Shown here: positions 1 to 57,578 of the stretch, one piece after another
How the letters are laid out: each line of letters opens with the position of its first letter
How positions within the stretch are numbered: the stretch's first letter is position 1
From: Candidatus Cacconaster equi
Lineage (GTDB): Bacteria > Bacteroidota > Bacteroidia > Bacteroidales > UBA932
DNA length: 57,578 bases
Reading direction: 5' to 3'
Assembly: GCA_018065895.1 (NCBI GenBank)
Contig: JAGHSK010000041.1
Span: 1 to 57,578, forward strand
Program-made: the position numbers and the translations under genes
Notes under the pieces: model-generated
The model's database searches: none
Told to the model about the DNA's origin: nothing
What the model saw: the letters and a program-made list of their open reading frames with translations, nothing else

Positions 1-114
1 TATCCCGAATACTTCGATTAGAGAGGCACTCCGAGTAGAGAAATCGGAAGGAGTAGTCAGGAAAGAGAAGCGAGCGGTTTTGATACTGAGGTATCTCTCT
101 CTAGAGATATAGAA

Positions 115-226
115 AAGGCGGTTATAGTGGTGAGGATCCACCTCTTACCATTCCGAACAGAGAAGTTAAGCTCACCTGCGCCGATGATACTGCTACACCA
201 AGTGGAAAAGTAGGTTGCCGCCACCT
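115..226 (+). rRNA. rrf: 5S ribosomal RNA
   Basis: Recognised from the conserved 5S core (GGATCCACCTCTTACCATTC, then CGAACAGAGAAGTTAAG and GCCGATGATACTGC). The 5' GGCGGTTAT pairs with GTTGCCGCC at the 3' side to form helix I. Ends are placed from this pairing and may be off by a few bases. An intrinsic terminator follows at once, so this is the last gene of an rRNA operon whose 16S and 23S genes would lie upstream of the window. Bases 1-114 show no recognisable 23S end and are probably 23S-5S spacer; they contain a small hairpin (TATCTCT at 92-98, AGAGATA at 103-109). Confidence 0.93.
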
Positions 227-231
227 TTGAA

Positions 232-265
232 GGCCTCAGACTCAAAAAGTCTGGGGCCTTTTTTT
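232..265 (+). terminator. Intrinsic terminator of the rRNA operon
   Basis: An 11-bp stem with one wobble pair (GGCCTCAGACT / AGTCTGGGGCC, loop CAAAA) is followed directly by seven T. It starts six bases after the 5S gene. Confidence 0.93.
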
Positions 266-304
266 GTTTTGATAAGCAGACCTTTTTTTGTTCTGACAAT
301 CAGA
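257..304. repeat. Imperfect 24-bp tandem duplication of the terminator tail
   Basis: Two adjacent 24-bp copies, 257-280 and 281-304, both begin CCTTTTTTTG and match at 21 of 24 positions. The unit starts in the 3' arm of the rRNA terminator, so the T tract exists twice. Confidence 0.75.
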
Positions 305-312
305 CGCGAAAC

Positions 313-346
313 AAAAAATACGGCCACGTTTCCGGGACCGTATTTA
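313..346 (-). terminator. Intrinsic terminator of the transglutaminase-like gene
   Basis: Read on the minus strand, AAATACGG pairs with CCGTATTT and is followed by a run of T. It lies 18 bp after the stop of the minus-strand gene and faces the rRNA terminator. Confidence 0.75.
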
Positions 347-363
347 GGATATAATTGATTGGG

Positions 364-1710
364 TTAATCCAGGTGTTCCACTTCAATCTTGTATTTCCAG
401 TCAGGATAGTAGAGATTTCCACCTTTCCACTCGACTTCACCTCTCTGGAAGTCAACGTCATCGGAACGAGGATAAATCTTCTTAGGTGAAAGTTCGAAGC
501 CGTAATCCTGATTTATGATCAGACGGTAGGTGTCGTGACCGGTGAAGAAGAAATATTTTGAATCCTCATCCCAGGCATATGACCTGAAGCCGAACGACAT
601 GTCCAATGGAACCCAGCCGATGCCCTCAAAATAGGTTTCGCTCCAATCGTGCATTCCGCTTCCGTCAGGATCTACCACGAAACCGCTCTGGAAATGGGTA
701 GGAATGCCTTTGATGCGGCAAAGCGTGCAGAAAAGCAAAGTTACCTGTCCGCAGTCGCCGTGGCCGTTGTCAAGCACATACTCAGGAATATTGGCGAGGG
801 TCGAGTACTCGCGTGCTCCGGACCAAGGGAAATTAGGCTCAACCCATTCGTAAATCGCTTTTGCCTGAAGATATGGATTATCAATGCCTTCAGTCAGTGA
901 ATCGGCGATGTGACGCAGTCTGTCGGAGAAAACCATATGCTTTTCCCTCTCGGCTGTGTATTTCTTGTACAATTCGCTGTTTTTGTCGTAAGGCTTCACC
1001 ATATCAGGAGTAATCTTGTGCCACTCTCCGTAAATTGTATATTCGAACTCTTCGCTGAATACTGTCGGTTCTCCTGCGACAGCCTGAGCCTCCATATAGA
1101 GAGTGCTGTGAGGACATTTTGGATCGGAAAATTTGTATTTAGGAGCACTTGCGCTGATAAATTTCACATCCTGCTGACGTGGAACGTCCTTGCGTGGGAA
1201 AGGAAGCCAGCAGCGGATGGTCTCACCTGCAGGGACAGCATCCGGCTTTACTGTCAAGGTGAATTTCACCTTCATATGTGCAGGTGCAGCGAGTGGATTC
1301 CCGGTGGCATTCACTCCGTCAATGATTTCTTTCATATTCTGCATTTCCAGAGAATCGTGATGGCTGAGAGTTTCGACTCCATCAGGATAATCGTAGTTCC
1401 ATTTGATTTTCTGGCATTCGGGATCTACAAGGAACAACCCTGCTGCTGTACGACGGTAATACATAAGCTTGCCGTCAATCTCTTTTGCCTCCAGAGGACC
1501 ATGTTCTGTCCAATAGGCAATCTGTTCGTCCGTAACGTCAGGAATGTACTTCTGGATGTACTCCTTTACCTGTTCCGGAGTCCAGGTGTAGTCAACGCTT
1601 TCGCGATAGGCAAGGTCTTCTTCCCAACTGTAGTCAGCTACGCGCTTGCTGTTGTTGCATGCAGACAGCGCCAGGAGGACGGTGAGCAAAACGAAAATCT
1701 TCTTTTTCAT
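364..1710 (-). CDS. Transglutaminase-like lipoprotein
   Basis: A 448-residue exported lipoprotein. The signal peptide ends in lipobox LSAC with Cys18, so it should be anchored in a membrane facing the periplasm. The transglutaminase/protease core lies at about 275-375, with a Cys-His-Asp triad visible as Cys320 (GHGDCGQ), His354 (MHDWSE) and Asp370 (PLDMSFG). Family members act as cysteine proteases, amidases or cross-linking enzymes; the substrate here is unknown. About 270 residues precede the core and contain no domain I recognise. It is last in a three-gene minus-strand run, 21 bp after an acetyl-xylan-esterase-like gene, and has its own terminator. The fold assignment is firm; the role is open. 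Confidence 0.85.
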   Translation of the reverse strand: MKKKIFVLLTVLLALSACNNSKRVADYSWEEDLAYRESVDYTWTPEQVKEYIQKYIPDVTDEQIAYWTEHGPLEAKEIDGKLMYYRRTAAGLFLVDPECQKIKWNYDYPDGVETLSHHDSLEMQNMKEIIDGVNATGNPLAAPAHMKVKFTLTVKPDAVPAGETIRCWLPFPRKDVPRQQDVKFISASAPKYKFSDPKCPHSTLYMEAQAVAGEPTVFSEEFEYTIYGEWHKITPDMVKPYDKNSELYKKYTAEREKHMVFSDRLRHIADSLTEGIDNPYLQAKAIYEWVEPNFPWSGAREYSTLANIPEYVLDNGHGDCGQVTLLFCTLCRIKGIPTHFQSGFVVDPDGSGMHDWSETYFEGIGWVPLDMSFGFRSYAWDEDSKYFFFTGHDTYRLIINQDYGFELSPKKIYPRSDDVDFQRGEVEWKGGNLYYPDWKYKIEVEHLD

Positions 1711-1731
1711 AATTATATTGTGTTTGGTCTG

Positions 1732-3042
1732 TTATTGTTCCATATTGAACTGGTCTTTCAACCATTTAATACCTTCTTCGACAAACCACGGATAAAGCCA
1801 GTGACCTGAGTCCCGCGATATTTCCAGACGCTTCGGCGCTGTTATGACATTGTATGCCGAGAAGGTTGAAGAAGGACAGCACACGATATCGTTGAAGCCC
1901 CAGGAGTAATATCCCGGGATGGTCAGGAATCTTGCGAAATTGACAACGTCATAGTATTTGGAAACTTTAATCTTTGCTTCAATGTCAGGTTCATTCTTGT
2001 CGATGAACAGATGTGGCCAGCCACCGCTGCGTCCATAATAATATCCTGTCACGTCACAGAATGCGGGGAACTGGCAAACCATTGCCTTGACCCTCTTGTC
2101 CATTGAAGCCGTTACCACCGACAGCATTCCTCCCTGGCTTCCGCCATAAACGGCAATTCTGGAGGTGTCCACATCCTCGCGGCTGCAAAGGAAGTCGATT
2201 GCACGCAGGCAACCCATATAAACCCTCTTGTAGTAGAATGTTTCCCTGCTCTCCAGCCCCATTGTGGCATATCCTGAAAGCGAACCGCTGACAAGTGCAT
2301 TATATATCTCCGGATCCTGATCCACAGGAATTCCGTGAACACCTATCTCGAGAACAATGAATCCTTTTTCAGCCAGGTCATTCGGACCGTTGAAAGCGCG
2401 GACGGTTGCACCGGGAAGCCTGAGAATTGCAGGGATTTTCCCATCAGCGTTCTTGTATTTGTCCTCTTTTGGAACAGAAAGGACACCATATACGTAATTG
2501 CCGACTCTGTATGACTGAATCTTAACATAGTATACATCAACCTTCGGAGTGCTCTGCTTCTCGTTATAAGTGATCTTTGTGAGCATAGGCACCGCTTCGG
2601 CCTTCTTCCGGGTCTTATCCCAAAATTCGGTGAAATCATCAGGCAGAGTTGTGGTAGGCTTGATGTTGTAAGGCTCAAACCCAATATTGGTCAGATTGGA
2701 ATATTTCTTTCCGTCCACCTCGACGGATGTCCGGATAGTAGTGAATCCCGGCTCTTTGCGTCCTGGGACTTTAATCGTGGCATAGCCGTTCTTGTCGGTA
2801 CGGACCTTCCCCTCATATACTGCTTTCAACTTCTCCGGGCCATAACTGTAAGAGATTTCAGTGTTCGGCATCAGCCTGTTCTCGCGGATTGCGAAAATCT
2901 TTACGACAGCCGTTTCATTGCAATTGTAAACCCAATCCTGATGGTCTGGTTCCGCATAAGGCGTCACATACTGTTTTGACGGCTGAGCATAGAGGCCGAT
3001 ACACAGGACGGACAGAATCAAAGTGATGAAAAATCTTTTCAT
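1732..3042 (-). CDS. Acetyl xylan esterase / cephalosporin-C deacetylase-like hydrolase
   Basis: A 436-residue secreted protein with a signal peptide ending near Ala19. It has an N-terminal beta-sandwich-like region (about 40-125), then an AXE1-type alpha/beta hydrolase beginning at DDFTEFWDKTRKKAE. Catalytic residues visible are Ser302 in GGSQGG, probably Asp385 (WGFND) and His414 (DSGHW). The family removes acetyl groups from xylan or other acetylated glycans. The start chosen is MKRFFITL because it gives a proper signal peptide; the reading frame extends 12 codons further upstream. The gene follows the permease by 19 bp. Substrate cannot be told from sequence. Confidence 0.85.
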   Translation of the reverse strand: MKRFFITLILSVLCIGLYAQPSKQYVTPYAEPDHQDWVYNCNETAVVKIFAIRENRLMPNTEISYSYGPEKLKAVYEGKVRTDKNGYATIKVPGRKEPGFTTIRTSVEVDGKKYSNLTNIGFEPYNIKPTTTLPDDFTEFWDKTRKKAEAVPMLTKITYNEKQSTPKVDVYYVKIQSYRVGNYVYGVLSVPKEDKYKNADGKIPAILRLPGATVRAFNGPNDLAEKGFIVLEIGVHGIPVDQDPEIYNALVSGSLSGYATMGLESRETFYYKRVYMGCLRAIDFLCSREDVDTSRIAVYGGSQGGMLSVVTASMDKRVKAMVCQFPAFCDVTGYYYGRSGGWPHLFIDKNEPDIEAKIKVSKYYDVVNFARFLTIPGYYSWGFNDIVCCPSSTFSAYNVITAPKRLEISRDSGHWLYPWFVEEGIKWLKDQFNMEQ

Positions 3043-3061
3043 ATTCAGAAATTTATGTTGT

Positions 3062-4120
3062 CTAAAAAAGCATGGCAATGAATCCCGTAATCATTGCGAC
3101 GGCACAATTGATTGCTTTTGCCTTGACGAAACTGCTTTTGCTCTCGGCAATAAGCGGCAGTGAAGCATGCCCGTCCTGGCTTATGCAACTGGCCAGAAGA
3201 ACGGGAAGTGGAACGATGCCGGCGGCATAAAGTGTAACGAAAATCATATGCGGCCCGGATTCCGGGATTATTCCAATCAGTGTGGCCAGGAGAATCATCA
3301 GGACTGTGTTGTCTGTGATCCATTGGCTGATATCCCAATAATTGAGCAGAATGCCCACGAACAGAAGAACTCCGAACGTCCATGCGAAGATGGTGGGAAG
3401 GTGCTTCACTACGATGTGATGCCAAAGATGTTCCTCCACAAAGTGGTCTGATGCAAACACCAGGACGAACAGAACCACAACACTGAGAACGGCGAACATA
3501 ATGTTCATCCACTCCTCACTCAGAAGATTGATGCTGCCCACGATCTCCTCATGGTGTTCTGCTTCCGAGCCATGATCGTGCTCGAGATGACCTGTTGCGA
3601 GAGCTACAATGAAAATAGCCACGCCCAGGAACAGCAACGCCCGCTTCCAGGTAAGATGACGTCCGTTATGGGGATGCTCCTGTGTATCTTCTTCGTGAAT
3701 CTGATAATTGTCGGGACAGTGCATCTTGAGATCCTTTTTGAAAAGCAGGTCTGTCAGCAATCCGATTGCCACGGCAATTGCAAACAAAAGTGCGAAAATC
3801 CAAAGGACATCCTGAGGGATTGTCGCCATCATCACGAAGGCTTCATCTCCTGAAGAAGCGATCATCATTGCCACAAGGGCCCCGAATGACAGCATCTTAT
3901 GCGTATAGAGCGATACGGTTGCGAAGCCTCCCATACACCCGGGGATACTGCCCAGCAGCGCCCCTACCAGTATGCCTCCGAAACGGCTCTTCCTCAGGCC
4001 CTCGAAGAAATGTCCCTTTGACTCGATGTTAAGGGACTCAATCATCATCATCATTATGACAACGAGCCCGGTAATAAGTATGGAATTGCGGAGAACATCC
4101 ACAAACAGATGCAAAAACAT
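3062..4120 (-). CDS. Putative heavy-metal exporter-like permease (ArsP_2 / DUF2899 type)
   Basis: A 352-residue polytopic membrane protein with about ten hydrophobic segments in two halves. Each half carries a Gly/Pro motif: GSIPGCMGGF at about 57-66 and IIPESGPHMIF in the second half. This matches the uncharacterised putative 10-TM heavy-metal exporter family, also annotated as putative manganese transporter. The central hydrophilic loops are His-rich (about 141-155 and HLEHDHGSEAEHHEE at 178-192), as expected for metal binding. It is first gene of a run with the esterase and transglutaminase genes. Transport of metal is inferred; substrate and direction are unknown. Confidence 0.75.
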   Translation of the reverse strand: MFLHLFVDVLRNSILITGLVVIMMMMIESLNIESKGHFFEGLRKSRFGGILVGALLGSIPGCMGGFATVSLYTHKMLSFGALVAMMIASSGDEAFVMMATIPQDVLWIFALLFAIAVAIGLLTDLLFKKDLKMHCPDNYQIHEEDTQEHPHNGRHLTWKRALLFLGVAIFIVALATGHLEHDHGSEAEHHEEIVGSINLLSEEWMNIMFAVLSVVVLFVLVFASDHFVEEHLWHHIVVKHLPTIFAWTFGVLLFVGILLNYWDISQWITDNTVLMILLATLIGIIPESGPHMIFVTLYAAGIVPLPVLLASCISQDGHASLPLIAESKSSFVKAKAINCAVAMITGFIAMLF

Positions 4121-4144
4121 TTTTATACAAATTCTTTTTCAAGA

Positions 4145-4152
4145 CAAATTTA
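4145..4152 (-). promoter_or_regulatory. -7 box for the metal-permease gene
   Basis: TAAATTTG on the minus strand fits TAnnTTTG and lies about 25 bp before the permease ATG. It sits back to back with the plus-strand box at 4161. Confidence 0.6.
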
Positions 4153-4160
4153 CAATTTAT

Positions 4161-4168
4161 TATCTTTG
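4161..4168 (+). promoter_or_regulatory. -7 box for the SIMPL gene
   Basis: TATCTTTG is a full match to TAnnTTTG, 16 bp before the ATG. A T-rich TTTTC lies 20 bp upstream as a weak -33 box. Confidence 0.7.
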
Positions 4169-4184
4169 TAGAAAACACACGAAT

Positions 4185-4886
4185 ATGGATAAGTCAAGAA
4201 TTTTTCAAGGCCTTTCCATCATGGTTGGCCTTATCGTTTTGGGCATAATGATACCTACTGCCGTATCACGCCTCAAGTCATATGAAAGAACCGTGGACGT
4301 CAAAGGCCTCTGCGAAAAGGAGGTAAAGGCTGACAAGGCTATCTGGCCACTGGTGTATAAAGTTGTCGGAAATGATCTCAACACGGTATACGAGAAGATT
4401 GAAAGCAACAACAAGGCAATCGAAAAGTTTTTGTTGGAAGGTGGGATAAGCAAAGATGAAATAACGGTTACAGCGCCTGTCGTATCGGATAAATATACTC
4501 AGGAGTATGGCTCGAATGACAGAGCTTTCAGGTATGTGGCAAAGACTACCGTGACGGTGTGCACCAAGGATGTGGATAAGGTCCTTGCTTTGATTGACCG
4601 ACAGATAAGTCTTATTCTTGAGGGAATTACGATTGAAAATGACTGGGATGCCAAGACAGAATTCATGTTCGAGTCACTCAACGACATAAAACCTCAAATG
4701 ATCGAGGAAGCTACAAGGAATGCCAGAGAGGTGGCGATGAAATTCGCACAGGATTCCAACAGCCGTTTGGGAAAGATCAAGAAGGCTTCCCAGGGAACTT
4801 TCAGTATCGAAGCTCGTGACAGCAATACCCCGTACATCAAGAAGGTCCGTGTTGTCACCAACGTTGTTTACTACCTTTCAAAATAA
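4185..4886 (+). CDS. SIMPL (DUF541) domain protein
   Basis: A 233-residue protein with an N-terminal hydrophobic anchor (about 8-26) followed by a SIMPL/DUF541 domain. Family features visible are the VDVKGLCEKEVKADKAIW entry strand, the repeated helix-strand pattern and the C-terminal RVVTNVVYYL strand. The family is periplasmic and of poorly defined role. The start MDKSRIFQG is chosen because the promoter box lies just upstream; the frame stays open 71 codons further but runs through the divergent promoters. It is followed after 3 bp by the beta-lactamase-fold lipoprotein, so the two are probably cotranscribed. Confidence 0.82.
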   Translation: MDKSRIFQGLSIMVGLIVLGIMIPTAVSRLKSYERTVDVKGLCEKEVKADKAIWPLVYKVVGNDLNTVYEKIESNNKAIEKFLLEGGISKDEITVTAPVVSDKYTQEYGSNDRAFRYVAKTTVTVCTKDVDKVLALIDRQISLILEGITIENDWDAKTEFMFESLNDIKPQMIEEATRNAREVAMKFAQDSNSRLGKIKKASQGTFSIEARDSNTPYIKKVRVVTNVVYYLSK

Positions 4887-4889
4887 AAT

Positions 4890-6404
4890 ATGAAACGTTT
4901 TGCATTTTCTTTGGTTTTGTGCCTGTCCCTCCTGTCCATGCTTACAGGCTGTGGAAAGAAGACCGCTTACATCCCTAAGGGATTTGATGCTTACTGCCAG
5001 AAAACTTTTGATGAATGGCAGATTCCTGGAATGGCTGTCGTTGTTGTAAAGGACGGCGAAATTGTCTATTTAAAAGGATTTGGAACGACAAAACTCGACA
5101 GTACGGGTGTTGACGTCGATCCGGTTAATACACAATTTGTGATCTGTTCTACTACAAAGGCCTTCACAGGTACTCTGCTGGGCACTGTAATAGATGACTA
5201 TGATGTGAAATGGAGCGATCCGGTCATCAAGCACCTTCCTGATTTCAAGTTGTATGATGATTGGGCTACCAAAAATATGACTGTTCAGGAGATCAATACT
5301 CACCATACCGGCTTCAAGACCTATGCGATGGACGACCTGCCGATGTTCGGCTATGGTCGGGATGATCTGTACGATATGTTCTCAGTTCTTCAGCCGACCT
5401 ACTCCTTCAGGTCAACGTATGCTTATAACAATGAGACATACACCATTTCAGCAAAGATTATTGAGAAGTACACCGGTATGAGCTGGGATGATGCCATTGC
5501 AGAACGTATATACAAACCGTTGAAGATGACCCATTCCACAACAGGAAACAAGGATAGTGCGTATTTCAAGTCAGATAAGCTCGCGTATGGATACCGCGTC
5601 GCATATGACTATGAGGGAGATTCTCTTGTAGTGACTCCTCGGGATGACAGAAAGGACGGATATACATGGCTCAGCGCTGTTGCTCCAGCCGCTTTCGTGA
5701 TGACAACTGCCGCTGATATGGCAAACTGGCTAAGGATGCACCTCAATCATGGCGTATTTGAGGGTGATACCGTCATTTCCCGCAAGAATCACGATATGCT
5801 GTTCTATCCGCAGACTGTGACATCTTTCAATGACGAGAAGGTTTGCACTTATGCTCAAGGATGGACTGTTGAGCAGACAAGCCTCAGACGGTTCATACGT
5901 CACACTGGTCTGGGCTATGGATATACTTCAATTGTGGGCTTTGTTCCTGACCTCAATATGGGTGTGGCAATCCTTACAAACAACGGCTCATCTTCTGATC
6001 CTCAGGAAGGCATCGCCCGCAAGCTTATTGATATGTACTATGGTATCGAAGGCAAGGATTGGGCCCACGATTACCTTGAAGATTTCAAAGAGGGATTCAA
6101 GCCTGATGAGAACAAGAAGGACAAGCCTGCAGAAGAGGTTGTATCTCCTCTGCAGAACAGTGCGTACGTTGGAACATATTTCAAACCGGTATTCGGAGAT
6201 GCGGTTGTATATGAAAAGGACGGTTGTCTCCGGTTCAAGCTCAAGGCTGTTGACAGTGAGCTGAAGCATAAGAATGGCAATATGTTCTCATTCCATGTTG
6301 ACGGAGCCGGTCACTTTGACCTCACCTTTACCGTAGAGAAGGGAAAAGCCAAGTCATTTACGTTCGATATAAACGATCCTATCGGGGAGTTCGAAAGAAA
6401 ATAG
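4890..6404 (+). CDS. Class C beta-lactamase-fold serine hydrolase lipoprotein
   Basis: A 504-residue lipoprotein with lipobox LTGC (Cys21). The beta-lactamase/penicillin-binding fold shows the three expected motifs: SxxK at Ser87-Lys90 (CSTTK), YxN at Tyr179-Asn181 (AYNNETY), and HTG at 338-340 in place of KTG. A C-terminal extension of about 110 residues (from roughly 395) looks like the DUF3471 barrel often found on such proteins. Members are usually D-amino-acid peptidases or esterases rather than true drug-resistance enzymes, so I do not infer resistance. A strong terminator lies 16 bp after the stop. Confidence 0.87.
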   Translation: MKRFAFSLVLCLSLLSMLTGCGKKTAYIPKGFDAYCQKTFDEWQIPGMAVVVVKDGEIVYLKGFGTTKLDSTGVDVDPVNTQFVICSTTKAFTGTLLGTVIDDYDVKWSDPVIKHLPDFKLYDDWATKNMTVQEINTHHTGFKTYAMDDLPMFGYGRDDLYDMFSVLQPTYSFRSTYAYNNETYTISAKIIEKYTGMSWDDAIAERIYKPLKMTHSTTGNKDSAYFKSDKLAYGYRVAYDYEGDSLVVTPRDDRKDGYTWLSAVAPAAFVMTTAADMANWLRMHLNHGVFEGDTVISRKNHDMLFYPQTVTSFNDEKVCTYAQGWTVEQTSLRRFIRHTGLGYGYTSIVGFVPDLNMGVAILTNNGSSSDPQEGIARKLIDMYYGIEGKDWAHDYLEDFKEGFKPDENKKDKPAEEVVSPLQNSAYVGTYFKPVFGDAVVYEKDGCLRFKLKAVDSELKHKNGNMFSFHVDGAGHFDLTFTVEKGKAKSFTFDINDPIGEFERK

Positions 6405-6420
6405 CATTATTGATCATTGG

Positions 6421-6461
6421 AACGACCTGGAATTCTGAAAAAGTATTCCGGGTCGTTTTGT
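6421..6461 (+). terminator. Intrinsic terminator after the serine hydrolase gene
   Basis: A 13-bp stem with one wobble pair (AACGACCTGGAAT / ATTCCGGGTCGTT) is followed by TTGTT. The stem is long and GC-containing, so it should be effective. Confidence 0.88.
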
Positions 6462-6477
6462 TAAAGAATTTGCAGGT

Positions 6478-7386
6478 ATGAAACAGGAATTGTTTACGCT
6501 GCCTTCCACCTTTGACGGTTTGCTGCTGTCAGTGGCAATGACAAGGCCTGAAGGTGAGCCAAAAGGCATCATTCAGTTTGTTCACGGAATGATTGAGCAT
6601 AAGGAACGCTACTATCCGATTATGGAATGGTTTTCCGACCATGGGTACGTTTGCATCATCAGCGATTTGCGCGGCCACGGCGCTTCAGTGGGCAGCCAGG
6701 AGGATCTCGGCTATTTCGGACCGAATGGATGGATGGCATTTGTTGAGGATACAAAGGCCGTCGGGGACAAAGCGAGAGGCGAGTTTTCCGGAATATCGTT
6801 TACCCTTATTGGACACAGCATGGGATCCCTTATAGTCAGAAGCTATCTTAAACGATATGACTCCACGATAGATCGTCTGATTGTTTCCGGATCTCCTTCC
6901 GATAATCCTGCGAAAGGGGCGGGAAAGGCTTTGGCAAAGACATTACAAGGTGTTATGGGCCCTCGGCATAGATCAAAACTGCTCCATAAGATAAGTTTTG
7001 CCGGGTACAATAAGGATTTCAAAGGGGATGGATTTGACCGTGCATGGGTATGCTCCGACAAGAAAATGCTTGAGGCTTATCATAATGACCCGCTTTGCCG
7101 CTTCATTTTCACATTGGATGGTTTCATCAACCTTTTTGACCTTATGTCCGACTGCTATTCGGCTCAGGGGTGGAACGTCACCAAACCGGATATCCCTATC
7201 CGTTTCGTATCAGGGGCGTTGGACCCATGCCGCATTTCAGACGAGAAATGGATAGCGGCAATTGATTTCCTGACAGAACGCGGCTATTCTGACGTGAGTG
7301 GAAAACTTTATCCGGGAATGCGCCATGAAACTTTCAACGAAAGGGATAAGCTGACAGTGTGGAACGACATCTTGAAGGAACTATGA
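6478..7386 (+). CDS. Alpha/beta hydrolase (serine aminopeptidase S33 / monoacylglycerol-lipase-like)
   Basis: A 302-residue cytoplasmic hydrolase. Oxyanion motif [11 protein letters not shown] is at 35-45, nucleophile elbow GHSMG has Ser114, the acid is probably Asp in SGALDPC (about 247) and the base His in GMRHETF (about 281). It resembles the Hydrolase_4 family, which includes monoacylglycerol lipases and lysophospholipases. Its stop overlaps the glpK start as ATGA, implying translational coupling. A lipase that frees glycerol next to a kinase that phosphorylates it is an attractive pathway, but that link is inference. No clear promoter box was found in the short gap after the terminator. 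Confidence 0.83.
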
Positions 7387-8858
7387 AATACATTCTTGCC
7401 ATAGATCAGGGGACAACAAGCTCCCGTGCAATTCTGTTTGACAGTGACTGTAACATTGTGGACACCGAACAGAAAGAGTTTCCTCAACATTTTCCTAAAC
7501 CCGGCCTTGTTGAACATGACCCTGAAGATATCTGGAACACTGTTCGTGAAACCGTTGCAATGGTGTTGGACCGTAACCGCGACAAAACGGTCGAGGCTAT
7601 CGGAATCGCGAATCAGCGAGAAACGACGGTTGTCTGGGATGCTGTGACAGGAAAGGCCGTATATAACGCAATTGTCTGGCAGGACAGACGTACGGCGGAT
7701 TTCTGTGCAACTCTTAAAGATCGTGCGGAGGTCATACGGGAAAAGACAGGTCTGATTCCTGACGCGTATTTCAGTGGGACAAAGATCAAATGGATTCTTG
7801 AAAACGTTGATGGAGCATCAGATATGGCATTGAACGGCTCATTGCGATTCGGAACGGTTGATTCATTTCTGGTATGGCGCCTTACAGGCGGTAAAGTCCA
7901 TGCAACGGATGTAACGAATGCCTCCCGCACAATGCTTTTCAACATCCATACGATGAGGTGGGATGAAGAACTTCTTGAGATGCTCGGCATACCCGCAGAC
8001 ATTCTTCCGGAAGTCAGGGAAAATACTGCATTCTTTGGATATACGTTTGGAATTAATGGTATTCCTGACGGCATACCGATAACCGGTATCGCCGGAGATC
8101 AGCAGTCCTCGCTTTTTGGCCAGATGTGCCTTCGCCCGGGAGATGTCAAGAATACATACGGTACAGGCTGTTTCCTCCTGATGAACTGCGGAAGGAATGC
8201 GCTTCTGTCGCGGCACAATCTCCTGACGACTGTCGCCTGGTCCGTCAACGGGGAGGTCAACTATGCCATTGAGGGTAGTATCTTCGTTGCGGGAAGCATT
8301 GTCCAGTGGCTTAGGGATGGACTTGGAATAATAAAGTCATCCTCTGAGATAGAGGAATTGGCTAAGTCTGTTCCAGATAATGGGGGAGTGACCTTCGTAC
8401 CGGCTCTTACCGGGCTGGGGGCCCCATATTGGAATCCTGATGCAAAAGGAATGGTTCGAGGAATAACCCGTGGCACTACTGCTGCTCACATTGCACGTGC
8501 GGCTCTCGAAGGGATTGCATTTGAGACTTTTGATGTACTTCAGGCGATGTCCCTGGACACAGGTATCCCTATTTGTGAACTGAAAGTTGATGGAGGAGCC
8601 TCAAGAAACAATCTGCTTATGCAATTTCAAGCGGATATTCTCGGCGTGACAACAGTCCGTCCGAAAATAGTGGAGACTACGGCACTGGGAGCAGCCCTCC
8701 TTGCCGGCCTTGGCGTCGGAATCTGGAAGAGCACCGCTGAAATGCAGAGTCATTGGCAGCAGGATTGCAAATTCATTCCACAGATGGCTGAAAACGAGGC
8801 TTCGCTTGCTGTGGAAAATTGGCATCAAGCGATAAGAAAGGTTCTGGACGACAAGTAA
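7383..8858 (+). CDS. glpK: Glycerol kinase
   Basis: A 491-residue FGGY-family kinase that makes sn-glycerol-3-phosphate from glycerol and ATP in the cytoplasm. Visible features are the N-terminal ATPase motif [15 protein letters not shown], the substrate-loop [16 protein letters not shown], and the C-terminal [16 protein letters not shown] signature, all typical of GlpK rather than other sugar kinases. The start MKYILAID overlaps the upstream hydrolase stop by 4 bp. The gene ends one base before the stop of the convergent OsmC-like gene, and no terminator is visible between them. Confidence 0.96.
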
Positions 8859-8859
8859 A

Positions 8860-9270
8860 TCAGTCGTAAATGAAATTTACGATTTTCTTGATTTCCGGGC
8901 TGATGCTATTGGCTACCGGACAGGTTTTGGCGGCATTTTCAATCATTGCCTTTTGCTTGTCAGTGTAGCAGGATCCCTCTGGAAATTTGATATCAAGATG
9001 CAGTTCCGCTACACGGCGTGGATTTGCTGCCATTATCTTTTCAGTTGTGACAGTTGTTCCATCGATGGAAAATCCGTTTGTTTTTGCAGCCATTCCGATG
9101 ATGGTGAGCATACAACATCCCAAAGATGTAGCAAACAGGTCTGTAGGTGAAAATAATGAACCGTCGCCATTATTATCCTTTGGGGCGACTGTCCTGATTT
9201 TGCTTCCCGAATCGAGGTGCTCGGCTTCGCAGTGGAGATCACCTGTGTATTTTGTCCTAATTACTGTCAT
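8860..9270 (-). CDS. OsmC/Ohr family protein
   Basis: A 136-residue OsmC-fold protein. The two redox cysteines of the family are present: one in LGCCMLT (about 52-53) and one in KTCPVANSI (about 117). Family members reduce organic hydroperoxides using paired cysteines and act as dimers. An extra Cys neighbours the first one. It resembles the general OsmC group more than classical Ohr. It follows cysS by 27 bp on the same strand and is probably read from the cysS promoter. Confidence 0.85.
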   Translation of the reverse strand: MTVIRTKYTGDLHCEAEHLDSGSKIRTVAPKDNNGDGSLFSPTDLFATSLGCCMLTIIGMAAKTNGFSIDGTTVTTEKIMAANPRRVAELHLDIKFPEGSCYTDKQKAMIENAAKTCPVANSISPEIKKIVNFIYD

Positions 9271-9297
9271 AATATTCGGTTCTATGTTATTGGACAG

Positions 9298-10773
9298 CTA
9301 TTGAATGGTCCATTCGCAGCCGTCTTTAGTGTCTTTGATTATGATTCCAATCTCTTTGAGGTTGTCTCTGATTTTATCACTTGTAGCCCAGTCCTTATTG
9401 GCCTTTGCTGTTTTCCTTGCTTCAAGGACCATTTCCATCAGGCTCTCGATGATTTTACCATTCCCTTCTTCTGAAGAGTCATCCTTTATGCCAAGTACAT
9501 CTACAAGAATACCATTGAACAGGTTGTCAAGAATAGCCTTGTCAGCTTGACCGATCTTTATGGATTTGTCCTTGGCGCTGTTTATGATTCGGACTGCATC
9601 GAACAGGCAGGACAATACGTTCGGAGTATTGAGGTCATCGAGAAGGGCATCGTAGCATTTCTCTTCTATCTGCTTGAGTTCAGGATTCTCTGGCACATCA
9701 GCGGCAATGGTGAGGCCTTTGAGATCTTTTGCGGCCGCAAGAATCCTCTTCAATCCCTTTTCAGCGGCCCTGAGCGCCTCGTTGCTGAAGTCCAGCGGGC
9801 TGCGGTAATGTGCCTGAAGGATGAAGAACCTGATTGTCATCGGGCTATATGCCTGCTCCAGAAGTTTATGGTCGCCGGTAAACAATTGGTCAAGGGTAAT
9901 GAAATTTCCCAGTGATTTACCCATCTTCTGCCCGTTGATGGTGATCATATTATTGTGCATCCAATAGTTTACACCACCTTTACCCCGTGAGGCCGTGTTC
10001 TGGGCGAGTTCGCATTCGTGGTGAGGGAACATCAGGTCCATTCCTCCTCCATGAATGTCAAAAGTTTCTCCCAGATATTTCTCACTCATTGCAGAACACT
10101 CCAGATGCCATCCAGGGAAGCCCTCACTCCAAGGTGACGGCCAATGCATGATATGTTCAGGAGATGCTTTCTTCCATAATGCGAAATCAAGAGGGGAATG
10201 TTTGTCATCCTGGCCGTCGAGAGCTCTGGTTCCTTCTTTTGTGTCTTCAAGGTTTCTTCCGGAGAGAATACCATAGTGGTGGACTTCGTTGTATTTTGTG
10301 ACGTCAAAATAGACGGAACCATTACTGATGTATGCAAAGCCTGAATCCAGAATCTTTTTTACGAGGTTTATCTGTTCTATTATGTGACCGGAAGCGCGCG
10401 GCTCGATGCTTGGAGGCAGAACATTCAACTTCTGCATGGCATCATGATACCGGATGGTATATAATTGAACCACTTCCATAGGCTCGAGCTGCTCGATCCG
10501 GGCTTTCTTTGCAATCTTATCCTCTCCTTCATCTGCGTCGTGCTCAAGGTGCCCGACGTCTGTGATGTTGCGTACATATCTGACTTTATAACCAAGATGA
10601 CGGAGCATTCTGAAGAGAACGTCGTATGTGATCCCTGGCCGTGCATGGCCCAGATGGGCGTCTCCATATACAGTTGGTCCGCAAACATACATACCTACCA
10701 TCCCGGGATGTATGGGTTTGAAAAGTTCTTTGGTGCGAGTCAGCGTGTTGTAAAGATAAAAATTGCGTGTCAT
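9298..10773 (-). CDS. cysS: Cysteine--tRNA ligase
   Basis: A 491-residue class I aminoacyl-tRNA synthetase that charges tRNA-Cys. Visible are the HIGH-type motif HLGH (in GDAHLGHAR), the KMSKS-type loop KMGKSLG, and the zinc-binding residues in CGPTVYG, LECSAMS and HHECELAQ. The C-terminal anticodon-binding helices end with [11 protein letters not shown], as in bacterial CysRS. It has its own promoter, placed right after the ssb stop codon. Confidence 0.96.
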
Positions 10774-10799
10774 CAGATATAATGATAGTGGTTATTGTG

Positions 10800-10807
10800 C
10801 AAAATTA
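10800..10807 (-). promoter_or_regulatory. -7 box for cysS
   Basis: TAATTTTG on the minus strand fits TAnnTTTG and lies 26 bp upstream of the cysS ATG, directly after the ssb stop. I see no good -33 box. Confidence 0.55.
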
Positions 10808-10808
10808 C

Positions 10809-11144
10809 TCAATTTCTTACAATATTGAGCCTGTTTGCCACTACTTCTGTCAAATGCCTGTCCGTTCCATCGCTGGCCGTGTACTTGATATTCCGGAGCC
10901 TCCCTTCGACACAGACCATGGCGCCTTTTCGGATTTCTCTGAAATCGTTGAAGTTCCTGCCTTCCCATACACATACGTTGTGCCAGGTGGTTTCTTCCCG
11001 GATTTCTCCCTTCTTGTCGTGGAATGTCTCATTTGTGGCCACCGAAAATCTGGCGACTCTGCTCTCTCCCACATTTAAAATCTTCGGATCCTGTCCTACT
11101 CTTCCTTTGAGTTCCACTCGGTTGATTGTAACGTTTTCCATCAT
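10809..11144 (-). CDS. ssb: Small single-stranded-DNA-binding protein
   Basis: A 111-residue single OB-fold protein of the SSB family: NRVELKGRVGQDPKI start, aromatic and basic strand region TTWHNVCVWEGRNF, and GAMVCVEGRLRNIKY. It stops right after the OB fold (VVANRLNIVRN), so it lacks the flexible linker and acidic DDDIPF-type tail that recruits partner proteins. This shape is common for a second SSB-like protein in Bacteroidota. The start may be Met1 or Met2, which are adjacent. The 205-bp upstream region holds a striking palindrome. Confidence 0.88.
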   Translation of the reverse strand: MMENVTINRVELKGRVGQDPKILNVGESRVARFSVATNETFHDKKGEIREETTWHNVCVWEGRNFNDFREIRKGAMVCVEGRLRNIKYTASDGTDRHLTEVVANRLNIVRN

Positions 11145-11200
11145 TGTTGTTTTTTATTGTTCAACGCAAAGGAACAGACTTCTTATGTGATGAGCCATAC

Positions 11201-11232
11201 TATAAATGTTTACAAACATTTATAAACGTTTA
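11201..11232. promoter_or_regulatory. Overlapping palindromes, candidate operator
   Basis: TATAAATGTTT and AAACATTTATA form perfect 11-bp arms separated by AC. The perfect 10-bp palindrome TAAACGTTTA at 11223-11232 overlaps the end of the first. The site lies between ssb (minus) and the zinc-ribbon gene (plus). It has no GC-rich stem or T tract, so it looks like a protein-binding site rather than a terminator. Confidence 0.45.
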
Positions 11233-11322
11233 CGGGATAATGTTTTTTTCGACTTCGGAAATATTTTTTTTAAATTCCCAAAATCCTGGTGCCACCTTCT
11301 TTTTTTCTATGTCCGCATTACT

Positions 11323-11330
11323 TATTTTTG
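11323..11330 (+). promoter_or_regulatory. -7 box for the zinc-ribbon gene
   Basis: TATTTTTG fits TAnnTTTG and lies 19 bp before the ATG at 11350. No convincing -33 box is visible. Confidence 0.5.
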
Positions 11331-11349
11331 TTGAAGTGGAGGATGCGAT

Positions 11350-11718
11350 ATGGAGGGAAACTGTCCGGTTTGTGGAAAAAGATTCATGGGAAGGAGTGAC
11401 AAGAAATTCTGCAGCGATATGTGCAGGAATGAGTATAATAATACAAGGAAAAGGCATGCAGACAAAATGTTGTCCAGATTGGACAGCGCTCTGAGAATGA
11501 ACAGGAGCATACTGAAGAACTGCTCGGATTCGGGGCTTTCCGACATCGACAAAGAAATCCTTGCATTGAAACATTTCAACTTCGAAATTTTCACTTCGGC
11601 ACGTTTCCGGCTGATGAAGCCTACTGTCTATTCCTGCTATGACTTTGAATATTTTACGACAAAAGATGGAATCGTGCACATACGGAATATATCGGGTCGA
11701 TTAAATGTGTACCTTTGA
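11350..11718 (+). CDS. Small zinc-ribbon protein of unknown function
   Basis: A 122-residue protein beginning with a four-Cys zinc ribbon: Cys5 and Cys8 (CPVCGK), then Cys21 and Cys25 (FCSDMCRNEYNN). The rest has a basic helix (TRKRHADKMLSRL), a helical middle, and a beta-rich end (CYDFEYFTTKDGIVHIRNI). It has no signal peptide, so it is probably cytoplasmic. The ribbon resembles the DUF2116-type zinc ribbon that often marks nucleic-acid binding proteins. I do not recognise the C-terminal part. It has its own promoter box and stops about 50 bp before the M3 peptidase gene. Confidence 0.72.
   Translation: MEGNCPVCGKRFMGRSDKKFCSDMCRNEYNNTRKRHADKMLSRLDSALRMNRSILKNCSDSGLSDIDKEILALKHFNFEIFTSARFRLMKPTVYSCYDFEYFTTKDGIVHIRNISGRLNVYL
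11710..11717 (+). promoter_or_regulatory. Possible -7 box for the M3 peptidase gene
   Basis: TACCTTTG overlaps the stop codon of the zinc-ribbon gene and lies 51 bp before the peptidase ATG. No -33 box was found, so this is tentative. Confidence 0.35.
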
Positions 11719-11768
11719 CATCTGATATCAGAAATCTGGTAAAAAACTCTTTTTCAAAAAATTAAAAT

Positions 11769-13865
11769 ATGAAAAGGCTTTTAATAACGGCTTTTGTCAT
11801 CGCAGTCGGTCTGATGACATCTTGTAAAAACACTATGAATGAAAATCCCTTATTGACAGAATCAAAGAATCCTTACGGAGCCATCCCGTTCGACAGGATT
11901 CAAAAATCTGATTACAAACCTGCTTTCGAAGCGGCAATTGCAGAGGCAAAGGCCGAGATGAAGGCAATAATAGAGAACCCTGAGGCCCCTACATTTGAAA
12001 ACACTGTCGAGGCGATGGAAAGATCCGGGAAGACTCTGAACCGTGTAAGCAGCATTTTCTTCAACCTTGTAGAGGCTGATACCGATTCCGTGATGCAGGC
12101 CATAGCTGAAGAGGTCTCTCCGATGCTTACGGAATATTCCATGTCAATCATGCTGAATGACTCCCTCTTCAACAGGGTCAAAGCTGTGTGGGAATGCCGC
12201 GACAGCTTGAATCTCAATCAGGAGCAGGCTAGACTGATGTCAGAAACATACAAGGCTTTTGAGAGAAATGGGGCAAATCTTTCTCCTGAACAAAAATCCA
12301 GATTTGCGAAGATGGAAGAGGAATTGTCTCTGGCAACTTTGAGATTCGGAAAGAACGCATTGGCTGCCAACAATGAGTTTGAGATGAATATTACGGATTC
12401 GACTGAACTTGCAGGCCTCCCTGGCTTTGTGGTGGAAATGGCCGCTGAAGAGGCGAAATCGCGTAATGAAGAGGGTTGGACTTTCACTCTCAAGGCCCCA
12501 AGTTGCCGGCCGTTCCTGAAATATAGCGAGAACAGGGAACTTCGCGAGAAGATTTGGCTCGCATCTGCCACAGAGGCGGTAGGCGGGGAGAACAGCAATC
12601 TTCAGACACTTCTTGATATCGTAAGGCTCCGCACGGAGGAGGCACAGATTCTTGGATATGAAACATATTCAGACTATGCCCTGGAGACGCGTATGGCCAA
12701 GACCAAGGAGAATGTGGCAACTTTCCTCAATGATCTTATGTCCAAAACTTTTCCATACGCAAAGAAAGAACTGGAAGAGATTCAGAAATATGCAAATGCC
12801 AATGGATTCGAAGGCCGGTTGATGAATTGGGACTATTCGTATTGGTCAGAAAAGTACAAGAACGAGAAGTTCTCGATGAATGAGGAGATGCTGAAGCCTT
12901 ACTTCAGGCTTGAAAACGTACAGGCGGCTATCTTTGACCTGGCAAACAGGCTTTATGGACTTAATTTCGAGGAGGATAAAAGCATCCCTGTATATCAGAA
13001 GGACGTGAAGGCCTTTAATGTTACCGATGCGGACGGCAGATTCATGGCTCTGTTGTATATCGATTATTTTCCACGTGAAAGCAAGCGCAGTGGTGCGTGG
13101 ATGACCGATTTTCGCGGTGCCAGCATTGAAAATGGGGAGGAGGAACGGCCTTTCGTCAGCCTTGTGACCAATTTCACGAAGCCTACGGAAAATATGCCTT
13201 CACTTCTAACCTTTGATGAAGTCACGACGATTCTCCACGAATTCGGCCATGCTTTGCATGGAATGCTGGCTGAAGGTACATATGCTTCTCTGACGGGAAC
13301 AAACGTTGCCAGAGATTTTGTGGAGCTTCCATCTCAGATAATGGAAAACTGGGCTTATGAACCTGAGTACCTGAAGACGTTCGCCAAACATTATCAGACA
13401 GGTGAGGTGATTCCTCAGGAACTTGTTGACAAGATTGTTGCAGCCAAGAATTATATGGCCGGATATAATCAGGTAGGACAGTTGAAATATGGTTTGATCG
13501 ACATGGCCTGGTATTCAAGCGACAAAGTGCCTACAGATGATCCGGTTGCATACGAGCAATCCGTGATAAAGAATTATGCATTGTTCCCTCAGTTGCCTGA
13601 TGTGGCCACGTCTCCATCGTTCGGTCATATCTTTTCAGGAGGATATGCTGCGGGATATTACTCTTACAAGTGGGCAGAGGTTCTTGAAGCAGATGCGTTC
13701 GCTCTCTTTAAGGAGACAGGCATTTTCAACAAGGAAACGGCTGAATCGTTCAGAAAGAACATCCTTTCACGCGGTAAGATAGAGGACGCCGATGTCCTTT
13801 ACAGAAATTTCCGCGGAAGGGACCCGGAACCTGATGCTTTGATGAAGAAATTGGGATTGAACTAG
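11769..13865 (+). CDS. M3 family metallopeptidase lipoprotein (peptidyl-dipeptidase Dcp-like)
   Basis: A 698-residue M3 zinc metallopeptidase. The HExxH motif is HEFGH at 490-494 in ILHEFGHALHGML, with the third ligand Glu expected about 25 residues on (LPSQIMENW). The overall length and the C-terminal SGGYAAGYYSYKWAEVL match Dcp/oligopeptidase A proteins. Unlike enterobacterial Dcp it carries a lipoprotein signal (GLMTSC, Cys19), so it should act on peptides in the periplasm. It ends 2 bp from the convergent rpoN stop. Confidence 0.92.
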   Translation: MKRLLITAFVIAVGLMTSCKNTMNENPLLTESKNPYGAIPFDRIQKSDYKPAFEAAIAEAKAEMKAIIENPEAPTFENTVEAMERSGKTLNRVSSIFFNLVEADTDSVMQAIAEEVSPMLTEYSMSIMLNDSLFNRVKAVWECRDSLNLNQEQARLMSETYKAFERNGANLSPEQKSRFAKMEEELSLATLRFGKNALAANNEFEMNITDSTELAGLPGFVVEMAAEEAKSRNEEGWTFTLKAPSCRPFLKYSENRELREKIWLASATEAVGGENSNLQTLLDIVRLRTEEAQILGYETYSDYALETRMAKTKENVATFLNDLMSKTFPYAKKELEEIQKYANANGFEGRLMNWDYSYWSEKYKNEKFSMNEEMLKPYFRLENVQAAIFDLANRLYGLNFEEDKSIPVYQKDVKAFNVTDADGRFMALLYIDYFPRESKRSGAWMTDFRGASIENGEEERPFVSLVTNFTKPTENMPSLLTFDEVTTILHEFGHALHGMLAEGTYASLTGTNVARDFVELPSQIMENWAYEPEYLKTFAKHYQTGEVIPQELVDKIVAAKNYMAGYNQVGQLKYGLIDMAWYSSDKVPTDDPVAYEQSVIKNYALFPQLPDVATSPSFGHIFSGGYAAGYYSYKWAEVLEADAFALFKETGIFNKETAESFRKNILSRGKIEDADVLYRNFRGRDPEPDALMKKLGLN

Positions 13866-13867
13866 AA

Positions 13868-15280
13868 TTACAGTTCCTTCCTCAATCGAGCAATAGGGAT
13901 ATTGAGTTGTTCACGGTACTTGGCTACAGTTCTACGTGCAACTTGATATCCCTTCTCTTTCAGAACGGCAACCAATTCCTCGTCAGTCAGAGGTTTGCTT
14001 TTATCCTCTTCATTGACGCAATTCGACAGGATAGTCTTGATCTCGCGGGTGGAGACCTCCTCGCCATCGGCGGCAGTCAATCCTTCTGAGAAGAAATATT
14101 TCAATGGGTAGATTCCGAAGTGAGTCTGAACGTATTTGCTGTTAACGACTCGTGACACTGTTGAAATGTCAAGGCTGGTTTTCTCAGCGATATTTTTCAG
14201 GACCATAGGCTTCAGCTTGGCTTCATCTCCATCGATAAAGAAATCGTGCTGATAGTCCATTATCGCTTTCATTGTATTTTCCAGCGTATTCTGACGCTGT
14301 TTTACGGCCTCAATGAACCATTTTGCGGAATCAAGTTTCTGCTTGACGAATGCCGCCGCTTCCTTCTTCTCACGGGTCGCATTGTTGGCCGATTCCATCA
14401 GTGTTTCTGCGTATTTTTTGTTTATCCTCAATTCAGGAACGGAAAAACGCGGCATTGACAATTCGGGCTCCCCATCCTTGAGGTCAATGAGAAAGTCTGG
14501 AACAACCTGTTGAGCCTGTTCCGTATAGGAATCATCAATCTGACCACCGGGACGCGGATTCAATTTTACTATTTCGGCGATGGCTGCCTTCAATTCATCT
14601 TGAGTGATAGCAAGCTTATCTATGATTTTTGAATAGTGCTTCTTGGTGAATGCGTCGAAATACTTGCTGATTATCGTTATTGCGAGATCAACGGACGGTG
14701 TCTGTTTCTTTGCCTCGAGCTGAAGCAGGAGACACTCTTTCAAATCTCTTGCACCGACGCCTGGCGGATCGAATTCTTGAATGATGTGAAGAATGTCCTC
14801 CACCTCTTCAGGTGTGGTTTCAATGTTAAGCCTGAATGCTATGTCGTCTGTCAGGGATTCCAAATCGCGGCGGAGATATCCGTCATCATCAATCATGCCT
14901 ATGATGAATTGGGCAATCTGCCGCTGACGCGAATCTATTTGGCAATAGCCAAGTTGATCTTCAAGACTTTGGTGAAAACTTTCCTTTACGGAGAAGGTGT
15001 TGTATTGGGGTTTGAGGTCCTTGCTCTGATTGTTTACGTAAAGTTTGTACGACGGAGTAGGATCTTCTCCGTGATATTCGTCGAGCGATATGCTCCTTGA
15101 GGTCTCCTCGTCGCTGTTTTCGTCAGAGGCGTCATCAAGAACCGGATTCTCCTCCAATTCCTTTTCGATGCGCTGCTCCATCTCCAGACCTGTCAGCTCA
15201 ATCATTTTGATTGTCTGGATCTGAAGGGGGGAAAGCTTTTGTGTTTGCTTTTGTTGAAGGCTCTGTCGTAGCATATCCAT
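13868..15280 (-). CDS. rpoN: RNA polymerase sigma-54 factor
   Basis: A 470-residue RpoN. The Gln-rich activator-interacting region I (LRQSLQQKQTQKLSPLQIQ) opens the protein, an acidic region II follows, and the RpoN box ARRTVAKYRE is close to the C-terminus. It directs transcription from -24/-12 promoters with an enhancer-binding ATPase. The start chosen is MDMLRQS; a second Met two codons later is also possible. The frame stays open 30 codons upstream, but that stretch contains the promoter. The -7 box ends only 4 bp before the ATG, which predicts a leaderless mRNA. Confidence 0.95.
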   Translation of the reverse strand: MDMLRQSLQQKQTQKLSPLQIQTIKMIELTGLEMEQRIEKELEENPVLDDASDENSDEETSRSISLDEYHGEDPTPSYKLYVNNQSKDLKPQYNTFSVKESFHQSLEDQLGYCQIDSRQRQIAQFIIGMIDDDGYLRRDLESLTDDIAFRLNIETTPEEVEDILHIIQEFDPPGVGARDLKECLLLQLEAKKQTPSVDLAITIISKYFDAFTKKHYSKIIDKLAITQDELKAAIAEIVKLNPRPGGQIDDSYTEQAQQVVPDFLIDLKDGEPELSMPRFSVPELRINKKYAETLMESANNATREKKEAAAFVKQKLDSAKWFIEAVKQRQNTLENTMKAIMDYQHDFFIDGDEAKLKPMVLKNIAEKTSLDISTVSRVVNSKYVQTHFGIYPLKYFFSEGLTAADGEEVSTREIKTILSNCVNEEDKSKPLTDEELVAVLKEKGYQVARRTVAKYREQLNIPIARLRKEL

Positions 15281-15284
15281 ATTA

Positions 15285-15316
15285 CAAATATAATAAAAAT
15301 ATACCCGGGCACAAAA
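15285..15316 (-). promoter_or_regulatory. rpoN promoter (-33 and -7)
   Basis: On the minus strand TTTTG (15312-15316), a 19-bp spacer, then TATATTTG (15285-15292): a full match to the Bacteroidota -33/-7 consensus. The -33 box lies in the loop of the upstream terminator hairpin. Confidence 0.82.
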
Positions 15317-15330
15317 CTTGCGCCCGGGTA
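15302..15330 (-). terminator. Intrinsic terminator of the SPOR gene, overlapping the rpoN promoter
   Basis: TACCCGGGC and GCCCGGGTA form a perfect 9-bp GC-rich stem around an 11-nt loop, followed on the minus strand by TATTTTTATTAT. It lies 36 bp after the SPOR gene stop. Confidence 0.85.
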
Positions 15331-15366
15331 ATTGCTTCAAAAGATGCCCGAATCTGGCAGATTCGG

Positions 15367-15885
15367 TCAATCCGGAAAATTAATGGATTCCTTCACCAGA
15401 AATACTGAAGGATATTGTCCGCTGATTGATTGGGCAAATATCTGAGCTTCCGTCTTCGTCCTGAAATCTCCCACTGTCACTTTAAAGTACGGGCTCACAT
15501 GGCTTCTGTAAACTTTATGCTCCGGGTGTGCGGCAGCGAAGGAGTGGGCAATGTAATCCGATTGATTTCTGGCGTTCTTGCTATTGTCGAAGTAGATTCG
15601 TACACGATATCCTTGAATCTTGCGCTCCTTATTTGCTGAGATATGATTGTTAATCGCATTCTTTATGGCCGAAGACTGATGGATGACCACCATCCCCGTT
15701 CCATTTTCACTTTGTATGTTTTCCAGAATATCGATGCCAACAAGCATACTGTCAACAACAGGTTTTGCCGGTGCCTTGGCGACGCTTGTGTCGGTCACAA
15801 CATATTCGTTCGCTTTTTGAGCGGATGCCACTAACGTGAAAATCAGCATGAAAACAGCGACGGATGCAAATCTAATCGTTTTCAT
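15367..15885 (-). CDS. SPOR-domain secreted protein
   Basis: A 172-residue exported protein with signal peptide MKTIRFASVAVFMLIFTLVASA. The C-terminal half (about 90-170) is a SPOR domain: GYRVRIYFDN, then a helix with ARNQSDYIAHSFAA, YFKVTVGDFRTKTEAQ and a closing strand with PSVFLV. SPOR domains bind denuded septal peptidoglycan, so a cell-wall or division role is likely. The start MKTIRF gives a clean signal peptide and overlaps the upstream lipoprotein gene by 14 bp, suggesting translational coupling. A strong terminator follows. Confidence 0.85.
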   Translation of the reverse strand: MKTIRFASVAVFMLIFTLVASAQKANEYVVTDTSVAKAPAKPVVDSMLVGIDILENIQSENGTGMVVIHQSSAIKNAINNHISANKERKIQGYRVRIYFDNSKNARNQSDYIAHSFAAAHPEHKVYRSHVSPYFKVTVGDFRTKTEAQIFAQSISGQYPSVFLVKESINFPD

Positions 15886-16387
15886 TGTTCTTGTCTTTTG
15901 TCTCTCCGAGCATATCGGCCAGCTTATCAAGCGGAACATTTTTTTTGCTTATTTTTTTTGATAATGCCCCTGACTTTATCGTGATGTCAATATCGGCGGT
16001 TATGCCCTTTGTGTCAAACTGTCCGTTTTTCAAAAATCCGGATGAGAATATGTTCATCGGATTGAGGAACGTCGCTTTCAATGGAACGTTGATTTTACCG
16101 GAGATGTTCTTGGGCAGAACCACCGGCTCGGTTATGAGAATTTCCCCGAATTTTTTTCCGGTGTTGTTATACAATATGGCTTCTCCTGAATCCAGAATGA
16201 GGGTGCGGCCTGTTTGGTTTTCAATGTCGAGATTGAGCATCAGGCCGGCACCGAGGGAATTCTTGCTGAACTCCACTCCTGTGATTTCCTGAACGTCATA
16301 GCCTTTAAGTGACACGGTCTTCTTGTTACCGGAGCATCCTGAAAGGATTGCGGCTGCGATAAGTAATATAACCGGAATGCGTTTCAT
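15872..16387 (-). CDS. LEA-type-2-like lipoprotein
   Basis: A 171-residue lipoprotein, lipobox ILSGC near residue 18. The mature part looks like a single beta-sandwich of the LEA type 2/WHy kind: GVEFSKNSLGAGLMLNLDIENQTGR, then a conserved-looking turn and ADIDITIKSGALSKKISKKNVPL near the end. Function is unknown. It is first gene of the run to the SPOR gene. The start MKRIPV has its promoter box 25 bp upstream, back to back with the miaB promoter. Confidence 0.7.
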   Translation of the reverse strand: MKRIPVILLIAAAILSGCSGNKKTVSLKGYDVQEITGVEFSKNSLGAGLMLNLDIENQTGRTLILDSGEAILYNNTGKKFGEILITEPVVLPKNISGKINVPLKATFLNPMNIFSSGFLKNGQFDTKGITADIDITIKSGALSKKISKKNVPLDKLADMLGETKDKNNEND

Positions 16388-16412
16388 AGAGTTTTGCAAT
16401 GGCATATTTATG

Positions 16413-16420
16413 CAAAGATA
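16413..16420 (-). promoter_or_regulatory. -7 box for the LEA-like lipoprotein gene
   Basis: TATCTTTG on the minus strand, a full match. It is the mirror image of the miaB box at 16433-16440. Confidence 0.68.
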
Positions 16421-16432
16421 TATAAAATAACT

Positions 16433-16440
16433 TATCTTTG
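16433..16440 (+). promoter_or_regulatory. -7 box for miaB
   Basis: TATCTTTG, full match, 25 bp before the miaB ATG. TTATG lies 20 bp upstream as a partial -33 box. Confidence 0.7.
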
Positions 16441-16465
16441 CAGCCGTACTAACTACAGCAAGAAA

Positions 16466-17842
16466 ATGAAACGCCCGGATTTGGTTTCTGTAAAGCCGCT
16501 TCTTGATGGCAGTCTGCCTCAGGTATATATTGAAACCTATGGCTGTCAGATGAATGTAAACGACAGTGAAGTAGTATTGTCTATTCTTCAAGGTGCGGGA
16601 TATTCCCTGTGCGGTGAAATCGGAAAAGCTGATCTGATTCTGGTCAACACCTGTTCAATACGCGATAATGCGGAGCAACGTGTTCTGGGCAGGCTCGATG
16701 TTTTCCGTCAGGAGAAGCTCAAGAGAAAGGGGATTGTCGTGGGTGTACTCGGTTGTATGGCGGAACGGATGAAAGAGGATCTGCTGAAGAATCCTGCTGT
16801 TGACATAGTCGCCGGCCCGGATGCCTACCGGGACCTTCCACGTCTGGTGGCGGCAGTGAAATCTGATGGCAAGCAAATCAATACAATCCTTTCGCATGAA
16901 GAGACCTATGCTGATATTGCCCCGGTGAGGATGGATCAGAATGGCGTCAGTGCCTATATTTCCATAATGAGAGGCTGCAACAATGTGTGTTCGTATTGCA
17001 TCGTGCCTTATGTGCGTGGTGCGGAACGCAGCCGTGACCCCCGCAGCATCGTGAAGGAGGCGGAAACCTTGATCCAGAACGGATATATGGAAATCAATCT
17101 TCTTGGTCAGAACGTAGATTCTTATCTGTGGGAGGATCCGGTGGCTCCTTCGGAAAAGGTGAATTTCGCGAGGTTGCTTGAGATGGTGGCACAGATTGAT
17201 TCCAAGGTGCGTGTCAGGTTCTCCACTTCTCATCCGAAGGATATGAGCGACGCCGTTCTCCATACGATGTCCGGATATCCGAATATCTGCTCACATATTC
17301 ATCTGCCTGTACAGTCGGGGAGCAATGAAATGCTTGAAAAGATGAACAGGAAATATACCAGAGAGGGATATTTGGAGAGGATTGCAAAAATCCGCGAGAT
17401 TCTTCCGGATTGTGCCGTTACAACGGACGTCATCGTGGGATTCTGCGGTGAGAGTGAAGAGGATTATGCGAAGACGATATCTTTGTTTGAGGAGGTGAAA
17501 TATGATGGGGCCTATATGTTCTACTACTCGGAACGCCCGGGCACAAAAGCTTCCAGACATTTCAAGGATGACGTTCCTCTTGACGTGAAAACGGAGCGTT
17601 TGAATGGCATTATCGCTCTTCAGAACAGACATTCCCTTGAAAACAATCAAAAATGCGTAGGTCACCGATATGAGGTGCTGATTGAGGGCACATCAAAACG
17701 TTCTGATGCAGAATTAGTCGGAAGGACACCTCAGAACAAGACTTGCGTGTTCCCGGCCAAAGGCCATAAAGCCGGTGAATATGTAACAGTTGAGGTGCTT
17801 TCGTGCACTTCCGCTACTCTTATCAGCGAAATAGTTGATTAG
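16466..17842 (+). CDS. miaB: tRNA-2-methylthio-N6-dimethylallyladenosine synthase
   Basis: A 458-residue radical-SAM methylthiotransferase that adds a methylthio group to i6A37 in tRNA. The N-terminal domain carries three cluster cysteines (ETYGCQMN with Cys27, VNTCSIRDNAEQR, LGCMAERM). The radical-SAM CxxxCxxC motif is CNNVCSYCIVPYVRG, and a TRAM domain closes the protein. INLLGQNVDSY and LPVQSGSNEMLEKMNRKYTR favour MiaB over RimO or MtaB. The start MKRPDLVS is 25 bp after the promoter box. The gene ends 2 bp from the convergent upp stop. Confidence 0.95.
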   Translation: MKRPDLVSVKPLLDGSLPQVYIETYGCQMNVNDSEVVLSILQGAGYSLCGEIGKADLILVNTCSIRDNAEQRVLGRLDVFRQEKLKRKGIVVGVLGCMAERMKEDLLKNPAVDIVAGPDAYRDLPRLVAAVKSDGKQINTILSHEETYADIAPVRMDQNGVSAYISIMRGCNNVCSYCIVPYVRGAERSRDPRSIVKEAETLIQNGYMEINLLGQNVDSYLWEDPVAPSEKVNFARLLEMVAQIDSKVRVRFSTSHPKDMSDAVLHTMSGYPNICSHIHLPVQSGSNEMLEKMNRKYTREGYLERIAKIREILPDCAVTTDVIVGFCGESEEDYAKTISLFEEVKYDGAYMFYYSERPGTKASRHFKDDVPLDVKTERLNGIIALQNRHSLENNQKCVGHRYEVLIEGTSKRSDAELVGRTPQNKTCVFPAKGHKAGEYVTVEVLSCTSATLISEIVD

Positions 17843-17844
17843 TT

Positions 17845-18498
17845 TCAGTGCTTTGCTCCAAAGGCAAGGTCGCCGGCATCGCCCAGTCCCGGTACAACGA
17901 ATGTTTTGTTAGTCAACTCCTCATCAATTGCTCCAAGCCACAATGTGACTTTTTTGTGAGGGAGGTTCTTTGAGAGATACTCCACTCCGTCTTTGGAAGC
18001 AATCGGGCATACGATATGAGTGTGTAACGGCTCGCCGCTATCCACCAATCGGTTATATGTCAATGATATAGATGCTCCGGTAGCAATCAGGGTGTCAGCT
18101 ATTACCAGAATCTTTCCTTCAACTGAAGGTGCGGTTACGTATTCCAGCTGGATGCTGAACTTATTGTCTTTTCCGGATTTCCGGTATGTGGATACAAAAC
18201 AGTTTTGAGCGTTGTCGAAAATATTGAGCAACCCTTGGTGGAGTGGCAGTCCGGCTCGAAGCAGTGTGGCCAATACCAATTTGTCTTCAGGCAGGTTGAC
18301 GTTTGCAATGCCGAGAGGCGTCTCTACGTCAGTGGCCTTGTAACTCAGTGTTTTGCTTATTTCATAGGCAAATATCTCCCCGATCCTCTCCACGTTCTTG
18401 CGGAACCGGAGACTGTCTTTCTGGATGGACTTGTCCCTTATCTGAGCGATAAATTGATTAAGAATGGAGTTGCTTTCTCCTAAGTTGATGATTTTCAT
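17845..18498 (-). CDS. upp: Uracil phosphoribosyltransferase
   Basis: A 217-residue type I phosphoribosyltransferase that salvages uracil to UMP with PRPP. The PRPP loop is VIADTLIATGAS, and the C-terminal uracil-binding part ends PGLGDAGDLAFGAKH, as in Upp. LLRAGLPLHQGLL matches the family motif. The frame opens four codons earlier (MGTG), but MKIINLGE is the natural start. It follows radC on the same strand with a 35-bp gap and no clear promoter. Confidence 0.92.
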   Translation of the reverse strand: MKIINLGESNSILNQFIAQIRDKSIQKDSLRFRKNVERIGEIFAYEISKTLSYKATDVETPLGIANVNLPEDKLVLATLLRAGLPLHQGLLNIFDNAQNCFVSTYRKSGKDNKFSIQLEYVTAPSVEGKILVIADTLIATGASISLTYNRLVDSGEPLHTHIVCPIASKDGVEYLSKNLPHKKVTLWLGAIDEELTNKTFVVPGLGDAGDLAFGAKH

Positions 18499-18533
18499 AC
18501 CCGTACCCAAATTTCTTATAAAGTTAGCAATTT

Positions 18534-19214
18534 TTAATAATTCTCATCGGAAAAGCTGAAATATTTGTTTCCTGCCACTATTATATGGTCCAGCAGTGCT
18601 ATATCAAAGACATTCAGCGCATTTTTAAGTGCTGCTGTCTGGTTTCTGTCGGCCTCTCCGGGAAATCTGTTTCCGGACGGATGGTTGTGAACGAGTATTA
18701 CGGAAGATGCAAGTTTTTCCACAGCCTTCTTTACGATTATTCGAATGTCAATGGATGTGTGGTCGACTCCCCCTATGCTGATTCTTTCCTTCGACAAGAG
18801 TCTGTTGCCTCTGTTGAGGTATATGGCCCAGCATTCCTCGTGCGGCAGATTCTGCAGAATCGGACCCATTATCTGCATGACTGTGGAGGATTCGCGTATT
18901 ATGGGTTGATTGTCTTCAGTTTCGCTGTTCATCCGGCGTGTCAGTTCGAAGATTGCCATAAGTGAAACTGCTTTTGCGTCTCCGATCCCTGAAATGCTTT
19001 TATACTGTTCAACGGAGAATTCCGATAGTCTCTTAAGTTTGCCGGAAGAGAGCTTGAGCACTTCGCGGGCCATGTCCAGGGCCGTTTTCTCAGGAGTGCC
19101 GGAGCGAAGAACAATCGCCAGCAGTTCCGCGTTGCTGAGAGAAGAGCATCCTTTTGAAATCAATTTTTCTCTCGGCCTCTCATCTTCGTCCCAAAGTTTT
19201 ATAGATGTCTTCAT
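18534..19214 (-). CDS. radC: RadC family JAB-domain protein
   Basis: A 226-residue RadC. The N-terminal helix-hairpin-helix region (LISKGCSSLSNAELLAIVLRSG, then SGIGDAKAV) precedes an MPN/JAB domain with the metal motif HNHPSG and a downstream Asp in ALLDHIIVAG. Despite its name, a role of RadC in repair is not established. The start MKTSIKLWD falls directly after the T tract of the rpsT terminator, leaving no separate leader, so expression by readthrough is likely. Confidence 0.92.
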   Translation of the reverse strand: MKTSIKLWDEDERPREKLISKGCSSLSNAELLAIVLRSGTPEKTALDMAREVLKLSSGKLKRLSEFSVEQYKSISGIGDAKAVSLMAIFELTRRMNSETEDNQPIIRESSTVMQIMGPILQNLPHEECWAIYLNRGNRLLSKERISIGGVDHTSIDIRIIVKKAVEKLASSVILVHNHPSGNRFPGEADRNQTAALKNALNVFDIALLDHIIVAGNKYFSFSDENY

Positions 19215-19248
19215 AAAAAAAAATCTTTCCGAATTTCGGAAAGATTTT
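19215..19248 (-). terminator. rpsT terminator abutting the radC start
   Basis: AAAATCTTTCCG and CGGAAAGATTTT form a perfect 12-bp stem with a 5-nt loop. On the minus strand the T run continues to the base before the radC ATG. It lies 26 bp after the rpsT stop. Confidence 0.88.
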
Positions 19249-19274
19249 TCTTCTTCAGCTGACAAATAAACAAT

Positions 19275-19529
19275 TTATGCAAGCTTGTTTACATAAACTG
19301 CAATACCGCTCTTCAGGTTGGCAGCTTTGTTTTTGTGAATGACGTTGATTTTTGCGAGTTTGTCAATCATAGCAAAAACCTTTGGCATTGAAGCTTCGGC
19401 TGCTGCTTTATCGGTAGTGTTACGAATCGCCTTGATGGCGTTCCTTGTAGTCTTTGCATAATACTTATTATGCAATCTGCGCTTTTCGCTTTGGCGATTG
19501 CGCTTGTCTGCGGATGCGTGATTTGCCAT
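19275..19529 (-). CDS. rpsT: 30S ribosomal protein S20
   Basis: An 84-residue basic helical protein that binds 16S r[21 protein letters not shown] and the N-terminal basic helix, [11 protein letters not shown], and the closing [13 protein letters not shown] are typical of S20. It lies 25 bp downstream of tRNA-Glu on the same strand with no clear promoter of its own, so it may be read through from the tRNA promoter. A strong terminator follows. Confidence 0.95.
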
Positions 19530-19554
19530 TATTTAATTTTTTATATTTTTTTCG

Positions 19555-19626
19555 TAGTGGGTGGGAGAATCGAACTCCCATTGCGAGAATGAAAATCTCG
19601 AGTACTAACCGTTATACGAACCCACC
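19555..19626 (-). tRNA. tRNA-Glu (UUC)
   Basis: A complete cloverleaf on the minus strand: acceptor GGTGGGT/ACCCACT with a G-U first pair, D stem GTAT/GTAC, anticodon stem CGAGA/TCTCG around loop TTTTCAT (anticodon TTC), and T arm GGGAG TTCGATT CTCCC. The discriminator base is A, and CCA is not encoded. The sequence is close to the general bacterial tRNA-Glu pattern. Confidence 0.96.
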
Positions 19627-19658
19627 ATCATTCCTGCATCCTTCGCAGAATGGGAACG

Positions 19659-19689
19659 CAAAAGTAGAAAAAAAAATCGCGATAACAAA
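19659..19689 (-). promoter_or_regulatory. tRNA-Glu promoter
   Basis: On the minus strand TTTG (19686-19689), a 19-bp spacer, then TACTTTTG (19659-19666), a full consensus match. The tRNA starts 32 bp downstream; rpsT is probably also served. Confidence 0.78.
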
Positions 19690-19721
19690 TTTTTTCTTAA
19701 CTTTTGTTCCTATTTTTTATC

Positions 19722-20708
19722 TCAGTGCCAGGAATATATTATTCCTTCAAACTGGCGGAGATAGTCTCTCTTTGCGTATTTAGGCGCATACACAAAGCCC
19801 TCGATAACGATAACCTCCTTTCCGTCAGAAGAAATAAACGCATCGCTTATGAATGGCCCGCCCATGAAGTCGTTGTGCGTATCCCAGAGGGAGCGAACTT
19901 CTGCGAATTTCCTCCCATTGAACTCCACCCATCGGAAGCCTGGCACTATGTTCGGATTTGTAATCATATAACTTCCTTCCGACGTGGCAGGTACATTCTC
20001 CTTGAGCACGGCATCCCTTACTGAAATCAGGTATTCCGGGGTGAATTGTTCCTCTCCGGTAAACGGGAATCTGTAGATGAAAATACCCTGATTCGTAAAT
20101 GACGTTTCATATGAAATCCACATGAAATCACCATTTTGTTTTTTCAAGGAATAATTTCCCGGGAAGTAAGGGGATCCACCATAAATCTTGGCCACAGCCT
20201 CTCCCAATGCCTTGTTTTCATAGGCTTTGGCATTGGCTATCACCCTGTTGCGCTCAGCATTCCTGAAAACTGAACATATCTTTTCTCCATTCTCAGTGAT
20301 GAACTGCGCTGCACTCAACTCATCAGGGGCTGTAACCAGCATTACGGTCTGAGGTGAAGCCCAAATGTCGTTCAGGACTTTGATTCCCAATTTGCAGGTA
20401 TCGGCTATCTTGACGTTGATGATGTTGCGGTGGACTCTGAAAATCTTGTTGAAATTTTCATGAGGGACGTTGAATAACCTATATAGGGGTTCACGTTGTG
20501 GAATATATGGGAAATCTGCTGCAAGAACTGCACGGATGGATGTGCCGGGTTCGGCTTCCCACTGCGCTTTTGTGGCTACCACTGCGATTTCGCCGGCTTT
20601 TCCGCTTATTGCCGGAAGCTCTGATTTTTTATCTCTTTCCGTGCAACTGCATACTGCCATCAGCGCTGCGGCAGCAAAAAAAACTTTAAGTATACCAGGT
20701 TTTCTCAT
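19722..20708 (-). CDS. DUF4837 family lipoprotein
   Basis: A 328-residue lipoprotein with lipobox AVCSC (Cys22). The sequence matches the DUF4837 family of Bacteroidota: GEIAVVATKAQWE near the start, PHENFNKIFRVHRNII in the middle, and WDTHNDFMGGPFIS with a C-terminal EGFVYAPKYAKRDYLRQFE. Function is unknown. It is last in the M23-dxr-rseP run, 12 bp after rseP, which suggests an envelope role. No terminator was seen between its stop and the tRNA-Glu promoter. Confidence 0.82.
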   Translation of the reverse strand: MRKPGILKVFFAAAALMAVCSCTERDKKSELPAISGKAGEIAVVATKAQWEAEPGTSIRAVLAADFPYIPQREPLYRLFNVPHENFNKIFRVHRNIINVKIADTCKLGIKVLNDIWASPQTVMLVTAPDELSAAQFITENGEKICSVFRNAERNRVIANAKAYENKALGEAVAKIYGGSPYFPGNYSLKKQNGDFMWISYETSFTNQGIFIYRFPFTGEEQFTPEYLISVRDAVLKENVPATSEGSYMITNPNIVPGFRWVEFNGRKFAEVRSLWDTHNDFMGGPFISDAFISSDGKEVIVIEGFVYAPKYAKRDYLRQFEGIIYSWH

Positions 20709-20720
20709 ATTGGGGATAAT

Positions 20721-22103
20721 TTAGAACAGACTTCGAATATCATTTCCAAAAGCAAGGATCATCAGCATTATCAGCAGGATTATGCCTATTGTCTCGGCAA
20801 CTTCCAGAGCTTTCTCGGATACCTTGCGACCGGTAATCATTTCAATCAAAAGGAAAAGGATATGGCCTCCGTCGAGAGCCGGAATCGGCAGGATGTTAAG
20901 TACCCCAAGCATTATCGAAAGCAGTGCGGTAAGAGTCCAGAATCTGAACCAGTCCCAGGTGTCAGGGAATATCCGGCCTATGGCTATGAAACTTCCGACT
21001 GATTTGTATGCTTCGGTTTTCGGTGAGAATATCAGGCCAAGTTCCTTGACATAATTCTTCACTGTCAGGAATGCCTTCTTCGCACCTGCGGGAATCGAAG
21101 CAAGAACTCCGTAGGTATTTGTAGTGAATGAGAAATATTTGGACATGTCGGTATCCAGAATTACCTGAATTTTGCCCGCAGTGTCCACTAGGAGTGGAAT
21201 TTCCACATCCTCTGATCCTCTCTTGGCCGTTACCGTTACCGTATCTCCCTTGCATTCCGACAGTTTCTGCTGTACGTCGTGAACAAGGAACATCTGCTCT
21301 CCGTTGACGGCATTTATCTCATCACCTACGGCAAGTCCGGAATCGCGGTTGATTGAATCGTCAGGCAGGCCTCCGACTACAAAAGGGAATGCAATCGAAA
21401 ACATTCCGGGCGTGTTCAATATGGCGGGAATGTAGGTGGGATCAATATCGACTGTTATGGTGTCGCCGTCGCGTAAAACGGTTGCCTCCTTTGCCCTGGA
21501 GCGAACCATATCGACCTGAAGCTGGGTGAAGTCTTCGGTTGGAACACCGTCGAACGCCAATATGCGGTCACCATTCCGAAACCCGATTTCATACGACAGG
21601 TCGTTTACTGCAATTCCATACTTCGCATCTTCATTTCGAAGGTATTCTTCTCCCCAGTTGAAGAGTATAGCCGCGTAGATTATTATTGCGAGAATGAAAT
21701 TATAAAGCACGCCTCCAAACATTATGAAGAATCTCTGCCATGCCGGTTTCGTTCTGAACTCCCAAGGTTGAGGCGGAAGTTTCATGGCCTCCTTGTCCAT
21801 GGATTCATCGATCATTCCGGCGATTTTGCAGTAACCTCCGAGGGGAAGCCATCCTATTCCGTACTCGGTATTCTGTGGATGAGCGTCCCATTGCTCGTCG
21901 TCATTGCTTGAAAATACCTTGACGTGCCATTTTCCTTCGAACTTCTTGAATTTTATGATGGAAAATTTCGGGTTGAAGAAAAGATAGAACTTTTCGACCC
22001 TGGTCTTGAACAGTTTCGCAAATGAATAGTGGCCGAACTCGTGGATTATCACCAGAAGCGAGAGGGCGAATATGACTTGAATGACTTTCAGAAGGATAAC
22101 CAT
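20721..22103 (-). CDS. rseP: RIP metalloprotease RseP
   Basis: A 460-residue intramembrane site-2 zinc protease. The HExxH motif is HEFGH at 21-25 in the first membrane segment, and the third ligand is in the C-terminal PALDGGH motif. Two PDZ-like regions lie between (around 170-330), as in E. coli RseP. The family cleaves anti-sigma factors and leftover signal peptides in the membrane. The ATG overlaps the dxr stop by one base (TAATG), so the pair is translationally coupled. Confidence 0.95.
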   Translation of the reverse strand: MVILLKVIQVIFALSLLVIIHEFGHYSFAKLFKTRVEKFYLFFNPKFSIIKFKKFEGKWHVKVFSSNDDEQWDAHPQNTEYGIGWLPLGGYCKIAGMIDESMDKEAMKLPPQPWEFRTKPAWQRFFIMFGGVLYNFILAIIIYAAILFNWGEEYLRNEDAKYGIAVNDLSYEIGFRNGDRILAFDGVPTEDFTQLQVDMVRSRAKEATVLRDGDTITVDIDPTYIPAILNTPGMFSIAFPFVVGGLPDDSINRDSGLAVGDEINAVNGEQMFLVHDVQQKLSECKGDTVTVTAKRGSEDVEIPLLVDTAGKIQVILDTDMSKYFSFTTNTYGVLASIPAGAKKAFLTVKNYVKELGLIFSPKTEAYKSVGSFIAIGRIFPDTWDWFRFWTLTALLSIMLGVLNILPIPALDGGHILFLLIEMITGRKVSEKALEVAETIGIILLIMLMILAFGNDIRSLF

Positions 22104-23284
22104 TATATCAAATATTTTTTGACAATTGCTCCAGCGATTTCCTTGGACTGCGCATCGGTCTGGAAAATATCTTCAATTGTCGGTTCTTTCAAAAATGTAC
22201 ATTTGGAGACTGTCTCCGAGATTATTTCGGGGATGGCCCCGAACCTTATCCTGTCGTCAAGGAAAGCGGAAACTGCTATTTCGTTGGCCCCGTTCATCAT
22301 ACATGCGGCATTTCCACCTTTGCCCACTGCATCGAATGCTATCTGCAGACATGGGAATCTCTTCAGATCCGGTTTCTCGAATGTCAGCTGCATCAGTTCC
22401 GGAAAACTGATTCTTGAGGTGTTCAAATCAATGCGGAACGGATAGGACAGTGCATATTGTATAGGAATTCTCATGTCCGGATTGCTCATTTGAGCCAGGA
22501 CGCTTCCGTCGGAGAATTGTACCATTGAATGGATTATCGATTGAGGATGAATGACTATTTCGATATTTTCCGGTTTCATATCGAACAGCCACTTGGCTTC
22601 AATCAACTCCAGACCCTTGTTCATCAGAGAGGCGGAATCGGTTGTCACTTTCGCCCCCATCTTCCAGCGTGGGTGGTTGAGCGCGCTTTTTTTTGTGGCA
22701 TTTGCTATCTCTTCGGCCGAAGAACATCTGAATGGCCCTCCTGATCCGGTCAGAATGAGTTTCTCGATTTCGGCATGTTCTCCCTGAAGACATTGGAAGA
22801 TGGCGGAATGTTCGGAATCGACCGGAATGACCGGCGCGTTGTACTGCCTTGCCATAGGCATTATGATGGAGCCGGCGGCAACAAGCGTCTCCTTGTTCGC
22901 CAATGCGATGGCTTTTCCTGCCTTGATGGCTGCTATCGTGGGTTTCAAACCGCTGAATCCGACCATCGCAGTCAGCACCATATCGATGCTTCCGGATGAC
23001 ATGAGGTCGCAGACTGAATCAATCCCGGCGAATACTTTGATATAAAGCGGGTCAAGAGCTTCAAAGACCTCCTGGTACAACTCCTTGTTGCAGATAACGA
23101 CGTTGTTCGGTTTGAACCTTCTTGCCTGCTCGATAAGCAGGGTGCTGTTGTTGTTTGCGGTAAGCAGTTCGACCTCAAACATGCCGTCATGCCTGGCAAT
23201 GACATCGAGAGCCTGGGTACCGATGGATCCGGTGGAACCGAGTATGGCTATATGCCTTTTTTGACTGTGATTCGGGGTTGCCAT
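22103..23284 (-). CDS. dxr: 1-deoxy-D-xylulose 5-phosphate reductoisomerase
   Basis: A 393-residue DXR (IspC), the second enzyme of the MEP isoprenoid pathway, making MEP from DXP with NADPH. The N-terminal dinucleotide motif GSTGSIGTQAL, the substrate and metal residues in VDSEHSAIFQCLQ, and LTGSGGPFR and KMGAKVTTDSASLMNKGLE are all conserved. Its start directly abuts the M23 stop, and its stop overlaps the rseP start. The dxr-rseP order is common in bacteria. Confidence 0.96.
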   Translation of the reverse strand: MATPNHSQKRHIAILGSTGSIGTQALDVIARHDGMFEVELLTANNNSTLLIEQARRFKPNNVVICNKELYQEVFEALDPLYIKVFAGIDSVCDLMSSGSIDMVLTAMVGFSGLKPTIAAIKAGKAIALANKETLVAAGSIIMPMARQYNAPVIPVDSEHSAIFQCLQGEHAEIEKLILTGSGGPFRCSSAEEIANATKKSALNHPRWKMGAKVTTDSASLMNKGLELIEAKWLFDMKPENIEIVIHPQSIIHSMVQFSDGSVLAQMSNPDMRIPIQYALSYPFRIDLNTSRISFPELMQLTFEKPDLKRFPCLQIAFDAVGKGGNAACMMNGANEIAVSAFLDDRIRFGAIPEIISETVSKCTFLKEPTIEDIFQTDAQSKEIAGAIVKKYLI

Positions 23285-24145
23285 CTACAACGTGGTATAT
23301 CTTGAAGGATCAACGGCTTCGCCTTTATGCCACAATTCAAATTGAAGGTGGGCTCCCGTTGAAAGTTCTCCGGTATTTCCGACAACTGCAACAGGCGTGC
23401 CTGCGGTAACTTTATCTCCGACATTCTTCAGCAACTTTTCGTTGTGCCTGTAAATGGAGATCATATCATCGGGATGTTGGATCTGTATCGTATAGCCTGA
23501 ACGGTCATTCCATTCGGAGGCTATCACCGTGCCGTCGAGCACTGCACAAACGGATGTGTTTTCCGGTGCTGAAATATCGACGAAAGGGTGGTTTTCCAGT
23601 CGGTTGAAGCCTTTTATGACAATGCCCTTCAAAGGCGGATAGAAATGAAGCCCCTTCATTTGCGAACGTCTGATCTTTTCTGCTGAAGTTTCGGAAAGTT
23701 GGTTCTGCTTGACCTGGTCACGTAGAATGGAGTCGCTTTGAGCAAGGATTAAACGTTCCTCTTCTCCAATTTCTCCCGTGTTGCCGGACACTGCGACGGA
23801 GTCTATGGTTAGAGGCGCCCTGCCTGTGGCAATCCGTTGTATGTTTTCAACCTGAAAAGCCCATACGTTGATGGCCCGCTCAAGGGAGTCAATTCTTTCC
23901 GCATTCTGGACAGCCATCATTTTTGTCTCATTTGAAGGATATCCCGGGATGGCGTGTCTCAAACCTGTAAAGGCGAAAAGGCAGTATGTGACCCCCATCA
24001 CAAGGAGAAGGACGGCGGCGGCCGCAAAAATCGCATTTCCCTTGCCAGTGCTGAAACAGAAGAGTTCCTTGTGCGAGTCGTCATCAATTATCGAAAACCT
24101 GACTCGCTTTACGGGAGTTTTGTCTTTACGCTCTTGTTTTGACAT
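23285..24145 (-). CDS. M23 (LytM-fold) family membrane protein, possibly degenerate
   Basis: A 286-residue protein with a cytoplasmic basic start, one membrane segment (about 38-59), a helical stretch (about 70-165) and a C-terminal LytM domain (about 170-284). Of the usual M23 residues, His186 and Asp190 (HPFVD) and His234 (YRHNEKL) are present. The HxH motif reads HLQ (His266, Gln268), so the usual second His, a zinc ligand, is replaced. It may be a non-catalytic regulator of cell-wall amidases, as EnvC-type proteins are, but this is inference. It is first gene of the dxr-rseP operon. Confidence 0.85.
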   Translation of the reverse strand: MSKQERKDKTPVKRVRFSIIDDDSHKELFCFSTGKGNAIFAAAAVLLLVMGVTYCLFAFTGLRHAIPGYPSNETKMMAVQNAERIDSLERAINVWAFQVENIQRIATGRAPLTIDSVAVSGNTGEIGEEERLILAQSDSILRDQVKQNQLSETSAEKIRRSQMKGLHFYPPLKGIVIKGFNRLENHPFVDISAPENTSVCAVLDGTVIASEWNDRSGYTIQIQHPDDMISIYRHNEKLLKNVGDKVTAGTPVAVVGNTGELSTGAHLQFELWHKGEAVDPSRYTTL

Positions 24146-24153
24146 AATTATGC

Positions 24154-24161
24154 TAACTTTG
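24154..24161 (+). promoter_or_regulatory. -7 box for ruvX
   Basis: TAACTTTG fits TAnnTTTG. Its last base is only 4 bp before the ruvX ATG, so transcription should start at or next to the start codon. Confidence 0.65.
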
Positions 24162-24165
24162 CAAT

Positions 24166-24588
24166 ATGAATCGTATCATCGGCATTGATTATGGCAGGAA
24201 AAGGATTGGAGTTGCGGTCAGTGACCCCCTTCGGATCTTTGCATCAGCGCTTGATACGGTTCCATCTGCAAAGATAATAGAATATCTTCAAAATTACTCC
24301 CAAAACGAGACCATTGAGCGAATTGTAATAGGGTATCCCCTGAATATGAACGGAGCCCCGTCAGAGGCGGCTCGCGACATTGATGCTTTTCTTCCTCTTC
24401 TGAAAAAGAAATTTCCGGAAATACCTGTGACTCTTGAAGATGAACGATTCACATCCGTACTTGCTCATAGGGCTATGATTGAAGGAGGAATGAAAAAGAG
24501 CGACAGGCGGGACAAGAATTCTGTTGACAAGGTCAGTGCCGCCATTATTTTGCAGACATATCTTGACAAGGAAAACCAAAAAATTTGA
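24166..24588 (+). CDS. ruvX: Putative pre-16S rRNA nuclease / Holliday junction resolvase-like YqgF
   Basis: A 140-residue RNase H-fold nuclease of the YqgF/RuvX family. MNRIIGIDYGRKRIGVAVSD holds the first catalytic Asp (Asp8). IVIGYPLNMNG, LEDERFTS with its Glu and Asp, and the C-terminal DKVSAAIILQTYL complete the family pattern. E. coli YqgF processes the 16S rRNA 5' end. The short family start fits this ATG, so a leader of nearly zero length is predicted. def follows 2 bp later. Confidence 0.93.
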   Translation: MNRIIGIDYGRKRIGVAVSDPLRIFASALDTVPSAKIIEYLQNYSQNETIERIVIGYPLNMNGAPSEAARDIDAFLPLLKKKFPEIPVTLEDERFTSVLAHRAMIEGGMKKSDRRDKNSVDKVSAAIILQTYLDKENQKI

Positions 24589-24590
24589 AT

Positions 24591-25151
24591 ATGATATTGC
24601 CGATTTACGTATATGGGTCTGAAGTTCTCAGGAATAAGGCCGAGATTGTGGACCCGTCTTCAGAAGAGAATCTCAAGGAATTCATTGACAATATGGTGGA
24701 GACGATGCATCATGCTGACGGCTGCGGCCTCGCAGCTCCGCAGGTGGGAGTTTCCAAAAGGATTCTTGTCGTTGACGGAAATGAGCTGGCAGATACCTGG
24801 CCTGAATTGAAGGGATTCCACAGGGAGATGATAAATCCGGAACTTACGGAGGAGAGCAAGGAGACCTCTTCGTATGAGGAGGGATGTCTCAGTATCCCCG
24901 GCGTGACGGCGGAGGTTATTAGACCCAAGCGTATAAAGGTGCGCTACCTCAATCCTGATCTCACTGAAGTTGAGGAGGAGTTCGATGATTTTGCGGCCAG
25001 GATGATTCAGCATGAGATGGACCACCTGAACGGGATGATGTTCGTGGATCATGCGAGCCCTATCCGTAAGAAGATGATTGCCGGAAAGCTCGCAAACATC
25101 GTAAAGGGTAAAGTGCACGCCGCATACAGAACGAAAACTGACAGAAAGTAG
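24591..25151 (+). CDS. def: Peptide deformylase
   Basis: A 186-residue metal hydrolase that removes formyl from new proteins. All three motifs are present: GCGLAAPQVG, EEGCLSIPG (metal Cys) and QHEMDHLNG (two metal His and catalytic Glu). The ATG after the ruvX stop is preferred to an in-frame TTG two codons earlier. It sits between ruvX and a phosphohexomutase gene with 2-bp gaps on both sides, forming a tight operon. Confidence 0.96.
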   Translation: MILPIYVYGSEVLRNKAEIVDPSSEENLKEFIDNMVETMHHADGCGLAAPQVGVSKRILVVDGNELADTWPELKGFHREMINPELTEESKETSSYEEGCLSIPGVTAEVIRPKRIKVRYLNPDLTEVEEEFDDFAARMIQHEMDHLNGMMFVDHASPIRKKMIAGKLANIVKGKVHAAYRTKTDRK

Positions 25152-25153
25152 AG

Positions 25154-26500
25154 ATGAAGGCCTTTCATGCATACGATATCCGTGGAGAATTCGGTGTCGA
25201 TATAACGCCTGAAGTCGCTTACAAAGTGGCTTATTTTGTTCCTGAACTGCTTCAGACCGGAAAAGTTCTTGTCGGCCGTGATATGCGGGAATCCTCTCCT
25301 GTATTGCATGAGGCTGTTCTCCGCGGCCTCCAGGATGCCGGTGCCGACGTGTATGACTTGGGATTGAGCACCACGCCGCTTGTATATTATGCTACTGCGA
25401 AGCATGGTTTCAAGGCCTCAATTCAGATAACTGCCTCACACAACCCCCGTAAGGACAATGGCCTGAAAATTTCCCGCGAAAATGCACTGCCTGTCGGACT
25501 TGATGCGGGTCTCGGTATTATTGAGAAGTGGATTGAAGAGAATCGCCCCATGCCCGTGTCCGCCTGCCGGGGGAGAGTCCTTCAGTTCGATATTCATAAG
25601 GAATACGTTGATTTTTTGAAGGGCTTCAAGGAAAATATCTCAAACCTCAAGTTTGCGATGGATTGTTCCAACGGAATGGCCTCCATTTTCGTACACGAAA
25701 TTTTCGGTGGTCAGCCGATTTATATGTATGACACTCTTGATGGTACATTTCCCCATCATGAGGCGAATCCTATAATTCCGGCCAATCTGGTGGATTTGCA
25801 GGACAAGGTCAGACAGGAAAAATGCGACATAGGGTTGATGTATGACGGAGATGCCGACAGAGTGACTTTTGTGGATGAGAACGGCTGTTTCATCTCTCCG
25901 GATCTGATTATTGCGCTTCTGGGCGAATATTTCATAAAGCAACAGGGCAGGACGGGAATAGTTCTGCAGGATATACGCAGTTCCAAATCTCTTGCCGAGT
26001 ATCTTGAACCTATGGGGGCCAAAGTGGAGATGTGGAAGGTTGGAAGAGCTTATGCAGCACCTCGATTGAGGGAATTGAATGGCCTGTGGGGTGGGGAAGT
26101 CGCCGGGCATTACTATTTCCGGGACTTCTTCTTTTCAGACAGCGGAATTCTTGCAAGCATACTTGTTCTTGACGTTGTTGCACGTCTTAAGAGGGAAGGC
26201 CGGAGTTTCTCCAAGGTTATGTCGGAAATAAAACATTACGAGAATTCAGGCGAAATCAATTTCAAGATAGAACGGAAGCAGGAGGCGATGGATAAGGTGA
26301 AGGAATATTTCTCTTCTGAAGAAAAGCCTTCCGCATTCTACGATTTTGATGGATACAGGGTGGAATTCCCTCAATGGTGGTTCAATATAAGACCTTCGAA
26401 TACCGAACCATATCTTCGTTTCTTGTGTGAAGCGACGACCAAAGCCCTTCTTGACGAGAAGGTGGCAAGGGCCAGTGAGATAATCAAGTCCTTCGAGTAG
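25154..26500 (+). CDS. Phosphomannomutase/phosphoglucomutase
   Basis: A 448-residue alpha-D-phosphohexomutase. The N-terminal YDIRGEFG motif, the phosphoserine loop TASHNP (Ser95), the metal loop DGDADRV, and the C-terminal sugar-phosphate loop RPSNTEPYLR are all seen. Its size and motifs match bacterial PMM/PGM (ManB/AlgC type) rather than GlmM, whose loop carries a different context. It interconverts hexose 1- and 6-phosphates for nucleotide-sugar supply. Exact sugar preference cannot be read from sequence. It ends 11 bp from the convergent rimM stop. Confidence 0.9.
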   Translation: MKAFHAYDIRGEFGVDITPEVAYKVAYFVPELLQTGKVLVGRDMRESSPVLHEAVLRGLQDAGADVYDLGLSTTPLVYYATAKHGFKASIQITASHNPRKDNGLKISRENALPVGLDAGLGIIEKWIEENRPMPVSACRGRVLQFDIHKEYVDFLKGFKENISNLKFAMDCSNGMASIFVHEIFGGQPIYMYDTLDGTFPHHEANPIIPANLVDLQDKVRQEKCDIGLMYDGDADRVTFVDENGCFISPDLIIALLGEYFIKQQGRTGIVLQDIRSSKSLAEYLEPMGAKVEMWKVGRAYAAPRLRELNGLWGGEVAGHYYFRDFFFSDSGILASILVLDVVARLKREGRSFSKVMSEIKHYENSGEINFKIERKQEAMDKVKEYFSSEEKPSAFYDFDGYRVEFPQWWFNIRPSNTEPYLRFLCEATTKALLDEKVARASEIIKSFE

Positions 26501-26511
26501 AGGGGCGTTCC

Positions 26512-26970
26512 CTATAGCAGACCTTGGGGGATGTTCATTGTGATGGTGCCATCCTCGACCTTCATCACAAGGTCTTCGTGGAATGGAAGCAAAACCTCTT
26601 TTCCGTTGTAATCAACGGTGATGCAGGTGTTGCCTGCGAAGTCGGTGAAATCAACGACCGCTCCGATGACGGTGCCGTCAGCATCACGGATTAGCATTCC
26701 GATAGGGGAATCGTCTGGATCATCGTCATATTCGTCCTCAAAGAAGATTTCTTTTCCTATCAGTTCTTCTGCAGACGCAGCATCATCGACATCCTCGAAT
26801 TTTGCGATGATTCTGTTTCCTTTGGATTCGATTGATTCGAAAAAAAAAGGAACCGGAAGTTCATCGAAATTGATGAACACCGGTTCGTCGATTGCAAAAT
26901 CATCAGGGTCTTCGGATCCAAGGCTCAAAACGACCTTGCCGTCGGTACCCCAAGATTTCAGAACTTTCAT
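26512..26970 (-). CDS. rimM: Ribosome maturation factor RimM
   Basis: A 152-residue protein with the RimM N-terminal barrel (about 1-85; WGTDGKVVL, PVFINFDELPVPFFFESI, DVDDAASAEELIGKEIF) and a PRC-barrel (about 88-150; GMLIRDADGTVIGAVVDF, KEVLLPFHEDLVMKVE). It assists 30S head maturation by binding S19. It lies 7 bp after rpsP, the usual pairing. The linker is unusually acidic (EDEYDDDPDDSP). A related TrmD gene does not follow here. Confidence 0.88.
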   Translation of the reverse strand: MKVLKSWGTDGKVVLSLGSEDPDDFAIDEPVFINFDELPVPFFFESIESKGNRIIAKFEDVDDAASAEELIGKEIFFEDEYDDDPDDSPIGMLIRDADGTVIGAVVDFTDFAGNTCITVDYNGKEVLLPFHEDLVMKVEDGTITMNIPQGLL

Positions 26971-26977
26971 CGAAGAA

Positions 26978-27532
26978 TTATGCTTCTGTGTTTTCAGCAG
27001 GAGCAGCTTCTCCAGCAGCCTCTTCAGCGGCTTTTGCAGCCTCTTCGGCAGCAGCCTTTGCAGCAGCTTCGGCCTCAGCTTTCTTCTTTGCGATAGCTTC
27101 TGCGCGTTCTTCGTTGACTTTTGCCTCAGCCTTTACAGCGGCCTTTGCAGCTTCATCAGCAGCCTTGGAAATGTTCTGTTTCTTCGCAGCTACCTTTGAA
27201 TCTTTCTCTGCTTTCCAAGCATTCCACTTCTTGTCAGCTTCTTCCTGAGTGAGGGCGCCCTTGGCTACACCACCCTGGAGGTGCTTCTTGAGAAGAACAC
27301 CTTCGTAAGAGAGGATGCGGCGTGCGGTTGTGGTAGGCTGTGCGCCTACGTTAAGCCAATAAAGAGCTCTTTCGCCGTTGAGGACGATGGAAGCCGGGTT
27401 TGTGTTAGGATTGTAAAGACCGATCTGTTCGATCAGACGACCGTCGCGTGGTGAGCGTGAGTCGGTTACCACAATGTGGAAGAATGCGAAATTCTTCTTG
27501 CCGTGGCGTGAAAGACGAATTTTAACAGCCAT
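26978..27532 (-). CDS. rpsP: 30S ribosomal protein S16 with long Ala/Lys/Glu tail
   Basis: A 184-residue S16. Residues 1-80 are the canonical protein ([30 protein letters not shown]). The remaining 100 residues are low-complexity and rich in Ala, Lys and Glu, probably a charged helix or disordered tail. Most bacterial S16 proteins stop near residue 80-90, but a tail of this kind is usual in Bacteroidota. It has its own promoter with a leader of roughly 60 nt, and rimM follows after 7 bp. Confidence 0.94.
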
Positions 27533-27600
27533 TGTTAATTAGCTTTAAGTTAATAATTAAGAATAATTGTAACTTCCTTATCTGCTCGAGAAAAGGTGAG

Positions 27601-27631
27601 CAAAGATACAACAGTTTTCCGTAACTGCAAT
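27601..27631 (-). promoter_or_regulatory. rpsP promoter
   Basis: On the minus strand, ATTG (27628-27631), a 19-bp spacer, then TATCTTTG (27601-27608). The ATG is 68 bp downstream of the box. Confidence 0.72.
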
Positions 27632-27632
27632 A

Positions 27633-27668
27633 GATAAAAAGAAAAAAGACAGCCATTTTCTGACTGCC
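27633..27668 (-). terminator. Intrinsic terminator of the cyclophilin gene
   Basis: GGCAGTC and GGCTGTC form a 7-bp stem with two wobble pairs on the minus strand (loop of 7), followed by TTTTTTCTTTTT. It lies about 100 bp past the cyclophilin stop. Confidence 0.78.
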
Positions 27669-27689
27669 CTCTTTCTCATTTACCTAAAA

Positions 27690-27728
27690 CTATTCTTATG
27701 AAAAAAATTCTTTCTGCCTTAAGAATAG
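27690..27728. repeat. 9-bp inverted repeat after the cyclophilin gene
   Basis: CTATTCTTA and TAAGAATAG are separated by 21 bp. It is AT-rich with no adjacent T tract, so I give it no function. Confidence 0.4.
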
Positions 27729-27765
27729 CAAAGGCCGTGCCATAATCGGTATTTCTTTTAAAAAT

Positions 27766-28452
27766 TTATTCTGCCTGTGACTGATTTTCGTTTGCGACCG
27801 GAGTTATCCTAATGATTTCCACTCTTTTAAGAGGCAGATCGCGCGCGCCCGTGGCCTCTGATGCGATTGCGTCAATTACCGGCATGCCATCGATTACTTC
27901 TCCGAAAATTGTATATTCTCCATCAAGATGTCTGCAACCTTCCTCATCCTGAACGATGTAGAATTGCGAACCGGAAGATTCCTTGGCAGGGTTTACCTGA
28001 TCACCGCGGCGAGCTGCTGCAAGTGCGCCTTTTTTATGTGTTTTGCCTGCAACGATCTCGGCAGGAATGGTGTAACCGGGTCCGCCGGTCCCAAACCGCG
28101 AGATTTGAGTTGAATCCTTTGTCAGAGGGTCTCCTGCCTGAATCATGAATCCTTTGATGATACGGTGGAAAAGGATTCCGTTGTAGAATCCGCTTGAAGC
28201 AAGTTTGACGAAATTGTCTCTATGCAGAGGGGTCTCAGAATAGAGCTTGACAGTCATTGTTCCATCAGTGGTTTCGATTTTGAGCACCGGTTCGTCACCG
28301 AGGTTGGCCCAGATGTTCGGAGCAGCTTTCACTTCTTCCATAGTCTCTTTCTGTTTTGTTTCTTCTGCAGGCTGTGGTTCCTGCTTTGCGCCTTTGCATC
28401 CCGCCATCAGGATAGCCGCAGCTGCAAGAATTGTAAATACTTTCAATTTCAT
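27766..28452 (-). CDS. Cyclophilin-type peptidyl-prolyl isomerase lipoprotein
   Basis: A 228-residue lipoprotein, lipobox LMAGC (Cys19), with an acidic linker and a cyclophilin domain from about 58. Family motifs are FHRIIKGFMIQAGDP, the GSQFYIVQ strand and LDGEYTIFGEVIDG. Cyclophilins speed proline isomerisation and help proteins fold; this one should act in the periplasm. The TMTVKLYSETPLHRDNFVKL region precedes the active site. It has its own promoter, divergent from the flippase gene. Confidence 0.93.
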   Translation of the reverse strand: MKLKVFTILAAAAILMAGCKGAKQEPQPAEETKQKETMEEVKAAPNIWANLGDEPVLKIETTDGTMTVKLYSETPLHRDNFVKLASSGFYNGILFHRIIKGFMIQAGDPLTKDSTQISRFGTGGPGYTIPAEIVAGKTHKKGALAAARRGDQVNPAKESSGSQFYIVQDEEGCRHLDGEYTIFGEVIDGMPVIDAIASEATGARDLPLKRVEIIRITPVANENQSQAE

Positions 28453-28472
28453 GGGGGTGTGTTTTTATTGCC

Positions 28473-28480
28473 CAAATTTA
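28473..28480 (-). promoter_or_regulatory. -7 box for the cyclophilin gene
   Basis: TAAATTTG on the minus strand, 20 bp before the ATG. It mirrors the plus-strand box at 28492. Confidence 0.6.
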
Positions 28481-28491
28481 AGCAATTTTGC

Positions 28492-28499
28492 TAAATTTG
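28492..28499 (+). promoter_or_regulatory. -7 box for the flippase gene
   Basis: TAAATTTG, full match, with TATTG at 28466-28470 as a partial -33 box 21 bp upstream. Confidence 0.62.
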
Positions 28500-28518
28500 C
28501 ACCTATAAGTGTTCGATT

Positions 28519-30006
28519 ATGGCAAATCCTCTCAAACAACTTGCGAGTGAGACCGCGATATACGGTTTGAGCACGATATTGGCGAGAATAGTCAATTTCA
28601 TGTTGGTTCCGCTTTATACCCGGGTGCTGATGGATTCTCAGTACGGCGTGGTCACGGAGATGATGTCGTATATTGCCGTACTGCAGGTGGTCCTTGTGCT
28701 GGGGCTTGAAACGGGATGTTTCCGTTATGCCAGCAAGGAGGGAGTGAACAAACGGGTTGTCTTCTCCGATGCATTTTTCACCGTGCTTGCATTGTGCCTG
28801 CTGTTTTTTGGAGGCGTTACGATGTTCTCGAACGGAATAGCGTCGGGACTGGGATATGCAGGGCATGCCAACGTGATAATCTATACGGCAGCCATTCTTT
28901 TGTTGGATTGCCCTCTCGCCGTGATCTTCGCAAAATTGCGGCACGAACACAAAGCTTTACGTTTCGCAATCATCAAGACGTTGAAGATTTTGACCGAGGT
29001 GGGGATGAACCTCCTGCTTTATCTTGTGATGCCTGCCGTATTTGCGTCCAATCCGGACCATTGGCTCCTTACCTTCGTCAGTGCTACGCCGGACTATACG
29101 TATGCCATCTTTGCGATATTCGTCAGTTGCGTCGTAAGTCTTGTGCTGCTGATTCCGGATTTGTTCACACTTACCCTGAAGCTCGATACAGTTCTCTGGA
29201 AGAAACTGATGCTCTATTCCCTGCCCTTGATGGTGGCTGGATTGCCGGGTGTGATGAACGACTTTCTAGATCGCATCCTGATGCGTTTTCTCAATGCCGA
29301 TCCCGCTACGTGGAGAGCAGACCTCGGCGTTTATCAGGCAGGTGTGAAGATTGCAGTGATAATGCAACTCTTCTCACAAATGTTCAGATATGCGGCGGAA
29401 CCCTTCTTCTTTCAGAGAGAGAGGGACAAGGATAGTAAACAGACCTATGTGACGGTGCTTAACTATTTTGTGGCATTCTGCATGTTCGGATTTGTCGTGA
29501 TAATGCTTTTCATCGATGAAATAGGACTCATTCTGGGAAAGGATTTCAGAGCCGGTCTGTCAATCACTCCGATAATGCTGATGGCATATATCGGTACAGG
29601 TGTACTGTTCAATGTGAACATGTGGTACAAACTTGCGGAAAAAACTGGATATGCGGTGTGGGTGACATTGGCGGGTCTTGTCGTTTCTGTCATCATTGAC
29701 GTGTCGTGGATGCCTGTCTATTCATACCATGCTGCGGCTTGGGGCCATCTGGCAAGCTATCTGACGATGATAGTCCTGACGGTCCTCCTGGGAAGGAAAT
29801 ATTACCGTATTCCATATGACTGGCCGCTCATTCTCGCGTTTGTGGGACTTGGCCTTTTGATTTGGTGGGTAAGCACTCTGCTGCCGGAAATGGGGACGGC
29901 ACTCAAGATTTGTGTCCATCTTTTACTTGTCCTTTTATACGTGGCCGCGGTTTTCGCTATATTTGTAATGAAAAAACACCGTTATGAAAGTAAAAATTGT
30001 CAATAA
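28519..30006 (+). CDS. Polysaccharide flippase-like membrane protein (Wzx/MVF type)
   Basis: A 495-residue polytopic protein with about 14 membrane segments. The start [30 protein letters not shown] is typical of the oligosaccharide flippase (polysaccharide synthesis) branch of the MOP superfamily. It probably moves an undecaprenyl-linked glycan across the inner membrane, but no other glycan genes adjoin it, so the substrate is unknown. It is first in an operon with dut and murF, and its 3' end overlaps dut by 23 bp. Confidence 0.85.
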
Positions 30007-30418
30007 GTCGGCTTTTGCTGCTCCGGCATATGCCACGGAGTATTCAGCCGGAATGGATTTGAAGGCAAATATCACGGACCCCGTAACATTGGGACCGCTG
30101 GAACGTGCCATGGTGCCTACCGGTTTGTATATCGAGCTGCCACACGGCAGCGAAGCGCAGATCAGGCCCCGCAGTGGACTTGCGGCCAAACACGGTATAT
30201 CGGTGCTTAATTCACCGGGTACCATAGATGCGGATTACCGTGGGGAAATCAAGGTGATTCTGGTTAATCTTTCCAATGTCGAATTTGTGATAAACCCGGG
30301 CGAAAGAATCGCGCAGATGGTTGTTGCCAAGTATGAAAAAGTCGAGTGGGAAGAGGTTGATGAACTTTCTGACAGCGTCAGAGGTGAAGGCGGCTTCGGA
30401 AGCACGGGAAGAAAATAG
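29984..30418 (+). CDS. dut: dUTP diphosphatase
   Basis: A 144-residue trimeric dUTPase, which hydrolyses dUTP to dUMP and keeps uracil out of DNA. All five motifs are present: [35 protein letters not shown] and the C-terminal GEGGFGSTG. The start overlaps the flippase gene by 23 bp, and murF follows 8 bp later. Confidence 0.96.
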
Positions 30419-30426
30419 AAATTGAG

Positions 30427-31752
30427 ATGATAAGCACAGAAGAGTTGTACAACCTCTACAAGAAATGTACAGGGGTGAGTACTGACAGTCGGACCATTAA
30501 GGAGGACTGTATGTTTTTCGCGTTGAAGGGAGATACGTTCGACGGCAATGATTTTGCAGTCAAGGCCCTTCAGGACGGGGCAAAATATGCGGTAGTTGAC
30601 AGGGTGTCATTGGAAGGTGAGTCTGTAAAAGGACGTAAATGCATTCTTGTTGAAAATGTTCTTGCCACCCTGCAGAAACTGGCCGCTTTCCATCGCAGCC
30701 AGTTCGACATCCCTGTGGTCGGTATCACCGGAACAAATGGTAAGACAACCACTAAGGAACTTGTTGCCGCCGTGCTTTCCAGAAAGTTCAATATAGTTGC
30801 CACCCAAGGCAATTTCAACAATCACATAGGTGTTCCTTTGACTCTTTTCAGAATAAATGAGCGGACCGAACTGGCTGTTGTAGAGATGGGAGCGAGCCAT
30901 CCGGGAGAGATTGAATCACTTGTGTCCGTTGCCCAGCCTACTTGCGGATTGATTACGAATGTCGGTAAGGCCCATTTGCTCGGATTCGGTTCATTCGAGG
31001 GTGTCAAGAAGACAAAAGGTGAGTTATATGACTATCTCCGTCAGGCAGGAGGCATGGCTTTCTATAATGCTGACAATCCTCATCTGAGCGAAATGGTAAG
31101 ACACCGTCAGGGCCTGAGGACTATGAAATATGGTGTGCAATATCAGAAGGTGAAGACAATAAGCCCTACCCTTGACAGCCCTTTCCTTAAAATGGTGGTT
31201 CCCGGGATGTCTGGAGAGATGACCATTTCAACGAAACTGATAGGTGATTATAATGCCGACAACGTGTTGGCTGCACTTTGCGTAGGCGCTTATTTTGAAG
31301 TCCCTGCCACTGAGGCTATCCTTGCAATCGAGTCTTATTTTCCGACAAACAACAGATCCCAGTTCGTCAGGACAAGCGACAATATGCTGATTATTGATGC
31401 GTATAACGCCAATCCTACCAGTATGGAGGCGGCCCTGGAGAATTTCAGCTCGATAGAGTTCAAAGATAAAATGTTGATTCTGGGTGATATGCTCGAATTG
31501 GGGGAAGATTCATTATCCGAACACAAGACGGTTCTCGCGAAAGCGGTAAAAACAGCCGGAACGGTTGTGCTGGTCGGAAAGGAGTTCGGTAAAGTCTGTC
31601 ACAGCGCAGGTGGAGGGAATGCTGAAATCAAGCACTTCGACAATGTGGATCTGCTTAAGGATTATCTGCGTGAAAATCCTGTTTCAAACAGGACCATACT
31701 TATCAAAGGTTCGAACGGAATACGTTTGCAGAGTATTGTTGACGTGCTGTAG
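30427..31752 (+). CDS. murF: UDP-N-acetylmuramoyl-tripeptide--D-alanyl-D-alanine ligase
   Basis: A 441-residue Mur ligase that adds D-Ala-D-Ala to the peptidoglycan precursor in the cytoplasm. The N-terminal domain shows STDSRTIKEDCMFFALKG. The ATP loop is GTNGKTTT (about 102-109), followed by TQGNFNNHIGVPLTL and EMGASHPGEI, which are characteristic of MurF. The C-terminal domain begins near IIDAYNANPTSM. It ends 3 bp from the convergent purB stop, with no terminator visible. Confidence 0.95.
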   Translation: MISTEELYNLYKKCTGVSTDSRTIKEDCMFFALKGDTFDGNDFAVKALQDGAKYAVVDRVSLEGESVKGRKCILVENVLATLQKLAAFHRSQFDIPVVGITGTNGKTTTKELVAAVLSRKFNIVATQGNFNNHIGVPLTLFRINERTELAVVEMGASHPGEIESLVSVAQPTCGLITNVGKAHLLGFGSFEGVKKTKGELYDYLRQAGGMAFYNADNPHLSEMVRHRQGLRTMKYGVQYQKVKTISPTLDSPFLKMVVPGMSGEMTISTKLIGDYNADNVLAALCVGAYFEVPATEAILAIESYFPTNNRSQFVRTSDNMLIIDAYNANPTSMEAALENFSSIEFKDKMLILGDMLELGEDSLSEHKTVLAKAVKTAGTVVLVGKEFGKVCHSAGGGNAEIKHFDNVDLLKDYLRENPVSNRTILIKGSNGIRLQSIVDVL

Positions 31753-31755
31753 GGC

Positions 31756-33093
31756 CTATATTCCCAGATAAGTATTTGGGGTGATTGCCTTGAGTTCCTC
31801 TTTTATTTCGTCACTGACATCCAGCGTATCTATGAAATCGCAAATCGTTTCACTTGTGATGCGTTGATTGGTTCTGGTCAGGTCCTTGAGGGCTTCGTAC
31901 GGATTGGGATATCCCTCCCGCCTCAGAACAGTCTGTATGCCTTCCGCGACTACAGCCCAGTTCTTTTCAAGATCCTCACTGATTCTGCTCTTGTTTATGA
32001 CAAGTTTGCCCAGTCCCTTTTTCAGCGAGGCAAAAGCAATCAGAGTGTGTGCCAACGGAACCCCCAGATTCCTTAAAACGGTAGAGTCGGACAAATCACG
32101 TTGCAGCCGCGAAATCGGAAGTTTGGCAGATAGGAATCCGAACATCGCATCGGCAAGTCCGAGGTTACCTTCGGCATTCTCGAAGTCAATCGGATTCACC
32201 TTGTGTGGCATCGTTGAACTGCCGACTTCACCGGCAATTATTTTCTGGCCGAAATATTCCAGCGACACATACATCCATATGTCTCTTGAGAAATCAATAA
32301 GGATGGTGTTTATCCTTCTCAAGTTGTCAAATATGGCAGCAAGCCCGTCGTAGTGTTCTATCTGAGTGGTAGGATATGACCTTTTCAGCGCAAGCCTGGT
32401 TTCCACGAATTCCTTTGCAAAACCATTCCAGTCTATGTCGGGATATGCAACGTGATGGGCGTTCATATTGCCCACCGCGCCTCCGAATTTGGCTGGGAAA
32501 CTGCAATTCTCCAAAGCCTTGCCCTGCTCTGACAACCTTGCCGTGAAAACGGATAATTCCTTTCCCACGCGTGTCGGGGTGGCAGGCTGGCCGTGGGTAC
32601 GTGAAAGCATAGGCACGTCTGCCCACTCTTTTGCCAGTTCGTCTATTTTTGCGATGACGCCATAGAACTCCGGCATATATACATCCCGCACCGCATCCAT
32701 AAGCGCAAGTGGGATGGCAGTATTGTTGATATCCTGAGACGTGAGCCCGAAATGTATGAAGTCCACGTACCTTTCCAAGCCAAGGCTCATGAATCTCCTC
32801 TTCAGGAAATATTCCACAGCCTTGACATCGTGGTTTGTCGTCTTCTCAATATCCTTGATCTCTTCTGCATCCTCTTCGGAGAAGTTAATGTATATCTTTC
32901 TCAAAAGCGGGAATGCGGCGGTATTCACTGATGCAAGCTGGGGGAGAGGAATCTCGCACAGTGCGATGAAGTACTCAATCTCAACTCTTACGCGGTAATG
33001 AATGAATGCGAATTCAGAGAAATAATCGGACAGGCGCTCCGTCTTTGAGTAGTAGCGTCCGTCAACAGGGGATATTGCGAAGATCGGGTTCAT
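31756..33093 (-). CDS. purB: Adenylosuccinate lyase
   Basis: A 445-residue fumarase/aspartase-fold enzyme that acts twice in purine synthesis, splitting SAICAR and adenylosuccinate. The signature loop is SSTMPHKVNPIDFENAEGN, and LTSQDINNTA and RTHGQPATPT hold catalytic and substrate residues. The length and motifs match the E. coli-type PurB branch. It follows infB by 5 bp, so purine synthesis is tied to the rimP-nusA-infB operon here. Confidence 0.96.
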   Translation of the reverse strand: MNPIFAISPVDGRYYSKTERLSDYFSEFAFIHYRVRVEIEYFIALCEIPLPQLASVNTAAFPLLRKIYINFSEEDAEEIKDIEKTTNHDVKAVEYFLKRRFMSLGLERYVDFIHFGLTSQDINNTAIPLALMDAVRDVYMPEFYGVIAKIDELAKEWADVPMLSRTHGQPATPTRVGKELSVFTARLSEQGKALENCSFPAKFGGAVGNMNAHHVAYPDIDWNGFAKEFVETRLALKRSYPTTQIEHYDGLAAIFDNLRRINTILIDFSRDIWMYVSLEYFGQKIIAGEVGSSTMPHKVNPIDFENAEGNLGLADAMFGFLSAKLPISRLQRDLSDSTVLRNLGVPLAHTLIAFASLKKGLGKLVINKSRISEDLEKNWAVVAEGIQTVLRREGYPNPYEALKDLTRTNQRITSETICDFIDTLDVSDEIKEELKAITPNTYLGI

Positions 33094-33098
33094 CGGAA

Positions 33099-35777
33099 TT
33101 ACAACTTGCGCTTGATTTCCACAATCTGGTATGCTTCAATCATGTCACCCACCTTGATGTCATTGAAGCCGTCAACACTCAGACCGCAATCAAAGCCGGC
33201 GGCAACCTCCTTGACATCATCTTTCAGACGCTTGAGCGATCCGAGGACACCGGCATAAACTACGATACCGTCGCGTATCACGCGGACCTTGGCAGTACGG
33301 GTAAGTTTTCCGTCTCTGACCATACAACCTGCAATTGTGCCGACCTTGGAAATCTTGAAGGTTTCAAGAACTTCGGCATTGGCTGTAACCTCTTCCTTCT
33401 CTTCAGGAGCAAGCATACCCTCGATACCGCTCTTGACCTCTTCAATAGCATCGTAGATAACTGAGTACAGACGGATTTCAATCTGCTCCTTCTCGGCAAG
33501 CTTGCGAGCACTAGGCATAGGCCTTACCTGGAAGCCGATGATGATTGCGTTGGATGCAACAGCAAGCAGTACATCGGATTCGGAAATGGCTCCGACTGCC
33601 TTGTGAATGACGTTTACGTGTATCTCTTCGGTTGAGAGCTTGATCAGTGAGTCTGAGAGAGCTTCGATGGAACCGTCTACGTCTGCCTTTACAATTATGT
33701 TGAGTTCCTGGAAGTTACCGAGCGCTATGCGGCGACCGATCTCTTCAAGGGTAATGTGGGTCTGTGTCTTGATGCCCTGAATTCTGATGAGCTGCTCGCG
33801 TTTGTTGGCGACGTCGCGGGCCTCTTTTTCATCTTCCATTGCATTCAATGTGTCACCGGCAGTAGGTGCACCGTTCAATCCGAGAACTGAAACAGGGGTT
33901 GAAGGACCGGCTTCCTTGAGTTTTTGGCCTCGTTCGTTGAACATGGCTTTTACTCTTCCGGAATAACACCCTGCCACGACGGGATCACCCACGCGGAGTG
34001 TGCCCGATTGAACAAGCACAGTGGCCAGATATCCACGGCCTTTGTCAAGGGATGACTCTATGATATTGCCGACGGCAAGTTTGTCAGGGTTGGCTTTCAG
34101 CTCCAGCAGATCAGCTTCCAGAAGGACTTTTTCGAGAAGAAGGTCGATGTTGATTCCCTTCTTGGCAGATATTTCCTGGCATTGATATTTTCCACCCCAG
34201 TCTTCGACAAGAATGTTCATATTGGCAAGCTGTTCCTTGATCTTGTCCGGGTTCGCTCCCGGTTTGTCTATTTTGTTGATTGCAAAAATCATAGGAACAC
34301 CTGCGGCCTGGGCGTGGTTGATCGCTTCAATTGTCTGAGGCATTATCGCATCGTCGGCTGCCACGATGATGATGGCCAGGTCGGTGACTTTTGCTCCGCG
34401 GGCACGCATTGCCGTAAAGGCTTCGTGACCCGGAGTGTCGAGGAAGGTTATTTTCCTTCCATTTGGAAGCGTTACGTTGTAAGCTCCGATGTGCTGTGTG
34501 ATTCCACCGGCCTCACCGGCAATCACATTTGTTTTTCTGATGCTGTCGAGAAGCGATGTCTTTCCGTGGTCAACGTGTCCCATCACTGTAACGATAGGTG
34601 GTCTTTCGACCATATCTTCTTCCTTGTCCTCTTCCTGTGCGATGGCTCCCTGGATTTCTGCCGTGACGAATTCAATCTTGTATCCGAATTCCTCTGCAAC
34701 CAGAACCAGAGCCTCTGCGTCAAGACGCTGGTTGATGGAAACCATAAGACCGAGGTTCATGCAGGCTTCAATGACCTTTGTTACCGGAGTGTTGTTCATC
34801 AGGATGGCAAGTTCGTTCACGGTTACGAATTCAGTTACCTTGAGAACGTTGCTTGAAAGCTCCTGCATCTGGTGCTCTTCCTGCATTTTCTGGGAAATTT
34901 CCTCTCTCTTCTCCCGACGGTGCTTTGAGGTTTTGGTCTTGCCCTTTCCTTCCGTCATTCTGGCATAGGTCTCCTTGATCTGCTTCTGAATCTCATCCTC
35001 GTCGAATTCCGGACGAACAGGCTTGAAGCGGTCCTTCTTTGATGCATTTTTGCCATTCTGCTTTCCATTGGCACCTGCGCGGTTGCCATTGTTGGCAGAA
35101 CTGTTGATGTCAACTTTTGCCGGGGTTTTGTGAATGCGCTCGCGCTTGTCTTTCTTTCCATGCTGATTCTGGGAAGGCTTTCTTTCGAATTGTGACAAGT
35201 CGATGGCACCTGCAATCTTCGGACCGGCAAGCTTTTCGACTCGGGTCTCAATATGTTCGATTACCGGCGCCTGCGGTTTCTTCGGCTCGGCTGCCGGTTG
35301 CTCCGGGGCAGGTTTCTGCTCTGTGGCGACAGGTGCAGGTTCTTCCTTTTTGACCTCTTTCTTCGGTTTGTCAAGGTCTATCTTTCCGAGAATCTTTATG
35401 TCAGGTTTGTATTCCGATGCAGGGGCTGTCGCACTCTTTTCTGCAGGCTCAGGCTCGGGAGTTTCAGCCTTTTTCTGCTCTGTCAGAACATTGGTCTTGA
35501 TGATGACCTCTTTCTCAATCACCTCATCTTCGTTGGATTTCTTAGCCTCTCTTTCCGTGATTTCCTTCACTTTGATGGCGACCTTCTGGGATTGCTCCTT
35601 GATGAGCTGGTCCTTGCCGAACTCCTTGGTGATCAAAGAATAAATATCCTCCGATACCTTGGATGTGATGGTGAACTCTTCCTTTATCCCCTTCTTCTTG
35701 AGAAATTCAGTCAAAGTTCCGATACCGATGTTGAAGTCCTTGAGTATTTTGTTTATTCTGATAGTTCCTTCTGACAT
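33099..35777 (-). CDS. infB: Translation initiation factor IF-2
   Basis: An 892-residue GTPase that delivers initiator tRNA to the 30S subunit. An IF2_N domain (about 1-50) precedes a long Pro/Glu/Lys-rich linker (about 75-310). The G domain begins near 399 with GHVDHGKTS, and shows DTPGHEAF and NKIDKP. Domains II-IV follow to the C-terminus. It lies in rimP-nusA-infB order, 26 bp after nusA. Confidence 0.96.
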
Positions 35778-35803
35778 AATTTTCCTCCCGATTTAATGTG
35801 TTG

Positions 35804-37045
35804 TTATTTCTCGAATTCTTCTTTCAAAATGCGTTTGATCTCCTGAGCGGTTTCCTCCTCAAGGTCTGCTCTGCGCATGATTTCCTCAACCGGAAGAGCG
35901 AGAACACTCTTGGCGGTGTCGCATCCGATTCCCTTGAGGGCTTCGATAATCCATTCGTCGATTTCATCGCTGAAGCTCTCGATAAGGACGTCTTCCTCCT
36001 CTTCGCGTACGGTGTCGTCAATTCGGTAAACTTCAATCTTATAGCCTGAAAGCTCTTCCGCAAGGTGGATATTGCTTCCATTCTTGCCGATGGCAAGTGA
36101 AAGCTCGGACAACTGGAGGTCAACTCTGATTGACTTGTTCTCCTCGCTGATTGTCATTGAAGAAATCTTTGCAGGAGACAGCGCTCTCTGAACAAGCAGC
36201 TGAGTGTTGCTTGTCCAATTGATGATATCGATGTTCTCATTGCGCAGTTCGCGCACGATTCCGTGAATTCTGGATCCTTTCACACCAACGCATGCTCCAA
36301 CAGGATCGATACGTTCGTCGTATGATTCCACAGCCACTTTGGCTCTTTCTCCAGGAATGCGTACAACCTTCTTTATGGTAATCAGCCCATCGAATATTTC
36401 AGGTACTTCCTGTTCGAACAACCTCTCAAGGAACTTCCCTGATGTGCGGGAAAGTGTGATGAGGGGCGTGTTGTTCTTCATCTCGACATTGAGGATGACA
36501 GCCTTCACGGTATCACCTTTTCTGAAGAAATCGGAAGGAATCTGTTCCGTTTTCGGAAGTACGAGTTCGTTACCCTCTTCGTCCATTACGAGGACTTCCT
36601 TCTTCCATGCCTGATAAACTTCTCCGACAAGGATTTCACCCACCTTCTCCTTATATTTGTTGTAGAGGTTGGCTTTTTCAATATCCATGATGCGGCTTGA
36701 GAGGTTCTGTCTCAGGTTGAGGATGCCACGGCGGCCGAAACTTGAAAGATTGATCTCTTCAGGGTATTCTTCGCCGATTTCGTATGAGTCGTCGATATTC
36801 TTCACCTCCTCGATGGAGATTTCCTTATTCGGATCTTCCACTGTCTCCACTACGGTGCGGTTTCTCCAAATTTCGAAGTCACCTTTGTCTATGTTGATGA
36901 TAATGTCGAAGTTGTCGGCATCTCCATACATTCTGGCAAGTTGAGTGCGGAAGACATCTTCCAATACGCTCATCAATGTTGGTCTGTCGATATTCTTGAG
37001 TTCCTTGAACTCGCTGTAAGTGCTGCTGAGGTTAAGACCTTCCAT
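35804..37045 (-). CDS. nusA: Transcription termination/antitermination protein NusA
   Basis: A 413-residue NusA with an N-terminal RNA-polymerase-binding domain (about 1-125), S1 domain (about 135-205; GEILVGEVYQAW), and two KH domains (about 230-350; GACVGVKGSRIHGIVREL and SLAIGKNGSNIHLAEELSG). A short helical tail with an HhH-like end (LKGIGCDTAKSVLALPVEEI) replaces the two acidic repeats of E. coli NusA, which is normal for Bacteroidota. Second gene of the operon. Confidence 0.95.
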   Translation of the reverse strand: MEGLNLSSTYSEFKELKNIDRPTLMSVLEDVFRTQLARMYGDADNFDIIINIDKGDFEIWRNRTVVETVEDPNKEISIEEVKNIDDSYEIGEEYPEEINLSSFGRRGILNLRQNLSSRIMDIEKANLYNKYKEKVGEILVGEVYQAWKKEVLVMDEEGNELVLPKTEQIPSDFFRKGDTVKAVILNVEMKNNTPLITLSRTSGKFLERLFEQEVPEIFDGLITIKKVVRIPGERAKVAVESYDERIDPVGACVGVKGSRIHGIVRELRNENIDIINWTSNTQLLVQRALSPAKISSMTISEENKSIRVDLQLSELSLAIGKNGSNIHLAEELSGYKIEVYRIDDTVREEEEDVLIESFSDEIDEWIIEALKGIGCDTAKSVLALPVEEIMRRADLEEETAQEIKRILKEEFEK

Positions 37046-37084
37046 TTTGGTTTTTTATGAAATTGTTATTGTTTGATAATCAGT

Positions 37085-37315
37085 TTAAATGCCTGCCGAT
37101 GAAACGGTAAGTGAAAAATCCTCTTTATCTCTGTCGAGTTTTGACTCTATGTGGCGGCTCAAGTTGACGCAATCGTCGATCGATACGCCCTCATCTTTGC
37201 GCGTGATAATGATTTCAATGTCATTATCTTCGCTTACAGTTGCTTCTACCAGAGATAGTTGGGTGCCTTTGAGGTACTCGTTTACCAAAGATTCGATCAG
37301 TTGTGCAGGTATCAT
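37085..37315 (-). CDS. rimP: RimP N-terminal domain only (truncated ribosome maturation factor)
   Basis: A 76-residue protein that matches only the N-terminal alpha/beta domain of RimP: helix, LVEATVSEDNDIEIIITRKDEGVSIDDC, then SRHIESKLDRDKEDFSLTVSSAG. RimP is normally about 150 residues. Here the frame stops after SSAGI, where family members go on with a Leu-Asp/Thr-Pro segment into the SH3-like domain. Only 39 bp separate this stop from nusA, so no remnant of the second domain fits. The operon position is canonical. It may be a working half-protein or a decayed gene. Confidence 0.8.
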   Translation of the reverse strand: MIPAQLIESLVNEYLKGTQLSLVEATVSEDNDIEIIITRKDEGVSIDDCVNLSRHIESKLDRDKEDFSLTVSSAGI

Positions 37316-37339
37316 TTCGTTCGGATTTATTAACGAAAC

Positions 37340-37360
37340 GAGGGGACTTGCCGTCCCCTC
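37340..37360 (-). promoter_or_regulatory. Leader hairpin of the rimP-nusA-infB-purB operon
   Basis: GAGGGGAC and GTCCCCTC form a perfect GC-rich 8-bp stem with a 5-nt loop. It lies about 10 bp after the -7 box, inside the predicted 5' leader. No T tract follows, so it is not a plain terminator. Confidence 0.7.
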
Positions 37361-37370
37361 ATTTCCTGTG

Positions 37371-37402
37371 CAAATATAGTGACAATAGTGTAAAAGACAA
37401 AA
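37371..37402 (-). promoter_or_regulatory. Promoter of rimP-nusA-infB-purB
   Basis: On the minus strand TTTTG (37398-37402), 19-bp spacer, TATATTTG (37371-37378): a full -33/-7 match. The leader to the rimP ATG is about 50 nt. Confidence 0.85.
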
Positions 37403-37425
37403 TTTTACGGCATACTTTATGCTTG

Positions 37426-37459
37426 TTTTGAGAAGAAATCAAAAAAATGAGTATTTTCG
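37426..37459 (+). promoter_or_regulatory. Promoter of the lpx operon
   Basis: TTTTG (37426-37430), 21-bp spacer, TATTTTCG (37452-37459). The -7 box has one mismatch to TAnnTTTG. The lpxD ATG lies 16 bp later. Confidence 0.62.
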
Positions 37460-37475
37460 TACAGATATTGTGAGA

Positions 37476-38435
37476 ATGGAAACTACAGCAAAAACATTGG
37501 CGGAACTGCTCGGGGGTGAGGTTATCGGTGATCCTGAAACAAAGGTGAAGGGTCCTGCCCGGATAGAGCAGGCCCGTCCCGGTTCGATATGCTTCTATGC
37601 CAATCCGAAGTACGAAAAGTATGTCTATGATACAAAGGCGGCCGTCCTTATTGTGAATAAGTCGTTCGATCCCCAAAAACCGGTTCCCGCGACTTTGATA
37701 AAGGTGGATGACGCCTATGCCGCCGTTCCCAGAATGCTCGAATATTTCAGTGCAATAAAAAGATCCCGACATAGAGGCAATCGATTCATATCCAGATTGA
37801 ATCCTAAGATTTCGATAGCCTGGACGGCAAGAATAGGGAAAGGTACGCACATCTATCCGCAGGTGTATCTGGGCCCTAAGGTGAAGGTCGGAAAAAATTG
37901 TATCCTTTATCCCGGTGTCAAGGTGTATCACGATTGTGTAATAGGTGACAACTGCATCATTCACGCAAATGCAGTGATAGGCGCCGACGGCTTCGGCTTT
38001 GCACCTTTGCCGGATGGCTCTTATAAAAAGATACCGCAGTTGGGAAATGTAGTGATAGAGGATGATGTCGAGATAGGTGCCGGCACTACCGTTGACAGGG
38101 CGACAATGAACTCCACAATAATTCATAAGGGTGTCAAGCTTGACAATCTTTGTCAGGTGGCGCATAATGTGGAGGTCGGTGGAAATACTGTTATGGCTGC
38201 GCTCAGCGGTCTTGCAGGTTCTGCCAAGGTGGGACGTCATTGCGTGATAGGTGGACAAAGTGGTGTACAAGGACATATATCCATTGCCGACAATACCACG
38301 ATTGCGGGACAGACAGGCGTAATCGGGACTGTCAAGGAGGAAGGAAAGGTTCTGATGGGATATCCTGCATTGGAATATAGAAATTACATGCGATCGTACG
38401 CAATATTCAAGAACGCTCCGGACAAGGAGAAATGA
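37476..38435 (+). CDS. lpxD: UDP-3-O-acylglucosamine N-acyltransferase
   Basis: A 319-residue LpxD, which adds the second acyl chain in lipid A synthesis. The N-terminal uridine-binding domain ([20 protein letters not shown]) precedes a left-handed beta-helix of hexapeptide repeats with the catalytic His region ([16 protein letters not shown]). The start METTAKTL is chosen for the family start and promoter spacing. Its stop overlaps the lpxC start as ATGA. Confidence 0.95.
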
Positions 38436-39274
38436 AGCAGTGCACCATCAAATCGCCCTGTGTGTTCAAAGGGAAGGGCATTCATAGTGGCAAGGCTGTG
38501 GAAATGACTGTTCTGCCCGCTCCGGAGAACCACGGAATAGTGTTCCAAAGAATCGATCTTCCGGGACTCCCATGTGTCAAGGCGGAGATTTCCAATGTCT
38601 ATAAAGTGAAAAGAAGCACTTCCCTCCGCTACGGAAAAGCGAAGGTGCGGACCACTGAACATTTGCTTGCCGCGCTATTTTGCCTGGGGATTGACAATGC
38701 CTTGATCCGGCTTGATTCGGAGGAACTTCCCATAATGGATGGAAGTTCGGCGAAGTTTGTAGAGGAATTCCTTAATGTGGGTATAATGGAGCAGAACGCC
38801 GAGCGTGAATATGCTGCCGTATGCGAAAAGATTGTGTGCGAAGATCCGAAAAGCGGCTCCAGAATAGAAATAGAGCCGGCGGATGAGGAGTTATTCGATG
38901 TCACGATTGATTTCAATTCAAGAGTCGTTGGAATTCAGAGAGCGAATTTGGATAAGAATGTTAACTTTGCAGAAGAGATAGCTCCTTGCCGGACATTCTG
39001 TTTCTTCAAGGATGTAAGGCCGCTTCTTGCTCTTGGCCTTATAAAGGGCGGGGATTTGGAGAATGCGCTTGTGATAGATGAACCGAAGGGCTACCTGAAT
39101 GATACGCCGCTGCGCTTCGAAAACGAGTGCGCCAGACACAAACTGCTGGATCTGGCAGGGGATTTCTGTTTGGCCGGCAAACATTTGAAGTGTAAGGTTA
39201 CGGCGTATAAGCCGGGACACAAGATCAATACTGAAGCGGTTATGGCTTTGGTTAAAAAACTGAATGATGAATAA
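38432..39274 (+). CDS. lpxC: UDP-3-O-acyl-N-acetylglucosamine deacetylase, not fused to FabZ
   Basis: A 280-residue zinc deacetylase, the committed step of lipid A synthesis. Zinc and catalytic residues appear in [19 protein letters not shown] and the C-terminal [25 protein letters not shown] opens the protein. Many Bacteroidota encode a bifunctional LpxC-FabZ protein of about 460 residues; here the gene stops at the end of the LpxC part and lpxA begins 11 bp before that stop, so no fabZ lies between. The dehydratase must be elsewhere. Confidence 0.93.
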
Positions 39275-40034
39275 TTGTTACATACATAGCAATGCCAGAA
39301 TAGGCATTAATGTTGAAATAGAACCATTCTCGTATATTGCGGATGACGTTGAAATCGGAGACGGCACATGGATCGGCCCCAACGTCACGATCCTCGAACA
39401 CGTGAGGATAGGAAAGAACTGCAGAATCTTTCCGGGAGCCGTCATAGGCGCGATTCCGCAGGATCTGAAGTTTCACGGAGAGGTGACATACGTCGAGATT
39501 GGCGACAATACCACTATCAGGGAGTGCGCCACAGTCAACAGGGGAACTGAAGTCAGTGGGAAATTTCTTACCAAGGTGGGCAGCAACTGCTTGATAATGT
39601 CATATGTACATATAGCTCATGATTGCCTCGTCTCGGACAATTGCATTATTTCCAGTTATGCTGGTTTTGCAGGAGAGTCAGTAGTTGAGGAGTATGTGGT
39701 TGTCGGAGGCGGTTCGCTTTTCCATCAGTTCGTGCATATCGGCGCTCACGCCATGGTGGGTGGGGCATCAGCCATCAATAAGGACGTGCCTCCGTACATT
39801 CTTGTAGGCAGGCCACCAGTCACATTCGGTGGAGTGAACCGCATAGGATTGCAGAGAAGAGGTTTCTCCACGGAGACGATAGATGAAATCCATAATATCT
39901 ATATGACGATATACAAGAGCGGACTCAACGTGTCGGATGCCTGCAGCAAGGTGCGCGACTCCTTCCCTGACAGTGAACACAAGGCTCACATATTGTCTTT
40001 CATCGAAAATTCAAAGAGAGGAATAGTCAAGTAA
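39264..40034 (+). CDS. lpxA: UDP-N-acetylglucosamine acyltransferase
   Basis: A 256-residue LpxA, which starts lipid A synthesis by acylating UDP-GlcNAc. Left-handed beta-helix repeats cover about 1-185 (IGINVEIEPFSYIADDVEIG onward), with the catalytic His in MSYVHIAHDCLV. The C-terminal helical part has GLQRRGFSTETIDEIHNIY. Two adjacent ATG codons can serve as start. It overlaps lpxC, and the WbqC-like gene follows 2 bp later. Confidence 0.96.
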   Translation: MMNNCYIHSNARIGINVEIEPFSYIADDVEIGDGTWIGPNVTILEHVRIGKNCRIFPGAVIGAIPQDLKFHGEVTYVEIGDNTTIRECATVNRGTEVSGKFLTKVGSNCLIMSYVHIAHDCLVSDNCIISSYAGFAGESVVEEYVVVGGGSLFHQFVHIGAHAMVGGASAINKDVPPYILVGRPPVTFGGVNRIGLQRRGFSTETIDEIHNIYMTIYKSGLNVSDACSKVRDSFPDSEHKAHILSFIENSKRGIVK

Positions 40035-40036
40035 AG

Positions 40037-40669
40037 ATGATCCTGTTCCCTCAATCCGTACTCTCGACTGCCTATTTCCCGCCTGTGGAGTATTTCTTCG
40101 CAATCGCCCAGAGCGGAAAGACGCTTGTCGAACAGCATGAGACGTATCAGAAACAATCGTACCGCAACAGGTGCGTCATATATTCGGCCGGAGGGCCTGA
40201 AGCGCTTTCGATACCTGTAGTGAAGGATGGCACTTACAGCAGACCGATTCGGGATATAAAGGTGGATTATTCAGAGCCGTGGCTGCAACATCACGTGCGC
40301 GCTATGAAGGCGGCATACAATTCATCTCCTTTTTATGAGTATTATGAGGATGACATTCTCAGGATTCTCAACAGAAAGCGTGAATTCCTCTTTGACTTGA
40401 ATATGGATATCCTGAATCTTTCTCTCGAACTTATCGGGTTGAAAGCGGATATCACTTTGACGGAGACCTTTATTCCCGAGTACCCTGAGGACGATTTCCG
40501 GAATCTGATACATCCCAAGCGCAAGGGCCCTTCCCTGCTTGAGACATATCAAAAGGAGAAGACCTATTTTCAGGTCTTCTCCATGAAATCAGGATTTGTA
40601 GCGAATCTTTCAATTCTGGACCTTCTGTCAAACGAAGGCCCGAATGCCATATCTTTCCTTAAAATTTGA
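40037..40669 (+). CDS. WbqC-like family protein
   Basis: A 210-residue protein of the WbqC-like family (PF08889). Seen are FPQSVLSTAYFPPVEYFFAI at the start, the QKQSYRNRCVIYSAGG stretch, PIRDIKVDY, WLQHHVRAMKAAYNSSPFYEYY and HPKRKGPSL near the end. WbqC homologues occur in O-antigen and sugar-amide gene sets, but a defined reaction is not established to my knowledge. Its placement at the end of the lpx operon fits a lipopolysaccharide-linked role. Its 3' end overlaps the convergent porin gene by 11 bp. Confidence 0.82.
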   Translation: MILFPQSVLSTAYFPPVEYFFAIAQSGKTLVEQHETYQKQSYRNRCVIYSAGGPEALSIPVVKDGTYSRPIRDIKVDYSEPWLQHHVRAMKAAYNSSPFYEYYEDDILRILNRKREFLFDLNMDILNLSLELIGLKADITLTETFIPEYPEDDFRNLIHPKRKGPSLLETYQKEKTYFQVFSMKSGFVANLSILDLLSNEGPNAISFLKI

Positions 40670-42209
40670 AGGAGAACGTCAGGGCAACTTTGCTGACCTT
40701 GTTCCGTGCTGTGCCGACAGGGGCGTCGAGCCCGAAATATCCGTCGTACAGAGTAAAGTTCCGTTCGCCCATATTCCATCTCTGGAAAGCAACGTCTATG
40801 GCAGATCTTTGGGTAAGTTTGAATCCGAGACCGCAACTCCAGAATGAAACTGCACTGGCATCGATGGCAGCCTTGCTGAACCTGTCGTATCCTCCTCGCA
40901 GAGCTATTCTGCCGGCCCATACCTCACCTCCGATTCTGAATATGTTTGATGAGCCGTAGGCTGACTGTATGTACGCATTCTCAGCAGCGAACGTAGTGAT
41001 GTTTCCGTTGACGTCCTTAAGCTGCGCCGCATTGTAGCTGACTCTTTCGTATTCTGCGCTTATCATACCGAAGCGGCCGAATGTGTAAGCCATACCCACG
41101 CTGAACCGTAGAGGCGCCGTCAGTTTATAATTGTATATCCCGGTAGGGGATGACTCGACATAGCGTTTTCCGTTGTTGAACGACACCTCCATGTCATAAT
41201 ACCAGGAGTCTTTGAGCGAGTACCAGGTAGGAGTGGTGAAGGTGGCCCCAATCCTCAAGCCGGAAACAGGAGTGAGGATGGCTCCTATCTTTGTGCTGAA
41301 GCCTGAGCCGGTTGTCTGTCTCCAATATGTTTGTGACATGTTTACAAAACCGTCCTGGAAAGCCGAAGGGTTGAATGCACTCTCCGAGTAGGTTTGGGAT
41401 TCGGAGTAATTCACCGCTTCAAGATTGAGATTCAATCCAAGGTAGAGGATATCCGAAATGTTGCATCCGAAATTGAAGGCGAATTCCTGTATCCCGCCAT
41501 ATGTCGAACGTGAGAAATTCTGAGCAAGGTAGTCTGCAACAAAGGCCTCTTTTGTCTCAGGGTCAAAATTCTCAGTTGCAGCCACATATTCGTCGTCAAC
41601 GTCAGGGAACCTCTTTTCATCTATATTCTTGAATGTGGACAGGCCGTACGTGTTCCAGGCGAGGATTCCGCGCCATGGAGCCGATGAGTTGTAATACGGG
41701 TTGTAGCCATCCTTGAATTCCAAGTCGGGAGAATGGATGCCATAAAGTGAGGAGCCTATGCTTGCCAGCATTGAACTTTCATCTGTCTGCCCGGTTGCGC
41801 ACAGGTAGCTGTTGAACGTGCGTTTTTTGTTATACACGACTCCGAAATTGAAATTGAGCAACCCGGTTTTTCCTCCGGTGTCAAAACTGGTGATGAATCC
41901 TGCGTTGGAGAATGTCATCTTGGAATTTGACCCATTGAGGTTCGAACCTATGTAGGTGGATGAATAAGGAGTTATGGTTACGGAAGGTGTGAATGCAAAC
42001 TGGGAGTAGGTGTAGACACCTGAACTGGCAGGGTTGGCGGCTATGGCTCCCAGATCACCACCGATGGCCGTGAAGGCATTGCCCATAGCCATGGTTCTTG
42101 CGGTTCCTTCGTAATATTCTTGTGATAGCATGATAGCATCATCAGCTGTCTGGGCATATACGCCTGCGGAAAAGGCGAGCGTTGCCAAAATGCATATGAT
42201 TCTTTTCAT
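40659..42209 (-). CDS. FadL/TodX-like outer membrane protein
   Basis: A 516-residue outer-membrane beta-barrel with signal peptide MKRIICILATLAFSAGVYAQ. TARTMAMGNAFTAIGGDLGAIAANPA is the typical OMPP1/FadL N-terminal hatch motif, where an NPA turn is diagnostic. Alternating strands follow to a C-terminal SFKF aromatic end. Such proteins move hydrophobic compounds; the ligand is unknown. It follows the Trp/Pro/Tyr-rich lipoprotein gene by 21 bp and is likely cotranscribed. Confidence 0.85.
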   Translation of the reverse strand: MKRIICILATLAFSAGVYAQTADDAIMLSQEYYEGTARTMAMGNAFTAIGGDLGAIAANPASSGVYTYSQFAFTPSVTITPYSSTYIGSNLNGSNSKMTFSNAGFITSFDTGGKTGLLNFNFGVVYNKKRTFNSYLCATGQTDESSMLASIGSSLYGIHSPDLEFKDGYNPYYNSSAPWRGILAWNTYGLSTFKNIDEKRFPDVDDEYVAATENFDPETKEAFVADYLAQNFSRSTYGGIQEFAFNFGCNISDILYLGLNLNLEAVNYSESQTYSESAFNPSAFQDGFVNMSQTYWRQTTGSGFSTKIGAILTPVSGLRIGATFTTPTWYSLKDSWYYDMEVSFNNGKRYVESSPTGIYNYKLTAPLRFSVGMAYTFGRFGMISAEYERVSYNAAQLKDVNGNITTFAAENAYIQSAYGSSNIFRIGGEVWAGRIALRGGYDRFSKAAIDASAVSFWSCGLGFKLTQRSAIDVAFQRWNMGERNFTLYDGYFGLDAPVGTARNKVSKVALTFSFKF

Positions 42210-42230
42210 TGTCTGATCGTGGTTTGAAAT

Positions 42231-43112
42231 TTAACGTCTTCCTCCCCCGGTGTGGGTTCCGGTACCGATTGAGTGAGATCCTCCTCCTGAATACCCTCCT
42301 CCGGAGTATCCTCCTCCTGAAGATGATCTGCTGTATCCACCGCTGTTGTAGCTGCTATTGCTGTTGTAACTGCTGTTTGTGGTGCGGGTAGTTGTTGTGC
42401 CTGAACTTCTCCGTGCATTGGTTGTTCTGGTAACACCGCTCTTGGTAGGTGTTGAGGATCCGTCGGTCCTTCTTCCATAACCTGAAGAACTTGTACCTCC
42501 GGTGTGGGATGTTCCGTAGCTGAAGCCTCCCCCTGTTGTCCGCATTATGCCTGAATTACCAGTTGTGCGTGGAGTATAGATTGCACTTCTTCCAGGTGTC
42601 GGTGACGGGCCAGGTCCTGGATAAGGTCTTGGATAAGGCCACGGATCATAAGGCCACGGGCGGTATGGCCAAGGACGATAAGGCCATGGATCATAAGGCC
42701 ACGGGCGATACCAAGGGTCAACCCACGGATCCCACCAAGGGTAGCGCCATCTGTACCAAGGGTCGGACCAGTATCCCCATCTGAAATACGGGTTGAACCA
42801 AGGGTCTCCCCAGAAACCGAAATTGAAGTGAAATGAGTAGAACGGACTGTCAAACCGGTGCAGGCGTGAGGCATAGGTGCCTTTGTTGCCCTCCTGGATA
42901 AGCCATAGCCCACCGTCATCGTCGCGAGCAACGTATTCTTCAGAAATTTCTTCTTTCTGCTTTTCGGCCACAATGAGTGCCCTGGAGTTACGGTCCGGCC
43001 TTGAATAGATGCCGTCATCGTAGTAAGACGACGAGTAAAGGCTCGCCGTGCCACAAGAGCTTGTAATCATGGCTGCTGCAAAGACGAGCAGCACTGTCAA
43101 TTTGTTTTTCAT
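42231..43112 (-). CDS. Lipoprotein with Trp/Pro/Tyr repeats and Ser/Gly/Thr-rich tail
   Basis: A 293-residue lipoprotein, lipobox TSSC (Cys20). Residues 97-166 are packed with Trp, Pro, Tyr and Arg, including four near copies of a five-residue unit PWPYR/PWPYD at about 137-160. Residues 170-293 are rich in Ser, Gly, Thr and Tyr and low in complexity, ending HTGGGRR. I do not recognise a family. The aromatic-proline block may be an extended binding or adhesive segment. The start MKNKLTVLL gives a clean lipoprotein signal; two overlapping -7 boxes lie about 35-50 bp upstream. Confidence 0.75.
   Translation of the reverse strand: MKNKLTVLLVFAAAMITSSCGTASLYSSSYYDDGIYSRPDRNSRALIVAEKQKEEISEEYVARDDDGGLWLIQEGNKGTYASRLHRFDSPFYSFHFNFGFWGDPWFNPYFRWGYWSDPWYRWRYPWWDPWVDPWYRPWPYDPWPYRPWPYRPWPYDPWPYPRPYPGPGPSPTPGRSAIYTPRTTGNSGIMRTTGGGFSYGTSHTGGTSSSGYGRRTDGSSTPTKSGVTRTTNARRSSGTTTTRTTNSSYNSNSSYNSGGYSRSSSGGGYSGGGYSGGGSHSIGTGTHTGGGRR
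42615..42737. repeat. Imperfect tandem repeats coding PWPY units
   Basis: Repeated TAAGGCCA-containing 15-bp-like units, such as AAGGCCACGG and AAGGCCATGG, recur through this stretch of the lipoprotein gene. Copies differ at third positions, so the repeat is old or selected at protein level. Confidence 0.6.
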
Positions 43113-43145
43113 TTCCACCAGATTCTTGCGTTCTGTTTTCACATT

Positions 43146-43161
43146 CAAAATTACAAAAATA
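43146..43161 (-). promoter_or_regulatory. Two tandem -7 boxes for the Trp/Pro/Tyr lipoprotein gene
   Basis: Minus-strand TAATTTTG (43146-43153) and TATTTTTG (43154-43161) adjoin each other. Both fit TAnnTTTG; which one is used is unclear. Confidence 0.5.
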
Positions 43162-43335
43162 TTGCCGTATAATTGCGAATTGTTGGCCAATAGTGAAAAG
43201 GAACACTGTATACTCCTACAGCATAGGGTTTTACCGTATGAAAAGAAACGCTGTCTTCAGGCCGTTTTCTGCTGACATTGTGTCTGTGACGGCTGTATTT
43301 TTATGGAGTAAACATTTTCTATGTGCTAATTTTTG

Positions 43336-43343
43336 TATTTTTG
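43336..43343 (+). promoter_or_regulatory. -7 box for proS
   Basis: TATTTTTG, full match, 30 bp before the proS ATG. No clear -33 box. The rest of the 261-bp gap (43113-43373) shows nothing else that I can support. Confidence 0.55.
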
Positions 43344-43373
43344 CGGATATAATCAATTTTTATTCCAAAGAAA

Positions 43374-44864
43374 ATGGCAGAGATAAGCAACAAAGAAGTC
43401 ACAAACAGGGAAGAAGATTATTCCAAGTGGTATAACAATCTTGTAGTCAAGGCTGACCTTGCGGAACAGTCTGCAGTTCGCGGATGTATGGTGATAAAAC
43501 CTTACGGATACGCGATATGGGAGAAAATGCACGATATTCTTGACAGAATGTTCAAGGAAACAGGCCACGTAAATGCATATTTTCCTCTTTTCATCCCGAA
43601 ATCCTTCCTGAGCAAGGAAGCGGAGCACGTTGAGGGTTTTGCAAAGGAGTGTGCTGTAGTGACCCACCACCGTCTGATGAATGATCCGAATGGCAATGGT
43701 GTCGTTGTTGACCCTTCTGCCAAACTTGAAGAGGAACTTATTGTCCGGCCTACTTCGGAAACCATTATCTGGAACACATATAAAAATTGGATAAAATCAT
43801 GGCGTGACCTGCCTATACTATGCAATCAATGGGCCAATGTGGTCCGCTGGGAAATGCGTACCCGTCTGTTCCTGCGTACCGCAGAATTCCTTTGGCAGGA
43901 GGGCCATACCGCTCATGCCACCAGGGAAGAGGCTGTGACTGAGGCTCAAAAGATGGTCAATGTCTATGCAAAGTTCGCAAGAGATTTTATGGCCATGCCT
44001 GTCGTCATCGGTCACAAATCTGAAACGGAACGTTTTGCGGGAGCTTTGGATACATATAGCATTGAGGCTATGATGCAGGATGGAAAGGCCCTTCAGGCTG
44101 GAACTTCGCATTTCCTCGGCCAGAACTTTGCGAAGGCATTCGAAGTTCAGTATGCCAACAAGGAAGGCAAACTGGATTATGTATGGGCGACATCGTGGGG
44201 TGTTTCAACCCGGCTTATGGGCGCTCTGATAATGTGCCACAGTGACAATAACGGACTTGTCCTTCCTCCGGCTCTTGCCCCTGTCCAGGTCGTTATGGTT
44301 CCTATATTCAAGACCGATGTCGAGCGTGACACAATCCTGGCCAGAATGGCGGAGATGAAGAAAGATATGGAGGCTCTCGGTCTTTCTGTCAAGATTGACG
44401 ACCGTGATAACCTGCGTCCTGGTTTCAAGTTCGCCGAATGGGAACTCAAGGGGGTTCCGGTTCGCATTGTGATGGGACCTCGTGACCTTGAAAACGGAAC
44501 GGTGGAACTCGCCCGCCGCGTCGACTCGTCCAAGGAATCCGTTTCACAGGAGGGAATTGCAGAACGTGTCAGAAACCTTATGTCTGAAATTCAGGGTCAG
44601 ATGTATCAAAAGGCGCTCGAATTCCGTGATGCCAACATCATCAAGGTTGATACTTGGGAGGACTTCAAAGTGCAGATAGAGAAGGGCGGATTCCTCCTTT
44701 GTCATTGGGACGGCACACCTGAAACGGAAGAGAGGATCAAGGATGAGACGAAAGCCACCATCAGGTGCATTCCTATCGATTCCTGTGTATGCGAAGAGGA
44801 GGGGAAATGCATTTATAGCGGCAGGCCTTCTCACAGAAGAGTCATCTTTGCAAGAGCATATTAA
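43374..44864 (+). CDS. proS: Proline--tRNA ligase
   Basis: A 496-residue class II synthetase of the short archaeal/eukaryal-like type, without the bacterial editing insertion. Class II motif 2 region is [28 protein letters not shown] and [15 protein letters not shown] hold Pro and ATP residues, and a C-terminal zinc-linked domain ends [18 protein letters not shown], with a Tyr terminus typical of this type. This ProRS type is usual in Bacteroidota. It is followed after 41 bp by the DUF3078 gene. Confidence 0.95.
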
Positions 44865-44905
44865 GAAGCTGTTCTAAAAGTCGAAACCTAAAACATAACC
44901 ACACT

Positions 44906-45817
44906 ATGAAAAGAATCGTATTGCTGTTGTGCTTTTTGTTCGCTGCAGTATCGTTGTACGCAGCTTCGGATCCGGAAGCAGATACAACTGCCGCAAAAGT
45001 AAAGTATTGGAAACCTGGAATCGCCACATCTGTGGGCTTCTCGCAGATGTCCCTGACCAACTGGGCGGCAGGTGGATATGGCCAGATATCCCTCAATGCG
45101 TTCGCTGACGCATACGCTGATTATGAAAAGGGGAAGATTGTCTGGAAGAATGAACTTCAGGCCGGATACGGTTTTATAGAAAGTTTTGAGGATGGCTATC
45201 AGAAGAGTGATGACCGCCTTATCTTTGACAGTAAAATCGGATATAAGGCTGTGGAGAAGCTCTATATTTCCGCTGTCTTCAATTTCCGTTCACAGTTCGC
45301 CAAAGGCTACAACAACAAGACGGATAAGATAGTGGTTTCCGATTTCTTTGCTCCTGCGTATTTGTCTCTCGGTATAGGTATTGACTACAACCCGTGGAAG
45401 AATCTTGCCATCAACTTCGCTCCACTCACCGGAAAGACGGTAATGGTAAAGGATTATGGCGTTTTGACACCGGATCTGCGCGCCCGATATGGTAATGCCC
45501 CTGATCAGTTCTGCAGATTCGAGTTGGGTGCCCAGTTGAAAGTGGATGGAAAAGTCGAGGTCAAGAACTTCAAGGTCAGCACTACACTGGTACTCTTCTC
45601 CGATTATCTGAACAAGCCGCAGAACATCAAGGTTACCTGGGACGTGAATGCCGATGCAAAGCTTTCGGAGCTGTTTTCCGTCACCTTGAGGACGAACCTT
45701 ATCTATGATGACAATATCAAGATAGAAAAGAAGCCGGGTCAGGAACCTACTGCAGGCGTCCAGTTCAGAGAAATCTTTTCCATAGGTTTCGCTTACACTA
45801 TCGGTAACAAGAAGTAG
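44906..45817 (+). CDS. DUF3078 family secreted protein
   Basis: A 303-residue exported protein, signal peptide to about residue 20 (VSLYAASDPE). The sequence matches DUF3078: KYWKPGIATSVGFSQMSLTNWAAGG, KIVWKNELQAGYGFIES and KSDDRLIFDSKIGYK. Alternating strands to the C-terminal FSIGFAYTIGNKK suggest an outer-membrane beta-barrel. Function is unknown. Its stop (TAG) comes two bases before the tilS ATG. Confidence 0.82.
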   Translation: MKRIVLLLCFLFAAVSLYAASDPEADTTAAKVKYWKPGIATSVGFSQMSLTNWAAGGYGQISLNAFADAYADYEKGKIVWKNELQAGYGFIESFEDGYQKSDDRLIFDSKIGYKAVEKLYISAVFNFRSQFAKGYNNKTDKIVVSDFFAPAYLSLGIGIDYNPWKNLAINFAPLTGKTVMVKDYGVLTPDLRARYGNAPDQFCRFELGAQLKVDGKVEVKNFKVSTTLVLFSDYLNKPQNIKVTWDVNADAKLSELFSVTLRTNLIYDDNIKIEKKPGQEPTAGVQFREIFSIGFAYTIGNKK

Positions 45818-45819
45818 TG

Positions 45820-47121
45820 ATGCAACGGGAATTCGATGCCAGACTTGACGCTCTGACTGCCGCCCGGAAGGCCGGCAGCCGTATTTTGATAGCTGTCAGC
45901 GGGGGTATCGATTCCATTTCCATGGCGGACCTGTTCCTCAACAGTTCGCTGGCGCTTCCATTTGCGGTCGCCCACATGAATTTTTCGCTGCGTGGCGATT
46001 GCAGTGACGGGGATGAGGCATATGTGGAAGAATGGTGCCATACGCACAATATACCGTTTTTCTCAAAAAAAGTGGATACGATAAAGTATTCAAAAGACAA
46101 ATCCATCTCTACCCAGATGGCTGCGCGCGAACTGCGTTACGAATGGTTCGACTTGCTGATGAAGGAACATGGATTTGATTACCTCGCCATAGCCCACAAT
46201 CTGAACGACAGTGTTGAAACTTTTTTTCTGAACATCCTCAGGGGAACCGGGATGAAGGGTTTGTCAGGCATTCGCGAGGTCAACGGCAGGATCATCCGTC
46301 CCCTTTTGACCTTTACGCGGGCCCAAATTGAAAATTACGCCAAGGAAAGAAGTCTTGATCATAGAGAGGACGCAACCAACAGGGAAAGCCATTATGCGAG
46401 AAACAGAATCAGGAATGAGGTTTTTCCACAATTCGGGCAGATAAACCCATCCTTCCTTACTACAGTGACCAACGAAATGCGTCATTTCTCAGATATATGT
46501 GAGATAATGGAGGATTTGTACAGGTCGAAGGAGGGCCTTCTTTACGACAGGCAGGATGGCTTCCTCAAAATCAGCATACAGGCGTTGAAAGAAGAGAAGT
46601 ACAGGAGTTTCTGGCTGTTCCGGATGCTGGACGAATACGGCTTCAATGAATCGCAGGTAAATCAGATAGAAGATTCGCTTTCTTCACAGAGTGGAAAAAG
46701 TTTCGTCTCTCCGACACATATTCTGGTTCGTGACAGAGACTACCTGAAACTTCACCTGAGACAGGAACTGCCGCAACTTGAGCTGAAGGTCAGGAAATTC
46801 AGAAGGCCTGAGGATTTCGATCCCAAGCGGTGCCCTGAAGGAGTGCTGTATGTGGATGCGGCTAAGGTGAAATTTCCATTGTCGGCACGGTATCCTCAGC
46901 CGGGAGACAAGTTCAAGCCTTATGGAATGAAGGGTGTGAAACTGCTGAGCGATTTCTTCACTGACCTGAAGCTTGACCTCGAGGAGAAGAAGCGGGAAGC
47001 TGTTGTCGTTATGAAAAATGAAGACGGCGTCGAGCAGATTGTTGGAATCGCAGGACGCCGTATCGATGACCGTTTCAAGATTACGGACAGGACAAAGACT
47101 ATTTTGCAGTTTTCTCTGTAG
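45820..47121 (+). CDS. tilS: tRNA(Ile)-lysidine synthase
   Basis: A 433-residue TilS, which converts C34 of the minor tRNA-Ile to lysidine. The ATP pyrophosphatase loop SGGIDS is at 27-32, and HMNFSLRGDCSDGDE and IAHNLNDSVETFFLNILRGTG are conserved. The C-terminal TilS domain is present (SARYPQPGDKFKPYGMKG). The ATG is preferred to a GTG one codon earlier that overlaps the upstream stop. The 3' end overlaps the convergent HMA gene by 23 bp. Confidence 0.95.
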   Translation: MQREFDARLDALTAARKAGSRILIAVSGGIDSISMADLFLNSSLALPFAVAHMNFSLRGDCSDGDEAYVEEWCHTHNIPFFSKKVDTIKYSKDKSISTQMAARELRYEWFDLLMKEHGFDYLAIAHNLNDSVETFFLNILRGTGMKGLSGIREVNGRIIRPLLTFTRAQIENYAKERSLDHREDATNRESHYARNRIRNEVFPQFGQINPSFLTTVTNEMRHFSDICEIMEDLYRSKEGLLYDRQDGFLKISIQALKEEKYRSFWLFRMLDEYGFNESQVNQIEDSLSSQSGKSFVSPTHILVRDRDYLKLHLRQELPQLELKVRKFRRPEDFDPKRCPEGVLYVDAAKVKFPLSARYPQPGDKFKPYGMKGVKLLSDFFTDLKLDLEEKKREAVVVMKNEDGVEQIVGIAGRRIDDRFKITDRTKTILQFSL

Positions 47122-47413
47122 CCTTGAAACCGAGTTTCTGAATTGCGGCTGCCAGTTTTTCCTTGTCGGTCTTGGTCGCGTCGTATTTGATCCATACAGT
47201 CTTGTCTGCCAGAGTGACCTTCATGTCTTTGATGCCCTTCTCGTCAGGAAGCTTTGCTTCAATCTTCTTGACACAGTTCTTGCAATCAATGGTTGTAACG
47301 AAAGTAACCTCTTGAATTGAGGCGTCTTTTTTCTTTTTGTCACTTGCATCAGCGTCAATGGCAAATGATCCGATCAGGATGACAGCTGCTAGAATTGAGA
47401 GAAATCTTTTCAT
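47099..47413 (-). CDS. Secreted heavy-metal-associated (HMA) domain protein
   Basis: A 104-residue exported protein with signal peptide ending near DADA (residue 23). One HMA domain fills about 33-100: VTFVTTIDCKNCVKKIEAKL, with the metal-binding pair Cys44 and Cys47. The usual Met before the first Cys is replaced (TIDC rather than GMTC). A betaalphabeta-betaalphabeta fold is predicted by family. Unlike CopZ it is exported, so it would bind metal, probably Cu(I), in the periplasm. It is last in the metal operon, 25 bp after the TonB receptor gene. Confidence 0.86.
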   Translation of the reverse strand: MKRFLSILAAVILIGSFAIDADASDKKKKDASIQEVTFVTTIDCKNCVKKIEAKLPDEKGIKDMKVTLADKTVWIKYDATKTDKEKLAAAIQKLGFKATEKTAK

Positions 47414-47438
47414 TTTCTTGTGATTTTATATTGTTTCT

Positions 47439-49673
47439 TTATTTCCAAAGTGTATATCTGAGGCCGGCATATACTTTTGCTCCCATAAGCGGCCCCCATA
47501 CGAAACTGGCGTTGAAATTCTCCGAGAACGGATCCGAAGCCGAGATGATGGCGTCTTTTTGACGGAAATTGCCGATGTTCTCTCCGCCCACATAGACTTC
47601 AACCCCTCCTCTGAATTTATATGTAACCTGCGCGAAGAACATAGGATAGACGGGTGACTGCTCCATCTTCCAGGCTTTTGCCGCCGGAGCAGGAAGCTTC
47701 ATAGGTCCGTTGAGCTGTGCCGTGAAGTCGAATATCCACCTGTTCATCGGAAGAGCATATTGCATATTGAGGACCCCTTTGTAGCGGCTTGTCATCGGTC
47801 TTTCGACGAGCCCCTGATTCATGAGGGTAACCTTGGCGTCGCTATATCTGAAGGTTGCGGTAATATTGAACCTCTCGACGGGATCGACCGAGAAGTCAAC
47901 CTGATATGTATTGGTGTAGGACTTTCCGTCAGGATCAAGGTTGTAGAATGCCGTAACATCAGGATTCTCCTGGTCAACAATGACCTGCTTGTTGAATCTG
48001 TTGTGAAAATAGTCGAAGCTCAGGAATGTGTTGCCTTCCTCAGCCCCGAACGGGAGGTAGAATGTTGCATTGGCTCCGAATGTCCACGCGTCTTCAAGAA
48101 GATTGAGGTCATTGCTGAATGCCATCGGACTACCGGTGGAGAGGACTCCGAGATTGTCGGTAATTATGTTGGCCGTGCGGTATCCTCGTCCTCCCAAAGC
48201 TCTCAACACGATATCTTCAGTGACAGAATATTTGATGTTCGCTCTTGGCGCAAAAAGCCATCCGTGCAGAGAGTTGTATTCGAGATTGAGCCCTCCTACA
48301 AAGGTAAGTTTTTCGTCCAGTGTGAAGGTGTATTCTCCGAACAATGCGCCGGAGGTCTCCTTACGGCTCCCATCATACAAAGTGAGGGGGATAACGTTTC
48401 TGACGAGTTTCTGGCTGATGCCGTCATATTGGGCTGTCAACCCGAATTCCACCTTGTGCAGTTCGTTTATTTCATTCTGGTATATCAGGTTGGCGAAAAC
48501 CGAGTTCTGCTTTCCGTTAAAGTCCTTCATACCGAAGAATGAATCAAACTCGTGATGGTTGAAATCCAATACGAGGGCGATGTTGGCGCTGTTGTCCTCA
48601 TTCAGAGGAACACCTATCTTCAGATAAGGGTTGATACCTTTGTTCTGGATTCTGGACCCCCATATCATATTGTTGAGGTTCCAGGTATTGTCCTTCGTGG
48701 CATCCATCTGGCCACCGAGGCGGTCATCGTAGATATATCTCGCACCGAAGCGTATCTGCATGCCGTTGGGAGCATAGTAAAGCCATCTGCTTGCGAAGTT
48801 GAGCTGCAGATCCTGTGGCTCGTCACGGAAGCCGTCCTGATTGTGGTCCATCCTGGAAGCGGTGCCCCCCACGTGGGCCAGATTGATCACGCTCCATTTC
48901 TCGTTGATTTGAAGAGCGGAAGCGACATTCGCCTCAAACATTTTGTCGAGGCTGCCGTACAACTGGACGAACAGAGGCGTTTCGTCAGTAGGCTTTCTGT
49001 GCTCCATATTGATCTGACCCGTAATGGCTTCCAATCCATTGATGACGGAAGACGGGCCTTTTGCGATCTGGATGCTCTCAAGCCACTGTCCGGGTACGAA
49101 TGAGAGACCGAACGGACTGGCCAGCGCACGCATCACCGGGCGGTTTTCATCAAGCATCTGAGTGTATGTGCCGGAGAGACCGAGCAACTTGATCTGTCTT
49201 GCGCCTGTTACTGCGTCAGAATAGCCTACAGTGACGCTTGCCGAGTTTTCAAAGCTCTCCGCAAGCGCACAACAAGCCATTTTGCACAGTCCGGCAGATG
49301 TTATGACCTCCGTCCTGACGGGCTTGAGTTTGGACAGGCCCGACTGCTTTGCAGTGACTACCGATTCTGACAGATCGTTTTCGCCCGTGAGGAAAAAATC
49401 GGCGGAAGAGGTACCGGGCTCAACGGTTACCGTGTCCTTCGAATAGCCTACATAGGTGGCTATGAGCGTGGCTTTTTCTGTGATATTGAGATTGAACTTT
49501 CCGTTTTCGTCAGCCTCGTAAAGTTTTGCCTTCTCAAGGTGATATACTTGAGCGAAGGGGAGGATTTCAGCGGATTTACCAGGCCTGTTGCCGTACACGG
49601 TTCCCTGAAAGTTCTGTGCTGCGGCAACCGTCCCGATTGCAGCGAGCACCATTATGAATAGTGTCTTTTTCAT
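47439..49673 (-). CDS. TonB-dependent receptor, probably metal-related
   Basis: A 744-residue outer-membrane receptor. Signal peptide to about 19, a carboxypeptidase-regulatory-like domain (about 22-95), a plug (about 105-225) and a C-terminal barrel ending GLRYTLWK. The plug carries a three-Cys patch Cys130, Cys134 and Cys135 (GLCKMACCALAESFENSASV), a motif seen in receptors next to heavy-metal proteins. It would import a metal or metal complex using TonB energy. Its neighbours are an HMA protein and a His/Cys-rich protein. The metal is unknown; copper is the leading guess. Confidence 0.88.
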   Translation of the reverse strand: MKKTLFIMVLAAIGTVAAAQNFQGTVYGNRPGKSAEILPFAQVYHLEKAKLYEADENGKFNLNITEKATLIATYVGYSKDTVTVEPGTSSADFFLTGENDLSESVVTAKQSGLSKLKPVRTEVITSAGLCKMACCALAESFENSASVTVGYSDAVTGARQIKLLGLSGTYTQMLDENRPVMRALASPFGLSFVPGQWLESIQIAKGPSSVINGLEAITGQINMEHRKPTDETPLFVQLYGSLDKMFEANVASALQINEKWSVINLAHVGGTASRMDHNQDGFRDEPQDLQLNFASRWLYYAPNGMQIRFGARYIYDDRLGGQMDATKDNTWNLNNMIWGSRIQNKGINPYLKIGVPLNEDNSANIALVLDFNHHEFDSFFGMKDFNGKQNSVFANLIYQNEINELHKVEFGLTAQYDGISQKLVRNVIPLTLYDGSRKETSGALFGEYTFTLDEKLTFVGGLNLEYNSLHGWLFAPRANIKYSVTEDIVLRALGGRGYRTANIITDNLGVLSTGSPMAFSNDLNLLEDAWTFGANATFYLPFGAEEGNTFLSFDYFHNRFNKQVIVDQENPDVTAFYNLDPDGKSYTNTYQVDFSVDPVERFNITATFRYSDAKVTLMNQGLVERPMTSRYKGVLNMQYALPMNRWIFDFTAQLNGPMKLPAPAAKAWKMEQSPVYPMFFAQVTYKFRGGVEVYVGGENIGNFRQKDAIISASDPFSENFNASFVWGPLMGAKVYAGLRYTLWK

Positions 49674-49690
49674 TTTTCAATACGTGATAT

Positions 49691-49726
49691 TAAAGTTTGA
49701 GTGCTATCTGAAAAGCTCAAACTTTA
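49691..49726. promoter_or_regulatory. 11-bp inverted repeat between the His/Cys-rich and receptor genes
   Basis: TAAAGTTTGAG and CTCAAACTTTA are perfect arms separated by 14 bp. One arm overlaps the stop codon of the upstream gene. No T tract follows on either strand, so it could be an RNA-processing hairpin or an operator. Confidence 0.5.
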
Positions 49727-50188
49727 CAATCTCCATATTGAAAGCTGTTCAAGGCTGATGCCTGGAATTAAAGGCGGGGCAAGATTTTTGACGGATGAAT
49801 AACAGCAGTTGCTGGCTGTTGCCTCGGAAAAAGATGAAATGAACAGAACGATTGAGTCAGGCGCGACGACCATATTCCGGTTATCCGAATCCTGCGCATC
49901 CGTCACGGCATATACATTTGTTTCGCAATCCTCTTCAACCTCTGAGAAGGCATCGCATCCATGGCATCCTTTGCAGGATGAGGTGTGTGATTTCGGGCAG
50001 TCGTGGTGATGGTCGTGGTGATGGTCGTGGTGGTGTTCGTGAATCGCTTCGGTGGAGGTGTCCCCAATCAGAGGGACAAGATATGCGGCTCTTTCCTCAT
50101 GGCAAAAGTGTATCCCGCAGCCGATGTGTGAGGCTACGTAAAGTACAGCTACAAAAGCACAGAGAATATGTCGAATCGCACCTTTCAT
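49724..50188 (-). CDS. His/Cys-rich HYC_CC_PP-like putative metal-binding protein
   Basis: A 154-residue protein with an N-terminal hydrophobic segment (about 8-24). It shows the three short marks that name the HYC_CC_PP family: HFC at 27-29 (for HYC), CC at 128-129 and PP at 138-139 in LAPPL. A His run (about 50-63) and Cys72, Cys75 and Cys78 in SCKGCHGC lie between. These residues suggest binding of a transition metal outside the cytoplasm. It is first gene of the operon with the TonB receptor and HMA gene. Function is unproven. Confidence 0.72.
   Translation of the reverse strand: MKGAIRHILCAFVAVLYVASHIGCGIHFCHEERAAYLVPLIGDTSTEAIHEHHHDHHHDHHHDCPKSHTSSCKGCHGCDAFSEVEEDCETNVYAVTDAQDSDNRNMVVAPDSIVLFISSFSEATASNCCYSSVKNLAPPLIPGISLEQLSIWRL
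50001..50036. repeat. Three 12-bp tandem repeats coding the His run
   Basis: TCGTGGTGATGG occurs twice in a row, then a third copy TCGTGGTGGTGT. It encodes HHDH-type units in frame, so copy-number slippage would lengthen or shorten the His run without frameshift. Confidence 0.8.
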
Positions 50189-50193
50189 TATGG

Positions 50194-50226
50194 CAAAAGT
50201 AAGCAGTTTTTATTATATTTGCAAAA
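50194..50226 (-). promoter_or_regulatory. Promoter of the metal operon
   Basis: On the minus strand TTTTG (50222-50226), 20-bp spacer, TACTTTTG (50194-50201): a full match. Only 5 bp separate the -7 box from the ATG. Confidence 0.8.
50214..50221 (+). promoter_or_regulatory. -7 box for sppA
   Basis: TATATTTG, full match, 35 bp before the sppA ATG. It falls inside the spacer of the divergent metal-operon promoter. Confidence 0.68.
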
Positions 50227-50256
50227 TCCGCAGTAAACAAACAAACTTCATATAAC

Positions 50257-52008
50257 ATGAGACATTTTTTCAAAACAGTCCTGGGCGCCTTCATAGGAAC
50301 GTTGCTCGCCCTGGTTGCTCTGTTCTTTCTCACCTTTGCCATAATCGGTGCGGTGGCATCGTCAGGCAAATCCGAACCTTCCGTACCAAAGAGTACAATC
50401 CTCAAGATAGATCTCTCTTCACCGATTTCGGATCAGGCGAGAGAGTCATTCTCATTCAATCCGATTGCCGGTGATGCTCAATACAACTCAAGTTCTTCAC
50501 TGCTCAAGACCATCAGGGCAATTGATGCCGCAGCCGAAGACCCTGCTGTCAAATTCATCTATCTCCGTACTGATAACCCTGCTCTCTCTCTCTCCACCAT
50601 GGAGGAACTCAGGACGGCGCTGGTACGTTTCCGCGCAAGTGGAAAGGCAATTGTTTCGTACAGCAAGAGTCTTGGCATCCCGACATACTATATGGCCTCT
50701 GTAGCCGACAAGGTCATCCTCAACACGTATGCGGACTGCATTTTTGAGGGAATGGAGACCTCGGTGATGTATTACAAGGATCTGATCGATCACCTGGGAG
50801 TTGACGTACAGCTTATCCGTCACGGAAAGTACAAATCAGCCGGTGAGCCTTATATCAGCAATGAGATGAGCCCTGAGAACAGGGAACAGTATCAGGTGAT
50901 GCTGGGAACGATATGGAACTTCTTCGTTGAGGAGATTTCATCTTCAAGACAATTCACGAAAGAGGATTTCCTCTCCTGGGTGGATGATTTGAAAATATCC
51001 AATGCACAGGATGCCAAAGATATGGGCCTTGTTGACGAAACCTGGTTCGATGATCAGGTAGAGGAATACTTGTGCTCTCTCTTTGAGGTTGAGAAAGCAA
51101 AGGATCTGAAGTTCACCTCTGTCAAGGATTATGCCGCCGCTGCTGTAAAGCCGGATACAAAGATCAAGGACAAAGTGGCTGTACTTTATGCAGGCGGTGA
51201 GATAGTTTCGGGCAATGCCGGCAACGATGGCAGCATTGGTGAGGACTTCGCCAAGGAGATTGCAAAAGTACGTCGGGATTCCTCTGTGAAAGCTGTCGTT
51301 CTGCGTGTCAACTCTCCTGGCGGTGTGGTTCAGACTGCCGCCGAAGTTGAACGTGAAATAGAACTGCTCAAGGAAGACAAGCCGGTCATTGCAAGTTATG
51401 GCGATTATGCGGCTTCCGGTGGATACTGGATCAGCTGTAACTGCAACAAGATATTTTCCGACAAAACCACACTCACCGGTTCAATCGGTGTGTTCGGAAT
51501 AATTCCGAGCTTCGGAAGGGCTATCAAGAAGAACCTTCACGTCAATGTTTATCAGGTTGCTACGACGAAACACGGATCGATGGCAAACGGATTCCAGCCT
51601 CTGGACGATGATGAGGTGGCCTGGATGCAGAATATGATCGAGAATACATACACCGATTTCGTGGGCAGAGTGTCAAGAGGCCGCGACATCCCTGAGGACA
51701 GAGTCGATTTTCTGGGTCAGGGTCGTGTTTGGGCAGGCGCTGATGCTCTCGTCATAGGTCTGGTGGATGAAATCGGTGGTCTGACTTCAGCGATTTCATA
51801 TGCCGCCCTGGCTGCTGATCTCGACAATTACAGAGTTGTGGAATATCCTTTAAGGAAAAGCATGATGGACAGGCTGACGGAATCATTGGATCACCTGTCT
51901 TCAAAGGCAAAGGCAGAAAAATCTCCATTGGAAAAGACAAAGGTCTGGTTGGAGAATCTTCCTGAGCCTCAGGTTATCGCAAGAATGGATGACATCATTG
52001 TAAAATAA
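50257..52008 (+). CDS. sppA: Signal peptide peptidase SppA (67K type)
   Basis: A 583-residue membrane-anchored serine protease that degrades leftover signal peptides. One N-terminal membrane segment (about 8-32) precedes two tandem S49 domains. The catalytic Lys is in the first domain (GKYKSAGEPY) and the Ser in the second (YAASGGYWIS), as in E. coli SppA. It is first in a plus-strand run through the GH9 fusion, MgtC-like and nfn genes, with gaps of at most about 20 bp or overlaps. Confidence 0.94.
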   Translation: MRHFFKTVLGAFIGTLLALVALFFLTFAIIGAVASSGKSEPSVPKSTILKIDLSSPISDQARESFSFNPIAGDAQYNSSSSLLKTIRAIDAAAEDPAVKFIYLRTDNPALSLSTMEELRTALVRFRASGKAIVSYSKSLGIPTYYMASVADKVILNTYADCIFEGMETSVMYYKDLIDHLGVDVQLIRHGKYKSAGEPYISNEMSPENREQYQVMLGTIWNFFVEEISSSRQFTKEDFLSWVDDLKISNAQDAKDMGLVDETWFDDQVEEYLCSLFEVEKAKDLKFTSVKDYAAAAVKPDTKIKDKVAVLYAGGEIVSGNAGNDGSIGEDFAKEIAKVRRDSSVKAVVLRVNSPGGVVQTAAEVEREIELLKEDKPVIASYGDYAASGGYWISCNCNKIFSDKTTLTGSIGVFGIIPSFGRAIKKNLHVNVYQVATTKHGSMANGFQPLDDDEVAWMQNMIENTYTDFVGRVSRGRDIPEDRVDFLGQGRVWAGADALVIGLVDEIGGLTSAISYAALAADLDNYRVVEYPLRKSMMDRLTESLDHLSSKAKAEKSPLEKTKVWLENLPEPQVIARMDDIIVK

Positions 52009-52017
52009 AAGCTTGTC

Positions 52018-54546
52018 ATGAAACGCTCACTTGGATTGAAAATTTTGCTCGGAGCATTCCTGTTGACTGCCTCCGTGTTCTTTGCCGATGCCCAGACCTG
52101 GATCAGGATCAATCAGGTGGGCTATCTTCCCGAAGATGTGAAGGTGGCAGTCCTGATCTCCCTTGACCGGACATCAGGTGATTTTGAAGTGCATGATGCA
52201 ATCTCCGACGAACTTGTGTTCAAGAGCAAGGGCAGAAAGGCCAATCCGGCCAAGTGGGCGATGAAAAGTGCATTCAGGCTGGATTTCTCTCCACTTCGGA
52301 ACTCCGGTTCATACTATATTCTGAGCAACGGCGAGAAATCTCCCGTATTCAGAATCGGTGCCGACGTTTATGACGGTCTGGCTGATTTCCTGTTGACCTA
52401 CATGAGGCAGCAGCGGTGTGGCGACAACCCTTATACTGAACACCTTTGCCACCAGCACGACGGCTATATTGTCGATCATCCCACAAAAAGCGGGCAGAAA
52501 ATCGACGTGACGGGAGGCTGGCACGATGCCGCCGACTATCTCCAGTATATGACGACATCATCCACTTCAATCTATCAGATGGCCTTTGCATACAAGTATA
52601 CGAAGGACAAGAGCATTTTCAAGGATGAATATAATGCTAGAGGCCGCAAAGGGTCGAATGGGATTCCTGACATTCTCGACGAGGTGAAATGGGGGTTGGA
52701 CTGGCTTGATAAGATGAATCCCGCGCCTCGTGAGATGTACTATCAGATAGCAGATGACCGTGATCATGCCGGGATGAGGGAACCTTACCTCGATTCTGTC
52801 GATTATGGCTACGGAAAGGGCCTGGGGAGGCCTGTGTATTTTGTAACAGGAAAGCCTCAGATTGCCTACAAGAAGGTCAACAGGACAACCGGCGTCTCCT
52901 CTGCCGCCGGAAAATTCGCCTCCACTTTTGCTTTGGGAGCAGACGTTATTGGAGAGTACTATCCTGAATTCGCGGAAAAAATCAAAGGAAAGGTAAAAGA
53001 TGCCTATGACTTTGCATTGGAATTTCCGGGCAATACCCAGACAGCCTGTGTAGTCTCTCCGTATTTTTATGAAGAGGACACCTGGGTCGATGACGTTGAA
53101 CTTGCCGCCGCCACGATGTACACTCTCAACGGTGGGGAATATTGGAAGAAGCAGGCCTCATACTGGGGCGAGCTTGAGCCGGTTTCACCTTGGATGGAGC
53201 GTGGCCGCGGACCTGGTAAGGAATATCACCACTATCAGTGGTATCCGTTCATTAATCTCGGCCATTACCTCCTTGCAAAGAGCGAGGACGAGACTGTAAG
53301 CAAGGAGTTTTCGGAATATATGCGTCAGGGCCTTCAGGACCTCAAGGACAGGGCTGGGGACGAGCCTTTCATGCATGGCGTGCCTTATTTGTGGTGTTCG
53401 AACAACCTGACATCCTCGGCAGCCACACAGGCGCACCTCTACGAAGAGGCTACGGGCGACACCCAGTTCAGGGAGATGGAGGCGGCTCTTCGCGATTGGC
53501 TGCTCGGATGCAATCCGTGGGGCACTACAATGATATGCGGATATCCGCAGGTCTCTCTTTCAGGGTATGACTATCCCAGCGATCCTCACTCTTCTTATGT
53601 GAAGGTTGACGGAGCATTGCCTCTTGGCGGACTCATTGACGGGCCTATCCTGAAAGAACTCTTTATGGAAAGAGCCGGAGCTTCACTTACAAGAGAGGAT
53701 CCTTTTGCTGATTTGAACAATGGACAGGCCGTATATCACGACGACATAGGAGACTATGCCAGCAATGAGCCGACAATGGACGGAACAGCCGGTCTTGCCT
53801 ACTATTTTGCAGCAATGGAGCAGAACGGCCGGGAACAGGCTGTTGAACAACCCCGGGTTGTCAAGGATGAAAGAGGAGCAGTTGTCCGCATCAATCCTGA
53901 TACCAAAACAATATATCTTTGCTTTACGGCAGATGAGATGTTCAATGGCGCCAAAACGATACTCGACATTCTGTCAAAGAACAGGATCAAGGGAAATTTC
54001 TTCCTGACCGGCAATTGTCTGCGTATGGATGAGCATAAGGATGTCATTGACCGAATCGTTGCGGAAGGCCATTATCTGGGAGGCCATTCGGACGGCCACG
54101 TGCTTTATGCCGACTGGGGCGGTGACAGGCCTTCTCTCATGACAGCCGACAGCATTGCAACTGACCTGAAGGCCAACTATGCTGAACTGGCGAAATTTGG
54201 AATTACTCCTCAGAAGGCGCGGTGGTTCCTCCCGCCATACGAACATTACAACACTTCGAGTGTTCAGGCCATAGAAGCAATGGGAATCAGACTTGTCAAC
54301 TATACTCCCGGCATAGGCACCCCTGCCGATTACACGACTCCTGATATGAAAAGCTACCGCAAGGCGCAGACGCTTATTGACGGACTCTATAAATTCGAAA
54401 AGGATGCGGGGCTGAATGGCGCGTTGCTTCTTATCCATCCGGGAATAAGCCAGGCGCGTCCTGAATCCGAGCGCCTTTACAACAGGCTTGACGAAATTGT
54501 GAAATATCTTAAGAAAAAAGGTTACAGCTTTGGAAAACTTGACTGA
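52018..54546 (+). CDS. Glycoside hydrolase family 9 fused to a polysaccharide deacetylase (CE4-like)
   Basis: An 842-residue secreted protein, signal peptide to about 25. A CelD-type N-terminal Ig domain (about 27-115; IRINQVGYLPED) precedes a GH9 (alpha/alpha)6 domain (about 118-605) with the catalytic Asp pair in GGWHDAADY (Asp170, Asp173) and probable acid Glu584 (SNEPTMDG). Residues about 625-842 form a NodB/CE4-like domain with Asp639-Glu640 (TADE for the usual FDD), His690 and His694 (GGHSDGH) and FLPPYEHYN. GH9 enzymes cleave beta-1,4-glucans; the deacetylase suggests an acetylated or amino-sugar glycan. The Asp-to-Glu change at a metal position is noteworthy. Confidence 0.88.
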   Translation: MKRSLGLKILLGAFLLTASVFFADAQTWIRINQVGYLPEDVKVAVLISLDRTSGDFEVHDAISDELVFKSKGRKANPAKWAMKSAFRLDFSPLRNSGSYYILSNGEKSPVFRIGADVYDGLADFLLTYMRQQRCGDNPYTEHLCHQHDGYIVDHPTKSGQKIDVTGGWHDAADYLQYMTTSSTSIYQMAFAYKYTKDKSIFKDEYNARGRKGSNGIPDILDEVKWGLDWLDKMNPAPREMYYQIADDRDHAGMREPYLDSVDYGYGKGLGRPVYFVTGKPQIAYKKVNRTTGVSSAAGKFASTFALGADVIGEYYPEFAEKIKGKVKDAYDFALEFPGNTQTACVVSPYFYEEDTWVDDVELAAATMYTLNGGEYWKKQASYWGELEPVSPWMERGRGPGKEYHHYQWYPFINLGHYLLAKSEDETVSKEFSEYMRQGLQDLKDRAGDEPFMHGVPYLWCSNNLTSSAATQAHLYEEATGDTQFREMEAALRDWLLGCNPWGTTMICGYPQVSLSGYDYPSDPHSSYVKVDGALPLGGLIDGPILKELFMERAGASLTREDPFADLNNGQAVYHDDIGDYASNEPTMDGTAGLAYYFAAMEQNGREQAVEQPRVVKDERGAVVRINPDTKTIYLCFTADEMFNGAKTILDILSKNRIKGNFFLTGNCLRMDEHKDVIDRIVAEGHYLGGHSDGHVLYADWGGDRPSLMTADSIATDLKANYAELAKFGITPQKARWFLPPYEHYNTSSVQAIEAMGIRLVNYTPGIGTPADYTTPDMKSYRKAQTLIDGLYKFEKDAGLNGALLLIHPGISQARPESERLYNRLDEIVKYLKKKGYSFGKLD

Positions 54547-54565
54547 AATCCTTGACCTGCAAAAC

Positions 54566-55000
54566 ATGGGAGTGTTTCTGATTGATATGGCAATTGCCAT
54601 ATTGGTCGGTATTCTTGTAGGACATGAACGTCATGTTTCCGGTAAGATAATGGGCAAGCGCTCCACCATCATTCTGATTGTGGGATCTTTCCTGTTCACT
54701 TATGCCTCCGTGCATGTGGGAATCGACCACGGGCGAGTCATAGCGCAGATTGTGACGGGCGTAGGCTTTATCGGAGCCGGAATAATTTTCAAAAAGGGAG
54801 ACAAGGATATTTTTAATCTGACTACAGCGATACTTGTGTGGACGATGGCTGCGATAGGTGTTCTGATAGGCTTGAATATGTGGATTGAAGCCGCAATCTC
54901 ATCACTTGTCGTCTATTTTGTCCTGCACACCAAGAATGTTAAGGAAAAGATATCCGAAAATAAAAACGGTACAAAAGAAGAAAAGGAAGACGATGTATAA
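54566..55000 (+). CDS. MgtC/SapB family membrane protein
   Basis: A 144-residue protein with about four membrane segments. The MgtC signature is seen in LVGILVGHERH, followed by VTGVGFIGAGIIFKKG and LTTAILVWTMAAIGVLIG. MgtC-type proteins are linked to growth at low Mg and to ATP-synthase control, but many homologues have no known role. The C-terminal soluble domain of true MgtC is missing, so it is the short SapB-like form. ATG at 54566 is preferred; an in-frame TTG at 54530 would overlap the GH9 gene. The 3' end overlaps nfnA by 8 bp. Confidence 0.8.
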   Translation: MGVFLIDMAIAILVGILVGHERHVSGKIMGKRSTIILIVGSFLFTYASVHVGIDHGRVIAQIVTGVGFIGAGIIFKKGDKDIFNLTTAILVWTMAAIGVLIGLNMWIEAAISSLVVYFVLHTKNVKEKISENKNGTKEEKEDDV

Positions 55001-55847
55001 CATTGTAAAGAAAACGTTTCTCACTCCGACAATATGTCTGATGGAGGTTGAGGACCCACGCATTGCCTCAGCGGCGCAGCCGGGACAGTTTCTGATTGTC
55101 AGAGCCAGGCCTCAAGGCGAAAGAATCCCGCTGACAATATGCGATTACAACCGCGAAAAGGGGACAGTCACCATAGTGATACAGATTATCGGAGCTTCCA
55201 GCCGTATGATTTGCGCTCTTGAGGAGGGTGAGTCCTTTACTGATTTTGTCGGACCTCTGGGCCAGCCTTCTGATTTCGTGAAGGAGGACGATGGTCAGAT
55301 TGAGGGAAGGAGGTATCTGTTCGTGGCAGGTGGCCTTGGAACCGCACCCGTGTATCCTCAGGCGAAATATCTCTTTGAGAGAGGTGCGAAGGTGGATGTC
55401 ATTGTCGGCGCCAAAACGGCGGATATGGTTATCCTCGAGAAAGAGATGTCCGCTGTTTGCGACAATCTGTATATATGCACTGACGATGGCTCGAAGGGAA
55501 CCAGAGGTCTGGTCACTGAAAAAATAAAGGCCCTCCTTGCAGAAGGGAAAAAATATGATCAGGCCGTGGCAATAGGCCCTATGATAATGATGAAGTTCAC
55601 CACATTGACCTTGAAGGAGACTGGAATTCCTCTTGTGGTCAGCCTCAACACATTGATGGTGGACGGAACGGGAATGTGCGGAGGCTGCCGGGTCACAGTG
55701 GGTGGCCGCAACAGGTTCGCCTGCGTTGAAGGCCCTGAATTCAACGCATACGAAGTGGATTTTGATGAGGCCATGCGCCGGCAGACAATGTATAAGCCGC
55801 AGGAAATTGAAGCGGATCACAAATGCAGGATAGGGAGGGATAAATAA
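54993..55847 (+). CDS. nfnA: NAD(P)H-dependent ferredoxin oxidoreductase subunit (NfnA / SudB-type)
   Basis: A 284-residue FAD/NAD-binding flavoprotein of the dihydroorotate-dehydrogenase electron-transfer type. FAD motif is ERIPLTICDY, NAD region VAGGLGTAPVYPQ, and a C-terminal 2Fe-2S site with three Cys (GMCGGCRVTVGGRNRFACVEGP). The match is to the small subunit of NADH-dependent reduced ferredoxin:NADP oxidoreductase. The start MYNIVKK overlaps the mgtC-like stop, and the stop overlaps the next ATG as TAATG, so the two subunits are coupled. Confidence 0.9.
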   Translation: MYNIVKKTFLTPTICLMEVEDPRIASAAQPGQFLIVRARPQGERIPLTICDYNREKGTVTIVIQIIGASSRMICALEEGESFTDFVGPLGQPSDFVKEDDGQIEGRRYLFVAGGLGTAPVYPQAKYLFERGAKVDVIVGAKTADMVILEKEMSAVCDNLYICTDDGSKGTRGLVTEKIKALLAEGKKYDQAVAIGPMIMMKFTTLTLKETGIPLVVSLNTLMVDGTGMCGGCRVTVGGRNRFACVEGPEFNAYEVDFDEAMRRQTMYKPQEIEADHKCRIGRDK

Positions 55848-57226
55848 TGGACAGAATGAAAAGAATTCCGGTACGTGAGCAGGCTCCTGAAGTGCGTGCC
55901 CATAATTTTGATGAGGTATGCTTCGGATATAATGAAGAAGAGGCTCTTCTCGAGGCTTCGCGTTGTCTTAACTGCAGGGAGCCGCGGTGTATGCAGAAAT
56001 GCCCGGTTTCCGTCAAGATACCTCGTTTCATTGAACAGATACGGAACAAGGACTTCGCCGCTGCGGCCGAAACCATTTCACAGGACAGCTCTCTTCCTGC
56101 AATCTGCGGGCGTGTATGCCCACAAGAGACTCAGTGTGAAGGCAACTGTGTGCTTGGCGTCAAGGGTGAGCCTGTTGCAATTGGCAAACTTGAAAGATTC
56201 GTGGCGGATTGGAGCCGTGACAACAAGATAAAGGTAGCTCATGCCGCACCTCTGAATGGAAAGAAGGTTGCGATTGTCGGCAGCGGCCCTTCCGGACTGG
56301 CTTGTGCAAGTGACCTCGCCCGTATGGGATATGACGTGACAATATTTGAAGTTCTTCATAAGGCAGGTGGAGTGCTGCAATACGGCATTCCTGAATTCCG
56401 TCTTCCAAAGGAGAAAGTAGTGGAACCTGAAATTGAGAATGTGAAGGCTTTGGGAGTGAAAATTGAAACCAATGTAGTGGTCGGCAGAACCGTAACTATT
56501 GACGATCTTCTCGAGAAAGAGGGCTTCAGTGCGGTATTTGTAGGGTCTGGGGCAGGCCTGCCTCGATTTATGAATATTCCCGGCGAGAACTTCAATGGTG
56601 TTTTCAGCGCCAATGAGTTCCTGACCAGAAACAATCTGATGAGGGCTTTCAGCCCTGAAAGCGATACTCCTGTCTACATCGGGAAGAAAGTCGCCGTTGT
56701 GGGGGGCGGAAACGTGGCAATGGATGCTGCACGCACGGCTCTGCGACTTGGCTCGGAGGTTACTGTCGTATATCGTAGAACTGAGAAGGAACTGCCTGCA
56801 CGTGCGGAAGAGGTTCACCATGCTCTTGAAGAGGGCATAGTGTTCAATATGCTCACCAATCCGGTTGAGATCCTTGGTGATGAAAAAGGATGGGTGCGTG
56901 GACTGAGATGCGTCAGGATGCAACTCGGAGAACCGGATGCAAGCGGACGGCGTTCACCGGTAGAAGTTCCCGGTTCGCAGTTCGACATTGAAGCCGACGT
57001 AGTGATAATGGCGCTCGGAACCTCTCCGAATCCATTGATTGCAAGTACCACTGCCGGGCTTCAGACAGAAAGACACGGATGCATCGTTGCTTCAGAAGAC
57101 GGCGCGACTTCCCGCCGTGGCGTCTTTGCCGGTGGAGATGCCGTTACAGGAGCGGCCACTGTGATTCTGGCAATGGGAGCCGGGAGAAGGGCGGCGGCAG
57201 CTATCCACAAGTATCTGTCAGAATAG
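55847..57226 (+). CDS. nfnB: NADPH-dependent glutamate synthase-like subunit (NfnB / GltA / SudA-type)
   Basis: A 459-residue flavoprotein. An N-terminal Fe-S region holds two Cys groups (CLNCREPRCMQKCPV and CGRVCPQETQCEGNC). The FAD loop is GSGPSGLACASDLA, and the NADPH loop GGGNVAMDAAR. Paired with nfnA it fits the electron-bifurcating Nfn complex, which couples NADH, NADPH and ferredoxin. A glutamate synthase beta role is less likely because no large subunit is next to it. A strong terminator follows. Confidence 0.92.
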   Translation: MDRMKRIPVREQAPEVRAHNFDEVCFGYNEEEALLEASRCLNCREPRCMQKCPVSVKIPRFIEQIRNKDFAAAAETISQDSSLPAICGRVCPQETQCEGNCVLGVKGEPVAIGKLERFVADWSRDNKIKVAHAAPLNGKKVAIVGSGPSGLACASDLARMGYDVTIFEVLHKAGGVLQYGIPEFRLPKEKVVEPEIENVKALGVKIETNVVVGRTVTIDDLLEKEGFSAVFVGSGAGLPRFMNIPGENFNGVFSANEFLTRNNLMRAFSPESDTPVYIGKKVAVVGGGNVAMDAARTALRLGSEVTVVYRRTEKELPARAEEVHHALEEGIVFNMLTNPVEILGDEKGWVRGLRCVRMQLGEPDASGRRSPVEVPGSQFDIEADVVIMALGTSPNPLIASTTAGLQTERHGCIVASEDGATSRRGVFAGGDAVTGAATVILAMGAGRRAAAAIHKYLSE

Positions 57227-57246
57227 TGAGGACAGTGCAAAAAAAA

Positions 57247-57278
57247 AAGAGCGGCTGAACAGCCGCTCTTTTTTTTGT
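57247..57278. terminator. Bidirectional terminator between nfnB and the Cys-rich lipoprotein gene
   Basis: AGAGCGGCTG and CAGCCGCTCT form a perfect 10-bp GC-rich stem with two loop bases, flanked by A runs and T runs. It serves both converging genes. Confidence 0.93.
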
Positions 57279-57288
57279 TTGCGTGGAA

Positions 57289-57477
57289 TTATTCAGTAAC
57301 AGCAGCTGAATCGCAAGCGCAAGTGCAAGAATCGCAAGGAGCTGCGCATGAATCGCAAGCACACTCAGTGCATTCTGTAGCTTCTTCTACAACAGCTTCT
57401 TCTTTAGGCTGATTGTTGCAAGATACTGCGAGCATACCAAATGCAAGCACGAGAGTCAAAAGAGTAACTTTTTTCAT
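57289..57477 (-). CDS. Tiny Cys-rich lipoprotein
   Basis: A 62-residue protein with lipobox AVSC (Cys20). After an acidic stretch (EEAVVEEATE), residues 36-55 carry eight Cys in a short run: Cys36, 39, 41, 44, 48, 51, 53 and 55. The last part is a seven-residue repeat beginning CDS at 41, 48 and 55. The mature chain is only 43 residues. It has no family I recognise. Metal binding or a structural disulfide role is inference. Codons look normal and a terminator follows, so it is a real gene. Confidence 0.78.
   Translation of the reverse strand: MKKVTLLTLVLAFGMLAVSCNNQPKEEAVVEEATECTECACDSCAAPCDSCTCACDSAAVTE
57308..57359. repeat. 21-bp repeat in the Cys-rich lipoprotein gene
   Basis: GAATCGCAAG occurs three times with starts exactly 21 bp apart (57308, 57329, 57350), coding the CDSCxxx heptads in frame. 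Confidence 0.75.
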
Positions 57478-57578
57478 CGTTTAAAGGTTTTTAGGTTAAT
57501 ATTTGTAATTTGTTAAAATTCTAACTTGCTTGTTTTTAGGCGTCTATATTGCCTGACCCACAATCGTGGCACAAATGT

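Follow-up and report, generated by a model that had tools for sequence, protein, structure and literature searches.

A conserved three-gene operon of Bacteroidota with a TonB-dependent receptor, an HMA protein and a probable nascent-chain leader

The window, by which we mean the whole stretch of 57,578 nucleotides analysed here, comes from an assembly of 1.65 Mb in 61 contigs that is 84% complete. It encodes a His/Cys-rich protein (gene 1), a TonB-dependent receptor and a heavy-metal-associated (HMA) protein behind a single promoter (Table 1). The initial annotation had reported three minus-strand genes with short gaps, and the open reading frames were confirmed, with gaps of 50 nt between gene 1 and the receptor and 25 nt between the receptor and the HMA gene. 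Export of the gene 1 and HMA products was judged from their hydrophobic N-termini, read by eye, and is hence putative. The promoter expected ahead of the module was recovered as well, and belongs to a pattern that occurs four times in the window against 0.55 times expected, a number reached in none of 100 shuffles; a separate sigma70-type scan does not cover the Bacteroidota promoter type. Its -7 box ends 5 nt ahead of the gene 1 ATG, and in the window's own family the box ends 4-10 nt ahead of the assigned ATG in 38 of 55 loci. Because the box lies so close to the ATG, the gene 1 mRNA is predicted to be leaderless or nearly so. In B. thetaiotaomicron, roughly 3.7% of 5' UTRs are reported to be shorter than 10 nt (PMC7366714).

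Table 1. Features of the three-gene locus, with positions in the window
Feature	Positions	Strand	Description
Gene 1	49724-50188	minus	154 aa ORF; exported-type His/Cys-rich protein, distant HYC_CC_PP relative; C-terminus SIWRL-stop
TonB-dependent receptor	47439-49673	minus	744 aa ORF; plug motif LCKMACCALAESFENS
Exported-type HMA protein	47099-47413	minus	104 aa ORF; CxxC without Met
Bacteroidota-type promoter	50194-50225	minus	TTTG-N20-TACTTTTG, from a pattern scan of the window
Predicted RNA hairpin	49675-49743	minus	5' arm formed by the last codons and stop of gene 1; 3' arm stops 1 nt short of the receptor ATG

The receptor matches PF00593 (E 7.3e-17) and PF07715 (E 6.4e-7), with plug and barrel both over the cut-off. 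The three-Cys patch that had been noticed in its plug (C130, C134 and C135) comprises all the cysteines of the protein. Within the plug motif LxKxACCxLxESF, both Cys of ACCxLxESF are kept in 173 of 178 proteins, and H267 is kept in 163 of the 178. In the AlphaFold model (mean pLDDT 73.9) the Cys site cannot be placed because the plug is of low confidence (residues 98-182 and 193-231 below 50). Foldseek retrieved generic TonB-dependent receptors (PqqU, Cir and ZnuD, TM about 0.5-0.6), and a sequence search of PDB retrieved Cir alone (best E 6.5e-5).

The HMA protein (PF00403, E 1e-12) carries the anticipated CxxC as IDCKNC, lacking the Met of MxCxxC, and scores below every CopZ cut-off, in agreement with the earlier remark that it is not a normal CopZ chaperone. 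Its PDB matches are named copper proteins in 25 of 26 cases (copper ATPase and CopZ domains), from a library rich in copper HMA structures. It is the sole HMA domain found in the genome at 84% completeness. Neither a P-type (E1-E2) ATPase nor a heme-copper oxidase (COX1) was found in the window's genome, both being weak absences at 84% completeness, and a need for copper is thus unproven. An E1-E2 ATPase was likewise not found in eight of the 12 genomes of the genus. COX1 matched in six of the 149 genomes of the window's family and exceeded the cut-off in one, so that a link to heme-copper oxidase, as for CrtA, is unsupported in this family.

The initial annotation had suggested looking for the three families together across Bacteroidota, and would have been refuted had they not been neighbours in related genomes; neighbours they are. 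We detected the receptor in 117 of the 149 genomes of the window's family (E at most 1e-30) and in 115 of 395 genomes across the phylum (E at most 1e-60); where a match had no automatic locus, the analysis covered 120 retrieved regions, a subset of all matches. In the window's family, gene 1 was found by iterated profile in 55 of 70 loci and the HMA gene lies downstream of the receptor in 66 of the 70. Gene 1 was also found in 84 of the 109 loci examined elsewhere in the phylum, and wherever detected it stands upstream of the receptor. The HMA domain is more mobile in those 109 loci: it is downstream in 41, upstream in 29 and inside the receptor ORF in 12 (these three counts overlap), and undetected in the fetched stretch in 31. 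All 12 fusions carry the HMA domain at the N-terminus of the receptor, which ties HMA to the receptor; gene 1 was not found beside nine of these 12 fused receptors (L110, L135, L137-L141, L147 and L148). Gene 1 and HMA both precede the receptor in 24 loci, with gene 1 leading in 20 of them and HMA leading in four (L109, L160, L161 and L164). A named set of 80 loci was kept from 591 relatives found (76 after removal of four duplicates); gene 1 is present in 57 of the 80 by profile, with five further copies recognised by their RAPP end (below), and HMA in 69. Of the 80, the closest named relative is L278, an uncultured Bacteroidales bacterium whose receptor is 70% identical to that of the window by tblastn and 74% by alignment. 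These counts confirm the three-gene module and its conservation across Bacteroidota.

Gene 1 encodes 16 His and 10 Cys in the window, in agreement with the His/Cys features first noted in its product, and has no Pfam match at E up to 1, therefore none to DUF2946 (PF11162). The family is variable save in three places, namely a hydrophobic N-terminal stretch that closes with HxC, a CCxTEVY-like block and the C-terminus. In the window copy, two of the family cysteines are replaced (SCE to STE, and CC to DC at -68/-67); it also carries an extra H/C-rich insert and has another CC at -27. The His-rich part varies in length, whereas the C-terminal segment does not. With the CC sought between -60 and -90, the distance from CC to the end is 72.3 residues in the window's family (sd 2.0; 50 of 52 proteins) and 74.2 in the others (sd 3.7; 69 of 72), against sd values of 12.2 and 11.1, respectively, for the HxC-to-CC distance. 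In an unrestricted search, 50 of the 51 CC-containing family proteins (52 examined; sd 6.6) and 59 of 72 others (sd 9.2) carry their last CC at 66-78 residues before the C-terminus, the larger sd being due to outliers such as the window copy. In the named loci, CC-to-end is 75.7 (sd 5.2, n=45). These spacing statistics leave out proteins shorter than 110 aa. The C-terminus in the window's family is often [SQ]xWRL, and R[LIV] closes the protein in 49 of 55 loci, the Arg at position -2 being encoded by each of its six codons across the set. It is therefore the peptide, not the RNA, that is conserved there.

The name HYC_CC_PP given to gene 1 in the initial annotation stands in part. The curated model (NF047658) does not match the window protein, and where the family name reads HYC, CC and PP, the window has HFC, DC instead of CC, and PP at -17. 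Kinship emerged from profile-profile comparison: the gene 1 alignment of the window's family against 24 Flavobacterium-type HYC_CC_PP proteins gave an hhalign probability of 96.8% (E 2.7e-10, one comparison), with 22.5% for an HMA control. In 70 HYC_CC_PP loci, gene 1 is followed by a receptor in 22, by a gene judged CusA-like from its motif in 29 and by something else in 19, a split that is not a frequency because 30 loci came from a first listing and 40 were picked for having no nearby receptor. Nine of these next genes were tested: five CusA-like ones match the RND family (PF00873), two are HMBD, one is HMA and one has no assignment. All five CusA-like proteins have CusA/CzcA (TIGR00914) as their best NCBIfam model, three of them over the cut-off, with sequences clipped by the locus end. 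A literature search for HYC_CC_PP by name found no papers; for this operon, no paper was among the matches listed, and supplementary lists of CutF-like proteins may include the gene 1 family.

In 17 Alistipes-type named loci, gene 1 ends in RAPPxxx with RAPP at exactly -7, the position given for CruR, in which RAPP-dependent arrest has been reported in vitro (PMC12992588). The profile recognised 12 of these copies and the motif five; by record label, 14 belong to Alistipes, two to Rikenellaceae and one to Prevotellaceae. Among 1376 ORFs of at least 100 aa outside the recognised gene 1 copies of the 80 loci, five end in RAPP or RGPP, and these are the same five copies found by motif. RAPP is at -27 in L341, and gene 1 is absent from L324 (Tidjanibacter). 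The window copy, with its SIWRL end, lacks RAPP.

The RNA results that follow are all predictions, made on related loci with start codons assigned by rule. The hairpin between gene 1 and the receptor in the window has a folding energy of -25.5 kcal/mol (z -5.68), and none of 200 shuffles was as strong. Among loci with gene 1 found, folding around the gene 1 stop has a mean z of -3.01 in the window's family (below -2 in 38 of 55) and -1.74 in the others (35 of 84). The body of gene 1 gives -0.50 (4 of 55 below -2) and -0.61 (9 of 84), and the TonB stop gives +0.41 (3 of 67) and +0.18 (4 of 50). The 5' arm reaches into the final codons or the stop of gene 1 in 65 of the 73 loci with z below -2, and the 3' arm often adjoins the start codon rather than a U-tract. 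Of the first 8 nt past the stem, at least five are T in 7 of the 73, and on this basis we rejected an ordinary intrinsic terminator. Since 30 tandem gene pairs from the window's own genome already have a mean z of -1.42 (below -2 in nine, one at -5.6), the argument rests on a comparison of matched and swapped partners.

The tail of gene 1 and the receptor start pair at -13.64 kcal/mol when matched and -8.12 when swapped in the window's family (53 loci), and at -8.99 and -6.64 in the other families (78 loci); both sets comprise loci with an assigned start 20-260 nt away. A further 49 named loci, partly from the same lineages, gave -12.78 versus -7.69 (p 4.8e-7). Drawing one random locus per genus from 17 genera 1000 times gave a mean difference of -4.89, with p<0.05 in 999 draws. 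A hand-picked set of 17 genera gave p 0.0011, with the matched partner best in six and worse than the swap mean in three. MAFFT alignments of the tail/start regions, the 9-sequence one very gapped, entered none of the pair counts. The pairing is absent between the TonB stop and the HMA start (-4.85 versus -5.30 in 64 loci of the family, matched pairs being if anything weaker, p 0.009) and in the 30 own-genome tandem pairs (-7.98 versus -7.96, none at -13.6 or lower). It is absent too in Flavobacterium-type TonB loci (-4.60 versus -4.59, 22 loci), CusA loci (-6.91 versus -6.29, p 0.23, 29 loci) and other HYC_CC_PP loci (-7.80 versus -6.10, p 0.31, 17 loci), so the start mask is not family-wide. 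On these predictions, the last codons and stop of gene 1 pair with the sequence before the receptor ATG, and their complementarity co-evolves.

Placing a ribosome over the last codons of gene 1 lowers the predicted cost of opening the receptor start from 12.4 to 5.9 kcal/mol in the window; energy alone changes, the unpaired fraction of the start bases remaining as it was (0.33 to 0.34). For assigned starts 36-160 nt away, the cost drops from 10.7 to 4.2 in the window's family, by at least 3 kcal/mol in 37 of 49 loci, and from 10.4 to 5.5 in the others (54 of 74). The named loci behave similarly (10.1 to 5.5; 30 of 47) and the RAPP loci more weakly (8 of 15), while a control changes from 3.6 to 3.1 with such a drop in 1 of 50. 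Bacteroidota mRNAs are reported to lack Shine-Dalgarno sequences and to have initiation tuned by structure (PMC6847099).

We propose that this is a metal-uptake operon, with the receptor and a periplasmic HMA acceptor, whose translation is controlled by gene 1 as a nascent-chain leader, the metal being probably copper, and we put the probability of this reading at roughly two in three. Sequence analysis supports the operon order, the predicted hairpin and its co-evolution, the spacing, the C-terminal conservation and the occurrence of RAPP in relatives. Gene 1 would be translated from a near-leaderless mRNA and exported during synthesis, and its last codons would be the anti-start arm of the hairpin that closes the receptor start. 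A ribosome held on the end of gene 1, putatively by its xWRL end, would melt the hairpin and allow the receptor and then the HMA protein to be translated. Arrest has been shown for RAPP elsewhere and would extend to the window's gene 1 by analogy. Metal binding to the His/Cys-rich nascent chain would most likely release the hold, letting the hairpin form and switching uptake off, a CruR-like direction; the reverse, CutF-like direction may apply instead.

We prefer a regulatory leader because of the CC-to-end spacing, the codon-independent C-terminus, the start pairing, the RAPP relatives and the efflux neighbours, and gene 1 is on these grounds probably a nascent-chain leader regulator rather than a link in a metal relay. 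The initial annotation had cast gene 1 as the first metal carrier, its product binding metal and passing it by way of the receptor to the HMA protein, or the reverse; the binding would take place in the periplasm or at the cell surface. The conserved neighbourhood, the fusion of HMA to receptors and the wealth of metal ligands in gene 1 would agree with such a relay, and the fused-HMA receptors that stand without a detected gene 1 (nine of 12) and the variable His-rich part ahead of a fixed C-terminus speak against it while still being compatible with it. The same five lines of evidence that favour a leader led us to reject gene 1 as a simple metal carrier, and we regard the relay as improbable. 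Plain translational coupling, in which completed translation of gene 1 frees the receptor start with neither sensing nor arrest and gene 1 is an exported metal-binding protein, has better prospects and is still unlikely: the hairpin and pairing need no more than a translating ribosome, and many His and Cys are kept in gene 1, but the almost fixed length from CC to the end, across a stretch of poor conservation, the Arg at -2 with its six codons, RAPP at -7 in 17 relatives and the relatives ahead of efflux genes are left unexplained. We would rank only slightly below it a transcription attenuation of the CruR type, in which the lack of a held ribosome lets the hairpin act as a weak terminator or exposes a Rho site. 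CruR is reported to act through Rho, and the overlap of most strong hairpins with the end of gene 1 would suit this mechanism; the scarcity of T-rich stretches past the stem and the position of the 3' arm against the start codon argue against it.

The leader model would also accommodate a metal other than copper (zinc, nickel, cobalt or iron), which we consider possible, at odds clearly short of even. Pumps of the CusA/CzcA type also transport Co, Zn and Cd. The rarity of COX1 in the window's family, the E1-E2 ATPase not found in most genomes of the genus, and the CutF-like proteins reported to adjoin Ni/Co genes (PMC9973294) point the same way. Set against these are the HMA domain, closest to copper domains in a PDB library rich in copper HMA structures, and the CruR and CutF precedents, which as described concern copper.

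More tentatively, and with odds that we judge almost balanced, the HYC_CC_PP-type proteins may be phylum-wide nascent-chain metal sensors with a RAPP-independent arrest end (x-W-R-L-stop, with lineage variants). Their arrest codons in Bacteroidales would be antisense to the next start and so make an import switch free of Shine-Dalgarno sites, and relatives would stand ahead of efflux genes. How Bacteroidota switch translation is a live question because their mRNAs are described as lacking Shine-Dalgarno sequences (PMC6847099). If true, our reading would provide a testable case in which the arrest codons of a conserved leader cover the start of the next gene, a function for a family named by motif alone and a candidate system for the uptake of metal (copper) across the outer membrane of gut bacteria. 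It would also extend metal-sensing leader peptides to a form missed by PP-based filters.

Among known systems, OprC (PMC8610252) would resemble the receptor as a TonB-dependent receptor for metal, if our reading holds, and differs in its reported CxxxM and HxM motifs (PMC11213822), both absent from the window receptor. HYC_CC_PP (NF047658) shares distant profile homology and the same site ahead of the same receptor, and differs as described above. The precedents for the leader model are Bordetella CruR and Rhodobacter CutF, the form proposed here being RAPP-less and presumably Shine-Dalgarno-free. In the Bordetella pertussis CruR (DUF2946)-BfrG/CrtA-BP2921 system, as its reports describe it (PMC9426467, PMC12914433), a three-gene operon likewise starts with an exported-type Cys leader followed by a TonB receptor, the spacing from Cys motif to C-terminal arrest motif is conserved, and RAPP stands three residues before the end, as in the 17 Alistipes-type relatives. 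The window differs from it in its SIWRL end, in the distance (about 70 aa to the end in the gene 1 family versus 45 between the CruR motifs), in its 50-nt gap with a start-masking hairpin versus a 162-nt Rho-controlled gap, in the HMA protein as third gene and in a genome with no DUF2946 match. Rhodobacter capsulatus CutF-CutO-CutG is described (PMC9973294) as having an exported leader with a Cys motif and a stem-loop that shuts the following gene's start until a ribosome on the leader opens it, an arrangement that is predicted here; it differs in that Bacteroidota are reported to lack Shine-Dalgarno sites and in that the 5' arm here sits in the leader's own last codons. The class of leader is already known, because the CutF-like survey in that report counts Bacteroidota members and TonB and CusA neighbours. 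Its filters, as given there (<150 aa, PP in the last 15 residues), miss the window's gene 1 (154 aa, PP at -17) and 49 of 53 relatives in its family. Within the literature listings examined, what appears to be new is the RAPP-less form that escapes the published filters, together with a start mask that co-evolves with the end of its leader.

Across loci from the window's own family of genomes (f1), the distance from the end of the -7 promoter box to the ATG of gene 1, which encodes the His/Cys-rich distant HYC_CC_PP relative, is only 4-10 nt in 38 of the 55 loci. This spacing predicts a conserved leaderless mRNA for gene 1, which would be unusual among Bacteroidota.

The arrangement of the three genes varies among Bacteroidota loci. 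A third gene order, HMA gene, gene 1, receptor, with gene 1 adjoining the receptor, occurs in L109, L160, L161 and L164, and in L204 and L206 the receptor is followed by two HMA genes instead of one. At 12 loci (L135, L137-L141, L147, L148, L035, L043, L054 and L110) the receptor itself carries fused HMA domains at its N-terminal end, apparently in tandem in some cases; no gene 1 was found at 9 of these 12 fusion loci.

HYC_CC_PP relatives are also encoded ahead of other ORFs. In L228 and L225 the downstream ORF is 254 aa long and lies after a 53-nt gap, and folding at the stop codon of the relative is strong (z of -5.0 and -3.3, respectively, versus shuffled sequences). The L228 copy of the 254-aa ORF lacks a Pfam match.

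Features in the window and in locus L270
Feature	Location	Strand or genome
GH9 cellulase (with CelD_N) and polysaccharide deacetylase domain fused in a single ORF	window 52018-54546	+
Convergent HMA and tilS-like genes, their 3' ends overlapping by 23 nt	window 47099-47121	HMA gene -, tilS-like gene +
-7 promoter box and gene 1 ATG region	window 50188-50225	
DUF2946 protein and apparent TonB receptor	L270:1386-3275	Bacteroidota genome

The DUF2946 (CruR family) protein of L270 scores over the cut-off and has the C-terminal end SLRGPPSYFLAV. Its gene lies directly 5' of an apparently different TonB receptor, judged as such by eye.
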